Source: Luteimonas deserti (GTDB lineage Bacteria > Pseudomonadota > Gammaproteobacteria > Xanthomonadales > Xanthomonadaceae). Taken from it: 64,000 nt of DNA. The DNA lies in the NCBI RefSeq assembly GCF_013425765.1, contig NZ_JACCJZ010000004.1, forward strand, positions 248,001 to 312,000. Reading direction: 5' to 3'. Shown one piece after another: positions 1-64,000 of this stretch. The translations under genes were made by a program, and so were the position numbers. The first letter of the stretch is position 1, and the number at the start of each line of letters is the position of its first letter. The notes under the pieces were generated by a model that was not told the DNA's origin, searched no databases, and saw only the letters and a list, made by a program, of their open reading frames with translations.

Positions 1-1
1 G

Positions 2-631
2 GTGCAGCTGGCCGCTTGCGGCCTGCGGCCGTCCGACATCCGCTGGTGTCTGGTCTCCCACTTCCACGCCGACCACATCGCCGGGCTGCGCGACCTGCCG
101 AGCGCGCGCTTCATGTGCATGCGCGAAGACCTCGAGGGCATGCGCGCGATGTCGCGCCTGCGCGGTCTGCGCAACGGGTGGTTGCCGGCCCTCGTGCCGG
201 ACGATTTCGATGCGCGTGTGCGCTATGCAGGCGACGGGATCGCGCGCGCGTTGCCGGCGCCCTGGACCACGCTGGGCGAGGGCGTCGACCTGTTCGGCGA
301 CGGCAGCCTGTTTGCGGTGGCGATGCCGGGCCACGCACCGCGGCAGATGGGCCTGTGCCTGCGCGATGCGCAGGACCGCGCGGTGCTGCTGTGCGCCGAT
401 GCCTGCTGGTCGCATCTGACGTTCCGGGAGCGGCGCCTGCCGACCTGGCCGGCACGGCTGGTGACGCACGACTGGGCCGCCTACGTGCGCACCGTGGAAC
501 GGCTGCACGCGCTCGCGCGCACCGCGCCCGATGTCGCGATCCTGCCGTCGCACTGCCGGGCCAGTCTCGACGCGTATCGCGCGGCGACCTCCGCGACGAT
601 GCCTGGAGGCCGCGCATGCGCATCCTCGTGA
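2..631 (+). CDS. MBL-fold metallo-hydrolase (5' partial)
   Basis: C-terminal part of a metallo-beta-lactamase-fold hydrolase; the true start lies left of the window because the frame is open from base 2 and the usual N-terminal strand region is missing. The metal motif HFHADH is at visible residues 20-25, followed by further likely ligands in MPGHAP, CADAC and PSHC. The family includes thioesterase-, lactonase- and glyoxalase II-like enzymes, and the substrate cannot be read here. Its stop overlaps the next gene by 16 bp. It is the first visible member of an operon of epimerase, two glycosyltransferases and an unknown protein, so a hydrolytic step in making a glycosylated product is inferred. 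Confidence 0.85.
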   Translation: MQLAACGLRPSDIRWCLVSHFHADHIAGLRDLPSARFMCMREDLEGMRAMSRLRGLRNGWLPALVPDDFDARVRYAGDGIARALPAPWTTLGEGVDLFGDGSLFAVAMPGHAPRQMGLCLRDAQDRAVLLCADACWSHLTFRERRLPTWPARLVTHDWAAYVRTVERLHALARTAPDVAILPSHCRASLDAYRAATSATMPGGRACASS

Positions 632-1572
632 CCGGGGCGTCCGGCTTCGTCGGCGGCGCCTTCCTGCGGCGTCATGCCGGCGAGAAGGATCTGCAGCTGA
701 TCGGCACCGGGCGACGCGCGAGCGATCTCGACGATTACATCCGCTGCGATCTCAGCCGGCCGTTCGATCTGCCAGTGCGGCCCGACGTCGTCATCCATGC
801 CGCCGCGCGATCCTCGCCGTGGGGCACGCGCGCCGAGTACAGCGCGCAGAACGTCGACGCGACCCGGCACGTCATCGAGTTCTGCCGCCGCAACGGCAGC
901 CCACGCCTGGTCTATCTGTCGTCGAGCTCGGTGTTCTACCGCGAGGCGCATCAATACGACCTGCGCGAGGACAGCGTGGTCGGCCCGCGGTTCGTCAACA
1001 CCTATGCCGAAACCAAATATGCCGGCGAGCAGCTGGTGCGCGACTATCCCGGCGAACACGTGATCGTCCGACCGCGTGCGGTGTTCGGCGTCGGCGACAC
1101 GGTGCTGTTTCCGCGCATTCTCGAAGCCGCGCGTCGTGGCGCCTTGCCGCTGTTCACCGGTCAGGACCGGCCGGTCGTCGGCGACCTGATCCAGATCGAT
1201 ACGCTGTCGGACTACCTGCTGCGGGTCGCGACGATGGCGGCGCCCGCCGAGAGCTACAACCTGACCAACGCGCAGCCGGTGGACATCCAGACGCTGCTGC
1301 TCGATGTGCTGGGCCGGCTGGACCTGCCGGCGCCGACTCGGCGCGTGCCCATCGGCGCGGCCCTGCGCATGGCGACCATCGCCGAATGGCTGTGGCGCAG
1401 CCTGCGGCTGCGCGGCGAGCCGCCCCTGACGCGCTTCGGGGTCGGTGTATTCGCGTATTCGAAGACCTTCGATCCGGCGCGGATGCTCGCCGATCTCGGC
1501 CCGCCGAGCGTCTCGATCGCAACCGGCATCGACGACTTCGTTGCCTGGCAGCAGGCGCAGTGGGCGGCGTGA
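616..1572 (+). CDS. NAD(P)-dependent epimerase/dehydratase (extended SDR)
   Basis: 318 aa. The N-terminal Rossmann motif is GASGFVG (residues 7-13), and the catalytic pair fits YAETK with Tyr130 and Lys134, preceded by a Ser-rich strand (SSSS, 102-105). This is the layout of extended short-chain dehydrogenases such as sugar epimerases and 3-beta-hydroxysteroid dehydrogenase or OleD-like ketoreductases. The start at 616 is chosen because the Rossmann motif follows it directly. It overlaps the upstream hydrolase by 16 bp and its TGA overlaps the GTG of the next gene, so translation is probably coupled. The substrate (nucleotide sugar or a lipid ketone) is not known. Confidence 0.88.
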   Translation: MRILVTGASGFVGGAFLRRHAGEKDLQLIGTGRRASDLDDYIRCDLSRPFDLPVRPDVVIHAAARSSPWGTRAEYSAQNVDATRHVIEFCRRNGSPRLVYLSSSSVFYREAHQYDLREDSVVGPRFVNTYAETKYAGEQLVRDYPGEHVIVRPRAVFGVGDTVLFPRILEAARRGALPLFTGQDRPVVGDLIQIDTLSDYLLRVATMAAPAESYNLTNAQPVDIQTLLLDVLGRLDLPAPTRRVPIGAALRMATIAEWLWRSLRLRGEPPLTRFGVGVFAYSKTFDPARMLADLGPPSVSIATGIDDFVAWQQAQWAA

Positions 1573-2723
1573 ATCTCGCGGCCGTCTTCGCCTGCGCATA
1601 CGCCGCGGTGCTGGTGTTGCGTGCGGTCTGTGCATGGCGCGAGATCCACCGGCAGGCAGCGCTGCCTGCGGCGGATGCCGCATGGGCGATGTCCGGGGTC
1701 GCGGTCCTGCAGCCGATCCTCGGCGGCGATCCACGGCTGGCCGAGGTGCTGGACGAGACGCTCGATGCCCTGCCGGGCGCGCGTTTCCACTGGCTCGTCG
1801 ATGACGGCGATACGCAGGCGCGGGTCGTGGTCGCATCGCTGCGCGCCGCGCATCCACGTGCGCGCGTCGCCGTCGAGGTCAATCCGCCGGCGCCCGACGG
1901 CGTGAACCCCAAGAGCTTCAAGCTCGATCGCGCACTCGCTGCGGTCGAGGCGCCGGTGTGCCTCGTGCTCGACGACGACGCCACGCTGACCGCCGGCGCG
2001 CTCGCGCGGCTGGTCGCCGCGCTCGACACCGCCGAGATCGCAACCGCCCTGCCGGCTTATGTCGACGACGGTGAGCCAATGGCCGGGCGCCTGCTCGCGC
2101 GGTTCGTCAACGACAATGCCGCGCTGACCTATCTCGCGCCGCTGGCCTGGGCGCCGCCGGTGTCGATCAACGGCATGTGCTACGCCATGCGCACCGCGCA
2201 TCTGCGAGCGCTCGGTGGCTTCGCGCCGCTGCTGCACGCCCTGGCCGACGACCTGGCGATGGCCGACCACGTGCGCGCGCACGGCGGCCGCATCGCCCAG
2301 ACCATCGCCCCGGTGCGCGTGCGCACCAGCATCGAAGGCCCGGCACACTACATCCGCCAGATGCATCGCTGGATGCTGTTCGCGACCCTGCTGCTGCGGC
2401 GCCAGCCGCTGCGGCTGCAGCTCGGAATCATCGTCCTGGACGGCGTGCCGCCGCTGCTGCTGTGGGCGACGGGCATTGCGCTGCTCGCGCGACCATCCGT
2501 CGTCGGCGTGCTGGGTGCGGGGGGCGTGCTCGTACTGCGCGCTGCCGTGACCGCGCTGTTGCAGCGCAGGCCCGGCGGCGCCGCGTCGCCGGCTCCGCTC
2601 CTTTCGTTGCTGAGCGAGCTGCTGCAGCCCCTGCACCTGCTGCATGCGGTCTGCGTGCGTACGGTGCGCTGGCGCTGCCGGCGCTATCGCGTGCATGCCG
2701 ACGGCGGCTTCCATGTCGCCTGA
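1569..2723 (+). CDS. glycosyltransferase, GT2/GT21 (ceramide glucosyltransferase-like)
   Basis: 384 aa with a GTG start inside the previous stop (GTGA). The GT21-type motifs are in order: DDGD (78-81), NPKS (113-116), DDD (135-137), ADDL (226-229) and QMHRW (264-268), the last matching the (Q/R)xxRW acceptor-site motif. There is one N-terminal hydrophobic segment (about 4-22) and hydrophobic C-terminal segments after residue 270, so it is probably an inner-membrane enzyme with a cytosolic active site. The family moves a sugar from a nucleotide sugar to a lipid (ceramide glucosyltransferase, HpnI). A lipid acceptor is therefore likely, but which one is not shown. Confidence 0.85.
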   Translation: MNLAAVFACAYAAVLVLRAVCAWREIHRQAALPAADAAWAMSGVAVLQPILGGDPRLAEVLDETLDALPGARFHWLVDDGDTQARVVVASLRAAHPRARVAVEVNPPAPDGVNPKSFKLDRALAAVEAPVCLVLDDDATLTAGALARLVAALDTAEIATALPAYVDDGEPMAGRLLARFVNDNAALTYLAPLAWAPPVSINGMCYAMRTAHLRALGGFAPLLHALADDLAMADHVRAHGGRIAQTIAPVRVRTSIEGPAHYIRQMHRWMLFATLLLRRQPLRLQLGIIVLDGVPPLLLWATGIALLARPSVVGVLGAGGVLVLRAAVTALLQRRPGGAASPAPLLSLLSELLQPLHLLHAVCVRTVRWRCRRYRVHADGGFHVA

Positions 2724-3294
2724 AACCGCCGCACCGATCCGCATCGCGTTCCTGACCGGGCGCAGCGATCGAGCGCGCTGCGGTCTGAGCCCGGAGCAGC
2801 AACGCTTTCTCGATGCGCTGCGTGCCCCCGGACGCCAGTTCGTCGACTGCAACTTTCCGTACGCCGCGGCAGATGCCGGACACGTCGCCGTCCCGCTGCC
2901 GCTGGCGGCATGGCGCAACCTCGGCGACTACATCGGTGCGCGCCGCGCCGCGTTTGCCGGCCGTCACCGCGCGTCGGTGACGGCGAGGTTCGAAGGTGAT
3001 GCTGCCGTCGTGCTGCTGGCCGGCAGCTGCGGGCTGGAGCTGCTCGCGGGCCTGCAGCTGCCCGCCGACCTGCGCACGCGCCTGCACGTGTTCGCCTACG
3101 GACCGGTCGCGCGCCGCGCACCCGACGTCGCACGCCTGCTGTGCGTGCAGGGCCGCGGCGACTGGATCTCGCGCCTCGGCTGGCACGGACCGGTCCAGCG
3201 CGTGGGTGGCGGACACATGGACTATCTGCGCCGGCCCGATGTCCGGGCGTTGTGCGACGGCTTCATCGCGGCCACGCCATGCGCATCGACCTGA
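2713..3294 (+). CDS. conserved hypothetical protein in glycosyltransferase operon
   Basis: 193 aa, family not recognised. ATG at 2713 overlaps the glycosyltransferase stop by 11 bp, and its own stop overlaps the next gene by 16 bp, so it clearly belongs to the operon. The sequence is soluble-looking. It has a beta-strand-like run VVLLAGSCGLELL that could be a nucleophile-elbow-like turn (GSCG) of an alpha/beta fold, and a conserved-looking GGGHMDY segment near the C-terminus. No signal peptide or membrane segment is visible. It could be a small hydrolase or an accessory subunit for one of the glycosyltransferases; both are guesses. Confidence 0.6.
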   Translation: MSPETAAPIRIAFLTGRSDRARCGLSPEQQRFLDALRAPGRQFVDCNFPYAAADAGHVAVPLPLAAWRNLGDYIGARRAAFAGRHRASVTARFEGDAAVVLLAGSCGLELLAGLQLPADLRTRLHVFAYGPVARRAPDVARLLCVQGRGDWISRLGWHGPVQRVGGGHMDYLRRPDVRALCDGFIAATPCAST

Positions 3295-4541
3295 TCGCGC
3301 CGCCCTACAGCGGGCATCTGCATCCGGTGCTCGCGATGGCTTGCGGACTCGCGGCACATCACGCGGTGCGTGTGCTGTCGACCCCCTCGGCGATGGCGCA
3401 GATCGAACGGGCCGGTCTGATCGGTGTACCGCTGCTCGATGCCGACGCCGAACGCGTGCTCGCCGCGATCTCCGATCCACGCCATGCGGTAGGCAGCCAT
3501 CCGCTGCGCATGCACCGGCAACTGCGCGCCGCGCTCGGCGTCATGGCCCGCTTCGCGCAGGCGCTGCGCGACGCGTATGCGGCCGAGGCCACGCGACCGG
3601 CGCTCGTCATCGCCGACTTCACCGTCCCCGCGGCGGGTGTGGTGGCGCAGTCGCTCGGCCTTCGCTGGTGGACCAGCCTGCCGTCGCCGTGCGTGCTCGA
3701 GGCGCCCGATGGACCTCCGGCGTATCTGGGCGGACTGTCGCCCGCCACCCATGCGGGCCAACGCATCGCACACGCGCTGGCGCGGCGCGCGGTGCGCGGC
3801 TTCAAGCGCGGCGTGCAGTGCGTCCATCGGCGACGCATGGCGGGGCTGGGCCTTCCGCGGCTCTATCGCGATGACGGCAGCGAGGCGGTGTACTCGCCCG
3901 AGCGGATCCTCGCCCTCGGCATCGAGCCGCTCGAATTTCCGCGCACCTGGCCCGCCGCGCTGCGCTTCGTCGGCCCGCAGTTGCCGGCGCCGGGCGTCGA
4001 CACGCCGTGGCTGGCACCGCGCCCGCCACCGGTCTTCGTCGAGGGCCGGCGGCATGTACTGGTGACGCTGGGCACGCACCTGCGCTGGGCCAAGGACGCG
4101 TTCGACGCACGCCTGCGCGCGCTGGCCGAGGCGATGCCGGAGATCGAGGTCCACTTCACCGACGGCGATGCCGACGGCGCGCACCACGACCGCGCCGGCA
4201 ACTACCAGCGGCTGGCCTACGTCGACTATGCGCGCTGGATCGGCCGCTACGCGCTCGTCGTGCACCACGGCGGCGCCGGCATCCTCTACCAGTGTCTGGC
4301 CGCCGGCATTCCGGCGATCGTCTGCCCGCAGGACTACGACCAGTTCGACCATGCGGCGCGCCTGAGCCGCGCGCGTGCGGCCCTGTGGCTGCGCGACTCG
4401 GCCGGCCTGGAGGCCGCGGTGCGGCGTGCATTCGCGGAGCCGGCACTGTTCGCCGGTCTCCCGGCCCTGCAGACGGCGGTGCGTGCGACCGTGACCGCGC
4501 GCCCGCCGGTCACATGGATCACCGACGATCCGTCTGGGTGA
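3279..4541 (+). CDS. GT1-family (UGT/MGT-type) glycosyltransferase
   Basis: 420 aa, GT-B fold. The N-terminus (IAPPYSGHLHPVLAM) has the acceptor-side glycine/histidine motif of macrolide- and zeaxanthin-type glycosyltransferases. The C-terminal donor-binding motif is HHGGAG (329-334), followed by a DQFDHA segment that normally contacts the nucleotide sugar. It overlaps the upstream unknown gene by 16 bp and is the last gene of the operon. Family members glycosylate small hydrophobic aglycones or lipids. Together with the GT21-like enzyme two steps upstream it suggests a product carrying at least two sugars (inference). Confidence 0.87.
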   Translation: MRIDLIAPPYSGHLHPVLAMACGLAAHHAVRVLSTPSAMAQIERAGLIGVPLLDADAERVLAAISDPRHAVGSHPLRMHRQLRAALGVMARFAQALRDAYAAEATRPALVIADFTVPAAGVVAQSLGLRWWTSLPSPCVLEAPDGPPAYLGGLSPATHAGQRIAHALARRAVRGFKRGVQCVHRRRMAGLGLPRLYRDDGSEAVYSPERILALGIEPLEFPRTWPAALRFVGPQLPAPGVDTPWLAPRPPPVFVEGRRHVLVTLGTHLRWAKDAFDARLRALAEAMPEIEVHFTDGDADGAHHDRAGNYQRLAYVDYARWIGRYALVVHHGGAGILYQCLAAGIPAIVCPQDYDQFDHAARLSRARAALWLRDSAGLEAAVRRAFAEPALFAGLPALQTAVRATVTARPPVTWITDDPSG

Positions 4542-4627
4542 TGCCCGAGACGCGAAGGTGACGTCTGTCACTGGGCATCGCGCCGTCCGGTCGCCACCAT
4601 CCACCCGATGCCCGAGTGCCGGCATCG
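4540..4627. promoter_or_regulatory. intergenic region with paired inverted repeats
   Basis: Between the glycosyltransferase operon and the DUF6159 gene, GATGCCC (4540-4546) pairs with GGGCATC (4573-4579) around a smaller GTGAC/GTCAC stem. CGATGCC (4606-4612) then pairs with GGCATCG (4621-4627). The 10-mer GATGCCCGAG occurs twice (4540 and 4607). It may end the upstream transcript or regulate the downstream gene; there is no U-tract. Confidence 0.3.
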
Positions 4628-4652
4628 CATCACCAAAAAGGGGAAGAGGATC

Positions 4653-5486
4653 ATGGTCGAGACGCTGTCGCGCAGCTGGGGTCTGGTGAAGGCGAGTGCG
4701 GGCGTGCTGCGCTCGGACAAGGAACTGATGCTGTTTCCAGTGCTGTCGGGGCTGGCATCCCTGGTCGTGCTGGCCACGTTCGCGCTGCCGGTTTTCGCCC
4801 TGCGCGTGTTCGAACAGGGCATCGGCATCGCCGGCCTGCTGCTCGCGTTCGTGTTCTATTTCTGCCAGTACGCGGTGATCGTGTTCTTCAATGCGGCGCT
4901 CGTCGGCGCGGCGATGATCCGTCTCGACGGCGGCGACCCCACGCTGTCCGACGGCCTGGCCGCGGCGCGGCGTCGGCTGCCCGCGATCCTGGGATATGCG
5001 GCGATCGCCGCGACGGTCGGTGTGCTGCTGCAGGCGATGAAGCGCCAGGACAACAATTTCCTGGTGCGGCTGCTCGGCAGCGGTCTCGGCGTCGCCTGGA
5101 CGCTCGCGGCCTTCCTGGTGGTGCCGGTGCTGGTGAGTCGCGACATCGGACCGATCGATGCGCTCAAGGACAGCGTCGCGCTGCTCAAGCGCACCTGGGG
5201 CGAGAACGCCCTGGGCAGTGTCGGCATCGGCGCGGCCTTTGGCCTGCTGACCGGGCTGGCCGCGGTGGCCGGTGTCGGGCTGAGCGTGATCGCGTTCCAG
5301 AGCTCCACCACCCTCGGAATCGCGGTCGCCGTGGTCTGCGCGCTGGGCCTGATGCTGCTCGCGGTCTACCAGGCGGCGCTGACCGGCATCTACTCGGCGG
5401 CGTTGTACCGATACGCGGTGTCGCACGAGGTGCCGGCGGGCTTCTCCGGCGCGCAGCTCGAGCACGCCTTCGCGCCGAAGCGCTGA
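4653..5486 (+). CDS. DUF6159 family multi-pass membrane protein
   Basis: 277 aa. ATG 4653 is preceded by a strong purine-rich ribosome site (AGGGGAAGAGGA at 4639-4650), so the longer frame opening at 4608 is not used. The protein has about six hydrophobic segments (roughly 20-45, 52-80, 108-125, 140-160, 195-220, 230-255) and the family-typical phrases LMLFPVLSG, NAALVGAAMIRL and GYAAIAATVG. The family has no established function. It stands alone, between an operon on the left and a convergent reductase gene on the right. Confidence 0.85.
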   Translation: MVETLSRSWGLVKASAGVLRSDKELMLFPVLSGLASLVVLATFALPVFALRVFEQGIGIAGLLLAFVFYFCQYAVIVFFNAALVGAAMIRLDGGDPTLSDGLAAARRRLPAILGYAAIAATVGVLLQAMKRQDNNFLVRLLGSGLGVAWTLAAFLVVPVLVSRDIGPIDALKDSVALLKRTWGENALGSVGIGAAFGLLTGLAAVAGVGLSVIAFQSSTTLGIAVAVVCALGLMLLAVYQAALTGIYSAALYRYAVSHEVPAGFSGAQLEHAFAPKR

Positions 5487-5495
5487 GCGATCGCG

Positions 5496-5513
5496 CGGCG
5501 CCGGCCCGCGCCG
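5496..5513 (+). terminator. hairpin after DUF6159 gene
   Basis: CGGCGC and GCGCCG form a 6-bp perfect stem around a 6-base loop, 9 bases after the stop at 5486. No U-run follows. Confidence 0.35.
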
Positions 5514-5615
5514 TCCGTCACATGCCCGTGTGCCGGGCGGGGGTGGGACATCCGCGCAGAGCCTCGCCGCGTGTGTGCGGGTGCTCGTACCGGGCACCGC
5601 GTCGCGCGAGGCGTA

Positions 5616-6347
5616 CTAGAGCGACCGTCCACCATCGAGCCGCAGGACTTCGCCGGTCATGAAGCCGCCGGCCAGCAGCCAGGCCACGGCATCGGCGATC
5701 TCGGCGACCGCGCCGAGCCGGGCGAGCGGGGTGGCGTCGAGAATGCGGGCCTGCTGGGCGGGATCGGCACCGTCCTCCGGCCACAGGATCGCCCCGGGCG
5801 AGACCGCATTGACCCGCACCTCCGGCGCCAGCGCGACCGCGAGGCCCCGGGTCAGCCCGAGCAATGCGGCTTTGGACGCCGCGTAGGCCACCAGATCGGC
5901 GCGCGGGCGTTCGGCATAGAGATCGCCGATGTTGACGATCGCGCCACCCGACGCACGCAGATGCGGCGCGGCGGCCTGGGCGAGCAGGAACGGCGCGCGG
6001 GCATTGGTCGCCATCAGCGCATCGAACGCCTCGGCGCGCGTGCTCTCGAACGCGGTCGGTGCGAAGGCCGCCGCATTGTTGACCAGCCCGTCCAGCCGTC
6101 CGAAGCCGGCGACGACGCCGTCGACGAGCGCAGGCAGCGCGCTCGCATCCGCCAGATCGCCCTGCAGCACCCGTGCGCTGCCCGGGCGCGCTGTTTCGAG
6201 TTCGGCAGCCAGTGCGTCGGCCTCGTCGCGCGAACGGTGACAGTGCAACGCGACCGCGTAGCCGTCGGCATGCAGGCGGCGCGCGATCGCGGCACCGATC
6301 CGCCGGGCGGCGCCGGTGACCAGAACGACGGGTGGGGGCTCGGACAT
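5616..6347 (-). CDS. pteridine reductase (short-chain dehydrogenase)
   Basis: 243 aa classical short-chain dehydrogenase. The cofactor motif is TGAARRIG (11-18), with the double arginine typical of pteridine reductases (FolM/PTR1) that bind NADPH. NNAAA and the YAASK catalytic pair follow, then a family-like C-terminus (MTGEVLRLDGG). Such enzymes reduce dihydrobiopterin or dihydromonapterin to the tetrahydro form. The start is set at the ATG whose frame leads straight into the Rossmann motif; the frame stays open upstream, but that sequence is arginine-rich shadow. It is convergent with DUF6159 and divergent from the MidA-type gene. Confidence 0.85.
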   Translation of the reverse strand: MSEPPPVVLVTGAARRIGAAIARRLHADGYAVALHCHRSRDEADALAAELETARPGSARVLQGDLADASALPALVDGVVAGFGRLDGLVNNAAAFAPTAFESTRAEAFDALMATNARAPFLLAQAAAPHLRASGGAIVNIGDLYAERPRADLVAYAASKAALLGLTRGLAVALAPEVRVNAVSPGAILWPEDGADPAQQARILDATPLARLGAVAEIADAVAWLLAGGFMTGEVLRLDGGRSL

Positions 6348-6522
6348 GCAGGCGCCACGATGAAGACGGGCTGCCACCTTACGCCAGCGGTCGCGCCCGG
6401 TCCCAGGATGACGTGCCGGCCGGCCGGCCGGGCGGTCGTGGCCACGCCGGGGGCGGACGATGCCGGTCCCCGCGCGGCAGGGGTCGGCCACGCCGCTCGC
6501 CGTGCGGAGCGGGAAGGCGATG

Positions 6523-6539
6523 CAGGCGCGACAGCGAGG
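6523..6539 (+). repeat. 17-bp dispersed repeat upstream of MidA-type gene
   Basis: CAGGCGCGACAGCGAGG occurs here and again, identical and in the same orientation, at 58793-58809 before the polysaccharide deacetylase gene. In both places it lies a few tens of bases upstream of a plus-strand gene. Confidence 0.5.
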
Positions 6540-6605
6540 CATTGACGCGGGGTCCCGCAGGGCCTCGCGTATCCTGACCGCCGCATGATGTTCGAGGATG
6601 TTGCG

Positions 6606-7790
6606 ATGCCGGTTCCGGTTCCCGATCCGTCCGACGACGCGCTGGCGCACAGCCGGCGCCTGCGCGAGCTGATCCACGCGCAGATCGCCGAGGCCGGCGG
6701 GGCGATCCCGTTCTGGAAGTTCATGGAGCTGGCGCTGTACGCACCGGGTCTGGGCTACTACAGCGCCGGCGCGGCGAAATTCGGTCCGGCCGGTGATTTC
6801 GTCACCGCGCCCGAGCTCGGGCCGCTGTTCGCCGAATGTCTGGCCGAGGCCTTCGCGCCGGTGCTGCGCGAGATCGGTCCAGGCGCGCAGGTGCTCGAGA
6901 TCGGCGGCGGCAGCGGCGCATTCGCCGGCGATGCGCTGTCGCATCTGGCGGCGCTCGATGCGACGCCGGCGCGCTACGCGATTCTCGAGCCTAGCGCGGA
7001 CCTGCGCGAGCGCCAGCGCACGCATCTGCAGGCGCGCCTGCCCGCCGGCCTGTTCGAGCGTGTGGCCTGGATCGACGGACCGATGCCGGACGACTGGGAG
7101 GGCGTGCTGTTCGCCAACGAGGTGATCGATGCGCTGCCGACGCCGCGCTTCGTGATCGGCGAGGGCGAGGTCTACGAGGAGTACGTGGTCCGCGCCGGTG
7201 ACGGCTTCGACGTCACCTTGCATCCGGCCGATGCCCTGCTGTCGGCGGCGGTGCGACACGTCGAGCGGCAGCGCAGTGCGCCGCTGCCCGACGGCTACCG
7301 CGCCGAGGTGCTGCCGCAGCTGCCGTACTGGGTGCAGGCGGTGGCCGGCGGCCTGCAGCGCGGCGCGATGCTGTTCGTCGATTACGGCTACGCCCGGCGC
7401 GAGTACTACCTCGACGACCGGCGCGACGGCACCCTGCGCGCCTTCCAGCGGCACCGCGTGTCCGATGACGTGTTCGCGCTTCCCGGGCTGCAGGACATCA
7501 CCGCGTCGGTGGACTTCACCGCGCTGGCCGAGGCCGGCACGCACGCGGGCTTCGACTTCGCCGGTTACTGCAGCCAGACCTCGCTGCTGGTCGGCAACCG
7601 GCTCGAGCACCGGCTCGCCGCGCACGAGGCCGCGGCGTCGGACGAAGCGGCGCGATACGCCCTGCGCCAGCAGGCCAAGCGGCTGACCCTGCCCGGGCAG
7701 ATGGGCGAGGCCTTCCAGGCGATCGGCTTCGCGCGCGATGTCGACTTCGGCCACGCCTTTCTCGTCGGCGATCTGAGCCACCGCCTGTGA
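6606..7790 (+). CDS. MidA/NDUFAF7-family class I SAM-dependent methyltransferase
   Basis: 394 aa from ATG 6606; an in-frame ATG at 6585 is possible. GAGG at 6594-6597 sits 8 bases before 6606 and favours the shorter form. The family signature FMELALYAPGLGYY lies near the N-terminus, followed by KFGPAGDFVTAPE and the SAM-binding VLEIGGGSGAFA. The mitochondrial homologue NDUFAF7 (MidA) dimethylates an arginine of complex I subunit NDUFS2; the bacterial target is not established. The GTG of the next gene overlaps its TGA, so it is co-translated with the VanZ-like protein. Confidence 0.88.
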   Translation: MPVPVPDPSDDALAHSRRLRELIHAQIAEAGGAIPFWKFMELALYAPGLGYYSAGAAKFGPAGDFVTAPELGPLFAECLAEAFAPVLREIGPGAQVLEIGGGSGAFAGDALSHLAALDATPARYAILEPSADLRERQRTHLQARLPAGLFERVAWIDGPMPDDWEGVLFANEVIDALPTPRFVIGEGEVYEEYVVRAGDGFDVTLHPADALLSAAVRHVERQRSAPLPDGYRAEVLPQLPYWVQAVAGGLQRGAMLFVDYGYARREYYLDDRRDGTLRAFQRHRVSDDVFALPGLQDITASVDFTALAEAGTHAGFDFAGYCSQTSLLVGNRLEHRLAAHEAAASDEAARYALRQQAKRLTLPGQMGEAFQAIGFARDVDFGHAFLVGDLSHRL

Positions 7791-8218
7791 GGCCTGCGCC
7801 ACGATTCGGACGCGCACTCAAGCCGTTCCGTCGGCCGTGGCTGTGGGGCGGCCTCTGGGTGCTCGCGATCGCGGCCGTGGTCGCGCTTTCGCTCGGTCCG
7901 CCGATGCCGATGCCGGACGTGCGCGACGGCGACAAGCTGGGTCACTTCGCGGCGTACTTCGCGCTCGCGGCCGGTGCCGTGCAGCTCTACGCGCGCTGGC
8001 CCTCGCTGCTGGGGGCGGGCATGGGTCTGGTGCTGCTCGGCATCGGCGTCGAATACGCCCAGGGCGCGTTGACGCAGACCCGCCTGCAGGATCCTGCGGA
8101 CGCGCTGGCCAACACCCTCGGCGTCATCGCCGGCCTCGGCACCCGGCTCACGCCGCTGCGCGATCTGCTGGTGCAGTTGGACCGGCGCGGCGACACGTCT
8201 GCCGGTCCGCGCGGATAA
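7787..8218 (+). CDS. VanZ-like family membrane protein
   Basis: 143 aa, GTG start in a GTGA overlap with the methyltransferase stop. Three to four hydrophobic segments (about 20-38, 53-68, 70-90, 104-122) surround the family hallmark GDKLGHFAAYF (48-58), whose Asp, Lys and His are the conserved core of VanZ-like proteins. A charged tail (RLTPLRDLLVQLDRR) ends the protein. VanZ proteins lower teicoplanin binding in enterococci by an unresolved mechanism; in proteobacteria the role is unknown. Confidence 0.85.
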   Translation: MRPAPRFGRALKPFRRPWLWGGLWVLAIAAVVALSLGPPMPMPDVRDGDKLGHFAAYFALAAGAVQLYARWPSLLGAGMGLVLLGIGVEYAQGALTQTRLQDPADALANTLGVIAGLGTRLTPLRDLLVQLDRRGDTSAGPRG

Positions 8219-8247
8219 TCCTCCACCGTCCCCGTTCCGGCACGCCG

Positions 8248-9270
8248 ATGTCCTCTCCCTCCATGTCCGCCCCGACCGCGATCGCCGACGAGCCACGCGC
8301 CGCCCAACGTCTGGCCTGGGCGCGTTCGGCTTCGGGCGATCCGGCGCTCGCGCTCGAACGCGCATCGATGGATGCGGGCTTCCGCAGCTACTGGCGCGCC
8401 GGAGCCGGCGCGGCGTCGCGGATCGTCATGGATTCACCACCGGCGCTCGAGGACGTGCGGCCGTGGTTGCGCATCCGCGATCTGCTCGAAGCCGGCGGGG
8501 TGCGCGTGCCACGGGTGCTCGCGCGTGACGTCGATGCCGGCTTCCTGCTGCTCGAGGATCTGGGCACCGATACCTGCCTGCAGGCGTTGCCGCGTCTCGA
8601 TGCCGATGCGCTGGCGGACGCCGCCTTCGACCAGCTGCTGCGGCTGCAGGCGATCGCACCGCCTGCGGATCTTCCCGTCTTCGACGCGGCGATGCTGCGC
8701 CGGGAGCTGGCGCTGTTCGAGGACTGGTTCCTCGGCCGGCATCTCGGCGTGACGCTCGACCCCGACGAACGCCGCGGCTGGGACGCCGTGCAGACGCATC
8801 TGGTGGACGCGATGCTGGCCCAGCCGCGGGTGCTCGTGCATCGCGACTTCATGCTGCGCAACCTGATGCCGACCGGCGCCGGCGTGGCGGTCCTGGATTT
8901 CCAGGACGCCGTGTACGGGCCGGTGGCCTACGACGTGGCCTGCCTGCTGCGGGATGCCTTCCACAGCTGGCCGCAGGCCCGGGTGCAGGCCTGGCTCGAC
9001 CGCTACCACGCGCGTGCGTCGGCCGCGGGCGTCCCGGTACCGGCGCATGCGCACTTCCTGCGCGACGTGGCGCTGACCGGCGCCCAGCGCCATCTGAAGG
9101 TCATGGGCATCTTCGCGCGCCTTCACCACCGGGACGGCAAGCCGAAGTATCTCGCCGACGCGCCGCGTTTTCTCGCCTATCTCGATGCGGTCGTGCCGTC
9201 CGAGCCCGCGCTCGCGCCGCTCGGCGCGCTGCTCGAGCGTCACGTGCGCCCGCACCTCGCCGCCCGCTGA
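8248..9270 (+). CDS. amgK: AmgK-like anomeric MurNAc/GlcNAc kinase (phosphotransferase family)
   Basis: 340 aa. It has the aminoglycoside-phosphotransferase fold: FLLLEDLG (hinge), the catalytic loop VLVHRDFMLRNLMP with Asp in HRD, and the metal-binding VLDFQDAVYGP. The phrases YDVACLLRDAF, QRHLKVMGIFARL and HRDGKPKYLAD are characteristic of AmgK, which phosphorylates MurNAc at the anomeric position in a peptidoglycan sugar salvage route leading to UDP-MurNAc. The usual partner murU (uridylyltransferase) is not next to it in this window. ATG 8248 was chosen because the kinase domain starts shortly after. Confidence 0.82.
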   Translation: MSSPSMSAPTAIADEPRAAQRLAWARSASGDPALALERASMDAGFRSYWRAGAGAASRIVMDSPPALEDVRPWLRIRDLLEAGGVRVPRVLARDVDAGFLLLEDLGTDTCLQALPRLDADALADAAFDQLLRLQAIAPPADLPVFDAAMLRRELALFEDWFLGRHLGVTLDPDERRGWDAVQTHLVDAMLAQPRVLVHRDFMLRNLMPTGAGVAVLDFQDAVYGPVAYDVACLLRDAFHSWPQARVQAWLDRYHARASAAGVPVPAHAHFLRDVALTGAQRHLKVMGIFARLHHRDGKPKYLADAPRFLAYLDAVVPSEPALAPLGALLERHVRPHLAAR

Positions 9271-9288
9271 TCCGTGCCGGACGTCGCC

Positions 9289-9642
9289 ATGCAGACCGTG
9301 ATCCCGCAGCTGCGCATGACCGACGCCGACCGCAGTCTGGCGTTCTACGCGGCACTGGGATTCGCGGTCGACTGGGAGCACCGCTTCGACGCGGGCATGC
9401 CGCTGTTCGCGCAGCTCACGCGCGACGGGCAGACGGTGTTCCTGAGCGCGCATCCCGGCGACTGCGCGATCGGCGGCGCGGTGTATTTCAAGGTGAGCGA
9501 CGTCGACGCCTGCGCGCGGGACTTCGCCGCCGCGGGCGTGCCGGTCCTGCAGCCGCCCTGGGACACCGACTGGGGCACGCGCGAGATGCTGCTCGTCGAT
9601 CCCGACCACAACCGTCTGCGGTTCGCGCAGCACCCCGACTGA
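9289..9642 (+). CDS. VOC-superfamily (glyoxalase/bleomycin resistance-like) protein
   Basis: 117 aa, a single vicinal-oxygen-chelate unit. The N-terminal strand and helix IPQLRMTDADRSLAFYAALGF and the terminal LLVDPDHNRLRF strand with its Asp-Pro turn are typical. The length fits bleomycin-resistance-type binding proteins that dimerise to form the active cleft. A GTG at 9274 would add five residues; neither start has a clear ribosome site. Substrate or ligand is not predictable. It follows the kinase gene after 18 bases and may be co-transcribed. Confidence 0.75.
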   Translation: MQTVIPQLRMTDADRSLAFYAALGFAVDWEHRFDAGMPLFAQLTRDGQTVFLSAHPGDCAIGGAVYFKVSDVDACARDFAAAGVPVLQPPWDTDWGTREMLLVDPDHNRLRFAQHPD

Positions 9643-9668
9643 GCACGCCGCGAGGCGATGGAGATCCG

Positions 9669-10508
9669 ATGGACGACCTGTTCACCGACACCCCCGAGCC
9701 CGTCCACGGCATCCGTACCGGCATCGGCGGCTGGACCTTCGCGCCATGGCGCGACAACTTCTATCCCAAGGGGCTGGTGCAGAAGCGCGAGCTGGAATAC
9801 GCCAGCCGCCGCCTGACCGCGATCGAGATCAACGGCACCTTCTACGGCGCGCAGAAGCCCGCGACCTATGCGAAATGGGCCGGCGAGACGCCCGAGGGGT
9901 TCGTGTTCTCGCTCAAGGCGCCGCGCCACATCGTCGGCGCACGGGCGCTGGCCGGCACGTCCAGGCAGATCGGCGGCTTCGTCGACGGTGGCATCGCCGA
10001 GCTCGGCGACCGGCTCGGCCCGCTGCTGTGGCAGTTCGCACCGCAGCGCCGGTTCGATGCCGACGACGTGGAGGCCTTCCTCGACCTGCTGCCCGACACC
10101 GTCGACGGCCTGCCGCTGCGGCACGCGGTGGAAGTGCGGCATCCCTCGTTCCGCTGCGCGGCATGGCTGGCACTGGCGCGAGCGCGTGGGGTCGCCACGG
10201 TCTTCACCGATTCGGCGGACTATCCGTCGTTCGCCGACATCACCGGCCCGTTCGTGTATGCCCGGCTGATGTCCAGCCGCGCCGAGCACGCCGACGGTTA
10301 TCCGGGCCTGCAACTCGATGCCTGGGCGCAACGCGCCCTGCAGTGGGCACGGGGCGAGTCTCCGGGCGATCTGCCCTACTGCGACGGGCGCGATGCGGCC
10401 GAGGGGGTGGCGCGCGACGTCTTCGTGTTCTTCATCTCGGCCGAGAAGGCACGCAACCCGGCGGCGGCGATGGCCCTGCAGCGGCGACTCGACGCGGCTG
10501 CCGGCTAG
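9669..10508 (+). CDS. DUF72 domain protein
   Basis: 279 aa. The family-defining N-terminal phrase GIGGWTFAPWRDNFYP is present, with EINGTFYG and SLKAPRHI further on, as in the TIM-barrel-like DUF72 (YecE) family of unknown function. The C-terminal DVFVFFISAEKARNPAAAMAL matches the Asn-rich end of the family. ATG 9669 follows GAGGCGATGGAG, a usable ribosome site. Its stop overlaps the convergent LysR gene stop by 4 bp, so there is no room for a terminator between them. Confidence 0.85.
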   Translation: MDDLFTDTPEPVHGIRTGIGGWTFAPWRDNFYPKGLVQKRELEYASRRLTAIEINGTFYGAQKPATYAKWAGETPEGFVFSLKAPRHIVGARALAGTSRQIGGFVDGGIAELGDRLGPLLWQFAPQRRFDADDVEAFLDLLPDTVDGLPLRHAVEVRHPSFRCAAWLALARARGVATVFTDSADYPSFADITGPFVYARLMSSRAEHADGYPGLQLDAWAQRALQWARGESPGDLPYCDGRDAAEGVARDVFVFFISAEKARNPAAAMALQRRLDAAAG

Positions 10509-11419
10509 TCGGCCGACGACTTCGCGGGCGCGGTGTCCGTGCCGCGCGCCGCGTCGATCACCCACTCGGCGAACACGCGCGCGGCCGGGCGCAGCCGGCG
10601 GTGCCCGGGTTGGACGAGATGGTAGGACCAGCGGCCGTCGACGCAGGGGCCGGGCAACCGCAGCAGCCGCCCGCTGGCGAGAAACGGGGTGACGATGCGC
10701 TGCCGCGCGAGCGCCGCGCCGAGGCCTCCGGCGGCGGCTTCCAGCGCCCCGGTGGAATCGGTGAAGCGCAGCCGCTCATCGGGCCTGAGATCGAGCATCC
10801 CCGCCGCCCGGAACCAGTCAGGCCACCCCTGGTGCGCGTTGTCGGCGATTAGGGGCAGGGCGGCCACGTCGCGCGCGGTGGCGACAGCACCGATCCCCGG
10901 CATCGCCGGCGACGCCACCGCGAACAGCTGCTCGTGCATCAGCAGCGTGGCCTGGGCGCCGGGCCAGTGGCCCGAGCCGAGCCGGATCGCCAGGTCCGGA
11001 CCGCTGTCGTCGAAGCGGGCGAGTGCGAAGCCCGTCTCGATGCTCAGGCGGATGCCGGAGTGGGCTTCGGCGAATGCGGACAGGCGCGGGATCAGCCACG
11101 CGCACGCGAACGAATGCAGCGTGGCCACGCGCACGACGTCGTGGTCCTGGCCGGTGCGCAGGCCGCGCAGGACGTCGTCGAGAGCGGCCAGCGAGCTGCT
11201 CGCCACATCGGCCAGCTGGCGGCCGGCCGCGGTGAGCGACACGCCGCGCGCATGACGCTGGAACAGGGGCAGGCCAAGCCGCGCTTCCAGCTTGCGCACG
11301 TGATGGCTGACCGCGCTCGCGGTGAGGTGGAGCTCATCGCCGGCGTGGGCGAAATTCTGGTGCCGGGCCGCCGACTCGAACGCCGCCAGCGCCGACAGCC
11401 ATTCCGCACGTGTTCCCAT
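10505..11419 (-). CDS. LysR-family transcriptional regulator (GcvA-like)
   Basis: 304 aa. The N-terminal winged helix-turn-helix is at about residues 5-64 (LSALAAFESAARHQNFAHAG, then LTASAVSHHVRKLEARLG, with LFQRHARGVSLT as the wing). A substrate-binding domain follows with GPDLAIRLGSGHWPG and ends in a GcvA-like RWSYHLVQPGHRR. ATG at 11419 is placed right before the helix-turn-helix. It is divergent from an EamA transporter gene with 146 bases between; the usual LysR arrangement suggests it controls that transporter and itself. Confidence 0.88.
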   Translation of the reverse strand: MGTRAEWLSALAAFESAARHQNFAHAGDELHLTASAVSHHVRKLEARLGLPLFQRHARGVSLTAAGRQLADVASSSLAALDDVLRGLRTGQDHDVVRVATLHSFACAWLIPRLSAFAEAHSGIRLSIETGFALARFDDSGPDLAIRLGSGHWPGAQATLLMHEQLFAVASPAMPGIGAVATARDVAALPLIADNAHQGWPDWFRAAGMLDLRPDERLRFTDSTGALEAAAGGLGAALARQRIVTPFLASGRLLRLPGPCVDGRWSYHLVQPGHRRLRPAARVFAEWVIDAARGTDTAPAKSSAD

Positions 11420-11436
11420 GCGAGCCCCAAGCCAGA

Positions 11437-11454
11437 TTCGTGGTCGACCGCGAA
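11437..11454. promoter_or_regulatory. candidate LysR operator (imperfect palindrome)
   Basis: TTCG, then GGTCGACC, then CGAA make an 18-bp inverted repeat with one mismatched pair in the LysR/EamA divergent region, 17 bases from the LysR start. The size and location suit a LysR autoregulatory site; this is inference. Confidence 0.35.
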
Positions 11455-11565
11455 AGTATGCGCTTGTCGTGCGGTGCGACGCCGCCACAATGCGGGCTGT
11501 CCCCAAGCTCGCTCGTGTCGGCACCCGGAACCGCGGCTGCCGTGCCCACGTCTGCAGGAAGGTCC

Positions 11566-12465
11566 ATGTCCGCCCACGTCAGTGCCACACCGCAGCCCGT
11601 GCCCGGCGATGCCGCGCGCTGGATCACGCCGCTGGAGATCGGTGTGCTCGGCGCGATCTGGGGTGCGTCGTTCCTCTTTATGCGGGTCGCGGCGCCCGAA
11701 TTCGGGCCGGCGGCGCTGGTCGAACTGCGGCTCGCGCTGGGCGCGATCGTGCTGCTGCCGTTCCTGTGGCGGGCGCGGGCTGCGTTTCCGATGCGGCTCT
11801 GGCCGAAGCTCGCGCTGATCGGTGCGATCAATTCGGCCGTGCCCTTCCTGCTCTTCGCCTGGGCGGCCGAGCGCGCGCCTGCCGGTGTCGGCGCGATCTG
11901 CAATGCACTGACGGTGCTGTTCACGGCACTGGTGGGGGCGATGTTCTTCTCCGAGCGCATCGGCTGGGCGCGCAGCGCGACGCTCGCGGTCGGGTTCGCC
12001 GGCGTCGTCGTTCTCGCCAGCGGACGCATCGAAGGTGCCGCGATCGGGCCGGCGGTGCTCGCCGGTGCGGCTGCCGCACTGCTGTACGGCATCGGCATCA
12101 ATCTCGTCCGCCGGCACCTTGGCGGACTGCCCGCCACCGCGGTTGCACCGGTGACCCTGGGCTGCGCGGCGCTGCTGGTGCTGCCCTTCGCGATTGCGCA
12201 GTGGCCGGCGCAGCCCGTGTCGCTGCAGGCCTGGGGGTCGGTCGCATTGCTGGGCGTGCTGTGCACCGGCGCGGCCTTCGTCATGTACTACCGGCTGATC
12301 GCGCGCATCGGCGCGGGGCGTGCGTCGACGGTGACGTATCTCGTACCCGTGTTCGGCGTGACCTGGGCGTGGTGGTTGCTGGGCGAGACGCCGACCCTGC
12401 GCATGGCGATCGCGGGTGCGCTGATCCTGGGTAGCGTCGCGCTGAGTCAGCGGCTGCCGAAATAG
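11566..12465 (+). CDS. EamA/DMT-family transporter
   Basis: 299 aa with about ten hydrophobic segments in two EamA repeats. The first repeat starts at IGVLGAIWGASFLFMRVAAPEF (about 26-47), typical of drug/metabolite exporters of the RhaT/YdcZ type. ATG 11566 is preceded by CAGGAAGG. The ligand is unknown. Divergent from the LysR regulator, which probably controls it. It ends before the convergent cca gene with a hairpin in the gap. Confidence 0.85.
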   Translation: MSAHVSATPQPVPGDAARWITPLEIGVLGAIWGASFLFMRVAAPEFGPAALVELRLALGAIVLLPFLWRARAAFPMRLWPKLALIGAINSAVPFLLFAWAAERAPAGVGAICNALTVLFTALVGAMFFSERIGWARSATLAVGFAGVVVLASGRIEGAAIGPAVLAGAAAALLYGIGINLVRRHLGGLPATAVAPVTLGCAALLVLPFAIAQWPAQPVSLQAWGSVALLGVLCTGAAFVMYYRLIARIGAGRASTVTYLVPVFGVTWAWWLLGETPTLRMAIAGALILGSVALSQRLPK

Positions 12466-12488
12466 CTGCGCCTGCGCCCACGCCGCGC

Positions 12489-12508
12489 CGGACGCGGGAC
12501 TGCGTCCG
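12489..12508. terminator. hairpin between EamA and cca
   Basis: CGGACGC and GCGTCCG form a 7-bp perfect stem around GGGACT in the 75-base convergent gap. It could serve both strands; there is no U-tract. Confidence 0.4.
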
Positions 12509-12540
12509 ACCCACGTGTGCGCGATCGGCCGATGCCCCGC

Positions 12541-13785
12541 TCAGCCGGTCGATGCCGATCCGCGCAGCGTGCGGGATGCGGCAATGGCCTCGATGCGCGC
12601 CTTGCGCAGGGCCGCGCCGATCGCCGGGCCGCTGAGGCCGCCGGCCGCGAGGTCGCGCGCGTTGACGGCGATCGCCGCATCGCGCGCACGGCGCAGCGTC
12701 TCGCCCTGCGGGTAATCCACCTCCGCACTGCCCAGGCGACCGCGCTTGTCGCACTCGCACACCAGGGCCAGCTGGTCGATCCGCGCCGGCTTGCGGAACC
12801 CGTCGCAGCGGGCGATCAGGTCGTGCAGGGTGGCATCGCGCAGCTCGGCGATCCGGTGCACGTTGAGATGCTCGCGGCAGCACACCACGGCCAGCTCGCG
12901 GTGCGCGGCCGGTACCTTGAGGCGACCGCACAGGGCATCCAGCGGGGCGAGCCCGGCATGCTCGTGGCCCACGTGCCGCGGCAGGCGGTGCGCGGGCGTG
13001 AGCGCCTTGCCGAGGTCGTGGGTCAGCGCCGCGAAGCCGATCAGCGCATCGCCCGGCGCCAGCCGCGCGGCCATGTCGCTGACCAGCTCCTGATGCACGC
13101 CGGTGTCCACCTCGGGATGGAACTCGGCGCGCTGCGGGACGCCGTACAGGGCGTCGACCTCGGGCAGGATCACCGCCAGTGCACCGCAGTCGCGCAGCGT
13201 CCGCAGGAAGGCCGACGGTTGCCGGGCGCCCAGCGCACGGACGAGTTCCTGCCAGACGCGCTCGGGGGTCAGCGCGTCGAGTTCTCCGGCCTCGACCATC
13301 CCGCGCATCAGCGCCAGCGTGTCGTCCGCGACCGTGAAACCGAGCGGCGCGAAGCGGGCCATGAAGCGCGCGGCGCGCAGCACGCGCAGGGGATCTTCGG
13401 AAAACGCCGGGCCGACGTGCCGGAGCACGCGTGACTCGAGATCGCGCGCGCCGCCGTACGGGTCCACCAGGCGTCCATCCGGCGCCTCGGCGATCGCATT
13501 GATGGTGAAATCGCGACGAGCGAGATCCTGCTCGAGGGTCACCGACGGGTCGGCATCCACGACGAAGCCGCGGTAGCCGCGCCCGGATTTGCGCTCGGTG
13601 CGCGCGAGCGCGTACTCCTCGCCGGTGCCCGGGTGCAGGAACACCGGAAAGTCGCGCCCGATCGCACGGAAGCCCGCGGCCTCCATCGAGGCCTGGGTCT
13701 CGCCGACGACCACGTGGTCGCGGTCCCCTGCGGGCAGCCCGAGCAACCGGTCGCGCACCGCGCCGCCCACCAGATAGATCTCCAT
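12541..13785 (-). CDS. cca: multifunctional CCA tRNA nucleotidyltransferase
   Basis: 414 aa, close to the 412 aa of E. coli Cca. The N-terminal class II nucleotidyltransferase core has [12 protein letters not shown] (5-16), and the template region contains [10 protein letters not shown]. The next domain carries [11 protein letters not shown]. The C-terminal HD domain shows [11 protein letters not shown] and ALTHDLGK, which in gammaproteobacteria gives 2',3'-cyclic phosphodiesterase, 2'-nucleotidase and phosphatase activity. The enzyme adds or repairs the 3' CCA of tRNAs. ATG 13785 precedes the core directly. Divergent from the CNNM gene, 67 bases away. Confidence 0.95.
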
Positions 13786-13852
13786 CGCCCGATGATGCCA
13801 TGCGGCCATCGCGCCGCCTGGCCTAGACTGGCCCGCCGCCTCGTAGATTCCC

Positions 13853-15049
13853 GTGCACGTTCCGCAACGCGTCGTCTGGTGTGCCGGCGCCGGTGTGTTC
13901 GCCGCAGGCCCCGCCGCCGCAGCACTGCCCGTGGCCGGCACCGGCGATGCACTCGACATCACGCTGATGCTGGTCTATCTGGGTCTCGCGATCGGCCTGT
14001 CGTTCCTGTGTTCGATCGCCGAGTCGGTGCTGCTGAGCATCACCCCGTCCTTCATCGCCGGCCTGCAGGCGGCACGGCCGCGACTGGCGGCCACCCTGCA
14101 GCGGCTGCGTCACGAGCGTATCGACCAGTCGCTGGCGGGCATCCTGACCCTCAACACCATCGCCCATACCGCCGGCGCGGTGGGCGCGGGCGCGAAGGCG
14201 TCCGACGCCTTCGGCAGCGCCTGGGTGGGCGTGTTCTCCGCGGTGGCGACGCTGCTGATCCTGTTCGTGTCGGAGATCGTGCCCAAGACGCTCGGTGCGC
14301 AGTACTGGCGGCAGCTCGCCGCACCGGTCGCGGGCTTCGTGCGCCTGCTGATCGTGGTGCTGTATCCGCTGATCCGCCTGTCGGACCTGCTGACCCGGGT
14401 GATCTCGCGCGGGCGCCAGGCCCACGTCTTCAACCGCGAGGAGTTCATCGCGATGGCGGGGGTGGGCGAATCGAGCGGCGGCATCCTGCCGCGCGAGTCG
14501 AAGATCCTGCGCAACCTGTTCCGGATGTCGGAGCTGTGCGCCGAGGACGTCATGACCCCGCGCCCGGTGCTGGCCGCGCTGCGCGACGACACCTCCGTGT
14601 CGTCCGCCCTGGTCGCGCCGCACGCGGCGCCGTTCTCGCGCATCCCCATCTACCGCGACGACATCCACGACGCCGATGCGTTCGTGCTGCGCGCCGAACT
14701 GGTGCAGGCCGAGGCGCGCGGCACGGGCGAGGCCCCGGTGCGCACGCTGGCACGGCCCCTGCGCAGCGTGCCCGAAGGCATGCCCCTGACCGGCTTGCTC
14801 GAATTCCTGCTCGATCGCCGGCAGCAGATCGCGCTGGTGGTCGACGAATACGGCGCCACACGCGGCGTGGTCACGATGGAGGATGTGATCGAGACCCTGC
14901 TCGGGCAGGAGATCGTCGACGAAAGCGATCGCGTGGCGGACATGCAGCGGCTCGCGCGTCGCCGCTGGGCGGATCGCGCGGCCGCGCACGGGCTGCCGAC
15001 GTCGCTCGATCCGCCGGTTCGCGAACGCGACGGCGTGCCGCCCCGCTGA
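13853..15049 (+). CDS. CNNM transmembrane / CBS-pair protein, HlyC/CorC family
   Basis: 398 aa from GTG 13853. The first residues are signal-like, then the CNNM domain has hydrophobic segments at about 39-60, 120-142 and 160-180, with SIAESVLLS and [15 protein letters not shown] as typical loops. The CBS pair follows ([10 protein letters not shown], then [23 protein letters not shown]). The protein stops about 40 residues after the second CBS unit, so the CorC_HlyC transport-associated domain seen in many relatives is missing. The family is linked to magnesium or cobalt transport; the ion here is not known. Confidence 0.85.
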
Positions 15050-15094
15050 GCCGCTCCCGGTCGCGCCTTCGTGCGCAGCGCGACCCGTCGCCCC

Positions 15095-17053
15095 TCAGCC
15101 CGCAGGGCAGGCGAAGCGCTGGGTGCGCGCGTCGCTGGTGCCGCGCATGCGCGCGTCCAGTGGCGCGGCCTTGCCGTACATGCGCCAGTCGTAGATCACG
15201 CTGAAGGCCAGGACCCGTGCCACGTACTCGCGGGTCTCGCGGTAGCTGATGGTCTCGATCCAGACATCGGGATCCATGTCCGGGCGCTGCGACAGCCAGC
15301 GACCGGTGGGCGTGGGGCCGGCGTTATAGGCCGCGATCGCCACGTACGGCAGACCGTACATGTCCTTCTTCTCGCGCAGGTAGGCGGTACCGATGGCCAC
15401 GTTCGTGGCCGGGTCGAACAGGCTGTCGGGCCCGCTCCAGGTCATCCCCAGACGGCGCGCCACGGCCGCGCCGGTGGCCGGCATGACCTGCATCAGGCCG
15501 CGAGCATCGGCCGGCGAGCGCGCATTCGGGTTGAACGTGCTCTCGGCGCGGATTTCGGCGGCCACCCACGCCGGATCGAGGCCGTGGCGGCGCGATTCGC
15601 GCTCGATGAGCGGCTGGCTGGTCAGTGGAAAGCGCAGCGAATACAGCCGCGTCTCGTCGGGCTGGCGACCGAGACCGAACACGGCGCGGTCGTACCAGCC
15701 GTTCTCCTGGGCGACCAGCACCGCGATCCGCCGCTGCTCGTCGTCGAAGCGCTCCAGTGCAGCCGTCCATTCGCGCGTGGCCCAGCCGGGGCGGTCGATA
15801 CGGTACAGCGCCATGGCGCGCGCGATGCCGGGGTCGGTTGCGATGCGTGCCTTGGCCGCGTTCGACGGTGCGAACTCCCAGGGGCAGAGCGCATACGGCA
15901 GGCCGAGCCGATCGGCGGCGAGGAAGCCGTGGAAATCCGCGTTGGCGGCGGCGCGCCGGTACAGCGGCTGCGCGGCGGCGCGGTCGCCGGTGAGCTCGGC
16001 CATGCGGGCCTCGAACCAGGTCCAGCGCGACTGGCCGCGCTGCGCCGCGCCCATCAGCCGGATCGCGGCGAGGGCCGCGGGCCAGTCGCGACGCGCCATC
16101 GCCTCGCGCACGCGCCATTCGTGCAGGCGCTCGTCGTAGGCGCTCGCCGGCACCCTGGCCAGCAGGCGCGCGGAATCGGGCAGGTAGGACGCCACCGTCC
16201 ACAGCGCCGCCTGGTACAGCACGCGGCCGGAGTCGGCCTCGGTGAATCCCAGCGCCGACGCGAGCGCCGGCAGCTGCGCCTCGGCCTGCAACGGGTGGTC
16301 CTTGGTGTGACGTGCCAGGCCGTGCGAGGCGACGAGCCGGCTGCGCGCGGTTTTCGGCCACTGCGCGGCACGCGCATGCGGCGCCTGCATGAAAGCGGCG
16401 TAGTCGCTGGCCAGCGCCTGCTCGGACGCCGACAGCCCACGCGCGACCGCCCGCATCATGGCCGCGTCCTGCTCGGCCACCGCGAGGTCGAAGCGCTCCC
16501 AGCGCAGGGCGTCGCCGAGCTCGCCGCGCTGGGCGAGCACCTGCAGCGGCGCGTCGCAGGCGTCGGGCAGCGAGGCCCCGGTGCTGCGCCAGATCGCCTG
16601 CGCGTCACGTGTCCACTGCGCGTCGAGCGCGCCGGTCCTGGCGCGCGCGTCGAGCTCGATGCAGCGCAGGGCAGGGCTGGTGAGCGTCGGCGACCACGCC
16701 GCGCGCACGCCCTGCCAGTCCTGGCGGGTGGCGAGCGCGCGCAACCAGGCCTCGCGGAACACCTCGGCCACCGGCTGGCCGGCATGACGGCGCAGGAAGG
16801 CCTGGCCCTCCGCCGTGGGCAGGGTGGCGAGCTGGCGGCGCAACGCGGCGAACTCCAGCCACGCGGCGGCCGGATGCGACTGCAGCGCAGCGGGCGCGAC
16901 CTGACCGCGCTCGGCGGCCTGCAAGGCCGAACGGAAGGCGGCATCGTCGCCCTGCGTCTGCGCGTGTCCCGGCACGGCGAGGGCCAGCGCGACGAGCAGG
17001 CCCGCGACGCGCACGCGCGGCGGACGGATGGAAGCGACGGTGCGGCTCGGCAT
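15095..17053 (-). CDS. slt: soluble lytic murein transglycosylase
   Basis: 652 aa, like Slt70 (about 645). A cleavable signal peptide is at 1-31 (hydrophobic GLLVALALAVPGHAQ). A long alpha-superhelical U/L domain follows, then the catalytic domain with Glu504 in IRAESTFNPN and the motifs ARGLMQVMPATG and AYNAGPTPTGRW. The enzyme cleaves MurNAc-GlcNAc bonds in periplasmic peptidoglycan with 1,6-anhydro product formation. It is convergent with the CNNM gene across 45 bases that hold a GTCGCGC/GCGCGAC inverted repeat. Confidence 0.92.
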   Translation of the reverse strand: MPSRTVASIRPPRVRVAGLLVALALAVPGHAQTQGDDAAFRSALQAAERGQVAPAALQSHPAAAWLEFAALRRQLATLPTAEGQAFLRRHAGQPVAEVFREAWLRALATRQDWQGVRAAWSPTLTSPALRCIELDARARTGALDAQWTRDAQAIWRSTGASLPDACDAPLQVLAQRGELGDALRWERFDLAVAEQDAAMMRAVARGLSASEQALASDYAAFMQAPHARAAQWPKTARSRLVASHGLARHTKDHPLQAEAQLPALASALGFTEADSGRVLYQAALWTVASYLPDSARLLARVPASAYDERLHEWRVREAMARRDWPAALAAIRLMGAAQRGQSRWTWFEARMAELTGDRAAAQPLYRRAAANADFHGFLAADRLGLPYALCPWEFAPSNAAKARIATDPGIARAMALYRIDRPGWATREWTAALERFDDEQRRIAVLVAQENGWYDRAVFGLGRQPDETRLYSLRFPLTSQPLIERESRRHGLDPAWVAAEIRAESTFNPNARSPADARGLMQVMPATGAAVARRLGMTWSGPDSLFDPATNVAIGTAYLREKKDMYGLPYVAIAAYNAGPTPTGRWLSQRPDMDPDVWIETISYRETREYVARVLAFSVIYDWRMYGKAAPLDARMRGTSDARTQRFACPAG

Positions 17054-17236
17054 CGGCGGCAGGTCCTCGAAACGGGCCGGCGACTATAGCGAAGCCTGTC
17101 TGAAGCGCCGGTCGGGCATCGCGCCGCCGCCTCACCTGCAGACGCCGCACGCCGCGATGCGGGCAGCGATCGACGCGCCGGCCGTGCGGCCGCCCGTAGA
17201 CTTGCCGGGCTGCGCGCCGGTCCGCGCAGGCGAGCG

Positions 17237-18040
17237 ATGCGCATGCTGACGTGGTCGATGCTGGTGTTTCCCGCGCTCGGTGCGCTTGCAGGCGTGCTCG
17301 CGGGCCTGCTCGGCATCGGCGGCGGGCTGGTGCTGGTCACCGGCCTGGTCTGGACCCTGCCGCTGTTCGGGGTGTCCAAGGATACGGCCATGCACGCCGC
17401 GCTCGCGACCGCGCTGGCCAGCATCATCCTCACCGGTGCGTCCTCGGCGCGCGCCCACCACCTGCGCGGCAGCGTGCTGTGGCGCACGGTGGCATGGATG
17501 GTGCCGGGCGTGTTGGTGGGCGCCTGGCTGGGCAGCCGGCTGGCGATCCTGCTCGACGGCGACGTACTGCGCTGGTGCGTCATCGCCTACTGCATGATCG
17601 CGGGCACCCAGCTGATGCTCTCGCGCACGCCGGACGCGGGCGGCGACACGCTGGTGCCACGCGGCGGCGGCTTGACCGGCGCGGGCGTAGGCATCGGCGC
17701 ACTGTCGTCGCTGGTGGGCATCGGCGGCGGCAGCATGACCGTGCCGCTGCTGGTATGGCTGGGCGTCTCGCCGGTGCGCGCGGTCGGAACGTCCTCGGCA
17801 CTGGGCATCTTCATCGCGCTCTCCGCCGCCGCCGGATACGCGCTGCAGGCACCGGCCGGTGTGCTGCCGCCGCCCTCGTGGGGCTACGTGTTCCTGCCCG
17901 GCGCGATCGGTATCGCACTGGCATCGGTCGTGGCCGCGCCGTACGGAACCCGGCTGGCGCATGCCCTCAGTGGCCGCGCGCTCAAGCGCGTGTTCGCGGT
18001 GTTCCTCTACTGCATCGGAGCCAGCCTGCTGCTCTGGTGA
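17237..18040 (+). CDS. TauE/SafE family sulfite exporter-like permease
   Basis: 267 aa, seven to eight hydrophobic segments. The duplicated glycine signature is clear: GVLAGLLGIGGGLVLV near the N-terminus and GALSSLVGIGGGSMTVPLL in the second half, each followed by the family ATALASI or GTSSALGI helix. ATG 17237 or the ATG two codons later could start it. Relatives export sulfite, sulfoacetate or other organic anions. The M20 hydrolase and cysteine synthase-like genes downstream make a sulfur link possible but not proven. Confidence 0.85.
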   Translation: MRMLTWSMLVFPALGALAGVLAGLLGIGGGLVLVTGLVWTLPLFGVSKDTAMHAALATALASIILTGASSARAHHLRGSVLWRTVAWMVPGVLVGAWLGSRLAILLDGDVLRWCVIAYCMIAGTQLMLSRTPDAGGDTLVPRGGGLTGAGVGIGALSSLVGIGGGSMTVPLLVWLGVSPVRAVGTSSALGIFIALSAAAGYALQAPAGVLPPPSWGYVFLPGAIGIALASVVAAPYGTRLAHALSGRALKRVFAVFLYCIGASLLLW

Positions 18041-18098
18041 GTTTGACCCTGCGCGCCGCGCCCCCAATCATGCGGGCCCCGCTCCAGCAGGTTTACCG

Positions 18099-19265
18099 AT
18101 GACCGCCCCCCGTCCGAACGTGCCCGCAGCGCTGCAGGCGCTCGCCCCGACGATGACCGCGTGGCGCCACGAGATCCACGCCTGGCCCGAACTCGGTTTC
18201 GAGGAGGAGAAGACCTCGGCGCTGGTCATCCGCGAGCTGCGCGCGCTCGGCCTCGACGTGCACACGGGCCTGGGCGGCACCGGTGTGGTCGCGGTGATCG
18301 ACAGCGGCGTGCCCGGATTGTCGATCGGCCTGCGCGCCGACATGGACGCGCTTCCAATGGACGAGGACAGCGACCTGCCGTTCCGCTCGCAGCGCCCGGG
18401 TGTGGCCCATACCTGCGGGCACGACGGGCACACGTCGGCGCTGCTCGGCACCGCGCGGCATCTGGCGGCGCATCCGCCGGCGACCGGGCGCGTGGTGCTG
18501 ATCTTCCAGCCCGCCGAAGAGGGCGGGCGCGGCGCGATCCGGATGATCGAGGACGGCCTGCTGACGCGCTGGCCCTGCGACGAGGTCTACGCCTTCCACA
18601 ACATGCCGGCACTGGCGACCGGCGAGGCCAGCGTGCGCAGCGGCGCCACGCTGCAGTCGCTGGCGGTGTTCGAGATCGCGATCGAGGGCGTCGGTGGCCA
18701 CGCCGCCGCGCCGCATCGTGCGACCGATCCGCTGCAGGTCGCGGCGCGGCTGGCGGTGGATATCCCGGCGATCGTCGGCCGCCACATCGATCCGATGGAA
18801 GCGGCGCTGATCAACGTCGGCTCGCTGCAGGCCGGCACCACCCACAACATCATCCCGTCGACGGCCACGCTCAGCGGCACGCTCCGCTCGCTGTCGAAGG
18901 ATGTGCACGACGAACTGCTCAAGCGCCTGCGCGCGCTGTGCGAGGGCCACGCGCAGATGTCCGGCTGCAGCATCGCGCTCGAGATTCCGCATTCCTGCCC
19001 GCCCTGCGTCAACGCGCCGGAGCAGGCGGCGCTTGCGGCCGATGCGATCGCCGACGTGCTCGGCGCCGAGCACGTGAAGACCGACCTGCGCGCATATCCG
19101 TTTTCCGACGATTTCTCCTACATGCTCGAACAGTGGCCCGGCGCCTACCTGTTCCTCGGCATGGACAGCGCGATGTGCCACCACCCCACGTTCCGCTTCG
19201 ACGACGGCCTGCTGCCGGTCGCCGCCGCGGTCTTCGATCGCATCGTGCGCCGCCGCCTGGGCTGA
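18099..19265 (+). CDS. M20 family metallo-amidohydrolase
   Basis: 388 aa. Metal-site motifs are [19 protein letters not shown] and [10 protein letters not shown], with a further His in YAFHNMP and [12 protein letters not shown] near the end. The lid/dimerisation domain (about 180-295) carries [15 protein letters not shown] and [12 protein letters not shown]. This is the layout of hippurate/IAA-amino acid/N-acyl amino acid hydrolases, which release an amino acid from an N-acyl conjugate. It lies 58 bases after the TauE/SafE gene and may share its transcript. Confidence 0.88.
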
Positions 19266-19350
19266 GCCCCCACGCGCCGGCGTAAGCTGGGGGCCGCGCC
19301 CCGAGGGGCTTCGTGCGGCGCATCCGTCTTCATCTTTTCCCGAGTGCACC

Positions 19351-20484
19351 ATGGCCCAGCGCGACTGGGTGGCCGAGGCCATCCGCAGGATCGAAGCCGA
19401 CTTCAACCGGTCGGCCGACACCCATCTGATCCCGATGTCGCTGCCGGGATACCCGGGCATCGAGGTCTACTTCAAGGACGAATCCAGTCACCCCACCGGC
19501 AGCCTCAAGCACCGGCTCGCGCGTTCGCTGTTTCTCTATGCACTGGCGAACGGCTGGCTGCACGCCGGCAGCACGGTGGTCGAGGCGTCCAGCGGGTCGA
19601 CCGCGGTGTCGGAGGCCTACTTCGCGCGTCTGCTCGGCCTTCCCTTCGTCGCGGTGATGCCGGCCTCGACCTCGCCCGAGAAGATCGCCGCGATCGAGTT
19701 CCAGGGCGGGCGTTGCCACCTCGTGCCCAGCGCCTGCGGCATCGCCGAGGCCTCGGTGCGTCTGGCGCGCGAGACCGGCGGGCACTTCATGGACCAGTTC
19801 ACCTACGCCGAACGGGCGACGGACTGGCGTGCGAACAACAACATCGCCGAGTCGATCTTCAAGCAGATGGCGCAGGAGGCGCACCCGGTGCCGGCGTGGA
19901 TCGTCTGCAGCGCCGGCACCGGCGGCACCAGCGCGACGATCGGCCGCTACGCGCGCTATCGCGGCTATGCCACCGACGTGCTCTGCGCCGATCCGGAACA
20001 TTCGGCGTTCTTCGACCACTACGCGCGCAGCCTGCAGGGCGGGGCCGATGCGGAGGCGCTGCCGGCCGCACCCCCGTCGCGGATCGAGGGCATCGGCCGG
20101 CCACGGGCCGAGCCCAGTTTCATCCCCGGTTGCGTGGAAGCGATGGTCAAGGTGCCGGATGCCCTGAGCCTGGCGGCGATGCGCTATGTCAACGCGCGGC
20201 TCGGCCGTCGCGTCGGCGGCTCGACCGGCACCAACTTCGTCGGGGTGCTGCAGGTCGCCCAGGCCATGCACGCGGCCGGCCGGGACGGCTCGATCGTCAC
20301 CATCCTGTGCGATGGCGGCGAGCGCTACGCGCACAGCTACTACAACCCGGAGTGGCTCGCCGCCCAGGGGTTCGATATGGCCGGCGCCGATGCCCGGGTG
20401 CGCGACAGCGCGGAGACCGGCGCCCCCCTGCCGGCAATGCCGACGGTGCGTCGCGGGGAATCCGCAGCGTCAAGCTGGGGTTGA
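19351..20484 (+). CDS. PLP-dependent cysteine synthase family protein (Cds1/CysK-like)
   Basis: 377 aa fold-type II PLP enzyme. The Schiff-base lysine is Lys53 in TGSLKHR, with [11 protein letters not shown] as the substrate loop and [12 protein letters not shown] as the phosphate-binding glycine loop. It is longer than CysK (about 320 aa) and resembles the actinobacterial Cds1-type L-cysteine desulfhydrase group more than core CysK; which reaction it performs cannot be told from motifs. The stop codon is embedded in a CTGGGG-TTGA-CCCCAG stem (20475-20490). Confidence 0.82.
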
Positions 20485-20515
20485 CCCCAGGTGTCGCCAG
20501 GTTAACGATTCGTTA
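20475..20515 (+). promoter_or_regulatory. stem-loop over stop codon and TonB-receptor upstream palindrome
   Basis: CTGGGG (20475-20480) and CCCCAG (20485-20490) form a stem around TTGA that contains the stop of the preceding gene. Thirteen bases later TAACGA-T-TCGTTA (20503-20515) is a perfect 13-bp palindrome, 62 bases before the receptor start. TTGACC at 20481-20486 could also be a -35 element. I infer a terminator plus an operator or promoter for the receptor. Confidence 0.4.
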
Positions 20516-20577
20516 CAACACTCGGGCCGGTGACACGGGGACGCCGGCGGCCCACGACCCCAGGACGGAGCGCACGC

Positions 20578-23499
20578 ATGACCTTCAATCCCCTTCGCAA
20601 CCGGCTGGCCCTCGCGGTCCAGTCGTCCCTGCTGGTGCTCGTCGCACCGGCCGCCCTGGCGCAGACCGCCAGCGCCGAACCCGAGGCGCGCACCCTCGAT
20701 ACCGTCCAGGTCACCGGCTCGCGCATCCGCAAGGCGGAAATGGAAAGCGCGGTGCCGGTCCAGGTGCTCACGCGCGAAGACATCCAGCGCACCGGCTTCA
20801 CGTCGGTCGCCGACATCGTGCAGAACCTCACCGCGTCCGGCGCGGCGCTCAACACCAAGTTCAACTCCAGCGGCAACTTCGGTTTTCCGCCCGATGGCGG
20901 CGGCGTGGGCGCCGGCGCGGCGACGGTCGACCTGCGCCATCTCGGCGCCAAGCGCGTGCTGGTGCTGGTCGACGGCATCCGCTGGGTCAACGAATCCTCG
21001 GCCTCGGGCGTGGGCGCGGCGGTGGATCTCAACACGATTCCACTGGCGCTGATCGAACGCATCGAGGTGCTGGAGGACGGCGCCTCGTCGATCTACGGCT
21101 CCGACGCGATCGCCGGTGTGGTCAACATCATCACCCGGCGCGACGCCCAGGGCGGCAGCCTCGATCTCAACTACGGCGAGTACCAGGACCTCGGCGGCGG
21201 CACCTGGGGCGCGGACCTCGGCTGGGGCGGCAGCAGCGACCGCGCGCAGTGGTTCGTCGGCGCGTCCTATTTCCGCCAGCGCGAGATCGCGTCGTCGCGG
21301 TTCGAGAATGCCAGCGTGCCGGTGCCCGGCACCGGCCTTGCGAACGGCAGCTCGGCGACGCCCGGCGGTCGTTTCGTGTTCGCGCCGCCGGGCGGCAACG
21401 ACACGCTCGGCGGCCTGTGCCCGCTGGCCACCGACCCCGCCGGAGTGCCGATTCCCGGCACTGCGACCTGCAACATCACGCTGCCCAACGACGCGAGCTT
21501 CCCCGGCGGCACGGCGGTCGGCGATTTCATCCGCTTCACCACGGCCGACCGCTACAACTTCGCGCCCAACAACCTGTTGCTCACGCCGTCGGAGCGCAAG
21601 TCGGTGTTCGGCCAGGTGCGTTTCGAGTTCACGCCTCAGCTCTCGGGCTATGCGCGCGTGCTCTACAACACCCGTACCTCGGCCAACCAGGCTGCGCCCG
21701 AGCCGATCTTCCTCGGCACCGACGCCGGCGTGTACAACCCCTTCGCCGAAAGCACGCTGGTGATCTCGGCGCGCAACCCCTTCAACCCCTTCGGCTTCGA
21801 CCTGACCACGGTGGGCGACGACGCCAACCTGTTCCTGCTCGGACGTCGGCCGGTGGAAGGCGGTCGCCGTCGCTATACCCAGGACGTGGACACCTGGTAT
21901 GCCGCGGGTGGCCTGGAGGGCACGCTCGGGGTCGGCGCGCGCACCTGGAACTGGGACGTGAACCTGATGCGCAGCGAGAGCCGCGCCGAACAGGTCAACA
22001 CCGGCAGCTACAACATCCGCCGGATCAACGAGGCGCTGGGCGATCCCGACGCCTGTGCGGCCATCGCCGGCTGCACCCCGCTCAACCTGTTCGGCGGCCC
22101 CGGCACCATCACCCCGGCCATGCTCGCCTTCATCCAGCCGATCGTGCGCGACGAGAGCCGCAACACGCTCAGCCTGGCCTCGGCCAACATCACAGGCGAC
22201 CTGTTCCAGCTGCCGGCCGGCGCGTTCTCGTTCGCCGCCGGGCTCGAGTACCGCAAATACGAAGGCAGCTACACGCCCGACCCGATCACCATCGCGGGCG
22301 AGTACAACGGCGTGCCGTCCGGCGCGACCCGCGGCGACTACGACGTCAGCGAAGCCTATGCCGAGGTCAGCGTGCCGCTGATGCGCGATACCGTCTTCGG
22401 CGAGAGCCTCGACCTGAGCCTGGCCGGGCGCTATTCGGATTACTCCACCTTCGGCGGCGAGAGCACCGGCAAGATCGGCCTGCGCTGGCAGCCGGTCGAC
22501 GAACTGCTGCTGCGCATGAGTTACGCCGAAGGCTTCCGTGCGCCGTCGATCGGCGAGCTCTACGGCACGCTGAGCCGCTTCGACGCGACCCTGGTCGATC
22601 CCTGCTCGGGCGCCGCGGTGCCGTCGCCGGCCTGCGCGGCCGACGGCGTGCCGGCCGGGTACGAGCAGACCAATTCGCAGATCTCGTTGGTCACCTCGGG
22701 CAATGCCGAGCTCGAGCCCGAGCGCAGTCGCAGCCTGATGGTGGGATCGGTGTGGAGCCCGTCGTTCGCCGACGAGGTGGCGTGGTCGGACCGGCTGGAT
22801 CTCGGCGTGACGTTCTATCGCCACCACATCACCGACGCGATCCAGGCGCCCGATGCCCAGGCCATCCTCGAGCGCTGCATCGCCACGCGCGAGCCGGCCG
22901 CCTGCGCGTCCTACGACCGCAGCGACCGCGGCCAGATCATCCGCTTCGACGCCATCCTGGCCAATCTCGGCACGATCAAGACCGACGGCTGGGACTTCAC
23001 CGCGGCGTGGACCCTGCCGACGCGCGACTGGGGCCGGCTGCGCTTCGACGCCAAGGCGACTTGGGTGACGCGCTACGAGCTGGTCAACGAATCCGGCGAC
23101 GCCGAACCGCGGCGCCCGGGCGTGGAGGTCAACAACAGCGCGATTCCGGAATGGAGCGGCACCCTGGTCACCGACTGGACGCAGGGGCCGTGGTCGCTGG
23201 CCTGGACGCTGCGCTACATCGACCGGCTGACCGAGTCCTGCGGCGGTGCCAACGGATTCGCGATCTGCGACGACAGCGCCAACGACCGCAACGCGCTCGG
23301 TTCGACCACCTACCACGATCTGCAGCTGGCCTGGCAGAACACCGCCTGGCTCAGGGGCACGCGCTTCACGCTGGGCGTCAACAACATCGGCGGCAAGGTG
23401 CCGCCGGTGTGCCTGAGCTGCAGCCTCAACGGCTACGACGCCTCGACCTACGACCTGCCCGGCCGATACTGGTACGCCCGCGTGGGCTTCGACTTCTGA
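20578..23499 (+). CDS. TonB-dependent outer-membrane receptor
   Basis: 973 aa. The signal peptide ends near residue 27 (LVAPAALAQ). The mature N-terminus [11 protein letters not shown] is TonB-box-like. The plug domain includes [13 protein letters not shown] and [19 protein letters not shown], and ends near [23 protein letters not shown] large beta-barrel follows with ALTERNATING aromatic strands, and the protein ends in WYARVGFDF with the C-terminal Phe needed for outer-membrane insertion. ATG 20578 is preceded by GGAG. The ligand is unknown; related xanthomonad receptors take up oligosaccharides or peptides. It stands as a single gene. Confidence 0.92.
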
Positions 23500-23507
23500 G
23501 GAAACGG

Positions 23508-23534
23508 CGCCGGCGCCCCGCGCGGGTGCCGGCG
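23508..23534. terminator. bidirectional hairpin between TonB receptor and EEP gene
   Basis: CGCCGGCGCCC (23508-23518) and GGGTGCCGGCG (23524-23534) form an 11-bp stem with one G-U pair and a 5-base loop, centred in the 42-base gap between two convergent genes. Confidence 0.6.
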
Positions 23535-23541
23535 CGGCGCG

Positions 23542-24327
23542 TCAGCGCTGCAGGGCCGATGCCGGCACCATCAGCTCGGTGGACAGGGCCAGATGGTCGG
23601 AGAACGCGGCCGGGAGCGCCTGCATGTTGGCGCACTGCAGGTTGCGGGTGACCAGGATGTGGTCGATCGCACGCTGCGGCCGCCAGCTCGGGAAGGTGTG
23701 CACCGCGCAGGCCGGGGGCTGCAGGCCGGTGCCGCGGTAGAGCACGTCCATTTCGGCGCAGTCCGAGGTGCAGTTGAAGTCGCCCATCAGCACCGCGTTG
23801 GGGTGGTGGGCCATGACCTCGGCGATGAACGCCAGTTGCGAGCGCCGCGACTGCGCGCCGAGCGACAGGTGCGCGACCGCGACCGTCAGACCGCTGTCGC
23901 CCTCGCCGAAGCGGCTCAGCAGCACGCCACGGCCGCCGATGCGGCCGGGCAGGGCGTGGTTGATGATCTCGATCGGCTCCAGACGGCTCAGCAGTCCGTT
24001 GGCGCTCGAGGCGACCGCGCCGACCCGCCGGTTGGGCTGGTGACTCCAGTACTCGAAGCCGCCGCGCTCGGCGAGATAGTGGGTCTGGTTGGTGAAGCCC
24101 GACCGCAGGCTGCCCGGATCGGCCTCCTGCAGACCGACGATGTCGTGGCGCCCGGCGAGGGCGGCGATCGCGTCCAGCGCTGTGCGCTTGCCGGTCGGCA
24201 GCACGTGCGACCAGCTGCGCGTGGCGTAGTCGCTGTAGCGGCGCGTGCTCGAGCCGGCCTGGATGTTGGCGCTCAACAGCTTGAGCCGGCGCGGCGCGTC
24301 TGACCTGGGAGTGGGGGCCTCGGCCAC
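23542..24327 (-). CDS. endonuclease/exonuclease/phosphatase (EEP) family protein
   Basis: 261 aa from GTG 24327, the only start codon between the upstream dsbA stop and the first EEP strand. Catalytic motifs are in order: [16 protein letters not shown] (metal-binding Glu), [14 protein letters not shown] (Asp/Asn) and AIDHILV (Asp-His). There is no signal peptide, so a cytoplasmic phosphodiesterase or nuclease is likely. It is the last gene of a minus-strand run: cytochrome c4, DsbA-like, DsbA-like lipoprotein, EEP. The gap to the lipoprotein gene is 11 bases. Confidence 0.82.
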
Positions 24328-24338
24328 GGATGCGGCGC

Positions 24339-25151
24339 TTACCGCGCCGCGCGCTCCATGGCGACCAGATGGTCGGTGATGCGCAGGATGTCTTCCAGCG
24401 AGTTGCCGCCGGTCACCCGGTATTTGCCGTTGACGACGATGGTGGGCGTCGCGTTGACGCCACTGCGCACCGCGAACTGGCGCGCGCGGCCGAGGTTGGC
24501 GTTGACGGCGAAGCTCTGCATCGTGCTGCGCAGGCGCGCCGGATCGACACCGAGGCTGCCGTAGAACGCGACGATGCTGTCGGCGTCCGCGTTCTGGCGC
24601 AGCTTGCGCTCGATGTGCACGGCGTTGAAGGTCGCGCCGTGGGTGCGCTCCAGCGTGCCCATGGCCTCGGAGGCGAAGAACGCCCGCGGGAACTGGTCGC
24701 GCTCGTCGAACACCGCCGGCACCGCGGCGAAGCGCACGTCGGCGGGCAGGCGCGCCTTCCAGGCGCCGACCAGCGGCTCGAAGGCCGCGCAATGGCCGCA
24801 CCAGTACGCGAACACCTCGGCCACCTCGATTCCCGCCCCGGGTCCGAACGGCTGGCCGTTCTCGATCACGACATAGTCGGTCCCCAGTACCGGGGCCGGG
24901 CCCTCGGGTGCACGCACCGGACCGGCGGCGGCCGGCATCGCGGCCGCGGCATCCGCGGTCTCGGCGCCAGACGACGCGTCGACCCCGGTCGCGGGCGTCC
25001 CGGCGTCCGGCCCGGCCGCGGGCGGCGCAACCGGCGCGGTGGCGGCCGGGGCATCGGCGGATGCGGCCGGCGCGGCGACCTCGGGCTGCTGGCTGCAGGC
25101 GGCGAGCAGCACGGATGCGAACAGCGGAATCAGGGCGTGACGGAGCTTCAT
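24339..25151 (-). CDS. DsbA-like thiol:disulfide interchange lipoprotein
   Basis: 270 aa. A lipoprotein signal ends in LAAC with the acyl-Cys at residue 19. A 60-residue Ala/Pro-rich linker (about 22-85) follows, then a thioredoxin-fold DsbA domain. The active site is Cys118-Gly-His-Cys121 (CGHC), and a cis-Pro loop NATPTIVV lies near the C-terminus. It probably oxidises periplasmic proteins from a membrane-tethered position. The CGHC dipeptide differs from the classic CPHC of E. coli DsbA and is closer to protein disulfide isomerases. Forms a pair with the next upstream gene, 51 bases away. Confidence 0.85.
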   Translation of the reverse strand: MKLRHALIPLFASVLLAACSQQPEVAAPAASADAPAATAPVAPPAAGPDAGTPATGVDASSGAETADAAAAMPAAAGPVRAPEGPAPVLGTDYVVIENGQPFGPGAGIEVAEVFAYWCGHCAAFEPLVGAWKARLPADVRFAAVPAVFDERDQFPRAFFASEAMGTLERTHGATFNAVHIERKLRQNADADSIVAFYGSLGVDPARLRSTMQSFAVNANLGRARQFAVRSGVNATPTIVVNGKYRVTGGNSLEDILRITDHLVAMERAAR

Positions 25152-25202
25152 GGGCGTTCTCTCGTGGATCGTGAGTGTCGGCGGTCGGACGTGGCGGCGG
25201 CG

Positions 25203-25883
25203 TCAGCGCCGCGCGCGCTCCCGGGCGACGAGCCAGCCGGCGATGGCCAGCGCGTCCTCGGGCGTGCGCGCGGTGACCCGGTAGCGGCCGTTGATGATGA
25301 GTGTCGGCGTGCCTTCGACGCCACTGCGCACCGCGAAGGCGCGCGCGGCGTTCAGCCGGGCGTCGGTGGCGGGGCTGGCCATCCTGGCGAGAAAGGCCGC
25401 CTGCGGGCCGGCGCCGTGTTCGGCGTAGACGTCGGCCACCGCCCCGGGACTGGCGCCCGACCGCGGCAGGCGGCCGGTCTCGTGCACGGCGGCGAACAGC
25501 GCGCGATGGGTGCGCGCCGCGAGGCCCATGGCCTGCGCGGCGAAAAACCCGCGCGCGAAGGGATCGGCCGCGGCGAACGCCGCAGGCACCGGGGTCACGC
25601 GGACGTCCTGCAGCTGGGTCGCGCGCCATGCGGCGAGCGGCCGCTCGAAATGGAAGCAGTGCACGCAGGCGTAGGAGAACACCTCGACGACCTCGACCTG
25701 CCCGGCCAGCGGTTCCCAGGGCTGGCCATCCGCGATGACCACGTAATCGAGATTCTCGACCGGCTCGCGGTCCTGGGCCCCCACCGGCAGCAGCGCGGCG
25801 AGCACGGGCAACAGCAGGGCGAACGCCCGCCGGCGCAGATCCGCGGCGAACCCGCGCCGCGCCGGACGGGAGGCCGGTGTCAC
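25203..25883 (-). CDS. dsbA: DsbA-like thiol:disulfide interchange protein (CVHC)
   Basis: 226 aa. GTG 25883 overlaps the cytochrome c4 stop by 4 bp. The signal peptide is at 1-36 (hydrophobic FALLLPVLAALLPVGAQ). The DsbA domain has active-site Cys73-Val-His-Cys76 and the cis-Pro loop EGTPTLII. CVHC is a variant seen in DsbA of several beta- and gammaproteobacteria. It shares long stretches with the adjacent lipoprotein paralogue (AFAVRSGV, GRYRVT), so the two look like an old tandem duplication with one copy turned into a lipoprotein. Confidence 0.87.
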   Translation of the reverse strand: MTPASRPARRGFAADLRRRAFALLLPVLAALLPVGAQDREPVENLDYVVIADGQPWEPLAGQVEVVEVFSYACVHCFHFERPLAAWRATQLQDVRVTPVPAAFAAADPFARGFFAAQAMGLAARTHRALFAAVHETGRLPRSGASPGAVADVYAEHGAGPQAAFLARMASPATDARLNAARAFAVRSGVEGTPTLIINGRYRVTARTPEDALAIAGWLVARERARR

Positions 25884-26782
25884 TGCGCGTCGGGCGCGGA
25901 CGCGGCCGTGTCGAGCGCGGCGTCCGCGCTCGGATCGGTGGTCGGCACGGGCTGCGCCTCGGGCGCCGCGGCGGGCGCCGGCATGGCCGCGGCCTGGGCC
26001 TCGATCGCAGCGAGCATGGCCGGATCCGGGCGGGGGTGCAGGCCCTGCATGTAGCTGGCCAGGGCTTCGATCTCCTCGTCGGTGAGCGTGCGGGCCACCG
26101 ACGCCATCACGTCGAACAGATGACGGTCCGCTTCCAGGGTTTCGTTGGCCCGGTACTGGTACAGACGCGCCGAGCTGTACCAGGCCTGCTGGCCGGCGAC
26201 GTGCGGATACGCCGGGCCGGGATTGCCCGCGCCGGCAGGCCCGTGGCAGGCCATGCAGGCCGGAAGTCCGCGCTCCGGATCACCGGCGCGGAACAGGGCC
26301 TGGCCGATCTCGTAGAACCGCCGACCCGCGTAGGGACCGGCCTCGACCACCGCGTCGTCGGCGATACCGGCGCCGCTGCGCTCGCGTGCGTAATGCGCGC
26401 CCAGGTCGCGCATGTCCTGCGCGCTGAGCGGCATGGCGAAGGGCTGCATGATCGGACTCAAGCGTTCGCCGCTCTTGAACAGCGCCAGCTGGCGCGCGAC
26501 GTAGCGTTCGCTCTGTCCGGCGATGCGCGGATACAGCGTGGGGTCGATGTCGGCGTTGCCGTCCAGCCCGTGGCAGGCCGCGCAGGCGCCGGCCAGCTGG
26601 GCGCCCTTCTGCGGATCGCCCGGGCGGGCCTTGGTCAGCTCGGTCACCGCATTGGTGTCGAGGTCGCTGGTTTCCACCGGCGGGGCATCCGGCAACGGCT
26701 GGATGGTGGACTGGGCAAAGGCGACAGCACCGACCACGAGGGCGGCAAGACCGGCGATACCAAAGGCGCGAGCGTGGCGCAT
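25880..26782 (-). CDS. dihaem cytochrome c4
   Basis: 300 aa. Signal peptide at 1-23 (LVVGAVAFAQ). Two c-type haem sites, CAACH and CMACH, each followed by a methionine-bearing segment (IMQPFAMPL and a later DVMASVARTL), the pattern of dihaem cytochrome c4. An Ala/Pro-rich tail of about 50 residues follows the second haem domain and is longer than in most relatives. Periplasmic electron carrier, in Pseudomonas-type bacteria feeding cbb3 oxidases. It leads a reverse operon with two DsbA-like genes. The divergent EngB gene starts 131 bases away. Confidence 0.9.
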   Translation of the reverse strand: MRHARAFGIAGLAALVVGAVAFAQSTIQPLPDAPPVETSDLDTNAVTELTKARPGDPQKGAQLAGACAACHGLDGNADIDPTLYPRIAGQSERYVARQLALFKSGERLSPIMQPFAMPLSAQDMRDLGAHYARERSGAGIADDAVVEAGPYAGRRFYEIGQALFRAGDPERGLPACMACHGPAGAGNPGPAYPHVAGQQAWYSSARLYQYRANETLEADRHLFDVMASVARTLTDEEIEALASYMQGLHPRPDPAMLAAIEAQAAAMPAPAAAPEAQPVPTTDPSADAALDTAASAPDAQ

Positions 26783-26913
26783 TGCTGGGCTCCGAGATCT
26801 TCGACGCAGCGACCGGAGATGCCGGGCCACGAGTCGGGAAAGTATGTGTGGCGGGGTCGGGGCGGTCAAACAGGGCCGGACGCCGCGGGTCCGGCCGTGC
26901 CAAGCTATCGCGC

Positions 26914-27582
26914 ATGTCCAATCCCTTTGCCCGCGCCAGCTACAGGCTCGCCGCCCATACGCCGCAGCAGCTCCCGCCCGACGGCGGCTTCGAAGTCGCG
27001 TTCGCCGGCCGCTCCAACGCCGGCAAATCCAGTGCGCTCAATGCGCTATGCCAGCAGAACGCCCTGGCGCGCGTGTCCAAGACGCCCGGGCGCACCCAGC
27101 AGCTGGTGTTCTTCGATCTGCCGCCACACGAGAACCGCTACCTGGTCGACCTGCCCGGCTACGGCTACGCCAAGGTGCCGCGGGACCTGCAGGCGCACTG
27201 GCAGGCGTTCCTGGCCCGGTACTTCCGGGAGCGCGAAGCGCTCAAGGGCCTGGTGGTGGTGATGGACATCCGCCATCCGCTCAAGGAATACGACCGCCAG
27301 ATGATCGCCTTCGCCGTCGAGCACGGCATGCCGGCGCACGCCCTGCTGACCAAGGCCGACAAGCTGGGCCGCGGCGCGGCCGGCAACACGCTGCAGGCGG
27401 TGCGCAAGGAGCTGCAGGCCGAGCACGGCGACAAGGTCAGCGTGCAGACCTTCTCGGGCGAGTCCAGGGTCGGTGTCGACGAGGCGCGTGGCGTGATCGC
27501 GCGCTGGCTGGAGATCGGCGCGCGCCCCGCGGCGGCTCGCGTGCCACGCGCAGCGGACCCGGGCGACACCGCCGGGTCCTGA
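26914..27582 (+). CDS. engB: ribosome biogenesis GTPase EngB/YihA
   Basis: 222 aa. Walker A GRSNAGKS (32-39), the G2 region KTPGRTQ, G3 DLPGYGYAKVP and G4 TKADKL are all present in the EngB order. EngB is a cytoplasmic GTPase needed for late 50S ribosomal subunit assembly. ATG 26914 sits close to a TATCGC-like sequence and has no clear ribosome site. The C-terminal 20 residues are Ala/Arg-rich and lie beyond the usual family end. Confidence 0.93.
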   Translation: MSNPFARASYRLAAHTPQQLPPDGGFEVAFAGRSNAGKSSALNALCQQNALARVSKTPGRTQQLVFFDLPPHENRYLVDLPGYGYAKVPRDLQAHWQAFLARYFREREALKGLVVVMDIRHPLKEYDRQMIAFAVEHGMPAHALLTKADKLGRGAAGNTLQAVRKELQAEHGDKVSVQTFSGESRVGVDEARGVIARWLEIGARPAAARVPRAADPGDTAGS

Positions 27583-27593
27583 GCGGGCGCCGC

Positions 27594-27615
27594 GCGACGC
27601 GTCACCGCGCGTCGC
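27594..27615 (+). terminator. hairpin after engB
   Basis: GCGACGCG (27594-27601) and CGCGTCGC (27608-27615) form an 8-bp perfect stem with loop TCACCG, 11 bases after the engB stop. No U-tract. Confidence 0.5.
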
Positions 27616-27645
27616 AGGGGGAACACTGCGACACCGCGGGCGGGG

Positions 27646-27674
27646 CCGACACCGGCTGGCCGGGCGCTTATAGT
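27646..27674 (+). promoter_or_regulatory. candidate sigma70 promoter of gshA
   Basis: CCGACA (27646-27651) as -35 and TATAGT (27669-27674) as -10 are separated by 17 bases, 38 bases before the TTG start. It is the best match to a housekeeping promoter noted in the window. Confidence 0.5.
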
Positions 27675-27712
27675 GCCGGCCTGCGGGCGATGCCCGATCG
27701 CGAGTCCCCATC

Positions 27713-29077
27713 TTGTCCAGCCCCAGCCACGTCGCCGACACCCCGATCACCGACCGTGCGACGCTCGTGGAGGTGCTCGCCTCCGGCGAGAAACCGCCTG
27801 CCGCCTGGCGCATCGGCACCGAGCACGAGAAATTCGGTTTCCAGCTCGACGACCTGCGCCCGCCCGCCTTCGACGGGGACCGCGGCATCGAGGCGCTGCT
27901 GCGCGGGCTCACCCGCTTCGGCTGGGACGCGGTCGACGAAGGTGGGCGGACGATCGCCCTGCTCAAGGACGGCGCCTCGGTGACCCTGGAGCCGGCCGGC
28001 CAGCTGGAACTCTCCGGCGCGCCGCTGGAAACGATCCACGACACCTGCAGCGAGGTCGGCTCGCATCTGTTCGAGGTCAAGAGCGTCGCCGACGAACTGC
28101 GCCTGGGCTTCCTCGGCATGGGCTTCCAGCCGAAGTGGCGCCGGGACGACATGCCGTGGATGCCCAAGGGCCGCTACAGGATCATGCGCGAGTACATGCC
28201 CAAGGTCGGCGACCTGGGCCTCGACATGATGACCCGCACCTGCACGGTCCAGGTCAATCTCGACTACGCGACCGAAGCCGACATGGTGAAGAAGTTCCGC
28301 GTGTCGCTGGCGCTGCAGCCGATCGCGACCGCGCTGTTCGCCGACTCGCCGTTCACCGAAGGCAGGCCCAACGGGTACCTGAGCTACCGCTCGCACATCT
28401 GGACCGACACCGACGCCGACCGCACCGGCATGCTCGACTTCGTGTTCGAGGACGGCTTCGGCTACGAGCGTTACGTCGACTACCTGCTCGACGTGCCGAT
28501 GTACTTCTCCTACCGCGACGGCACCTACCACGATGCCGCCGGCCAGAGCTTCCGCGACTTCATGCGCGGCGCGCTGCCGGTGCTGCCGGGTCAGCTGCCC
28601 ACGCTGCGCGACTGGAACGACCACATGACCACCGCCTTCCCCGAAGTGCGGTTGAAGAAGTATCTGGAAATGCGCGGTGCCGACGGGGGGCCGTGGAACC
28701 GGTTGTGCGCGCTGCCGGCGTTCTGGACCGGCCTGCTCTACGACGATGCCGCGCTCGATGCGGCCTGGGATCTGGTGCGCGACTTCACCATGACCGAGCG
28801 CAACGCCCTGCGCGACGACGTGGCGCGGCACGCGCTGAAGACCCCGTTCCGCGGTGGCACGCTGCGCGACCTCGCGGTCGAGGCGCTGAAGATCGCCGCC
28901 TCCGGCCTGCAGCGCCGTGCCCGGCACAATGCCCATGGACAGGACGAGCGGGTCTTCCTCGATACGCTGATCGAGATCGCCGAATCCGGCCAGACGCCGG
29001 CCGAGCGCAAGCTCGAACTGTTCCACGGCGCCTGGGCCGGGGACATCGACCGCGTGTTCCGCGAGTTCGCCTACTGA
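27713..29077 (+). CDS. gshA: glutamate-cysteine ligase, plant/alphaproteobacterial type
   Basis: 454 aa from TTG 27713; the ATG at 27690 is in another frame, so a TTG start is needed unless the protein begins later. Motifs of the class 3 (plant-like, GCS2) ligases are present: [40 protein letters not shown] and [11 protein letters not shown]. It makes gamma-glutamylcysteine, the first step of glutathione synthesis. It is not the E. coli GshA family. Glutathione production fits the formaldehyde operon and the monothiol glutaredoxin in this window. Confidence 0.92.
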
Positions 29078-29086
29078 GCCGTGCCC

Positions 29087-29112
29087 GTGCCTGCGCCGTG
29101 TGGCGCAGGCAC
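29087..29112. terminator. bidirectional terminator between gshA and lipoprotein
   Basis: GTGCCTGCGCC (29087-29097) and GGCGCAGGCAC (29102-29112) are an 11-bp perfect stem with a GTGT loop in the 52-base gap between two convergent genes. Confidence 0.65.
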
Positions 29113-29129
29113 CGCCCGGCGCGCCGGGA

Positions 29130-29594
29130 TCACATCCGGCGTGCTTCGAGGATCTTGCCCTCGGCCACCAGCTGCGGCAGCTCGCGCCGATAGATCTCGA
29201 TCTTTTCCGATTCGTCCCAGTTGATCTCGGCCTGGTCGCCGCGCAGCTCGTTGATCGCGCCACGCGCCTTCGGCCATGCACCCGTCTCGGTGTTGAGGGT
29301 GATGCGCTCGTCGCCGACCTCGACCACCCGCATCAGCCCGAACGCGGCTTCGCCAGGGCTGGCGCCGGAGAAATCCACACCCGAGAAATGGGTAAGTTCC
29401 GCGGCGTAGACATCGCCCACACGCGGTTCGGCGAGCACCGGATCGAGCGTGGCGCCGGCCGATGCCGCTGCCGGTGCGGGCGTCGCGGTGCCGTCGGCCT
29501 GGGCCGGGGCGGGGGCCTGCTGGCAGGCCGCCAGTCCGGCGGTGACGACGAGCGTCGCGAGTGTCCGTGCCATCGTCGAGATCGGGGTGCGCAT
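29130..29594 (-). CDS. putative lipoprotein of unknown function
   Basis: 154 aa. The signal peptide ends in the lipobox LAAC with Cys at residue 18 from this start, and an Ala/Pro/Thr-rich linker of about 25 residues follows. The globular part (GDVYAAEL, ITLNTETGAWPKA, EIYRRELPQLVAEGKI) matches no family I can name. An ATG two codons upstream (29600) is possible, but AAGGA lies at the right distance (7 bases) only for 29594. It is divergent from ppc and convergent with gshA. Confidence 0.7.
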   Translation of the reverse strand: MRTPISTMARTLATLVVTAGLAACQQAPAPAQADGTATPAPAAASAGATLDPVLAEPRVGDVYAAELTHFSGVDFSGASPGEAAFGLMRVVEVGDERITLNTETGAWPKARGAINELRGDQAEINWDESEKIEIYRRELPQLVAEGKILEARRM

Positions 29595-29731
29595 GTGCAT
29601 GTCCTTGGCGGTCTGGAGAAGGGGCCTGCGCCTCGGGCGCCGGCGGCGCGCGAAGCATGGGCCAGGCCGCGGTCGTCGACAAGCCGGGGGCCGCCACCGG
29701 ATGCGTGCGCACGCTGCGCTACTCTCGGACC

Positions 29732-32446
29732 ATGAAGCCAAGTCCAGACGCGCCGCTGCGCGACCAGCTCGAATTCTCCGAAACCGACGTCCTGCTGCGC
29801 GACGACGTGCGCCGCCTTGGCGCGATGGTCGGCAACATGCTCGCCGAGCAGGTATCCCCCGGACTGCTCGCCCAGGTCGAAGGCGTACGCCGCGAGGCGA
29901 TCGCGCGTCGCGAGACCGGCGCACCGGTCGACGCCCTCGCCGACGGCCTGGCCCAGGTGTCGCTGGAGGACGCCGACGCGCTGGTCCGTGCGTTCGCGGC
30001 CTACTTCGGTGCGATCAATCTCGCCGAGCGCGTGCATCGCATCCGTCGCCGGCGCCACTACCAGCGCGCCGGCGACGGGCCGCAGCCCGGCGGGCTCGAG
30101 GCCACCCTGCGCGCGCTCAAGGACGCCGGCGTCACGCTGGAGACGTTGCAGGCGTGTCTGGCGCGACTGCAGGTCGAGCCGGTGTTCACCGCGCATCCCA
30201 CCGAGGCGGTGCGACGGGTGCTGCTGGAGAAGGAACGCACGATCGTCGAGCGCCTGATCGCCGACATCGACCGCGAGCGCACTCCCACCGAGCGCCGCGC
30301 CGACGATGCGCGCATCGTGCTGGCGCTGACCTCGGCGTGGCAGACCTCCGAATCGCCGGCCCGCAAGCCGACCGTCGCCGACGAGGTTGAGCATGTCGGC
30401 TACTACCTCTCCAACGTGCTCTACCGCGTGCTGCCGGTGTTCTACGAGACCCTGGGCGACGCGATCGCATCGGTCTACGGCGAGCGGCCCGAGTTGCCGC
30501 GGGTGCTGCGCTTCGGCACCTGGGTCGGCGGCGACATGGACGGCAATCCCAACGTCAATGCCGACACGATGCGCGCCGCGCTCGGCGCGCAGCGCACGCA
30601 GGCGCTCGCGCAGTACCGGCGCGACCTGCGCGCGCTGGGCAACGTGCTGACCCAGACCCTGGGCCGTGCGCGCATCGAAGACGCCGTGCCGGCACGCGCG
30701 GACGAGTACAGGCGCCTGCTGCCGGACGCCGACGCGGCGCTCAACCCGCGCCATGCCGACATGCCCTACCGGCGTCTGCTCGATCTGATGCAGCTGCGCC
30801 TGCGGCTCACCGATGCCGACCACCGCGCCGGCTACGCGGATGCGGGCGAGTTCATCGCCGACCTCGCACGCATGGACGCGAGCCTGCGCGCGCACCGTGG
30901 CGAACACGCCGGGCGTTTCGCCCTCGAACGGTTGCTGTGGCGCGCACGCACGTTCGGCTTCCATCTCGCGGCGCTCGACCTGCGTCAGGATTCGGCGGTG
31001 CACGACGAGGTGCTGGGGCGCATCGACGGCGGCGACTGGACGGCGCGCAGCGTCGACAGCCGCGTGCAGCAGCTGCACGCGATGCTCGATGCTCCGCCGC
31101 AGGCCGCCGCCGACGACGACAGCGTGGCCTCGACCCTCGGCGTATTCCGCGCGGTGCTCGACCTGCGCCGCAGCCACGGCGACCAGGCCACCGGCCTCTA
31201 CATCATCTCGATGGCGCGCAGCGCGGCCGATGCACTGGCGGTACTGGCGCTGGCGCGCATCGCCGGCTGCGTGATCGACGACCAGGTGCCGCTGGACGTG
31301 GCGCCGTTGTTCGAGACCGTCGACGATCTGCAGGCCGCGCCGGGGGTGATGCGTGCACTGTTCGACGATCCGCGCTACCGCGCCCATCTCGCGGCGCGCG
31401 GCGGCCGGCAGACGGTGATGCTGGGCTATTCCGACAGTGCCAAGGACGGCGGCCTGCTGGCCTCGCGCTGGGCACTGCAACGCACCCAGGTCGAACTGAC
31501 CGCGCTGGCCCAGGCGGCGGGCGTGCGCATCGTGTTCTTCCACGGACGCGGCGGCTCGGTCAGCCGCGGCGGCGGCAAGACCGAGCGCGCGATCGTCGCG
31601 GCCCCGCGCGGATCGGTCGACGCCAGTCTGCGCGTGACCGAACAGGGGGAGGTGATCCATCGCCGCTACGGCATTCGCGCGCTGGCCCTGCGCAACCTGG
31701 AGCAGGCCACCGGCGCGGTGCTGCAGGCCACGCTGCGGCCACGACCGGCCGACTCGCGCGAAGACACCTGGCGCGCCATCGCCACGGACCTCGCTGCGGT
31801 CGGGCGCGCCCACTACCGCGCGCTGGTCCACGAGCGCGCCGACTTCCCGGACTATTTCCGCACGGCCACGCCGATCGACGTGATCGAGCGGCTGCAGATC
31901 GGCTCGCGCCCGTCACGTCGCCGCGACGGCGGGATTTCCAATCTGCGGGCGATTCCGTGGGTGTTCGCCTGGGCGCAGAACCGCTCCGGCCTGACCGGCT
32001 GGTACGGCATCGGCACCGCGCTGCAACACGGCCTGCGCACCTACGGCCAGCAGACGATGACCGAGATGGTGCGCGACTGGCCGTTCTTCCGCGCCATGCT
32101 CGACGACGTGGAGATGCTGCTGGCCAAGACCGACATCGCCATCTTCGAGCGCTACTCCCGCCTGTCCGGCGAGGCGCACGAGGCCTTCTTCCCCGGAATC
32201 CTCGAAGAATGCCTGCGCACGCGCGATGCGATCCTGCTGCTCAAGGGCCAGGACGTGCTCCTGGCCGACGACTACCGGCTGCAGCTGTCGATCCGCCTGC
32301 GCAATCCCTACGTCGATCCGATCAGCCTGCTGCAGGTGGAACTGCTGCGCCGCTGGCGCGAGGCGGCGCGCGAGGACGAGGCTCTGCTGCGTGCGCTGGT
32401 GTCGACGGTGAACGGCATCGCCGCCGGGATCCAGAACACCGGTTAG
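29732..32446 (+). CDS. ppc: phosphoenolpyruvate carboxylase
   Basis: 904 aa, usual length for bacterial PEPC (about 880-940). Conserved catalytic segments are VFTAHPTEAVRR (the essential His), GGDMDGNPNV (bicarbonate/PEP site), LGYSDSAKDGG and FFHGRGGSVSRGGG. It ends in the family form NGIAAGIQNTG, the C-terminal Gly being conserved. It carboxylates PEP to oxaloacetate, refilling the TCA cycle. ATG 29732 is used; no upstream start lies in the domain. There is no near neighbour of related function. Confidence 0.96.
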   Translation: MKPSPDAPLRDQLEFSETDVLLRDDVRRLGAMVGNMLAEQVSPGLLAQVEGVRREAIARRETGAPVDALADGLAQVSLEDADALVRAFAAYFGAINLAERVHRIRRRRHYQRAGDGPQPGGLEATLRALKDAGVTLETLQACLARLQVEPVFTAHPTEAVRRVLLEKERTIVERLIADIDRERTPTERRADDARIVLALTSAWQTSESPARKPTVADEVEHVGYYLSNVLYRVLPVFYETLGDAIASVYGERPELPRVLRFGTWVGGDMDGNPNVNADTMRAALGAQRTQALAQYRRDLRALGNVLTQTLGRARIEDAVPARADEYRRLLPDADAALNPRHADMPYRRLLDLMQLRLRLTDADHRAGYADAGEFIADLARMDASLRAHRGEHAGRFALERLLWRARTFGFHLAALDLRQDSAVHDEVLGRIDGGDWTARSVDSRVQQLHAMLDAPPQAAADDDSVASTLGVFRAVLDLRRSHGDQATGLYIISMARSAADALAVLALARIAGCVIDDQVPLDVAPLFETVDDLQAAPGVMRALFDDPRYRAHLAARGGRQTVMLGYSDSAKDGGLLASRWALQRTQVELTALAQAAGVRIVFFHGRGGSVSRGGGKTERAIVAAPRGSVDASLRVTEQGEVIHRRYGIRALALRNLEQATGAVLQATLRPRPADSREDTWRAIATDLAAVGRAHYRALVHERADFPDYFRTATPIDVIERLQIGSRPSRRRDGGISNLRAIPWVFAWAQNRSGLTGWYGIGTALQHGLRTYGQQTMTEMVRDWPFFRAMLDDVEMLLAKTDIAIFERYSRLSGEAHEAFFPGILEECLRTRDAILLLKGQDVLLADDYRLQLSIRLRNPYVDPISLLQVELLRRWREAAREDEALLRALVSTVNGIAAGIQNTG

Positions 32447-32540
32447 CGATGGGCGCCGCCGTGCATGCGCGCGCCTTCACCCCGGGCTGCCGCTGCCCCA
32501 CCTAGCGTGGACGCCCATCCCCCGACACGCCCGCCTGCCG

Positions 32541-33341
32541 ATGGCTGCCACCCTCCGCATCGCGACCTACAACGTCAACGGCATCACGTCGCGGCTGCCG
32601 CATCTGCTGCGCTGGCTCGAGGCCACGCGTCCGGACATCGTCGCGCTGCAGGAGCTCAAGGCGAGCGACGAGGCCTTTCCGCTCGAGGCGATCCAGGACG
32701 CGGGTTACGGCGCGCTGTGGCATGGCCAGCGCGCATGGAACGGCGTGGCCCTGCTGGGGCGCGGCACGACGCCGGTGCAGAGCCGGCGTGGACTGCCCGG
32801 CGATCCTGCCGACACCCAGAGCCGCTATCTCGAGGCCGCGGTGCATGGCGTGCTGGTGGGCGCCCTCTATCTGCCCAACGGCAATCCCCGCCCGGGCCCG
32901 AAGTTCGACTACAAGCTGGCCTGGATGCGTCGTCTGGCCGCCCATGCACGCGGACTCGTCGGACTGCCGCATCCGGTGGCGCTGATCGGCGATTTCAACG
33001 TGATTCCCGAGGACATCGACGTCTACGACCCGAACGCCTGGCGTCGCGACGCACTGATCCAGCCCGAGGTGCGCGCCGCGTATGCGCAGCTGCTCGAACA
33101 GGGCTGGACCGACACCCTGCGTGCCCTGTTCGAGGACGCGCCGGTCTATACGTTCTGGGATCACTTCCGCCAGCACGCCGAGCGCGATCGCGGGCTTCGG
33201 ATCGACCACCTACTGCTCAATCCGGTGTTGTCCGCGGCCGTCGAGGCCGCCGGGGTCGATCAGTGGATGCGTCTGGAAGAAAAGGCCAGCGACCACGCGC
33301 CGACCTGGGTGGAGATCGCGGTGGAGCACGCGATCCCCTGA
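32541..33341 (+). CDS. xth: exodeoxyribonuclease III (Xth/ExoA family)
   Basis: 266 aa. EEP-fold AP endonuclease/3'-5' exonuclease. Motifs are ATYNVNGI, VALQELKA (metal-binding Glu), GDFNVIPED (Asp-Asn), LRIDHLLLN and the terminal SDHAPTW (catalytic His). It removes abasic sites and 3' blocks in base excision repair. The last 45 or so codons are repeated, degenerate, once or twice more just downstream, as part of a triplicated gene-junction block. The intact copy ends at the first TGA, 7 bases before a hairpin. Confidence 0.93.
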   Translation: MAATLRIATYNVNGITSRLPHLLRWLEATRPDIVALQELKASDEAFPLEAIQDAGYGALWHGQRAWNGVALLGRGTTPVQSRRGLPGDPADTQSRYLEAAVHGVLVGALYLPNGNPRPGPKFDYKLAWMRRLAAHARGLVGLPHPVALIGDFNVIPEDIDVYDPNAWRRDALIQPEVRAAYAQLLEQGWTDTLRALFEDAPVYTFWDHFRQHAERDRGLRIDHLLLNPVLSAAVEAAGVDQWMRLEEKASDHAPTWVEIAVEHAIP

Positions 33342-33421
33342 CACGGCGCTGCCGCCCACCGTGAGGTGGGCGGCAGCGGCGCTGTATCGGGGCTGGGTCT
33401 TGGCCGTACCCGTACCCGTAC
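33210..33421 (+). repeat. junction repeat copy A (xth end + hairpin + katN-like tail)
   Basis: First, intact unit: the last 45 or so codons of xth, a 13-bp hairpin (33348-33377) and, 14 bases on, a 21-bp segment (33392-33412) resembling the manganese catalase 3' end. Copies B and C repeat the same order downstream. Confidence 0.8.
33348..33377. terminator. xth terminator hairpin (copy A)
   Basis: GCTGCCGCCCACC and GGTGGGCGGCAGC form a perfect 13-bp stem (14 with the flanking C-G pair) with loop GTGA, 7 bases after the xth stop. Confidence 0.7.
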
Positions 33422-33640
33422 CTGCTGCTTAATCCGGTGCCGTCCGCGGCCGCCACGGTCGATCAGTGGATACGTCTGGAAGAGAAGGCCAGCGACCACG
33501 CGCCGACCTGGGTGGAGATCGCGGTGGAGCACGCGATCCCCCGGCACGGCGCCGCCGCCCACCGTGAGGCGGGCGGCAGCGGCGCTGTATCGGGGTTGGG
33601 TCTTGGTCGTACCCGCGGCGGGCCCAGCGCCGCGTTACGC
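33422..33640 (+). pseudogene. junction repeat copy B with xth 3' fragment
   Basis: A degenerate duplicate of copy A, offset by 212 bp at its left end and 203 bp after a 9-bp deletion. It still reads LNPVPSAAATVDQW then RLEEKASDHAPTWVEIAVEH, but has lost the stop codon (CCCCGG in place of CCCTGA). Its hairpin (33551-33580) keeps the GTGA loop with two mismatched pairs. The 21-bp catalase-tail-like segment recurs at 33595-33615, again 14 bases after the hairpin. Remnant, not a gene. Confidence 0.75.
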
Positions 33641-33793
33641 AGCAGTGACACAGGTCGGCAAGAAAAGGCCAGCGACCACGCGCCGACCTGGGTGGAGATC
33701 GCGGCGGAGCACGATCCCCCGACACGACCGTGCCGCCCGCCGTGAGGCGGGCGGCACAGGCACTGCGTCAGCGCTGGGTCTTGACCGCACCCG
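33641..33793 (+). repeat. junction repeat copy C running into katN 3' end
   Basis: Third unit, offset 180 bp from B. The xth fragment is shorter and more decayed (AAAAGGCCAGCGACCACG is conserved from 33663). The hairpin at 33730-33757 (TGCCGCCCGCC, GTGA, GGCGGGCGGCA) is perfect again. The 21-bp segment at 33773-33793 is the real 3' end of the manganese catalase coding sequence, so this copy supplies the working terminator of that gene. Confidence 0.75.
33730..33757. terminator. manganese catalase terminator hairpin (copy C)
   Basis: TGCCGCCCGCC and GGCGGGCGGCA make an 11-bp perfect stem, 12 with the flanking G-C pair, loop GTGA, 11 bases downstream of the minus-strand catalase stop. Confidence 0.65.
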
Positions 33794-34664
33794 CGCCGGG
33801 GCCGGCGCCGAGTTCCGCGCCGGTGAGCGGATCGGAATCCGGCACCGAGGCGGTGCGCTCGGCGAAGGCGTTGACCGCCTGGAGCTCGCGTTCACCCAGC
33901 AGTACAGTGGCGCTGCCGTCGCCGCCGTCGACCGCGCACTGAGCATCGCGGTCTTCCACCCGCTCCCACAGCTCGCCGGAATTCCACGGGCCGCGCACGT
34001 CGCCACCTTCGCCCTGGGACATGTCGAAGTAGAGATCGGTGAAGGCCGGATCGCCCGGCAGCTTGCCCGGCGGGAAGTTGGGCGTGATCGCGTACAGCGC
34101 CTTCTCGAACGACTTCTGGTGCGCGACCTCGCGGGTCATCAGGAACGTCAGTGCATCCTTGACGCCCGGATCCGTGGTCAGGTTGATCAGCCGCTCGTAG
34201 ACCATCTTGGCGCGCGCCTCGGCGGCGATGTTCGAACGCAGGTCCGCCGTCGGCTCGCCGATGGTGTCGATGTAGGCCGCGGTCCACGGCACGCCGCTCG
34301 AATTCACCAGCGCCGGCCCGTTGCCGTACAGGATGGCCTGGGTCTGGCTGGTGCTGTTGCCGGTGAGATTGCGCATGTCGGCCATTTCTTCCATGCCTTC
34401 CGCGAGCTCGCCCTTGGCGCCCTTGTTGAGCATAGTGATGATCGAGCCGATGATCTCGAGGTGGCTCAGCTCCTCGGTCGCGATGTCGAAGAACAGGTCC
34501 TTGCGGCCCGGATCGTCCTCGGCCAGGGCCTGGGTGAAGTAGCGCATCGCCGCGGCGAGCTCACCCTGCGGTCCGCCGAACTGTTCGAGCATGAGCGTGG
34601 CGAGCTGCGGATTGCCTTGCTCGACACGGACCGTGTACTGGAGTTTCTTGTTGTGCATGAACAT
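33768..34664 (-). CDS. katN: manganese catalase
   Basis: 298 aa. Ferritin-like four-helix core with the dimanganese ligands in MLEQFGGPQGELAAAMRYF (Glu), ATEELSHLE (Glu and His), AEARAKMVYERL (Glu) and MTREVAHQKSFEKAL (Glu and His). The N-terminus MFMHNKKLQYTVRV is typical, so ATG 34664 is used although the frame stays open upstream. It splits hydrogen peroxide without haem. The last 8 or so codons (GAVKTQR region) lie in repeat copy C. It is followed upstream by a DUF892 gene on the same strand; the pairing is common in general stress regions. Confidence 0.92.
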   Translation of the reverse strand: MFMHNKKLQYTVRVEQGNPQLATLMLEQFGGPQGELAAAMRYFTQALAEDDPGRKDLFFDIATEELSHLEIIGSIITMLNKGAKGELAEGMEEMADMRNLTGNSTSQTQAILYGNGPALVNSSGVPWTAAYIDTIGEPTADLRSNIAAEARAKMVYERLINLTTDPGVKDALTFLMTREVAHQKSFEKALYAITPNFPPGKLPGDPAFTDLYFDMSQGEGGDVRGPWNSGELWERVEDRDAQCAVDGGDGSATVLLGERELQAVNAFAERTASVPDSDPLTGAELGAGPGAGAVKTQR

Positions 34665-34783
34665 CGGGAGGGAGTCCTCTGTGGGCCTGACGGGGCTGCC
34701 CACGCTAGGGCCGCCGCGATGACCGGCGCATGAGATTCCAGACGGTCTGCGCCGGCGGTGCGAAACACTTGCCGTACATGGCT

Positions 34784-34797
34784 CGCACACGTGTGCG
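34784..34797. promoter_or_regulatory. 14-bp perfect palindrome upstream of katN
   Basis: CGCACACGTGTGCG reads the same on both strands. It lies 120 bases upstream of the catalase ATG, a possible regulator site. Confidence 0.35.
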
Positions 34798-35136
34798 TGC
34801 ACCGGAAACGGGCGATCGAAGGGGTCGATCGCGTCATGCGATCACGCTTCAACGGAACGCGTGATCCCGGGTCGACATGCACGTGCAGCGCAATGGACAT
34901 GCGACGGCCGTGTTGCGCATGGCCGGCATGCACCGCATTGCGATAGGCCATGCCGATAGATGGACCGTTGCCTGGTCTTGGCCCCATCGACCGGTCGACG
35001 TGGACGGACCGGGTGCGGCCCTGGCCGTCGTGTACGCGCAGTGCGTCGCCGACTGCAGCGTTGTAGGCGTCGGCGCGACGGATGGCCCCACGGTCGGGTC
35101 GTGTGCGCCGCACCTCATGCCTGCGCACCTGCGCAA

Positions 35137-35166
35137 CGACGTCCGGCCAGGTGCGGCCGGACGTCG
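35137..35166 (-). terminator. terminator of DUF892 gene
   Basis: CGACGTCCGGCC and GGCCGGACGTCG form a 12-bp perfect stem with loop AGGTGC, 9 bases past the stop of the minus-strand gene. No U-tract. Confidence 0.6.
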
Positions 35167-35175
35167 CGCCATGCA

Positions 35176-35673
35176 TCAGCCCGCGTCGGCGGCGTCCTGG
35201 TTGCCGCCCGATTCGGCCAGCAGGGTCAGCTTGGCGTCGGTGGCTTTTTCTTCTTCGAGCGTCGCCTGCAGCAGCTTGATCGCATCGTTGTAGCCGAGCT
35301 GCTTGGCGAGCGCGCAGATGGTGCCGTAGGAGGCGATCTCGTAATGCTCGACCTTCTGCGCGCCCCCGATCAGCGCGGCGTCGCGCAGCGGGCCCTTCTC
35401 GATCTCGTCGATGACTTCCTTGCTCTCTTCCACCAGGCCTTCCATCGCCGCGCACTTGATGCGCTTGAGCCGGATGCCGAGCAGTTCCACCACCTGATCG
35501 AGGCGCTCGATCTGGCCCGCGGTCTCCTCGAGGTGGGCCTCGAACGCGGCTGCCAGCTCCGGATTGCTCGATGCGCGAATCAGGCGCGGAAGTGCCTTGG
35601 TGATCTGCCGCTCCGCGGAATGGATGTCGGAGAGTTCATGGATGAAGAGATCTTCGAGCGTCTTGACGGCCAT
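35176..35673 (-). CDS. DUF892 (YciF-like) ferritin-like protein
   Basis: 165 aa, all-helical ferritin-like fold of the YciE/YciF family. The N-terminal HELSDIHSAERQITKALPRL contains the first Glu/His ligand set, AAFEAHLEETAGQIERL the second, and KVEHYEIASYGT the third. YciF-type proteins are stress-induced in enterobacteria and may bind a di-metal centre; a biochemical role is not settled. ATG 35673 has GGAG upstream. It sits beside manganese catalase, consistent with an oxidative or stationary-phase stress group. Confidence 0.88.
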   Translation of the reverse strand: MAVKTLEDLFIHELSDIHSAERQITKALPRLIRASSNPELAAAFEAHLEETAGQIERLDQVVELLGIRLKRIKCAAMEGLVEESKEVIDEIEKGPLRDAALIGGAQKVEHYEIASYGTICALAKQLGYNDAIKLLQATLEEEKATDAKLTLLAESGGNQDAADAG

Positions 35674-35825
35674 AGCGGGAACTCCGGGGGTGAGGACGGG
35701 CGATTGGAAGGCAGCGCTCGTGAGCCGCACGTGAGCCGCGCGAGCAGCAAGACGTGTGTTCATGCATGCCTGACATGCTCCCATTGGGAGTGCGAGAAGG
35801 GCTGCCAGGCTCTTCAGTCGCGACG

Positions 35826-35859
35826 CTAAATAAAAATTTCTTACCTCGCGTTGACGAGG
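35826..35859 (-). terminator. rho-independent terminator of the defence operon
   Basis: On the minus strand CCTCG-TCAACG-CGAGG is followed by TAAGAAATTTTTATTTA, a classic hairpin plus U-rich tract about 60 bases after the res stop. It is the only such U-tract terminator seen in the window, in line with a foreign origin of the island. Confidence 0.7.
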
Positions 35860-35917
35860 CTGCTCTGCCGCACTTTTACCAGCGATATCAATGGCTGTCA
35901 GGGGTTTGCGAATACGA

Positions 35918-38900
35918 CTAAGCTACTTCGACGGTCGAGAGCATAATGCGGAGCCGCTCAAAGTTATCAACCATTTCGTAGCGCACGCGATCTGACGCAG
36001 TGGCGTGGTCGAGGTCATGAAAAAATTGCCGGGCGCACTCGATCTTGGCCAGTTCGATTCCGCGAAGTTCCATGCTCGCCATCGTGCCTTTGGTCTCGGC
36101 GACAAAGTAGATGTGCTTGACGTCGCCGTCCTGCAGCGCAATGGCCCAGTCGGGGTTGTAATCACCGACGGGTGTTGGGATGGCGAAGCCTCGCGGCAAC
36201 TTCGCATACACCACAACCTCGTTCCCGGTCTCCAGATCCGTCGTGAACTGGCGCTCAATCGACGAGTCTCCGTCGATCTCGACGTAGTCGAAGACGTGCT
36301 TGGTCAGAGGAGCCAGTTTTCCGGCGTGGTCAGCGCGGCCCACGACGCGGCCGAAATCCACGCGGCGCTGCGCCATGGTGAAGATGTCGGCATCCCAGCG
36401 ATCCTCCAGCAGGTCGTAGGCCAGGTGCTCCACGACGGCAGCGGCTTTCTGCTCCTTGATCAGGCGGGTGGCCAAGCTCAGGAAGCCTTCGGGGTTGCTC
36501 CGGAACTGTGCAAACACGGGCTGAGCGATCCCGGAGAGGATGCGGGCGACGGTCGCACGCCGCAGCACGGTGGCCTCCGCCAGTTTGCCGACGAGGTCGT
36601 AGCGCACCCCCGAGTGCACCGAGGCCCGGTGCTTGTCGATGCGGCTTTCGCTGACCCGGAATCCGTCTCCTTTCTTCAGTGCGTCCGCGTCGATACCGTC
36701 CTGCTGCTGGCCCGATACCACCGTGTACTGCAGCGGCTGTACATGCAGTTCCTTGTCCAGAGTCGCGATGCACTTGCCCACGAGTTCGTCGCTGTCGAAA
36801 TGTACGGTGTACGCCGCTTTCCGATTGATCCGGTTCCATAGCGCCTGAAACTCGCGCTTGTGGAAGTTCTCGTTCAGACGGTTGATTTGCCCCTTGCGGC
36901 CGTCCTCCGGCGTGGGCAGCAGCGCCTGCGTGAACACGCTGTCCACGAGTTCGAACACCTGTGCAGCGTAGGGCTGCAGTTCGGCTGGCAACGCGGCGCG
37001 CGTGCCCGCCGCCCGCGCCGCGTGGTAGTCCGCGGTGATGGTGGCATGGTCATCGATGTAGTCGTGCTTGAGCAGGTAGCGGTAGATCTGTCGTGCCATG
37101 ACCGGTGTCACGTCGACCCCGCCATCGGGTGCGGCCAGCACCTTTCCGGTGAAGTAGGCCTCGTCCGCCACCCGCGGGCGGTCTGAGAGTGTGTCGCTGA
37201 TGTCCCTCTGCAGCCCTGCCACGAAATCCTTGTAGCTTTCATTCGCCACCACGGTCAGCACGTTGATCTCATGCACGGTGGTCGTGTGATCCATGCGGTC
37301 GCCGTGCTGGTTCACGGCGAGGCGCAAGCCGCGACCCACTTCTTGCCGGCGCGACACCGTGTTGTCGCTGTGCTTGAGCGTGCAGATCACGAAGATGTTG
37401 GGATTGTCCCAGCCCTCGCGCAGCGCCGAGTGGGAAAAGATGAAGCGCACCGGCTCGTCCAGCGACAGCAGACGCTCCTTGTCTTTCAGGATCAGATCGT
37501 AGGCGTCGACATCGTCGGATAGCCCGGCTTCTTCGCCCCGTAGCTTCACGCTCGGGTCGACCAGCCGTTTGCTCTTGCGGTCCTGCGAGAAGTAGCCGTT
37601 GTGGGTGCGTGCCGGGTCGATGCCTTGCAGATAGCGGTGGTAGTCGCGGCTGCCGGCATCCAGATCGAGTTCGAGCACGCGGTTCAGTGCATCCCGGTAC
37701 TCCTCTTCGAAGATGCGCGCGTACTCGCCGCGCTCGTCCTCGCGGCTGTAGTCGCGGTACTTCGCCACCTCGTCAATGAAGAACAGGCTCAGCACCTTGA
37801 TGCCGCGATGGAACAGCACCTGCTCGCGCTCGAAGTGGGCGCTGATCGCTTCCCGGATCTGGATCCGACGCAGCACATCCTCGTGCACGTCGCCCACCGC
37901 CTCGCCGGCATCGAGCACCACGCCGTTGTTGAAATGCACGGTGCCGTCGCGCGCGTCGATGTCACTGACCACATAGCCTTCGCGGTACTGGTCCAGCTCA
38001 CCCGAGAGTCCGAACAGGTTGTCGCCCTTGCGCAGTGTCCGCAGCTCGCGCTTGATCTCGGTCTTGCGCCGCACCTCGATCTCGACGCGCGCCTTGGGCG
38101 CCTTGCTGGGGAACACCCGGATGTCCTGCAGATAAAGATAGCCGTGCGTGCCGGTCTGGCCCTTCACGGTGATGCCGCGCACCGCGATGCGTTTGACCAG
38201 CTTCTGGTTGTAGGCATCCAGCGCGTCAAGCCGGTGGACCTTGTTGTGCGTGGTCCTGTGGGTGGCCGAGTAGCGCAGCAGCACCATCGCCTGGAACGCC
38301 TTCAGCGACTCCAGCGTCTTCTTGCCCTCCATCTTCTGCGGCTCGTCCAGGATCAGGATCGGCCGGTTGGCCGCGATCACGTCGATCGGCTTGCGCGACT
38401 GGAAGGCGTCCAGCTCCTCGTAGATGCGGCGGTTGTCCTTGCCGGTGGCGTTGAAGGCCTGCACGTTGATGACCATCACGTTGATGCCGGCATCCGACGA
38501 GAAGCTCTCCAGCTCGTGCAGGCTCTTGGAGTTGTAGATGAACGCGCGGGCCTTCCGGCCGTAGGCCTGCAGGAAGTGATCGGCCGTGATGGCGAGCGTC
38601 TTGGCCACACCCTCGCGGATCGCGATCGACGGCACCACCACGATGAACTTGCTCCAGCCGTAGCGCTGGTGCAGCTCGAACATGGTCTTGATGTAGCAGT
38701 AGGTCTTGCCGGTGCCCGTCTCCATCTCGACATCCAGATTGATGTCACAGGGCGGGCTGGCCACCAGATCCGGTGAGACCGGCAGGTTCTGCTGGCGTTG
38801 CACCCGCTGGATGTTGTCCAGCAGCTGCGCGCGATTGAGCTGCAGCGGTGCATTGCGGAAGCCCGCCTGTTCCAGCAGCCGCTCGGTCTGCCCTTCGGCG

Positions 38901-39025
38901 GCCCGGCCCGGATCCACCCGGTAGCGCATGGCCGCCGGGTCCGCCATGGGCTGGCCCTGGAAGCAGTCGGCCACGGCCTCGACGGCGGCGGTCTGGTAGG
39001 GCTGGACTTTGAACTTGAGCTTCAT
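35918..39025 (-). CDS. res: type III restriction enzyme Res subunit (DEAD/DEAH helicase-nuclease)
   Basis: 1035 aa. SF2 helicase motifs are METGTGKT (Walker A, 101-108), ILDEPQ (motif II), RYSATHRT (motif III), [12 protein letters not shown] (motif V) and [11 protein letters not shown] (motif VI). The C-terminal PD-(D/E)xK nuclease is intact: Asp959 in NPDW, then Glu977 and Lys979 in AETKG. This is the EcoP15I/EcoP1I Res layout; it cuts DNA with Mod after ATP-dependent site communication. ATG 39025 opens the typical KFKVQPYQ start, and an in-frame ATG at 39082 is possible. It is the last gene of the five-gene island, 105 bases after the regulator gene. Confidence 0.92.
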
Positions 39026-39130
39026 GCGGACTGGGGCTGCTCTTTGTGGGCTCTTTGAAGCCTGCGCGAGAAAGAGATGCAACTGGTTGATTTGTATGGG
39101 TCAAGCGGGGTTGTCTCTTTCCTGGCTCTT
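39026..39130 (-). promoter_or_regulatory. res leader region with AAAGAG direct repeats
   Basis: On the minus strand the spacer holds two close pairs of AAAGAG (AAAGAGCC/AAAGAGAC and AAAGAGCC/AAAGAGCA) about 50 bases apart, with TTGACC between them. It may carry an internal promoter or a regulator site for res. If the start at 39082 were used, part of it would be coding. Confidence 0.3.
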
Positions 39131-40792
39131 TCATGGTCTCGTCAACTTCCACCTGGGGGCTGTATCGGACCCGGCATTCACGATCGCGCCCTGCTTCCGC
39201 AGTTTGGTGAGAAGACCGCTGATTTTCCGCGCCTTCTGTTGGTCACTCAGCGCGTCGCTCAGCTTGTCCAGCAGCAACTGGTTGAAATCGGCGCGACTGG
39301 CCTCGCTCTTCAGCGTCAGGTAGTCGGTGATCAGCTTGAGATAGAACGCGTCGTCCTGCCCCCGCGTGCGGATGTAGTCCGCCACGCTGGCCGTCGCCTT
39401 CGCAACCGAGGCCGAGACGAAATAGTTCGGCTTGCGGCCCTCGATGAGCCCAGTCCGGCGCAGACGACCGGCGGCATCATCCGGGATGGCAAGCTTCTTC
39501 TGCACGCGATCCAGCGCCAGGACATCGGCCAACGGCAGGTCGGTGTTCTGAATCAGAAGACGGCTGTATGCGGGGTCGACCACGCCCCCATACAGGGTCA
39601 TCTTCACGGCTTGTGACTCACTCAGATCGTAGTCCGGGAGCGGAAAGTAGCGGCGTACCTGCCCCTGGTAGATCGAATGGATGCCATACCCCATGGTGTC
39701 GATCATGTTCAGCTCGGACATGGCCTGGGTCAGAAATGGATTGCGGTAGCGGAGCGGGGTTTTCTCGCCCCCGATGTATTCGTCAGGCTGTCCCTCGAAG
39801 AAGCCGCCCACGTTCTCGAACAGCAGCCGGTCCGGCCGCTCGGTCACCACCACCCGGCCATTCCGGGTGTAGTCCTGATGGGCAATGCAGTTGTGCAAGG
39901 CCTCCAGCACGATGCGTTGGTCGTACTTGGCAACTTCGACCGGGATCAACTTATCCTGCGGCAGGATGCGCAGCTGCACATTGCGGATGCGCTGGTAGAG
40001 CGCCGTTGTGCTCAGCAGGAAAGGCGGCGCGAAATGCTCATAGGCGCGCTCCTGGCCCTCCAGTTTCCAGGTCAGTTGCGCCGGGTTTGGATTGAGCCAA
40101 TGGGACGCCTCCCGCTTCCCCAGCAGCAATAAGGTCGTGCGGGTGATCGCGCCGTCCTGCGTCAGGCGTGCCCGATCGAGAAAGGTCGCCAGTGGCCACG
40201 CAGCGACCTCGTCGGCGGCAAACCGGTTGGCGTGCTTCTGCGCAAACGAATCCCGCGCCTTGTGCGTTGCGGCCTCGTCCAGGTCATCCAGCGTGGCGCC
40301 CGCCACCACCTGCGCGGTCCAGTCCTGGGCCAAGGTCTGGTTGCGGATCTCGTCCAGCTTGTCCAGGCCCAGCGGGACCAGGCTCTCGCTGGCGCGCGCG
40401 TAGTAGTGCCCCTTCCAGGCGATCGCCATGCCACGGGGCGCGGCAGGGATCTGGAACAGCAGCACGCGGCCGTCTGCGTGATGCAGCTCATGGATATCGC
40501 GGAAGGTGATGCGCGGGTCGCTGTTCTGGGCGATCTGCATCTTCAGCGAGTGCAGGCGCCCGGCCTCCGGCCTGTAATCGGTGCCCACCACGCCGCGGGT
40601 GCGGTTGTTCACGCCGAAGATCAGCCAGCCGCACTCGGCCCCACGCAGGTTGGCCTCATTGGCCAGCGCAGCAAAGTACCTGCCGATATCGTCAGTGCCG
40701 AAGGCGTCGGTGGCCTGCTTGAACTCCACCACCTCGCTCTCCCAGCGGGCGATCAGCTCGGCCAGCAACGCTTGCAGCTCGGTCTTGTCCAT
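39131..40792 (-). CDS. AlbA_2/AAA-4-type DNA-binding regulator with HATPase-like domain
   Basis: 553 aa. The N-terminal AlbA_2 (divergent AAA-4, Schlafen-like) domain shows EVVEFKQA, RYFAALANEANLRG and GWLIFGVNN. A middle domain of the HATPase_c_4 type has ALHNCIAHQDYTRNGRVVV and LLFENVGGFF, followed by IDTMGYGIHSIY. The C-terminal part looks like winged helices (FNQLLLDKLSDAL, GLLTKLRKQGAIV). Such proteins are annotated as transcriptional regulators and often sit in restriction and toxin loci. The start is 41 bases after a 30-bp near-palindrome, a likely own operator. It lies between mod and res, so it may time nuclease expression. Confidence 0.85.
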   Translation of the reverse strand: MDKTELQALLAELIARWESEVVEFKQATDAFGTDDIGRYFAALANEANLRGAECGWLIFGVNNRTRGVVGTDYRPEAGRLHSLKMQIAQNSDPRITFRDIHELHHADGRVLLFQIPAAPRGMAIAWKGHYYARASESLVPLGLDKLDEIRNQTLAQDWTAQVVAGATLDDLDEAATHKARDSFAQKHANRFAADEVAAWPLATFLDRARLTQDGAITRTTLLLLGKREASHWLNPNPAQLTWKLEGQERAYEHFAPPFLLSTTALYQRIRNVQLRILPQDKLIPVEVAKYDQRIVLEALHNCIAHQDYTRNGRVVVTERPDRLLFENVGGFFEGQPDEYIGGEKTPLRYRNPFLTQAMSELNMIDTMGYGIHSIYQGQVRRYFPLPDYDLSESQAVKMTLYGGVVDPAYSRLLIQNTDLPLADVLALDRVQKKLAIPDDAAGRLRRTGLIEGRKPNYFVSASVAKATASVADYIRTRGQDDAFYLKLITDYLTLKSEASRADFNQLLLDKLSDALSDQQKARKISGLLTKLRKQGAIVNAGSDTAPRWKLTRP

Positions 40793-40826
40793 GTGCGCCT
40801 CAGCGATCTGCGAGTTCTATGCGTCG

Positions 40827-40856
40827 GACCATATTCGTGACGTCACGAAAATGGTC
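40827..40856. promoter_or_regulatory. 30-bp near-perfect palindrome upstream of the regulator gene
   Basis: The core TTCGTGACGTCACGAA (40834-40849) is a perfect 16-bp palindrome. Extending outward, 14 of 15 base pairs match over 30 bp, with one A-A mismatch. It fills half of the 67-base mod/regulator gap. There is no loop, so a protein-binding operator fits better than a terminator. Confidence 0.6.
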
Positions 40857-40859
40857 GTC

Positions 40860-42737
40860 TCACAGAGTCCGGACTTCGGTGGAGGGCGACAGGGTCTTGA
40901 AGATCTGCTCCACATTGACCCGCGCGTTGTCGCTCGCGAAGCCGGCATCGCGGAACACCACGCGCAGCGGCTGGCGCGCGGCCAGCTGCTTGACGAAGGT
41001 CTCGTCGACGCTGCCGTCGGCCGCGAAGCACGCGGCCAGTGCATTGCCGTCGACAAAGAACACCTCGCGGCCGCCGATGTCCTCGCGAGCGATCGGCAAT
41101 GCCAGATCCACGCCCCAGTCCAGCAGCACCTGGAACAGCAGATCCTCGGCCGTGCGGCCCGGGCGGATGTTGTCGATCTGGCCGAGCAGGTCGTCCTGCT
41201 TCAACTCGTCGGGGCGGTAGTACACCTCGGCCATGTTGGAGGTGTCGATCTTGAGAACGCGAAAGCCGGTGTCGGTCGTTGTGTCGGGATGGGTGTCACG
41301 CAAGTCCTGACCGACATTGCGGATGCGCCGCAGCCCCATCTCGAAGATCGACGCCATGCCCGGCTCCGGTTTCGGCAGAGGCTCGGTGATCTGTACGCCG
41401 ATAAAGCGCCGGTTGCCACCATCCTCTGCGTTCTGTTTGAGCACGGCATGGGCAGTGGATGCGCTGCCGCTGAAGAAATCCAGCACCACATCCCCCGCAT
41501 CCGGTTCGCCTGCGAGCTGCAGGACGCGCTGCAACAGTTCCACTGGCTTGACGGAGTTCAGCACATTCTCCGTGTGCTCGAACTGCACGTACTTGAGCAG
41601 GGTCTTCTTGGCGTCTTGGGTGTGGCCGACTTCTGAGTAAGGCCAGAGAGTCTGCGGCGTGCGACCACCGGACACCTCGGATAGAAACTTCTTCACCGCA
41701 GGCGTGTTGTTGCCCTCAGCACCCCACCAGATGCGCCGGTCTGCATCGAGCGCCTTGAACTTCACCTCGTCGGTGACCCAGTAGCGCCCTGTGGGCGGCC
41801 CGGGAATCACGCGGCCGGTTGGGCTGGTGACGGCATACATACCTGCGTCATATCGGTTTCGAGCCGACATGTCCGCTGCCTTCCACGGCCCGCGCGGGTC
41901 GTTGTCAGGGTTTTTGTAGCGGGCCTCCATTGCTTCCGTCCGGGCGAGTTGCTGTGGCCGCCACTTCGACTTCTCGCGCGCGTATACGAGCAGATAGTCG
42001 TGGTCCTCAGAAAACCAGTCCGCAGTGTTCTTTGGTGCGTAAACCTTCTGCCAGATGATCTGTGCTACGAAGTTTTCTTCGCCGAACACCTCGCTGCAAA
42101 CCTTGCGCAGGTTGTCGACCTCGTGATCGTCAATCGAGATGAAGACAACGCCATCGTTTCTCAGGAGATTTCGGGCCAACTGCAGGCGCGGATAAATCAT
42201 GCTCAGCCAATCGGAATGGAAGCGACCGTTCGCCTCGGTGTTTGCGATCAGGCGCCTGCCTGCTTCGTCGGTCTGATTGGACTGGGCGAGATAGCTCTCG
42301 GCATCGTCCTTGAAATCATCGTCGTAGATGAAATCGCGGCCGGTGTTGTAGGGCGGATCGATGTAGATCAGCTTGACCTTGCCCAGGTACGTCTCCTGCA
42401 GCAGCTTGAGCGCATCCAGGTTGTCGCCTTCGATGAACAGGTTCTGCGTGGTGTCGAAGTCCACGCTCTCGTCGCGGCACGGGCGCAAGGTCTTGGCGAT
42501 CGGCGCATTCGCGGCCAGCAGCGCCTCGCGCTTGCCGGGCCAGTCCAGCCGGTAGCGTTCCTGCGGACCTTCGACGAGGTGATCACTCAGCGCCTGGCGC
42601 AGCAGATCGAAATCGATCGCCCGCTGAAGCGTGCCGTCCGCGCCTTGGCGCTCGGTCACGCAACCCGGAAACAGTTTGGCGAGCCGATCGATGTTGGCGG
42701 CGACAAGGTCGGGCGAGTGCATCTTCAATCTGTCCAT
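40860..42737 (-). CDS. mod: type III DNA methyltransferase Mod (beta class adenine-N6)
   Basis: 625 aa. Motif IV DPPYNTG (127-133) comes before motif I DFFSGSAS (420-427), the beta-class order of type III Mod proteins; the target-recognition region lies between (about 190-410). LIYIDPPY and GRFHSDWLSMIYPRL are typical Mod phrases. The C-terminus (EVYYRPDELKQDDLL onward) resembles the Mod tail that contacts Res. ATG 42737 has GAAGGAAG upstream. Single lines in the target-recognition part count only 30/60 GC, below the gene ends and far below the chromosome. Confidence 0.93.
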   Translation of the reverse strand: MDRLKMHSPDLVAANIDRLAKLFPGCVTERQGADGTLQRAIDFDLLRQALSDHLVEGPQERYRLDWPGKREALLAANAPIAKTLRPCRDESVDFDTTQNLFIEGDNLDALKLLQETYLGKVKLIYIDPPYNTGRDFIYDDDFKDDAESYLAQSNQTDEAGRRLIANTEANGRFHSDWLSMIYPRLQLARNLLRNDGVVFISIDDHEVDNLRKVCSEVFGEENFVAQIIWQKVYAPKNTADWFSEDHDYLLVYAREKSKWRPQQLARTEAMEARYKNPDNDPRGPWKAADMSARNRYDAGMYAVTSPTGRVIPGPPTGRYWVTDEVKFKALDADRRIWWGAEGNNTPAVKKFLSEVSGGRTPQTLWPYSEVGHTQDAKKTLLKYVQFEHTENVLNSVKPVELLQRVLQLAGEPDAGDVVLDFFSGSASTAHAVLKQNAEDGGNRRFIGVQITEPLPKPEPGMASIFEMGLRRIRNVGQDLRDTHPDTTTDTGFRVLKIDTSNMAEVYYRPDELKQDDLLGQIDNIRPGRTAEDLLFQVLLDWGVDLALPIAREDIGGREVFFVDGNALAACFAADGSVDETFVKQLAARQPLRVVFRDAGFASDNARVNVEQIFKTLSPSTEVRTL

Positions 42738-42807
42738 CGAGCTTCCTTCAGTGATCGGCCGCTGCGCCTGTGGCGCGCAGCCCGGCATTATGGCGCCGGC
42801 CGCGGGT

Positions 42808-43485
42808 CTATTCGCCCGGCTCGCGCAGTTGCGCGAGCCGACGTTGCGCCTCGCGCAGCTGCTGGTTGATCTGGACCTTGCGGTTGAACTGCGTCTCGGC
42901 GTGCAGCCTGGCCTGCAGCCGGGCGCCGTCGCGTTCGGCCAGCCGCACGGCGGCGAGACGTGCGAGCAGGGCATCGAGCGTTTCGCCGCGGCGCCCGGCC
43001 AGCGGGACCAGGGCGCGCATCAGCGCCTGATGCAGGCCGGCGAGATCCAGCGCGACCGGCAACGGGTGGCGAGCGGCCTCGGCGGCCACCCACGTCCCCG
43101 CGATGTAGGCCCCCAGAACCTGCTTGCCGGCGGTGGCCGCACTGGCACGTTTGGGTGCCCCCACCGTGCAGGTGCCTGCATCGCCCGTCACTTCGAACAG
43201 CAACGGGGACGGGATGGCCAGATCGATGGCGCGCAGCAGCGGCTCGCTGGCGGTCGCCACGCCCGGCTTCAGGCGCAGGCGGAAGACCTGAAACTCCGGC
43301 AGGCCGCCGGGCGGCAGGTTGAGGGTGGTGGTGGCGAGCTTGCAGGCCCAGCTGATCTCCGCCAGCTCCCGGGTCACGCGCTCGCGCAGGCCGGGCGGCT
43401 TGCCGGCGCGGGCCAGCACCTCGGTCTTGCTGATGGCGCGGTCCACGCGGGTGGCGGGCGGCCAGTCGAAGACGACGGCGCTCAT
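42808..43485 (-). CDS. DUF4391 domain protein
   Basis: 225 aa, matching the DUF4391 family in the N-terminal RVDRAISKTEVL, the central EIQVF-like EFQVFRLRL and the LPVALDLAGLHQALMRAL region; the family has no known activity. The last 60 residues are charged and helical, probably a coiled coil (EAQRRLAQL). Its start overlaps the SNF2 helicase stop by 4 bp (ATGA), so the two are translated together and likely work together. The next gene, mod, follows after 70 bases that hold a CTGCGC/GCGCAG hairpin (42762-42780). Confidence 0.75.
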   Translation of the reverse strand: MSAVVFDWPPATRVDRAISKTEVLARAGKPPGLRERVTRELAEISWACKLATTTLNLPPGGLPEFQVFRLRLKPGVATASEPLLRAIDLAIPSPLLFEVTGDAGTCTVGAPKRASAATAGKQVLGAYIAGTWVAAEAARHPLPVALDLAGLHQALMRALVPLAGRRGETLDALLARLAAVRLAERDGARLQARLHAETQFNRKVQINQQLREAQRRLAQLREPGE

Positions 43486-46400
43486 GCAGCCTGCGGCATC
43501 GCCTGGACCGCGAGGAAGCAGATCAGCTCGAAATCATCGAGGCCGGCGATGGCGTCGGTGAGCGCCGTCGTGGTGGGGCTGCCGAACAGGGTGTCCATGT
43601 CCTGATCGGCCTTGCGGTCGATGATGGCCTCGATGGCGCGATCGAGCAGGCGCGAATAGGCGGTCATGTCGCGGCCGTCGTCGGTGGCGCGGTTGAACAG
43701 GCGACAGGCGGGGGCGAGGGGCGCGTCGCGGCCCTTGCAGGACGCGCGTGCGATGTCGAGGATCTGCTTGACCTGGGTGTGGTCGGCCACGACGCGGCCG
43801 GCGTCGCTCACGTAGACCAGATAGTAGGGATGCAGCCGGTTGAGCTGCTGGATGTTGACCCCGTGGTTGCGGTTGCGCAGCGCGAAGATCGCGCCGGGGT
43901 GGAGGCCGCGCGGCGGATCCGCCGGCAACACCGCATGCAGGCCGGTCGGCAGGCTGCCGAGCCCGTCGCTGTGCCGCAGATGGTTGAGCAGATCCATGCG
44001 GAAGTCGTTGAGCCCAAGATCGGTGATGGACACGCCCGTGCGGACATCCTCCAGTTCGATTACTTCGTCCTGCAGGCGGCGCAGCTGTTCCTTGCGGTAG
44101 GCCACGTCGTTGTCGTTGGCGCCGTGGCGCAGCACGTTGTCGTCGGCCGTGGCCACCACGTCGGAAATGACCATGCGGTTTTCCACCCGCTCCTTGAGGT
44201 TGATGTACTCGTCCAGCGTGATGTCGGGCCAGAAGTTGATCAGCTGGATGCTGGCGTTGGGCGAGCCGATGCGGTCGATCCGGCCGAAGCGCTGGATGAT
44301 GCGCACCGGGTTCCAGTGGATGTCGTAGTTGATGACGCAGTCGCAGTCCTGCAGGTTCTGGCCTTCGGAGATGCAGTCGGTGCCGATGAGTACCTCGATC
44401 TCGCCCGGCTCGTCAGGCAGGCGCTGGTCCTTCTGCTTCGCGCGGGGCGAGAACAGCGTGAGCACGCTCTGGAAGTCGTAGCCCTTGCCCAGCGTCGTGC
44501 GCGGTGCATCGGAGCCGGTGACGATGCCGGTGTGCAGCTGGTGGCGCTGCAGCAGCGGGGCGCTCAGCTGACGGTAGAGATAGTGCGCGGTATCCGCGAA
44601 TGCCGTAAAGACCAGCACCTTGCGGTTGCCGGTGTTGAAGGGCGCGGCGAGCTTGACTTCGATCTGGGCCAAGAGGTGTTGCAGCTTGGCGTCATCCTCC
44701 GGGGGAACCTTGGCCATTTCGTCCAACAGGGCGCCGATCACGGCCAGATCCTGTGTCAACTCATGCTGCCAGCGCGGCAGATCCATGTCGGCGAGATCGA
44801 TCCGGATCTTGCCGCCGATGCTCTGGTCGGCATCGGGCAGCTCATCGGCGTCCGGTTCGGCATTCTCCAGGGCGTCGACCAGGTCGAGGATGCCGGGGTC
44901 GCCGGCGCCCTGCAGAAAGCGCTCGATGCGCGACAAGGTCTCGGTGTGGGTGTCCTGCAGCTTCCGCAATGTCATGCGGAACGCCTCGACCGAGCTCTCC
45001 AGGCGCTTGAGCAGGTTCACCGTCATCAGCCGCTGCAGGCTCTTCTCACGGTCCGCCTGCTTGAAGGTGCCGCCGCCGCCGGCGACCTCGGTGTCGTACA
45101 ACGCCTCGTACTTCTTCACCCGGCTCGGGAGCAGGTAGCTGACGGGCGCATACACCGCGAGCTTCAGCTGCGACAGCTGCTGGAAGATGGCGTTGAAGCC
45201 GATGACGTCATCGCGCGCGGTCAGCGGCGAGTGGATCGAAATCGGCTTGCGTCGCTCGGGGAAGTGACCGATGTCGGTCGTGTCGTAGAAGGTCTCGATG
45301 TGGCGACGCGACCGCGCGATGGTGACGCTGTCGAGCAGGTCGAAGAAGTCGTAGTCGAGCATCGCCAGGATCGCATCGGGCGTTCTAGCGTCTAGTGGCA
45401 GCCGCGACCAGGTGTTGAACGCGCCCTGGGCGCTATTGAAGATCTCCTGCACGCTGCGGTTCGAGCCGAGGCGGCTGCGCAGGTTTTCTTCCTTGCCTTC
45501 GTAGGCCAACGCCAGCTGGTTGCGCAGATCGTTGAAGCGGTTGTTGACCGGCGTGGCCGACAGCATCAGCACCTTGGTCTTGACGCCCTGGCGGATGACC
45601 CGGTGCATCAGCTTCTGGTAGCGGGTTTCCCGGTCCTTGAACGCATCGTTGTTGCGGAAGTTGTGCGACTCGTCGATGACGACAAGGTCGTAGTTGCCCC
45701 AGTTGATGCGATCCAGCGGCATGCCCAGGGATTCGCCGCGATCGCGCTGCAGATCGGTGTGACACAGCACGTCGTAGCTGAAGCGGTCGGCGACGAATGG
45801 ATTGGTCCTGAGATTCCGGTTGAAGGTGATCCAGTTGTCCGCCAGCTTCTTGGGACACAGCACCAGCACCGATTTGTTGCGCAGCTCGTAGTACTTGATC
45901 ACTGCCAGTGCGGTGAAGGTCTTGCCCAGGCCAACGCTGTCGGCAAGGATGCAGCCGTTGTAGGTCTCCAGCTTGTTGATGATTCCTGTCGCGGCATCGC
46001 GCTGGAAGTTGAACAGCTTGTTCCAGACCAAGGTGTCCTGATAGCCCGTACGGTCGTTCGGCAGAACGTCCTCGCTCAGGTCTTCGAGGAACTCGCTGAA
46101 GATGTTGTAGAGCAGGAAGAAGTAGATCCGTTCTGGGGAATTCTCCCGATACACCGATGCGATATGGTCGTGCAGGCGTTCGCTGACGTCCTCCACGCGA
46201 CTGTCGTCGTGCCAGATGCGGTCGAACAACTCCAGGAATTGCTGCGTGTGCGGCGCTTCGTTGAAACGAGTGACGTAGTTGGAGACCGCATCGCCCGGCT
46301 GGTATCCGAGATCGACCGCCGTGAAGCCGTGGAGTGGCTGGTAGACGGCATGTTCTTCCGCAGTGCGCAGGCAGGCGAACTGCTGCATGGGCGCCGCACC

Positions 46401-46766
46401 CCGGTTGGACCTGAACTTGGCTTTGCGTCGCATCCAATCGGCGCACTCGCGCGCAACCGCGCGTTGCGTGAGCTTGTTCTTGAGCCGGATCTCGAACTCG
46501 CTTCCGAAGAAGCTGCGTTCCCGCTCGCCGTTCGGAATATGAAATTCGCGGCGTTGCTTGGTCACCTTGTCGGTCGCCTGCTCCAATACGAACGCGGAGG
46601 ACGTGAAGATGAACTCGAGGCTCTCGATCTTCTCAAGCTCGTCGCGCAAGGCTTCGAAGGCGTAGATGGAGAAGGTGGAGGCCGCGATCTTGAGCTGACC
46701 GCCTGGCCTGATCGATCGTTTGAAGTCATCGCCAAGCCGATGGTTGATGTTGTCGATGAGTTCCAA
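43482..46766 (-). CDS. SNF2-family helicase with PLD-like N-terminal domain
   Basis: 1094 aa. TTG 46766 is preceded by GGGAGG on the minus strand. Residues 1-170 look like a phospholipase D-like domain (LKIAASTFSIYAFEAL, LEFIFTSSAF), but no HxK(x4)D motif is seen, so it is probably not catalytic. The SNF2 core has DSVGLGKT (Lys282), VIDESHNF (Asp365) and LSATPVNNR. The second RecA lobe has VLVFTAFADT, GTDCISEGQNLQ and QRFGRIDRIGS. It is presumably an ATP-driven DNA translocase. First gene of the island operon. One line of its 5' part (46081-46140) counts 29/60 GC. Confidence 0.9.
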   Translation of the reverse strand: MELIDNINHRLGDDFKRSIRPGGQLKIAASTFSIYAFEALRDELEKIESLEFIFTSSAFVLEQATDKVTKQRREFHIPNGERERSFFGSEFEIRLKNKLTQRAVARECADWMRRKAKFRSNRGAAPMQQFACLRTAEEHAVYQPLHGFTAVDLGYQPGDAVSNYVTRFNEAPHTQQFLELFDRIWHDDSRVEDVSERLHDHIASVYRENSPERIYFFLLYNIFSEFLEDLSEDVLPNDRTGYQDTLVWNKLFNFQRDAATGIINKLETYNGCILADSVGLGKTFTALAVIKYYELRNKSVLVLCPKKLADNWITFNRNLRTNPFVADRFSYDVLCHTDLQRDRGESLGMPLDRINWGNYDLVVIDESHNFRNNDAFKDRETRYQKLMHRVIRQGVKTKVLMLSATPVNNRFNDLRNQLALAYEGKEENLRSRLGSNRSVQEIFNSAQGAFNTWSRLPLDARTPDAILAMLDYDFFDLLDSVTIARSRRHIETFYDTTDIGHFPERRKPISIHSPLTARDDVIGFNAIFQQLSQLKLAVYAPVSYLLPSRVKKYEALYDTEVAGGGGTFKQADREKSLQRLMTVNLLKRLESSVEAFRMTLRKLQDTHTETLSRIERFLQGAGDPGILDLVDALENAEPDADELPDADQSIGGKIRIDLADMDLPRWQHELTQDLAVIGALLDEMAKVPPEDDAKLQHLLAQIEVKLAAPFNTGNRKVLVFTAFADTAHYLYRQLSAPLLQRHQLHTGIVTGSDAPRTTLGKGYDFQSVLTLFSPRAKQKDQRLPDEPGEIEVLIGTDCISEGQNLQDCDCVINYDIHWNPVRIIQRFGRIDRIGSPNASIQLINFWPDITLDEYINLKERVENRMVISDVVATADDNVLRHGANDNDVAYRKEQLRRLQDEVIELEDVRTGVSITDLGLNDFRMDLLNHLRHSDGLGSLPTGLHAVLPADPPRGLHPGAIFALRNRNHGVNIQQLNRLHPYYLVYVSDAGRVVADHTQVKQILDIARASCKGRDAPLAPACRLFNRATDDGRDMTAYSRLLDRAIEAIIDRKADQDMDTLFGSPTTTALTDAIAGLDDFELICFLAVQAMPQAA

Positions 46767-46933
46767 GCGTGCCCTCCCTTGCTGCGTCGTCGAAGCATAG
46801 CCTGCGCGTCGAGCTTGTCGGCGAGGTACGGGCGAAGCGCGACGCCGTCTATTCCCATCCCGTAGGGCCGGCGCTTAGTGCGAGCGTGTACGTGTCACCA
46901 GCGGGAAACACTGACGTAGCACCGCGAGGTCTG

Positions 46934-46952
46934 TATACTCCCCCCGAGTATA
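46934..46952 (+). promoter_or_regulatory. FrmR operator
   Basis: TATACTC-CCCCC-GAGTATA, a perfect 7+5+7 inverted repeat with a C-run centre, is the form of FrmR/RcnR-family operators. It lies 12 bases before the frmR start codon, so FrmR binding would block its own promoter. Confidence 0.8.
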
Positions 46953-46964
46953 TAGGCCGGACTC

Positions 46965-47240
46965 ATGCCGCATTCCGCCGAAGAGAAGAAGCGTGTTCTT
47001 GCCCGCGTGCGCCGCATGCGCGGGCAGCTGGATGCGCTTGAGCGCGCGCTCGAGGCTGGCGCCGACTGCGGCCCGGTGCTGCAGCAGCTCGCCGCCCTGC
47101 GCGGCGCGGTCAACGGGGTGATGTCGGGGGTGCTCGAAAGCCATCTGCGCGAGGAACTCGGTCAGCCCGCCGACTCGCCCGAACAGCGCCGCGCCAGCGT
47201 CGACGATGCCGTCGCGCTGGTGCGGACCTATCTGAAATAG
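46965..47240 (+). CDS. frmR: formaldehyde-responsive repressor FrmR (DUF156/CsoR-RcnR family)
   Basis: 91 aa all-helical repressor. The residues known to sense formaldehyde in E. coli FrmR are kept: Pro2, Cys35 (GADC) and His60 (LESH). The start MPHSAEEKKRVLARVRRMRGQ is family-typical. It is first in the operon frmR-frmA-small protein-fghA, with its operator right upstream. Formaldehyde cross-links Pro2 to Cys35 and releases DNA in the E. coli protein; the same is expected here. Confidence 0.93.
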   Translation: MPHSAEEKKRVLARVRRMRGQLDALERALEAGADCGPVLQQLAALRGAVNGVMSGVLESHLREELGQPADSPEQRRASVDDAVALVRTYLK

Positions 47241-48380
<1,140 letters not shown>

Positions 48381-48719
48381 GTGGGCGCGCTCACCGATCA
48401 GGCGGCGCTGGCCGCCGCCCTCGCCGACACGCCGTCCGAACAGGAGGCGCGCGACGCCATCGCGCGCCTGGACGATGCGGACCTCCACCAGATCGATCAG
48501 GCGATCCTGGCCGCGCTCGACCGCAGCTGGAAGCCGGCGGGCCTGATCACCACCGGCCTGGTACTTGCCGCGCCGGATGCGCACGAGGACCTGCCCGAGC
48601 TGGTCTACGCACTGCGCATCCACGCGCTTGCCGCGAGCTCGCGCATCGAGACACGGGGCGACCCGCGCGTGCTCCGCACCTTCGAGATCCGCCTTCCGAC
48701 CGCACGGGACGACGATTGA
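48381..48719 (+). CDS. small DUF3658-like protein in the formaldehyde operon
   Basis: 112 aa from GTG 48381, immediately after the frmA stop, and ending one base before the fghA ATG. Operon membership is therefore certain. The arrangement LDDADLHQIDQAILAAL, then ELVYALRIHALAASSRIETRGD and FEIRLP resembles the C-terminal part of DUF3658 proteins (Leu/Arg helix, then E-x-x-G-D and an EVRLP-like strand). No enzyme motif is visible. Its position between the two enzymes of glutathione-dependent formaldehyde oxidation suggests an accessory role. Confidence 0.65.
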   Translation: MGALTDQAALAAALADTPSEQEARDAIARLDDADLHQIDQAILAALDRSWKPAGLITTGLVLAAPDAHEDLPELVYALRIHALAASSRIETRGDPRVLRTFEIRLPTARDDD

Positions 48720-48720
48720 C

Positions 48721-49557
48721 ATGACGCTGCAACGCATCGAACACCGCGCCTGCTTCGGCGGCTGGCAGGACGTCTACGAACACGCCTCCGACACCCTCGG
48801 CTGCACGATGCGCGTCGCGGTCTATCTGCCGCCGCAGGCCGCGCACGGCCGGCTGCCGGTGCTGTACTGGCTCTCCGGACTGACCTGCAACGAGCAGAAC
48901 TTCATCACCAAGGCCGGCGCGCAGCGCTATGCCGCCGAGCACGGGGTGATCGTGGTCGCGCCCGATACCAGCCCGCGCGGCGATGACGTGGCCGATGCGG
49001 ACGGGTACGACCTCGGCAAGGGCGCGGGCTTCTACGTCGACGCCGTGCAGGCGCCGTGGTCGGCGCACTACCGCATGTACGACTACGTGGTGCACGAGCT
49101 GCCCGCGCTGATCGAAGGCGGATTGCCGGCGAGCGGCGCGCGCGCGATCAGCGGCCATTCGATGGGGGGGCACGGCGCACTGGTCATCGCGTTGCGCAAT
49201 CCCGGCCGCTATCGCAGTGTTTCGGCGTTCTCGCCGATCGTCGCGCCGAGCCGGGTGCCCTGGGGCGCGAAGGCGTTCGGCGCTTACCTGGGCGACGACC
49301 GCGCGGCGTGGCGCGCCTACGACGCGACCGCTCTGGTGGAAACGGCGACCGAACGCCTGCCGCTGCTGGTGGACCAGGGTGATGCCGACGAATTCCTCGA
49401 CGACCAGCTCAGGCCGCAGCTGCTGCAGGCCGCGTGCGAGGCCGTGGGACATCCGTTGACCCTGCGCCTGCAACCGGGCTACGACCACAGCTATTACTTT
49501 ATCGCGAGCTTCATCGGCGAGCACATCGCCCACCACGCCGCCGCCCTGCACGCCTGA
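48721..49557 (+). CDS. fghA: S-formylglutathione hydrolase
   Basis: 278 aa, esterase D family alpha/beta hydrolase. Nucleophile Ser147 lies in GHSMGG, the acid Asp in VDQGDADEF and the His in GYDHSYYF. LYWLSGLTCNEQNFITKAG and PDTSPRG are signature phrases of the family (FrmB/FghA). It hydrolyses S-formylglutathione to formate and glutathione, ending the pathway begun by FrmA. ATG 48721 is one base after the previous stop. Confidence 0.94.
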   Translation: MTLQRIEHRACFGGWQDVYEHASDTLGCTMRVAVYLPPQAAHGRLPVLYWLSGLTCNEQNFITKAGAQRYAAEHGVIVVAPDTSPRGDDVADADGYDLGKGAGFYVDAVQAPWSAHYRMYDYVVHELPALIEGGLPASGARAISGHSMGGHGALVIALRNPGRYRSVSAFSPIVAPSRVPWGAKAFGAYLGDDRAAWRAYDATALVETATERLPLLVDQGDADEFLDDQLRPQLLQAACEAVGHPLTLRLQPGYDHSYYFIASFIGEHIAHHAAALHA

Positions 49558-49588
49558 GCGGCCGGCGTCTGGCGGAGGGGCGGAGGGG

Positions 49589-49605
49589 CGGAGGTGCTTC
49601 CTCCG
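49589..49605 (+). terminator. hairpin after the formaldehyde operon
   Basis: CGGAGG and CCTCCG pair around TGCTT, 32 bases past the fghA stop, directly after a short GCGGAGGG tandem run (49572-49588). Confidence 0.4.
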
Positions 49606-49714
49606 GTGCGGATCCCGCATCGACGGTGGCCGCGGCGACGGGACCAGCCGCCGTGCGATCGCCCGGGCCGCGCCGCCGGCGTAGGCTTGACGGTCATCGT
49701 TCCGGAGAAGGCCC

Positions 49715-50149
49715 ATGTCCACGTCCTCCAGCCGCCCGCTGCGTCGCCTGCGTGTGGTCGGTGTGCTCGCCCTGATCTGGAACCTGATCGGCGTCGCCGC
49801 CTTCGTCATGCAGCTGGCCCTTCCGGCGGAGGCCCTGCAGGCCATGCCGCCGGAGCGGCGCGCGATCTACGAGGCCACACCGGCCTGGCTGTACCTGTTC
49901 TACGCGCTGGCGACCTTCGGCGGTGCGCTGGGTGCGGCGGCACTGCTGCTGCGCCGGCGCTGGGCGGCGCCGGTGTTCGCGATCGCGCTGGCCGCGCTGC
50001 TGCTGCAGATCGTCGCCGGCTACGCGACCACGCCGGCCTGGGCGATCGGCGGCCTTGCGAGTCTGGGCTTTCCGGTGCTGCTGGTGGGCGTGGCCGCCGC
50101 ATTGCTGGTGTTCGCCCAGCGCATGGCCGCCCGCGGAGTGCTGCGCTGA
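49715..50149 (+). CDS. small four-helix membrane protein
   Basis: 144 aa with four hydrophobic segments (about 12-35, 56-78, 84-105, 110-132) and short loops. The N-terminus is positively charged (Arg-rich, 7-13), so it should face the cytoplasm. GGAGAAGG precedes ATG 49715 by 7 bases. It looks like the small sugar-transporter-like membrane proteins common in proteobacteria, without assigned function. It is convergent with the Dph6-like gene after 3 bases. Confidence 0.75.
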   Translation: MSTSSSRPLRRLRVVGVLALIWNLIGVAAFVMQLALPAEALQAMPPERRAIYEATPAWLYLFYALATFGGALGAAALLLRRRWAAPVFAIALAALLLQIVAGYATTPAWAIGGLASLGFPVLLVGVAAALLVFAQRMAARGVLR

Positions 50150-50152
50150 CGC

Positions 50153-50833
50153 TCAGCCCCCCGCGCTGAAGGCGGTGCAGGCGAAGCGGCTGTCGCGCAG
50201 CGCGGTGTCGCCGCGCAGCAGCGCCAGCGGCTCGGCGAACATCGGGCCGGCGTGGACGCAGGTATGGAACTCGCCGCGCTCGCCGCAGGGGTCCACATGC
50301 GCAGGCAGGGCCTCGAGCAGCGCGGCATCGAAGTCGCGTCCGGAGAAATCCGCATCGAGCTGCGTGGTGTCGACGCAGCACAGCGAGGCGCGTAGGCCGG
50401 CGGCCTGCATCTCGCGCGCCAGCCCGGTCGTGTGCCGGCCGAACAGTGGAAAGCACGCCTGCCAGCCGAGCCGCGCGCACAGGGCCTCGCGCCATGCGCG
50501 GATATCGGCGAGAAAGAGATCGCCGAACGCGATCATCGTCAGCTCCGGCCAACGCGCCCGGGCGGTGGCCAGGGCCTGTGCGAACGCGGCTTCGTAGGCG
50601 GGGTTGCCGGCGCCCGCCGCGATGCGCGACTCGATGAGCGGCAGGCCGGTGGCACGCGCCTGCGCCCGCAGCACATCGACATGGACCCCCTGCATCGCCG
50701 CTTCGTCGCGCCCGGCCGTCACCGTGGTCATCAAACCGACGACCTCGACGTCGGCCCGGGCGCGCAGCGTCTGCAGCGCCCAGGCCGCGTCCTTGCCGCC
50801 GCTCCAGGCCAGCAGCGCGCGTGCCCGGGGCAT
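50153..50833 (-). CDS. Dph6-related ATP pyrophosphatase (adenine nucleotide alpha hydrolase family)
   Basis: 226 aa. The PP-loop SGGKDAAWAL is at residues 11-20, and the later GDLFLADIRAWRE and GEFHTCVHAGPMF are signatures of the MJ0570/Dph6-related group. Eukaryotic and archaeal members amidate diphthine, which bacteria lack, so the bacterial substrate is different and unknown. ATG 50833 is 7 bases after the stop of the upstream small gene, so both form an operon. Confidence 0.85.
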   Translation of the reverse strand: MPRARALLAWSGGKDAAWALQTLRARADVEVVGLMTTVTAGRDEAAMQGVHVDVLRAQARATGLPLIESRIAAGAGNPAYEAAFAQALATARARWPELTMIAFGDLFLADIRAWREALCARLGWQACFPLFGRHTTGLAREMQAAGLRASLCCVDTTQLDADFSGRDFDAALLEALPAHVDPCGERGEFHTCVHAGPMFAEPLALLRGDTALRDSRFACTAFSAGG

Positions 50834-50840
50834 CGGAGAC

Positions 50841-51182
50841 TCAGGCGGCGCGGACGTCGCGCAGTTCCCAGGCGCTGCCGGCGAGCAGCTGCAGCCGGTG
50901 CTTGAGCACCGTGCTGGAGATGGTGGTGTCGACCACCAGGTCGATGCCGAGATCCCGCGCGGTGCCCGTCACCTGGGCCGCGGGGTCGACCACGCCGAGC
51001 GCGGGATCGACGTCGTCCGGCTCCGGCTGTGCATCGCGCCAGCGCACGAACAGCGACTCGCCGCGCAGCGCATCGCCGATTTCCGAGGCGATTCCGTCGG
51101 GCCCCTGCGAGCGCAGGGCATGCGTGCCCGACGCGCGGGCCTTGTCGGTGTTGGGGATCCGGATCAGGTAACGGGTACTCAT
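50841..51182 (-). CDS. hypothetical protein
   Basis: 113 aa, not recognised. It reads as a mixed alpha/beta protein: a strand at the N-terminus (RYLIRIPNTD), an acidic middle (about 52-65, EPDDVD), then LGIDLVVDTTISSTVLKHRLQLL. No signal peptide or membrane segment. It precedes the Dph6-like gene by 7 bases and is probably co-transcribed. Start ATG 51182 opens directly on the conserved-looking strand. Confidence 0.6.
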   Translation of the reverse strand: MSTRYLIRIPNTDKARASGTHALRSQGPDGIASEIGDALRGESLFVRWRDAQPEPDDVDPALGVVDPAAQVTGTARDLGIDLVVDTTISSTVLKHRLQLLAGSAWELRDVRAA

Positions 51183-51324
51183 GCGCAGGCCGTGGAGACG
51201 TGGGAAGCCCGCAGCCTAGCAATCCGTCACGTTAGAAATCCGTCATTCGGGCGTGCGCACCCTGCGCGGCATGCGCACGCGGCGGCACGATTCCTCGCCT
51301 CCCGCGGCCGATGCCGCGCCGGCC

Positions 51325-52266
51325 TCACGCGAACGCGTGCGGCGGCGCCGCGAAGCCGACCGTCAGCGAGCCGGCGCCCACGTTGACCATGCCGGTCAGG
51401 CTCATCACCGTCTCGAACCGCTCCACGTGGTGCTCGTCGCAGGCCGATGCCAGCGCCGCGTACCCGGGCAGCGCATGCAACTGGTCGAGCTCGCCGCCGT
51501 AGCTCAGACACAGCGTGGGCGTGAGCAGGCCCGCGCGCACGCGCTGCGCGGCGAAGGCGAACAGTTTCTCCGCTGCCGGCTCGAATCCGCGGATCTTGCC
51601 CACCGGGCCGGTGTCGCCACGGTGGCAGTGCAGGATCGGCTTGATGTCGAGCGCGCCGCCGATCAATGCGGCGAGGAGGCTCACGCTTTTGTCGCCGCGG
51701 TGCTTGATGCGGGCGCGCAGGTAGCCGAGGTCGCGCGGCACCATGTAGGCGTAGCTGCGCTCGGCCAGGAATTCCAGCCGGCTGCGGATGTCGGGCGCCG
51801 AGGCGCCGGCCTCGCGCAGCCGCACCGCCTCGACCGGCAGGATCCCCTGACCGGCGAACACCTGTTGCGAGTCCACGATGCGCAGCGCGAACGGCGTGGT
51901 GTGCCCGGCCTGCATGCGGATCGGCCGGTACTCGTTGAGCACCGCGAAACTGGCGTGGGTGGCGTTGTCGTGGATCTGGCTGCGATGACGGGTGATCGTC
52001 ATGCAGAAGACGTAGTCGTAGTCGACCACCAGCTGCTCGAGGAACAGGGCCTTGATGCGATCGGAGGGATACGCGGCCGTCTCCGCGGTGTGCCCGCGCT
52101 CGGTGACGTGGGCCTCGACGAAATCCAGCGTGGCGCGTTCGTCGCGCAGGTCGACGAAACTGGTTTCGCCGATGCGCACCGTCACCGGCAACAGGTGGAC
52201 GTTGTGCGCGTCCAGCCACGCCGGTGGCAGGTCGCAGGCCGAGTCGACGACGATCCCGATTCGCAT
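51325..52266 (-). CDS. DegV family fatty acid-binding protein
   Basis: 313 aa. DegV hallmarks are the N-terminal IGIVVDSACDLPP, the middle TAAYPSDRIK...FCMTITRHRSQIHDNA (ligand-carboxylate region) and the second domain with LGALLGG-like LLAALIGGALDIKPIL. DegV/FakB proteins bind a fatty acid; FakB presents it to the kinase FakA in Gram-positives. No FakA partner is seen near it. ATG 52266 follows GGGAGG. The family usually has about 280 residues; this one is slightly longer in the middle. Confidence 0.87.
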   Translation of the reverse strand: MRIGIVVDSACDLPPAWLDAHNVHLLPVTVRIGETSFVDLRDERATLDFVEAHVTERGHTAETAAYPSDRIKALFLEQLVVDYDYVFCMTITRHRSQIHDNATHASFAVLNEYRPIRMQAGHTTPFALRIVDSQQVFAGQGILPVEAVRLREAGASAPDIRSRLEFLAERSYAYMVPRDLGYLRARIKHRGDKSVSLLAALIGGALDIKPILHCHRGDTGPVGKIRGFEPAAEKLFAFAAQRVRAGLLTPTLCLSYGGELDQLHALPGYAALASACDEHHVERFETVMSLTGMVNVGAGSLTVGFAAPPHAFA

Positions 52267-52414
52267 GGGCCCTCCCGGGGCGTGGCTGCGGAGCCCCGGC
52301 GCAGGCCTGTTCCGGCGTGTCGGCGGGGCGCGCGGCAGGCCCGCGCGCGGGTGCACTGTACGCGATCCGTGACGCCCGTCTCCATACGCCCCGACGCGGC
52401 GGGTCAGGCGCCGC

Positions 52415-55400
52415 TCAGTGGGTACGGGCGCGGTGACGCGCACCCGCGCGCTGCGCGGCCAGGAAGGCGCGCATCGAGGCCGGCTTGACCGGCTTGGTGA
52501 GCACGCGATAGCCGCGGATCCGCGCCGCCTGCTTGAGCGCATCGCTGCCGTCGGCGGTGAGCAGCGCCCCGGGCACCTCGGGCGCCATGCCGCGCAGCAT
52601 GTCCAGCGTGTCGAGGCCGTCGTGGCGGTCGTGCAGGTGGTAGTCCACCAGCAGCACGTCGGGCACCTCGTCCATGCGTTCGATCGCTTCGTCGATGGTC
52701 TTGGCGCACAGCGGCTCGACGCCCCAGCGGCGCAGCAGCGCACGCATGCCGGCGAGGATGTCGTCGTCGTTGTCCACGCACAGCACGCGCAAGCCGCGCA
52801 GGGATTCGTCGTGCAGCGGCGCCGCGGGCGCGGCCACCGGCAGGATCGCGCGCGTGCTGCGCGGCACGGTGATCGAGAACATGCTGCCCTGGCCGACGTG
52901 CGAGCGGGCGTCGAGGCTGTGCCCGAGCAGGCGCGAGATGCGCTGGCAGATCGACAGGCCCAGGCCCAGGCCGCGGCCGTCCCAGTCGAAGGTCTGCTCG
53001 TAGCGGTGGAACTCGTCGTAGATCTGGCTCATGTGGTGCTCGGGAATGCCCGGGCCGGTATCCCAGACCTGCAACGCGATGGTGTCGCCGCGCCGCCGCG
53101 CGGCCAGCACGATGCGCCCGCTGCGGGTGTAGCGCAGCGCGTTGGCGAGGAAGTTCTGCAGCACCCGGCGGAGCAGCCGCCGGTCGCTGCGCACCGGGGT
53201 GGGCGGGGCGTGCAGGCGGATCTCGAGCTTGCGTGCCTGGGCCATCGGCGCGTACTGGCCGGCCAGCTGGCGCAGCAGTTCGGCGGCGTCGAAATCGGTG
53301 ATCTCGGGCTTCAGCGCCCCGGCGTCCAGACGCGAGACGTCGAGCAGGCCGTCGAGCAGCTCCTCGGCCGCGCGCAGCGAGGTGTCGATGCGTTCGGCGT
53401 AATGTTTCTGGTCGGCGATGTCCTGGCTCTCGCGCAGCGCCGAGGTGAACAGCCGCGCGGCGTTGAGCGGCTGCAGCACGTCGTGGCTCACCGCGGTGAG
53501 AAAGCGCGAGCGCGATTCCTGCGCGACCTCGGCCTCGCGGGTGCGGTCCGTGACACGCTGCTCGAGGGTCTCGTTGATCTCGCGCAGTTCGCGTTCGGCC
53601 CGCTTGTAGTCGGTGACGTCGCTGTAACTGGTGGCGTAGCCGCCGCCGGGCAGCGGCTGGCCGCGCAGCTCGATCACCTGGCCGTTGCCCAGCACGCGCT
53701 CGGACACGTGCGGTGAGCCGGCGCGCATGTAGGCGATGCGCTTGTCGATCTCGCTGTCGATGTCGATCGCGTCCAGCGGGCCCAGTTCGCCCCGCTCGGC
53801 GTTGTAGCGGATCAGGTCGGCGACCGGGCGGCCCACGTAGAGCATGTTGTCCGGATAGCCGAACAGGCGCTGGTAGCCGCGGTTCCAGGCGACCAGGCGC
53901 ATCGTCCGGTCGACCACGCTCACCCCGTGGTCGATGTTCTCCAGCGTCGAGGACAGCACTTCGCGGTTGAAGCGCAGCTCCTGGCCGGCCTCGTCGAGCA
54001 TCGCCACGACCTCGTCGACCTCCATGCCCGAGCCCTTGAGCGCGCTGGTCATCAGCAGGCGCGCCGACGAAGCCCCGACCGCGGCCGCCAGCTGGCGTTC
54101 GGTGTACTGCAGCCAGGTGCGGTCGGCCGCGGCATTGAGTACCAGCGGCCGTTCGAGCGTGGCGGCGTAGTCGTCGAAGGCCCGGCGTGCCGTGCGGTCG
54201 CCGACGATGCGTCCGGTCAGCGTGAGCAGGTCGCCGATGCTGACGTTGCCGTTCCAGTCCTCGGAGGCGTAGGTGCGGCGCTCGGCATAGGGATCCAGGA
54301 ACGGGGCCGCGCGCAGACGCTCGTCCAGCGTGGGCCGCCAGCGCGCCGACACCACCAGCAGCGCGCCCACGTTGAACAGCAGCGACCAGAACGTGCCGTG
54401 GGTCAGCGGGTCCCAGCCGCCAAGGCCGAACAGGGCACGCGGCCGAAGCCAGCCGATGCCCAGTGGCCCGTCGACGATCCACGCCGGGTCGAGCAGGCCG
54501 GCCTCGGTGAGCTTGGGCAGCAGCAGGGTGTAGCCCCAGACGCAGAAGCCGATCAGCAATCCCGTCTCCACACCGCGCCGGCTGGCGCCGCGCCAGTACA
54601 GGCCGCCGATCAGCGCCGGTGCGAACTGCGCCACCGCGACGAAGGCCATCAGCCCGAATGCGGCCAGCGTGGTCTCGTTGCCGCTGGTGCGGTAGTAGAC
54701 GTAGGCCAGTGCGGCCAGGCCGATGATCGCCCCGCGACGCACCCACAGCACCGTCGAGGCGACGTTGCCGCCGTGGCGCTCGGCATAGCCGCGGCGCAGC
54801 AGCAGCGGCATCACCAGGTCGTTGCTGATCATCGTCGCCAGTGCCACCGAGGACACGATGACCATGCCGGTCGCCGCCGAGAAGCCGCCGATGTAGGCGA
54901 AGAGGGCGAGCAGGTTGGCGTCGTCGGCCATCGGCAACGCGAGCACGAAACTGTCCGGCGCCACCGGGCCCTCGCGGCCGAACAGCGCCACGCCGGCGCT
55001 GGCGATCGGCAGCACCATCAGGCAGATGATCACCAGATACCCGCCGAACAGCCAGCGCGCGCGGCGGATGTCGCGCACGTCGCCGCATTCCACGACCGCC
55101 ACATGGAACTGCCGCGGCAGGCAGATGATCGCCGCGAACGCGAGCAGGCACTGCACCGCGAAACTCGACGGCGGCGCATGCATCACCAGCGTGCGCGTGG
55201 CCTCGAGCAGCGGCATCTCGCGCGCACCGAGCCAGACGATGGCGAACACGCCGACCGCCACCAGGGCCACCAGCTTCACCAGCGACTCCAGCGCCACCGC
55301 CAGCATCATGCCCGGGCGGTGTTCGGTGGCATCGACCGTGCGCGTGCCGAACAGGATCGCGAACAGGGCCATCAACGCGGCGACGTAGAACGCCGGATCG

Positions 55401-55870
55401 CCGAACGGGGTGACCGGATTGTCCGGCCCGCCGAGCACGCCCAGGCTGATCGCCACCGCCTTGTACTGCAGGGCCAGATACGGCACTGCGGCCACCAGGG
55501 CGATCAGCGCGACCATGGCCGCGAGCCGCTGCGAGCGGCCGTAGCGCGAGGCGATGAAGTCGGCGATCGAGACCGTGTTCTGCGACTGCGCGATCAGCGC
55601 GAGCCGCTCGAGGATGCGCCAGCCGAACAGCAGCAGCAGCAACGGGCCGAGGTAGATCGGCAGATAGCCCACGCCCTGGCGCACCGCGGTGCCGACGGCG
55701 CCGTAGAACGTCCACGACGAGCAGTACACCGCCAGCGCCAGGCTGTAGACCGCCGAGCGCAGCCAGGGCCGGTCGGCGTGGAGCATCCGCCGGTCGCCGT
55801 ACCAGGCCACGCCGAACAACAGCGCGGCATAGCCCAGCGACACCAGCAGCAGAACCCAGCCCGGCAGCAT
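52415..55870 (-). CDS. hybrid sensor kinase with PutP-like (SSS) transporter domain and receiver
   Basis: 1151 aa in five parts: a 12-13 segment sodium:solute symporter-like domain (about 1-500), a linker with a predicted STAC-like helical pair, a PAS domain (about 635-755), a coiled coil (ELREINETLEQRV), histidine kinase with His796 (VSHDVLQPLN), ATP-binding NFLANALRY and DTGPGIP, and a C-terminal receiver with phospho-acceptor Asp1076 (VDYHLHD). This is the CbrA/NahK/ErcS'-like architecture that links solute sensing or uptake to signalling. No response regulator gene is adjacent, and a diguanylate cyclase lies 61 bases upstream on the same strand. Confidence 0.88.
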   Translation of the reverse strand: MLPGWVLLLVSLGYAALLFGVAWYGDRRMLHADRPWLRSAVYSLALAVYCSSWTFYGAVGTAVRQGVGYLPIYLGPLLLLLFGWRILERLALIAQSQNTVSIADFIASRYGRSQRLAAMVALIALVAAVPYLALQYKAVAISLGVLGGPDNPVTPFGDPAFYVAALMALFAILFGTRTVDATEHRPGMMLAVALESLVKLVALVAVGVFAIVWLGAREMPLLEATRTLVMHAPPSSFAVQCLLAFAAIICLPRQFHVAVVECGDVRDIRRARWLFGGYLVIICLMVLPIASAGVALFGREGPVAPDSFVLALPMADDANLLALFAYIGGFSAATGMVIVSSVALATMISNDLVMPLLLRRGYAERHGGNVASTVLWVRRGAIIGLAALAYVYYRTSGNETTLAAFGLMAFVAVAQFAPALIGGLYWRGASRRGVETGLLIGFCVWGYTLLLPKLTEAGLLDPAWIVDGPLGIGWLRPRALFGLGGWDPLTHGTFWSLLFNVGALLVVSARWRPTLDERLRAAPFLDPYAERRTYASEDWNGNVSIGDLLTLTGRIVGDRTARRAFDDYAATLERPLVLNAAADRTWLQYTERQLAAAVGASSARLLMTSALKGSGMEVDEVVAMLDEAGQELRFNREVLSSTLENIDHGVSVVDRTMRLVAWNRGYQRLFGYPDNMLYVGRPVADLIRYNAERGELGPLDAIDIDSEIDKRIAYMRAGSPHVSERVLGNGQVIELRGQPLPGGGYATSYSDVTDYKRAERELREINETLEQRVTDRTREAEVAQESRSRFLTAVSHDVLQPLNAARLFTSALRESQDIADQKHYAERIDTSLRAAEELLDGLLDVSRLDAGALKPEITDFDAAELLRQLAGQYAPMAQARKLEIRLHAPPTPVRSDRRLLRRVLQNFLANALRYTRSGRIVLAARRRGDTIALQVWDTGPGIPEHHMSQIYDEFHRYEQTFDWDGRGLGLGLSICQRISRLLGHSLDARSHVGQGSMFSITVPRSTRAILPVAAPAAPLHDESLRGLRVLCVDNDDDILAGMRALLRRWGVEPLCAKTIDEAIERMDEVPDVLLVDYHLHDRHDGLDTLDMLRGMAPEVPGALLTADGSDALKQAARIRGYRVLTKPVKPASMRAFLAAQRAGARHRARTH

Positions 55871-55931
55871 GCCGTCTCCCGCGTTGCGAATCGGCGCAGT
55901 GTACGTGCCGCGCGACGCGCCGGGCGCCGGC

Positions 55932-57446
55932 TCAGCCGGCCGCCATGCTCCGGTCCTTGCCTTCGCGCTTGGCGTTGTACATCGCCAGGTCCGCGCGCTT
56001 GAGCAGCGCCTCGAACGATTCCCGCGGTCGGCGCAGGGCGACGCCCGCGCTGAAGGTCATCGAGATCCGCGCCTCGTCGTAGGCCACGGGCCGATGCGCC
56101 AGCACGGTGCGCAGGCGGGCCAGCGCCGCGATCGCGTGCGGCAGGGTCGTGGCCGGCATCAGGATCACGAACTCCTCGCCGCCGAAACGACCGACGACGT
56201 CGCTGTCGCGCAGGGTCAGCCGGGCGACGTCGGCGAAGTGGCGCAGCGCGGCATCGCCGCCGAGGTGGCCGTGGATCGCGTTGAGCCGGCGGAAATCGTC
56301 GAGATCGGCCAGCGCCATGCACAGCGGGCGGTCGTCGCGCGCGCGCGCGGCCTCGCGCTCGAAGGCCTCGTCGAAGCCGCGCCGGTTGAGACATCCGGTG
56401 AGTTCGTCCTCCCGCGCCAGCCCCGCGGCGTCGCTGAGCTTTTCCTCCAGCTGGGAGATCCGCCGTTCGCTCTCCTCGAGCTCGCGGCGAGCAGCGATGA
56501 GGTCGTCGCGCGCGCTGATCGCCCGCGCCTGGATCCGGCCGGTATCGTCGAGCACCGCATCGAGCACGCCGTTGAACTCGGCGATGCTGCGCGCCTCGCG
56601 GATGCGGCTGGCGTGGCCGGCCAGCCGGTCCTGGAACTCGCCGGTGTGCGCGGCCATGCCGTCCAGGCGTTCGACGAAGGTCCCGAGCATGCCGCGCATC
56701 GCGGTTCGCGATTCGTCGATGCCCTTCTTCAGCATCGCCTGGCGGTAGAGCACCTGGCGCAGTCCGTTGCGGGCTTCCTCGACGGTGGTCTTGTCCAGCG
56801 GTCCGGCCAGCAGCGCCCGGATCTGGGTGATCTGGCCGTGCAGCCAGCTCTTGTTCTCGAGCAGTTCGCTCACGTTCTCGAGCAGCAGATCGAACAGGCT
56901 GATCAGCAGCGTGATCTGTTCCTCGGTGTCCTGGGTGTGCACGCCGACGCGGTGGCACAGGTCGGTCAGCCGGCGACCGAGGGGATCGAGGTCCTGGCCC
57001 GGCGCCCAGTTGCGGAAGCCCGACGCCAGGGCGAACGCCTCGTCGGAAAGCGCGGGATCGTTGCGCAGCAGGGCCGCCAGCGCCGCGCCGAGCGTGTGCC
57101 GCAGCAGGTCGCGCAGGCGTTCGGTGTCGGCACTGCCGGGCGCCGGCGTGTCCAGCTCGACGTGGCGTACGTACTTGTCGATGAGCTGGCGCATCGCGCG
57201 GCCGTAGGACAGCCAGTCGCCGGACCGGGTCGCCGCCTGCAGGTAGCGGCCGAGATCGCCGAGCTCGTCGTGCAGGCCGGCCATGCCGTCGGCGAAGGCC
57301 GTCAGCAGCCGCTTGGGCTCGTCGACGCCGGCGAACAGGGTGACCAGGGCCTCGGATCCGATGGCCGCCGAGCGGCCGCGCGCCGGCCCGCGCGGGGCGC
57401 GCTCGGCGTTGGCTTTCGGGTCGGCGGACTTGGGCATGGCGTTCAC
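55932..57446 (-). CDS. diguanylate cyclase (GGDEF) with long helical N-terminus
   Basis: 504 aa. The C-terminal GGDEF domain has an active GGEEF site (422-426) and the inhibitory I-site RDSD exactly five residues upstream, so product feedback by c-di-GMP is expected. ADLDDFRRLN carries the metal-binding Asp. The first 330 residues are helical, without membrane segments or a known sensor domain, and end in a coiled coil (about 300-335). Cytoplasmic enzyme making c-di-GMP from two GTP. It may be co-transcribed with the PutP-type hybrid kinase. Confidence 0.9.
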   Translation of the reverse strand: MNAMPKSADPKANAERAPRGPARGRSAAIGSEALVTLFAGVDEPKRLLTAFADGMAGLHDELGDLGRYLQAATRSGDWLSYGRAMRQLIDKYVRHVELDTPAPGSADTERLRDLLRHTLGAALAALLRNDPALSDEAFALASGFRNWAPGQDLDPLGRRLTDLCHRVGVHTQDTEEQITLLISLFDLLLENVSELLENKSWLHGQITQIRALLAGPLDKTTVEEARNGLRQVLYRQAMLKKGIDESRTAMRGMLGTFVERLDGMAAHTGEFQDRLAGHASRIREARSIAEFNGVLDAVLDDTGRIQARAISARDDLIAARRELEESERRISQLEEKLSDAAGLAREDELTGCLNRRGFDEAFEREAARARDDRPLCMALADLDDFRRLNAIHGHLGGDAALRHFADVARLTLRDSDVVGRFGGEEFVILMPATTLPHAIAALARLRTVLAHRPVAYDEARISMTFSAGVALRRPRESFEALLKRADLAMYNAKREGKDRSMAAG

Positions 57447-57574
57447 GGGGATGGGACGGCGACGCGCACGCGCGGCTCCGGTCCGGGAAGGGACGTCATG
57501 CTATCGGCCGGGCGGCGCAGGGCTTGAGCGGGACCGCCCGACGCCCGGACCCGCCGCCACACGCGCCGTGCGCC

Positions 57575-58504
57575 TCAGTACTTCGGCACGGCGCCGTCCA
57601 CGCTGTCGCTCCAGGCGTCGATGCCACCGGCGACGTTGTAAACCTGGGTGAAGCCCTGGTTGCGGAAATGCTCGGCGGCCTGCTGGCTGCGTCCGCCGCG
57701 ATGGCACAGGAACGCCAGCGGGGTGTCCTTGGGCAGCTGCTGCAGGCGCGCGATGCCGTCGCCGTCGATCACCTCGAACGGACGGCCTACCTGCGCCGTC
57801 GCGCGCTCGTCCGGCGGACGCACGTCGACCAGGGTCAGGCTGCCCGCCGCCACGCGCGCATCGGCGTCGGCCGGGCTGATGTCCTGCACCGGCTTGGGCG
57901 CATTGGGGTTGTCGATCACCAGCCCGCGACCCCGGATGTCGTCGGCGAAGTCGATCGTCATGCCGTCGGCGCGGCGTGCGGCGGCCAGGTCGAACTGCAC
58001 GTCGATCCCGTCGGCGGTGGCGATGATCGCACCGGGGTTACGCGGCGCCAGCTGCAGGCGGGTGCGGAAGTTGCGGTCGATGTCGACCTGCAGCACGTAG
58101 TCGCCGCCGGCATCCGCCACCGCCTTGGCCACCATTTCGCGCGCGGCCGGCGTGATCGTGACCGCCGGCGGGGTGCGGTCCGGTGGTGCCACCCCGAACA
58201 GGCCGTGCAGCTCGCCGCTGCCCACCATCTGCTCGATGATGTCGCTGCCGCCGACCAGCTCGCCGTCGACGTAGAGCTGGGGAATGGTCGGCCAGTCGCC
58301 ATAGGCCTTGATGCCCTCGCGGATCTCGCCGTCCTCGAGCACGTTGATGTGCGCGTAGTCCACCCCCACGGCCTCCATCGCGGCGACCGCCTTGGCCGAA
58401 AAACCGCACTGGGGGGCCAGTGGCGAGCCCTTCATGAACAGCACGGCGCGGTTGCCCTGGAGCAGGGTCTCGATGCGGGTGCGGAGGGCGGGGTCGAGGG
58501 CCAT
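57575..58504 (-). CDS. Grx4-type monothiol glutaredoxin / HesB-like / rhodanese fusion
   Basis: 309 aa in three domains. Residues 1-107 are a monothiol glutaredoxin with CGFS (Cys33), the iron-sulfur carrier type. Residues 112-203 resemble an A-type (HesB/IscA) scaffold fold (VTITPAAREM, IDFADDIRGRGLVIDNPNAP) but contain no cysteine. Residues 208-309 are a rhodanese domain with Cys267 in CHRGGRS. The full protein has only these two cysteines. It likely works in iron-sulfur cluster or persulfide trafficking. ATG 58504 is the natural Grx4 start. Confidence 0.88.
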   Translation of the reverse strand: MALDPALRTRIETLLQGNRAVLFMKGSPLAPQCGFSAKAVAAMEAVGVDYAHINVLEDGEIREGIKAYGDWPTIPQLYVDGELVGGSDIIEQMVGSGELHGLFGVAPPDRTPPAVTITPAAREMVAKAVADAGGDYVLQVDIDRNFRTRLQLAPRNPGAIIATADGIDVQFDLAAARRADGMTIDFADDIRGRGLVIDNPNAPKPVQDISPADADARVAAGSLTLVDVRPPDERATAQVGRPFEVIDGDGIARLQQLPKDTPLAFLCHRGGRSQQAAEHFRNQGFTQVYNVAGGIDAWSDSVDGAVPKY

Positions 58505-58831
58505 GGCGGTGTTTCCGGTCAGCGTGGAAGGCCGACATGGTAGCGCGGGGGGCGTTTGCAAGCCTCTGGCGTGACGGGCTGCCGGGATGTGGAGACGTCG
58601 TGTCCGAGCCCGGATTCTCTGGACACGGCTGCCATTCCCCCGAATGCGGAGTTCTGCGCGTTCGAGCGCCGGACCTGACGGCGCCGGGCCGACCCGCCGT
58701 CCGGCTCGCGAAGCGCACAACGGCCTTCGGAGGACGACGTTCGGACGCGCGCCGCGAAGGCGTCGGACGCGGCCGATCGAAGGCCGATGGCGCAGGCGCG
58801 ACAGCGAGGACGCGCGCGAAGCGGTGGCATC
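58505..58831. other. 327-base divergent intergenic region
   Basis: No supported gene between the divergent Grx-fusion and deacetylase genes. It is longer than needed for two promoters. The second copy of the 17-bp repeat lies at 58793-58809. Open frames across it are arginine-rich and have no family features. Confidence 0.45.
58793..58809 (+). repeat. 17-bp dispersed repeat upstream of deacetylase gene
   Basis: CAGGCGCGACAGCGAGG, identical to 6523-6539. It ends 22 bases before the deacetylase ATG. Confidence 0.5.
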
Positions 58832-59614
58832 ATGCGCGCCATGTCGTCGCATCGTCCGCCCCGCCGTCCGCATCTCTGGCTGCCGCTGCTGGTCGCGTCG
58901 CAACTCGTGATCGCACTGCTGTGGTGGCGGCTGGGCTGGCAGGTCGGGCTGCCGGTGCTGCTGGCCAGCCACGCGCTGTGCCTGTGGGGCGTGCTTGCGC
59001 CCTCGTCGCGACTCTATGGTCCGGTGCTGACCCGGCTGCCCGGGGACGGCGTGTGGTTGACCATCGACGACGGGCCGTCCGACGACACGCGCGCCGTGCT
59101 GGATCTGCTCGATGCGCATGCGGCCCGCGCGACGTTCTTCCTGGTCGGTGCGCGTGCCGAGGCGCGGCCGGCGCTGGTGCGCGAGATCGTCGCGCGTGGG
59201 CACGACATCGGCAATCACAGTCACACCCATCCGCAGGCGAGGTTCTGGGCGCTGGGTCCGGCGCGCATGCGCCGCGAGATCGAGGCCTGCCAGGCCGCGC
59301 TGACCCGGATCACCGGGCGCGCGCCGGTCTGGTTCCGCTCCGTGGTCGGCCATACCAATCCCTTCGTGCACGCGCCGCTGCGCGATGCGCGGCTGGCACG
59401 CGTCGGCTGGAGCGCGCGCGGCTTCGATGCGGTGGAGGCCGACGTGGCCCGGGTGGTGGCCCGCATCGACGCCGCGCTCGAACCCGGTGCGATCGTGTTG
59501 CTGCACGAGGGCGCGCGGCACGGCCGCAATCCCGAGATGATCGCCGGCGTGCTCGACCGCCTGCGGCAGAAGCGTCTGCGCGCGGTCGTGCCCAGCGTCG
59601 ACGAAGGGCCCTGA
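58832..59614 (+). CDS. polysaccharide deacetylase family protein
   Basis: 260 aa from ATG 58832 (ATG 58841 also possible). Two N-terminal hydrophobic segments (about 15-30 and 35-52) anchor it in the inner membrane. The NodB domain has TIDDGPSDDT (catalytic Asp and metal Asp) and HSHTHP (metal His pair); later motifs are WFRSVVGHTNP and LLHEGARHG. The usual third motif R-P-P is replaced by WFRSVVGH, so substrate preference may differ from chitin or peptidoglycan deacetylases. It stands alone. Confidence 0.85.
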   Translation: MRAMSSHRPPRRPHLWLPLLVASQLVIALLWWRLGWQVGLPVLLASHALCLWGVLAPSSRLYGPVLTRLPGDGVWLTIDDGPSDDTRAVLDLLDAHAARATFFLVGARAEARPALVREIVARGHDIGNHSHTHPQARFWALGPARMRREIEACQAALTRITGRAPVWFRSVVGHTNPFVHAPLRDARLARVGWSARGFDAVEADVARVVARIDAALEPGAIVLLHEGARHGRNPEMIAGVLDRLRQKRLRAVVPSVDEGP

Positions 59615-59624
59615 CCCGACGCGT

Positions 59625-59643
59625 GCGCCGGCCCAGCCGGCGC
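59625..59643 (+). terminator. hairpin after the deacetylase gene
   Basis: GCGCCGGC and GCCGGCGC form an 8-bp perfect stem with a three-base CCA loop, 10 bases after the stop. Confidence 0.5.
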
Positions 59644-60048
59644 GTCCGCATCGCCGCGCCCGGAGATGTGGGCCGCCGCGCCGTCACCCGCGCCTCGCAG
59701 GCAGGCCCGGGTGCCCCCGCTCGATCGCACTGGCAGACGAAGCTATGCGCACGAGGTTCACCCGCAGCGCAGCGCCGGGGACGCCATGCGTGACCGGGAC
59801 GCGCACGTCCTGAGCCTGCCGGCGCATCGGCGCGGTGCGCAGGCCCTCCGGGGCGGCGGACCGCGGCGCGAGGACCGACGATGCACGATCGCCGCGCGCA
59901 GGCGGGTACGCAGCAGCACCCGGAGCGCGGCGGGCGTCATGCAGCCGAGCGAGACCGCGCGCAGACCGCATTGCGGACAGGGCGACGCGTCAGCATGCCC
60001 GGCGCCTCGCGTCGCAGCGCCGCGACCATGGACCGGATGCGCCGCAGG
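59644..60048. other. 405-base region without a supported gene
   Basis: Between two convergent transcripts. Short open frames on both strands are Arg/Ala-rich with no recognisable domain or ribosome site. No tRNA-like fold or repeat was found. It may be decayed coding sequence. Confidence 0.45.
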
Positions 60049-60585
60049 TCAGACCGTGCGCAGATGCGCCAGCACGGCCTGCACGTCGTCGGCCTCAAGC
60101 AGCAGTTCGGCCAGCGCGTGCTGGCCGGTCGCCGCCGCGCTGGCGGCGAGTGCCGCGGCGCACAGGGTTTCGCTCCAGTCGGGCGTGGCCACGAGGCCCG
60201 CGAGCAACGGCAGCCGGGCCAGCGCGGTGACGTAACCATCGATCAGCGCATCGGGAATATCGGCATCGTGCAGCGCGCGGCCGAGTTCGATGCTGGCCGG
60301 CAGCACGAAGTGGCTGGGCGTCGCCAGTTCGGGCGCCTCGGCCAGCGCGGCGACGATGTGCGGCACGGCGGCGAACGAGGCGCTGTAGACCTCGCCCTGG
60401 TGGCACAGCGCCGACCACAGCGAATACCAGGGCTCGCTCTGCCAGCTCTCCTCGCGTGCCCCGTCGAGCTGGGCCAGCAGCGCCGGGATGCCACGCGCGC
60501 TGCCCTGGGCGCAGCGCAGCGAGGTCCAGGCCGGATCGTCGAGGGCCAGCATCGGTGCATCCGGCAGGCCGTCGCGCGCGGTCAT
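60049..60585 (-). CDS. hypothetical protein, HEAT-like
   Basis: 178 aa. Not firmly recognised. The segment WYSLWSALCHQGEVYSASFAAVPHIVAAL resembles helical-repeat proteins of unknown role that occur widely in bacteria, some next to toxin genes. The rest is also alpha-helical. ATG 60585 overlaps the methyltransferase stop by 4 bp, making it the last gene of a four-gene overlapping operon. Confidence 0.6.
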   Translation of the reverse strand: MTARDGLPDAPMLALDDPAWTSLRCAQGSARGIPALLAQLDGAREESWQSEPWYSLWSALCHQGEVYSASFAAVPHIVAALAEAPELATPSHFVLPASIELGRALHDADIPDALIDGYVTALARLPLLAGLVATPDWSETLCAAALAASAAATGQHALAELLLEADDVQAVLAHLRTV

Positions 60586-61298
60586 CCGCGTTCGCCCACG
60601 ATCAGCCAGTTGTTGAAGGGCGTGTCGCCGTAGAGCGGGCGGATCGTGGTGGCCAGGCCCGCGCCTTCGAGCTGCGCGCGCAGGCCGTCGGCGGTGGGAT
60701 AGCACTTCGCGCGCTCCTGCATCCAGCCGGCCAGGTTGGCGATGCGGTCGGTGATGCGCGTGGTCCGGCTGCGCGTCGACGTATCGGCCAGGCCGCTGCG
60801 GATCACCAGCCGCGCGCCCGGCTCCAGCATCGCGATCACCTGGTCCAGCAGCGCGCGCTGGCGCTCCGGCGCGAGATATTGCAGCACGTCGAGTATCGCG
60901 ACGCTGCCGTGGTGTGCGGGCAGGCCGGCACCGAGGTCGAGCACGTCGAAGCGCACGTCGGCCAGGCCCGTGCGTGCGGCCACCTCGCGCCCGCGGCGGA
61001 TCTTGGCGGCGTCGATGTCGACGCCGTAGTACGGCAGCGCCAGACCGTCGGCGCGCAACGCGTGCGCCAGCAACCCGAGGCCGCAGCCCAGATCGAGTAC
61101 CGGTGCGCGGGTGGGGCGCAGTGCCTGCAGCACGCCCGGATACAGCGGATCGGTGCGCAGCTTGGTCAGCGTGTAGTAGTAGTCGTAGCGGTTGCCGAGC
61201 ACGTGCCTGGGCAGAAACGCGCGCGCGATGTGGCGGGCGTCCTCGCGCGGCAGCGGGCGGGTGGAGGGCGTGGTGGCGTCGTGTGCGGTCGCGGTCAT
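60582..61298 (-). CDS. class I SAM-dependent methyltransferase
   Basis: 238 aa. SAM motif I is VLDLGCGLGLLAHAL (about 69-83), followed by YYGVDIDAAKI (motif II acidic residue) and AILDVLQYL (motif IV region). The N-terminal helix has HVLGNRYDYYYTLTKLRTDPLYPGV, which is not in common small-molecule methyltransferases and may bind a lipid or acceptor. Overlaps both neighbours by 4 bp. The acceptor is unknown. Confidence 0.82.
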   Translation of the reverse strand: MTATAHDATTPSTRPLPREDARHIARAFLPRHVLGNRYDYYYTLTKLRTDPLYPGVLQALRPTRAPVLDLGCGLGLLAHALRADGLALPYYGVDIDAAKIRRGREVAARTGLADVRFDVLDLGAGLPAHHGSVAILDVLQYLAPERQRALLDQVIAMLEPGARLVIRSGLADTSTRSRTTRITDRIANLAGWMQERAKCYPTADGLRAQLEGAGLATTIRPLYGDTPFNNWLIVGERG

Positions 61299-61912
61299 GC
61301 CCTCGACAATAAGCCGCGCGCGACCGGCAATGCCAGTCGCGCCCACTCGGCGTGCAGCGCCGCCGACGGATGCAGGCCGTCGTCGGCGAGCATCCCGGGC
61401 TCGCCCCCGCGGGCGCGGCTAAGCGGCGCGATGTCGACGAAGGCGACGTTCTGCGCGGCGCAGATCGCCTGCGCGGCGGCGTTGTACGCGTCGAGCTCGC
61501 GGCCGATCGCAGCCACGTCGCGCCCCGATTGCATTCCGAACGGGGTGACGCCCCAGTCGGGGATCGCCAGCACGAATACCCGCCCCGGATCACCGCCGGC
61601 GAACCCCGTCGCCCGTCCGAGCAGCGCGGCGAACGCGTGGACGTAGGCGGTGACGTCGCGGCCGCGGTACTGGTCGTTGACGCCGATCAGCAGGCTCACC
61701 AGGTCGAAGGGGCCGCGCGGCGCGGCCGCGTCGATGCCGGCATCGAGTTCGTCGGTGGTCCAGCCGGTCGTGGCGATGATCTGCGGTGGATCGATCGCGA
61801 GGCCATCGCGGCGCAGGGCGGCGGCCAGGGAGACCGGCCAGCGTTCCTCCGCGGCGAGCCCTTCGCCGATGGTGTAGCTGTCGCCCAGTGCGAGATACCG
61901 CGCGGGCTTCAT
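61295..61912 (-). CDS. SGNH/GDSL hydrolase
   Basis: 205 aa. Block I LALGDSYTIGEGL (nucleophile Ser12), block III LIGVNDQYRG and block V DDGLHPSAALH (Asp-x-x-His) are present, so the catalytic set is complete. No signal peptide, so the enzyme is cytoplasmic. The family cleaves acyl or acetyl esters; the specific substrate is not known. It is in a 4-bp overlap chain with the aminotransferase and the methyltransferase. Confidence 0.86.
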   Translation of the reverse strand: MKPARYLALGDSYTIGEGLAAEERWPVSLAAALRRDGLAIDPPQIIATTGWTTDELDAGIDAAAPRGPFDLVSLLIGVNDQYRGRDVTAYVHAFAALLGRATGFAGGDPGRVFVLAIPDWGVTPFGMQSGRDVAAIGRELDAYNAAAQAICAAQNVAFVDIAPLSRARGGEPGMLADDGLHPSAALHAEWARLALPVARGLLSRA

Positions 61913-63174
61913 CCGGCGCGTGCCTGCCGGCCCGCCAGCGGCACCACCTTGCGCCCCTCGCCGAGGCGGCGGTCGAGCACGCGTTCGATGCGCGCGAACA
62001 CGTCGCGCAGTTGCGCCGGTTCCGGCAGCAGCGTGACCCGGAAGTGGTTGCGGTAGGGCACGTTGAAGCTGTTGCCCGGCACCACCAGCACGCCCTCGCT
62101 GTCCATCAGGTCGAGCGCGAACGCGTGGTCGTCGAAGCCGGGTGCCAGCGCGCCCTCGATCCCGGGGAACGCATACAGCGCACCCGCAGGGGCCACCAGA
62201 CTGAGGTGGCGGCTGGCCGCGCAGGCCTCGATGACCGCACGCCGCGCCTCGTACAGGCGCCCGCCCGGCCGGCACAGCGGGGTGATCGTATCGGCGCCGG
62301 TCAGCGCGGCTTCGATCGCGAACTGTCCGGGCACGTTCGCGCACAGGCGCAGGGCGCCGAGGAGGTCCATCGCATTGCGGAATCCGCGGCTGCGCGGCTC
62401 GTCGCCGGAGAGCACCGCCCAGCCCACGCGCCAGCCGCAGGCGCGGTGCACCTTCGACAGCCCGCCGAACGACACGCACGGGACCTCGCCGGCGATCGGC
62501 GCGATCGGCTCGAACACCGCGTCGTCGTAGGTGATGCCGTCGTAGATCTCGTCGCACAGCAGGAGCAGCCCGTGCCTGGCGGCGACCGCGACGATCCGCT
62601 CGAGCAGTGCCCGCGGGTACACCGCGCCGGTGGGATTGTTCGGGTTGATCAGCACGATCGCGCGCGTGCGCGGCGAGACCAGTGCCTCCAGCGCATCGGG
62701 ATCCGGCAGGAAGCCGTTCTCCGCCTTGCACTGGTAGAACACCGGGCGGCCGTCATTGAGGATCGTCGCGGCCGACCACAGCGGATAGTCGGGCGAGGGC
62801 ACCAGCACTTCGTCGCCGGGATTGAGCAGCGCGCGCAGCGCGATGTCGATCAGTTCGCTCACGCCGTTGCCGACGAACACCCGCTCGGGCGACACCGAGG
62901 CGCTGCCGCGGGCCACGTGATGCGCGGCGATCGCCTCGCGCGCGACCGGCAGGCCCTGCTGGTGGGTGTAGGGATCGGTGGCGTGGATGTGGTCGGCGAT
63001 CGCCCGCTGCAGATGCTCGGGAGCGCGAAAGCCGAAGGCGCCGGGATTGCCGATGTTGAGCTTGATCAGGGAGCGGCCCTGGGCCTCGAGGTCGCGCGCC
63101 CGTCGTGCCAGCTCGCCGCGGATCTCGTAGCGGACCTCGGTCAGGCGTTCGCGGGTGTTCAGGGGGGCGGACAT
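61909..63174 (-). CDS. fold-type I aminotransferase (AlaA-like)
   Basis: 421 aa. PLP-enzyme motifs are IGNPGAFGF, GNGVSELIDIALRALLNPGDEVLVPSPDYPLW, INPNNPTGAVYP, DEIYDGITYD and the Schiff-base lysine in GGLSKVHRACGWRVGW. This pattern fits the alanine (glutamate-pyruvate) aminotransferase AlaA and its relatives. ATG 63174 is used. It leads the operon; the divergent rsgA gene starts 158 bases away. Confidence 0.88.
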   Translation of the reverse strand: MSAPLNTRERLTEVRYEIRGELARRARDLEAQGRSLIKLNIGNPGAFGFRAPEHLQRAIADHIHATDPYTHQQGLPVAREAIAAHHVARGSASVSPERVFVGNGVSELIDIALRALLNPGDEVLVPSPDYPLWSAATILNDGRPVFYQCKAENGFLPDPDALEALVSPRTRAIVLINPNNPTGAVYPRALLERIVAVAARHGLLLLCDEIYDGITYDDAVFEPIAPIAGEVPCVSFGGLSKVHRACGWRVGWAVLSGDEPRSRGFRNAMDLLGALRLCANVPGQFAIEAALTGADTITPLCRPGGRLYEARRAVIEACAASRHLSLVAPAGALYAFPGIEGALAPGFDDHAFALDLMDSEGVLVVPGNSFNVPYRNHFRVTLLPEPAQLRDVFARIERVLDRRLGEGRKVVPLAGRQARAG

Positions 63175-63296
63175 GGCGGCACTTCGACACGGAATCCGCC
63201 GGATGCTAGCGGAAAAACCGCGGCCGGACGCGGCCGGCGGGCGACCGCGCGGCGGACACGTGCCCACGGCGCGCAGCGGCCGGGCGGCGTGCCCCG

Positions 63297-63336
63297 TAGA
63301 ATCCGCCGCATGCGCACCTGCCGATCCTCCGTGTGA
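63297..63336 (+). promoter_or_regulatory. rsgA upstream element with mini open frame
   Basis: TAGAAT (63297-63302) is a good -10 box. An 8-codon frame (ATG 63310 to TGA 63336) starts at about the expected transcription start and ends overlapping the rsgA GTG (GTGTGA). It could be a leaderless mini-cistron that couples translation to rsgA, or chance. Confidence 0.35.
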
Positions 63337-64000
63337 CCTCCGCCGACACCGCGCTGCGCGCGATCGGCTGGCCGTTCGACGCGGCGCCTTCCGGGTCCTG
63401 GGCCGAGCTCATGGCGGCGCATCCGGCGGCGCAGCCCCGGCGGGTGGTCGAGCAGCACCGGTCCGGCTATCTGGTGGCCGGCGCACCCGGCGAGGCGGTG
63501 GCCGTGGAATCGCTGCCGGACTGGCTGCGACGCAGCGGCTACCGCAAGGGCACGATCGCGCCGGAAGACCGCGCCGCGGTCGGCGACTGGGTCCTGGTCG
63601 AAGACGGCAAGCGCATCGTCGCGATGTTGCCGCGGCGCAGCGCGATCAAGCGGGCGGCGGCGGGCGAGCATTACAAGCAGCAGCTGATCGCCGCCAACAT
63701 CGACACCGTGCTCGTGGTCTGCGGGCTCGACTCCGATTTCAACCCGCGTCGCATCGAGCGCTATCTGCTGCTGGTGCAGGGCGGCGGCACTCCGGTCGTG
63801 GTGCTGACCAAGGCCGACCACGCCGGCGCGGATGCCGGGGCCGCGCGCACCGCGCTGGGCGAGGTTGCCGCGCTGGGCGTCGCGGTGCTCGCGGTCAACG
63901 CGCGCGACCCGGCGAGTGTGGCCGCGCTGCATCCCTGGCTCGGCACCGGCACCACCGCGGTGCTGGTGGGCAGCTCGGGTGCGGGCAAGTCCACGCTCAC
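63333..64000 (+). CDS. rsgA: ribosome small subunit-dependent GTPase A (3' partial)
   Basis: Open to the right edge; 222 codons are visible. It starts at GTG 63333 (VTSADTALRAIGW). The OB-fold part carries GTIAPEDRAAVGDWVLVE. The GTPase is circularly permuted: LLVQGGGTPVVVLTKAD (G4) comes before GSSGAGKST (G1), the mark of RsgA/YjeQ. The zinc finger lies outside the window. It assists late 30S subunit assembly. Confidence 0.9.
   Translation, partial: MTSADTALRAIGWPFDAAPSGSWAELMAAHPAAQPRRVVEQHRSGYLVAGAPGEAVAVESLPDWLRRSGYRKGTIAPEDRAAVGDWVLVEDGKRIVAMLPRRSAIKRAAAGEHYKQQLIAANIDTVLVVCGLDSDFNPRRIERYLLLVQGGGTPVVVLTKADHAGADAGAARTALGEVAALGVAVLAVNARDPASVAALHPWLGTGTTAVLVGSSGAGKSTL

Follow-up and report, generated by a model that had tools for sequence, protein, structure and literature searches.

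The window analysed here is a 64,000-nucleotide stretch of the Luteimonas deserti genome. Its five-gene island consists of minus-strand open reading frames, each located where an earlier note on this DNA had placed it. The features are listed below, beginning with the site that holds them and then following the direction of transcription.

32447..46934, no strand: variable chromosomal site holding the island, delimited by blastn of relatives against the window
43482..46766, minus strand: HEL, an SNF2-family ATPase of 1094 aa (Pfam SNF2-rel_dom 5.4e-12, Helicase_C 9.6e-14)
46305..46391, minus strand: stretch of HEL (residues about 126-154) that resembles a PLD domain but is degenerate and lacks the HxK catalytic pair
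42808..43485, minus strand: DUF4391 protein, 225 aa (Pfam PF14335 3.2e-32, 112.7 bits, cut-off 29.9)
40860..42737, minus strand: Mod, a DNA methyltransferase of the type III beta class, about 625 aa (ORF 40860-42974)
39131..40792, minus strand: AlbA_2/HATPase_c_4 protein, 553 aa, cargo of slot B (HATPase_c_4 8e-10)
35918..39025, minus strand: Res, type III restriction subunit (ORF from TTG 39082; in-frame ATG 39025)
35828..35859, minus strand: possible weak terminator, CCTCG-TCAACG-CGAGG, then TAAGAAA, then TTTTTATTT, read by eye

Taken in the order HEL, DUF4391, Mod, fifth gene and Res, the Pfam domains are SNF2/Helicase_C, DUF4391, N6_N4_Mtase, HATPase_c_4, and ResIII with RE_endonuc. HEL starts with a TTG codon five bases after a Shine-Dalgarno-like stretch (GGGAGGG) and overlaps the DUF4391 gene by the 4 bp originally described. 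The gaps of 70, 67 and 105 bases reported for the remaining genes also hold, with Mod counted from the start used by its family (42737, residue 80 of its ORF) and Res from the ATG at 39025. The U-tract terminator proposed for the end of the operon is less secure: a 5-bp stem and a separate T-run can be made out by eye, but the element received no score in a terminator scan.

Type III enzymes methylate one strand through Mod, and cleavage requires two inverted unmethylated sites. The sequence features expected of a beta-class Mod and of Res, homology to EcoP15I included, are present in both proteins. Mod scores 747 bits against the PADLOC model MTase_III, matches Mod 6k0w (3.8e-72) and EcoP15I Mod (4zcf_A, 3.8e-54), and carries its motifs in beta-class order, with DPPY (motif IV) at 206 preceding FSGSA (motif I) at 501 in ORF numbering. 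Res scores 1081 bits against REase_III and 6.3e-77 against EcoP15I Res (4zcf_C); it combines SF2 ATPase motifs (GTGKT 123, DEPQ 246) with a C-terminal PD-(D/E)XK motif, written PD...ETK, from 977. Both subunits are homologous in sequence to those of EcoP15I (Mod2Res1), with motifs in the expected order. The difference is that EcoP15I is encoded by two genes, whereas here HEL and DUF4391 belong to a conserved operon. Many EcoP15I-like Res genes share operons with SNF2-DUF4391 in this way, even though type III restriction is generally taken to need no more than Mod and Res.

HEL has its ATPase motifs in place (GLGKT 279, DESH 365, QRFGRIDR 825), and its best PADLOC helicase model is C3a139, 'HKD+Snf2' (399 bits, 1.2e-119). 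That match begins at residue 177 and so does not cover the PLD part of the protein. The PLD-like domain announced in the earlier note is degenerate and can be detected only through a relative: in the window protein Pfam gives no PLD match even at E 5. When 102 DUF4391-linked HEL rows, the window included, were aligned with the helicase of locus L075, which retains HGK and GSSNFT (PLDc_2 1.1e-8), the catalytic His/Lys pair of HxK was found in none of the 102, the HGK columns reading QQF in 68 and other triplets in the rest. Given the absence of this pair, we reject an active PLD nuclease in HEL. A single pattern match for HxK, in L144, falls outside the aligned HGK columns.

The DUF4391 protein consists, in an AF2 model with mean pLDDT 92.5, of an alpha/beta domain (about 1-160) and a helical hairpin (about 170-221). 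Fold searches returned no match that explains it. Its start overlaps the HEL stop via ATGA. Of 79 named loci, 66 have such an overlapping start codon in the DUF4391 frame (ATGA in 64, GTGA in 2); the overlap was not found in the other 13, one of which, L104, has about 2 kb between the genes. Unusually fast evolution of DUF4391 in the window can be discarded: when the residuals of DUF4391 on HEL distance are ranked by size, the window is not in the top six.

Is the association of these genes more than a coincidence of neighbourhood? We counted gene neighbours in a 398-genome sample and in 80 named loci, restricting the counts to loci with room before the contig end. HEL lies upstream of DUF4391 in 20/20 sampled and 79/79 named cases, Mod downstream in 22/23 and 77/77, and Res downstream in 19/20 and 72/72. 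One order, HEL-DUF4391-(x)-Mod-(x)-Res, is kept throughout, in named loci that come from about ten phyla, going by their titles; eight loci lie on plasmids. The earlier note had proposed that the association would be chance if mod/res pairs usually occurred without the other two genes and those two mostly elsewhere. The latter is not what we see (20/20 for HEL, 19/20 for Res); the former is seen in part, since of 27 strong related Res genes whose context could be read, 8 have no HEL-DUF4391 pair, and a Res of this family may accordingly not need it. Because gene order is conserved across sampled and named loci, we reject chance association, and the proposed joining of an SNF2 ATPase and DUF4391 with a type III Mod/Res core is supported. 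As the two extra genes nearly always accompany Mod and Res, the four genes look like one machine: SNF2 (HEL), DUF4391, Mod and Res are the core.

The fifth gene is not part of it. An AlbA_2 gene is present in just 17 of 72 complete named loci, and the close relative L080 has a Bro-N gene in that position at the identical chromosomal site. We therefore reject the five-gene unit originally envisaged and regard the AlbA_2/HATPase gene as exchangeable cargo. In the window protein the AlbA_2 part falls short of E 1e-3 in Pfam, while that of its homologue in L097 matches SLFN_AlbA_2 at 1.4e-15. Slot A, between DUF4391 and Mod, is empty in 58 of 72 loci. Some slot genes resemble components of other defence systems; two slots within one restriction operon gather defence-like genes. 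Unrelated genes are likewise inserted among restriction-modification genes in Campylobacter hsd loci, the R-linked and M-linked ORFs rlo and mlo, but those loci are type I, whereas the operon described here is type III and has two such slots. The core also exists in nature without slot genes; plasmids of E. coli and Methylotuvimicrobium provide examples.

The note had also taken lower GC as a sign of recent acquisition. Four island genes have a GC content of 62-64% and DUF4391 one of 73%, against 70% across the whole 64-kb window. Comparing L192 (G407), L191 (G406), L193 (G409) and L080 with the window by blastn, we find the site empty in one congener, G407, in which only some 135 bases separate the equivalents of window positions 32447 and 46934, as recent acquisition would have it. 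A related species, however, carries the cassette at the identical site, so that it is not private to the L. deserti strain.

How does the locus relate to systems already described? A three-gene type III variant, Eco86II/BspHIV, has a helicase-like ATPase 5' of mod and thus shares with our locus an additional ATPase upstream of mod-res; the extra ATPase of Eco86II is reported to be dispensable for methylation and was unseen in the active enzyme fraction (PMC8259958). The SNF2-Mod-Res locus of E. coli NCTC86, presumably Eco86II itself, differs in lacking DUF4391 and in having a Mod of 1040 aa. Its SNF2 protein shares 29% identity with HEL over 217 aa, compared with 46-58% over full length with L069, L073 and L187 (58% for the latter two), and its Res yields no BLASTP match to the window Res at E 1. 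Nor does that SNF2 branch stand directly 5' of mod here, as it does in Eco86II: DUF4391 lies between. We reject identity with the published variant, a further trait of which is m4C methylation by Mod, given the different SNF2 branch and its lack of DUF4391. The DUF4391-containing version is a variant of type III restriction, the three-gene SNF2 variant having already been published.

Two other families share an SNF2 helicase with the island. BREX-related type 2 systems have an HKD + Swi2/Snf2 effector (PMC12839542). The C3a139 score of 399 bits and the 40% identity between HEL and its sister, the L075 helicase, over 1104 columns point to common descent, but the HKD motif is kept in L075 and L076 and gone from the DUF4391-linked helicases. 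The L075 gene adjoins an Eco57I-type methylase gene, its link to the BREX-related group going no further than likeness. DISARM, too, places an SNF2 helicase beside a methyltransferase, and HEL matches DrmD with 149.6 bits, far under the cut-off of 610. With DrmA and DrmD models matched weakly and no DrmB (DUF1998) turned up by a Pfam scan of the five island genes plus 14 further ORFs from the region, membership of DISARM is rejected. In the literature searched, which excludes most subscription papers, we found no description of an SNF2-DUF4391 type III variant and no paper mentioning PF14335 or C3a139; DUF4391 appears in one table row of one paper. A Cronobacter element is listed, in the portion of PMC12757443 we could consult, with a type III endonuclease, a Mod methyltransferase, DNA helicase IV and an SNF2 helicase, not as a unit, and this SNF2 helicase may belong to the HEL branch or to that of E. 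coli NCTC86.

With which subunit do HEL and DUF4391 evolve? Across 62 loci HEL, DUF4391 and Res have closely correlated pairwise distances (r 0.88-0.93; HEL-Res 0.91), although joint inheritance of one cassette can partly produce such values. Mod distances correlate with those of the other three at 0.39-0.45. Residues 160-559 of Mod, its catalytic and specificity core, do not follow HEL (r -0.15 to 0.16), and within Mod it is the C-terminal end that follows HEL/Res best (0.65-0.75). That HEL, DUF4391 and Res diverge in step while the Mod core does not suggests a restriction-side role for the pair.

Our preferred reading, to which we assign a probability of roughly 0.6 on sequence grounds, is that of a four-gene type III-like restriction-modification system with HEL-DUF4391 acting alongside Res. 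Mod would recognise an asymmetric site and shield host DNA by methylation; Mod and Res would, by homology to EcoP15I, cut incoming unmethylated DNA. HEL and DUF4391, usually translationally coupled, probably form one complex, which would work with Res on the restriction side, providing an additional translocase or clamp where DNA is unmodified, and would have no part in recognising the target. In HEL, the PLD-like domain may be a dead nuclease fold retained for binding or assembly, and the AlbA_2 gene a swappable passenger. What the sequences themselves show is a constant gene set and order, overlapping start codons, a missing HxK pair, divergence in step with Res, a mosaic Mod and exchanged cargo; defence, complex formation and the role of the pair are what we infer. 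More speculatively, and with considerable doubt, the pair could be a second motor that alters the rules of type III cleavage, for instance by dispensing with a head-to-head site pair, and one demand could have been answered twice, through different SNF2 branches recruited next to type III mod-res genes (this cassette and the NCTC86/Eco86II type).

The earlier note thought of the extra genes as helping Mod or as a separate effector, and we consider each unlikely. A helper might open or remodel DNA for Mod, or license methylation of newly arrived or replicated DNA; the pair is directly upstream of Mod whenever slot A is empty (58/72), and there are type III systems whose Mod cannot methylate without another subunit, Res (PMC8259958). 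Yet the Mod core varies independently of HEL while Res follows it, and Mod-Res loci without the pair exist, which makes help for Mod less likely than a role beside Res. A separate effector, blocking for example replication or transcription of foreign DNA and merely sharing the operon, would fit the SNF2-type ATPases of other systems, the weaker HEL matches to DISARM DrmD, DpdE and BrxHI/HII models, and the defence-like slot genes. We would then not expect co-divergence with Res, nor that only one of 25 DUF4391 genes in the 398 genomes (L042, with no Mod or Res in the next 9.6 kb) should be seen with room yet alone. Still less probable is that the pair restrains Res, keeping it from cutting the host's own DNA at replication forks or once the Mod core has been exchanged: such exchange would expose host sites, and HEL, DUF4391 and Res do keep together across differing Mod cores, but this Res family also has members that lack the pair. 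Chance neighbours within a defence island, an idea to which the variable chromosomal site might lend itself, can safely be dismissed given identical order across about ten phyla, by locus titles, and a start-codon overlap in most loci.

DUF4391 gains a working context from the four-gene core. The 2021 paper on Eco86II left open what a different additional ATPase does in type III loci (PMC8259958). Here, cargo-free four-gene versions and natural Mod-Res loci without the pair make such a question directly testable.

The type III locus in the window belongs to a real and widespread four-gene restriction variant with exchangeable passengers. Its architecture, HEL-DUF4391-Mod-Res, is near certain; the role of HEL and DUF4391 (the pair) we infer. 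The window copy comprises five genes:

43482..46766, minus strand: HEL, SNF2-family ATPase
42808..43485, minus strand: DUF4391
40860..42737, minus strand: Mod, type III methyltransferase
39131..40792, minus strand: AlbA_2/HATPase_c_4 protein
35918..39025, minus strand: Res, type III restriction subunit

These open reading frames lie where the earlier note placed them, domain scans recovered the domains it claimed, and its spacing holds too: a 4-base overlap of HEL with DUF4391, then gaps of 70, 67 and 105 bases, counting from the Mod family start (42737) and the Res ATG (39025). HEL starts with TTG, a GGGAGGG stretch lying five bases upstream; it carries ATPase motifs, and Mod and Res are homologous to their EcoP15I counterparts and show the motifs expected of them. 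The terminator proposed for the operon end is weak, and the lower GC noted for the island applies to four of its genes (0.618-0.637 versus 0.701 for the window) but not to DUF4391 (0.733). DUF4391 exceeds HEL by 10 points here and by a mean of 3 points (sd 2.7) in 79 named loci from the best 80 of 146, a general trend that is strong in the window. At the limits used, the 3.7 Mb genome holds a single match each to DUF4391, HEL and window-type Res; among those best 80 loci the closest is from Lysobacteraceae bacterium NML93-0793 (DUF4391 92%).

The earlier note would put the association down to chance if Mod-Res usually occurred without the pair and the pair mostly elsewhere. Of 398 genomes sampled from the phylum, 23 contain DUF4391, in 25 copies when a gene split into two fragments in G336 is entered once; HEL is upstream in 20/20 with room on the contig, the other five being truncated. 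Downstream, 23 genes leave room for Mod and 20 for Res; Mod is there in 22 and Res in 19, and the sole exception for both is L042, which has neither across 9.6 kb. The DUF4391 gene of L042 (2-859) stands at the contig start, and this is the only Mod/Res-less case seen. A HEL profile (E 1e-50) matched 22 genomes; the gene adjoins DUF4391 in 20, and the remaining two matches, L075 and L076, retain the HKD motif and come from genomes in which DUF4391 gave no match. A Res profile (E 1e-50) matched 44 genomes. Context was readable for 27 strong Res genes, a count that leaves out two short fragments (G002, G077); of these 27, 19 lie within the cassette and eight outside it (L060, L061, L064, L067, L069, L071, L072, L073); the other Res genes are mostly truncated by contig ends, some judged by coordinates alone. 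Five weaker matches scored ~320 bits, and the two inspected (L074, L079) show Mod-Res without the pair. Mod-Res thus exists without the pair, which partly agrees with a chance association, but DUF4391 hardly ever without Mod-Res, which speaks against one.

Whether gene order is conserved, a question raised in the earlier note, is answered by named genomes, which we scanned with a DUF4391 alignment. Across the best 80 of 146 loci there is one order throughout, with HEL 5' of DUF4391 in 79/79 with room and, 3' of it, Mod in 77/77 and Res in 72/72. A start codon in the DUF4391 frame overlaps the HEL stop in 66 of these 79 loci (64 ATGA, 2 GTGA), and in six the genes are 0.3-2 kb apart. Judged by their titles, the loci come from Pseudomonadota, sulfate reducers since reclassified in Thermodesulfobacteriota, Chlorobiaceae, Synergistota, Acidobacteria, Planctomycetes, Akkermansia, Spirochaetes, Myxococcota and Actinomycetota, although many are metagenome bins, for which any one phylum assignment could be mistaken. 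Eight plasmid loci carry the identical gene set; in plasmid locus L002 mod is interrupted by an IS256 element. By megablast, which finds close copies only, DNA of the E. coli version of the pair occurs in 10 of 5,426 E. coli genomes (97-99.9% identity), nine times on plasmids. DUF4391 relatives are also encoded in two faecal phage records of 13 kb that lack annotation, MT836075.1 and MT836122.1, at 35% and 29% identity respectively. In some cassettes (L003, 5547-5732; L005, 5535-5735; L008, 4791-5696) the gene immediately 5' of HEL is annotated as an HTH or WYL regulator; in the window this neighbour is a divergent frmR-like gene.

Two slots vary. Among the 72 complete loci from the best 80 of 146, the gap is at least 350 bases in 14 between DUF4391 and Mod (slot A) and in 32 between Mod and Res (slot B). 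Pfam scans of 19 of 56 slot ORFs, plus one from plasmid L004, returned AlbA_2/HATPase_c_4, RhuM (3), Bro-N (2), YhcG nuclease (3), SIR2_2, HerA-like DUF87 (2), UvrD-like helicase, OLD-type AAA-TOPRIM and AAA_21, and no family for five; SIR2_2 and DUF87 genes stand side by side in L136. The five-gene unit proposed earlier must therefore be given up, since AlbA_2 homologues occur in only 17 of the 72 loci (one in slot A) and Bro-N replaces AlbA_2 between Mod and Res in L080, whose cassette occupies the window's chromosomal site. The two DNAs agree at 89.3% over HEL-DUF4391-Mod and 92.3% over Res; the alignment breaks off at the Mod stop codon and restarts 20 bases 5' of the Res ATG. Slot contents also vary within a group of twelve loci, from Halomonas relatives and other sources, whose HEL shares 92-100% identity with that of L125.

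The site is empty in G407, where ~135 bases separate the counterparts of window positions 32447 and 46934, and it adjoins frmR-adh-esterase genes (Pfam) that are probably formaldehyde-related; G406 has different DNA there, and in G409 the right flank alone matched. Because the cassette is closer to that of L080 (89-92%) than are the flanks (81-86%), transfer or recombination later than the species split would fit. Between HEL and the frmR-like gene lies a palindromic TATACTC-C/G run-GAGTATA element (46934-46954), which we take to be a putative operator of the frmR-like repressor. Beside a Mn-catalase gene (33768-34802, minus strand), where the variable site has its left edge, two tandem repeats of two copies each (203 and 178 bases) overlap within 33237-33818.

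How do the four genes descend? Over 62 loci, pairwise distances among HEL, DUF4391 and Res correlate at r 0.88-0.93, versus 0.39-0.45 for Mod against these three; 0/999 permutations reach any observed r, Mod's included, with shared ancestry remaining in the values. Within Mod, r is -0.15 to 0.16 for residues 160-559 (catalytic core and specificity region), 0.46-0.51 for the first 40 residues and 0.65-0.75 for the last 65. With r near zero in the core and highest at the C-terminal end, the Mod core is exchanged, whereas HEL, DUF4391, Res and the Mod C-terminal end are inherited together. Such joint descent suggests that the partners of the pair are Res and the part of Mod that faces it.

The HEL N-terminal domain can be recognised as PLD-like only by comparison with its sister L075 (PLDc_2 1.1e-8; HGK, GSSNFT); Pfam found no PLD domain in the window HEL or in four other DUF4391-linked copies tried. 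At the HGK columns none of 102 DUF4391-linked rows (100 distinct, the window being entered also as L059) has HxK, and 68 read QQF, so that the domain may have been retained for a non-catalytic job. The DUF4391 structure model (mean pLDDT 92.5) had no convincing match in the fold library; P9, K20, W46, L50, E64, F68, D88, P94, K112, P143 and E168 are invariant in 68 sequences.

No description of a DUF4391 system was found in the literature searched. PMC8259958 describes m4C type III systems, two of which, Eco86II and BspHIV, carry a helicase-like ATPase of unknown role 5' of mod; such an ATPase is reported to lie near mod-res in >500 genomes, to be dispensable for methylation and to have gone undetected in the active Eco86II fraction. 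Two stretches of E. coli NCTC86 contain one SNF2-Mod-Res locus, probably Eco86II; its SNF2 protein is of a different branch, with 29% identity to HEL over 217 aa and 58% to L073 and L187. That branch stands immediately 5' of mod in L069 and L073, with Res of the window Res's PADLOC family, so two SNF2 branches have joined type III loci. L075, which adjoins an Eco57I-type methylase gene, resembles the BREX-related systems whose helicase has an HKD domain, as described in PMC12839542. In E. coli L187 (5611-14798), of the other SNF2 branch, one run holds an HTH gene annotated mads1, SNF2, Abi family and AIPR family genes, a site-specific methyltransferase and a DEAD/DEAH helicase; slots are thus not confined to the DUF4391 variant.
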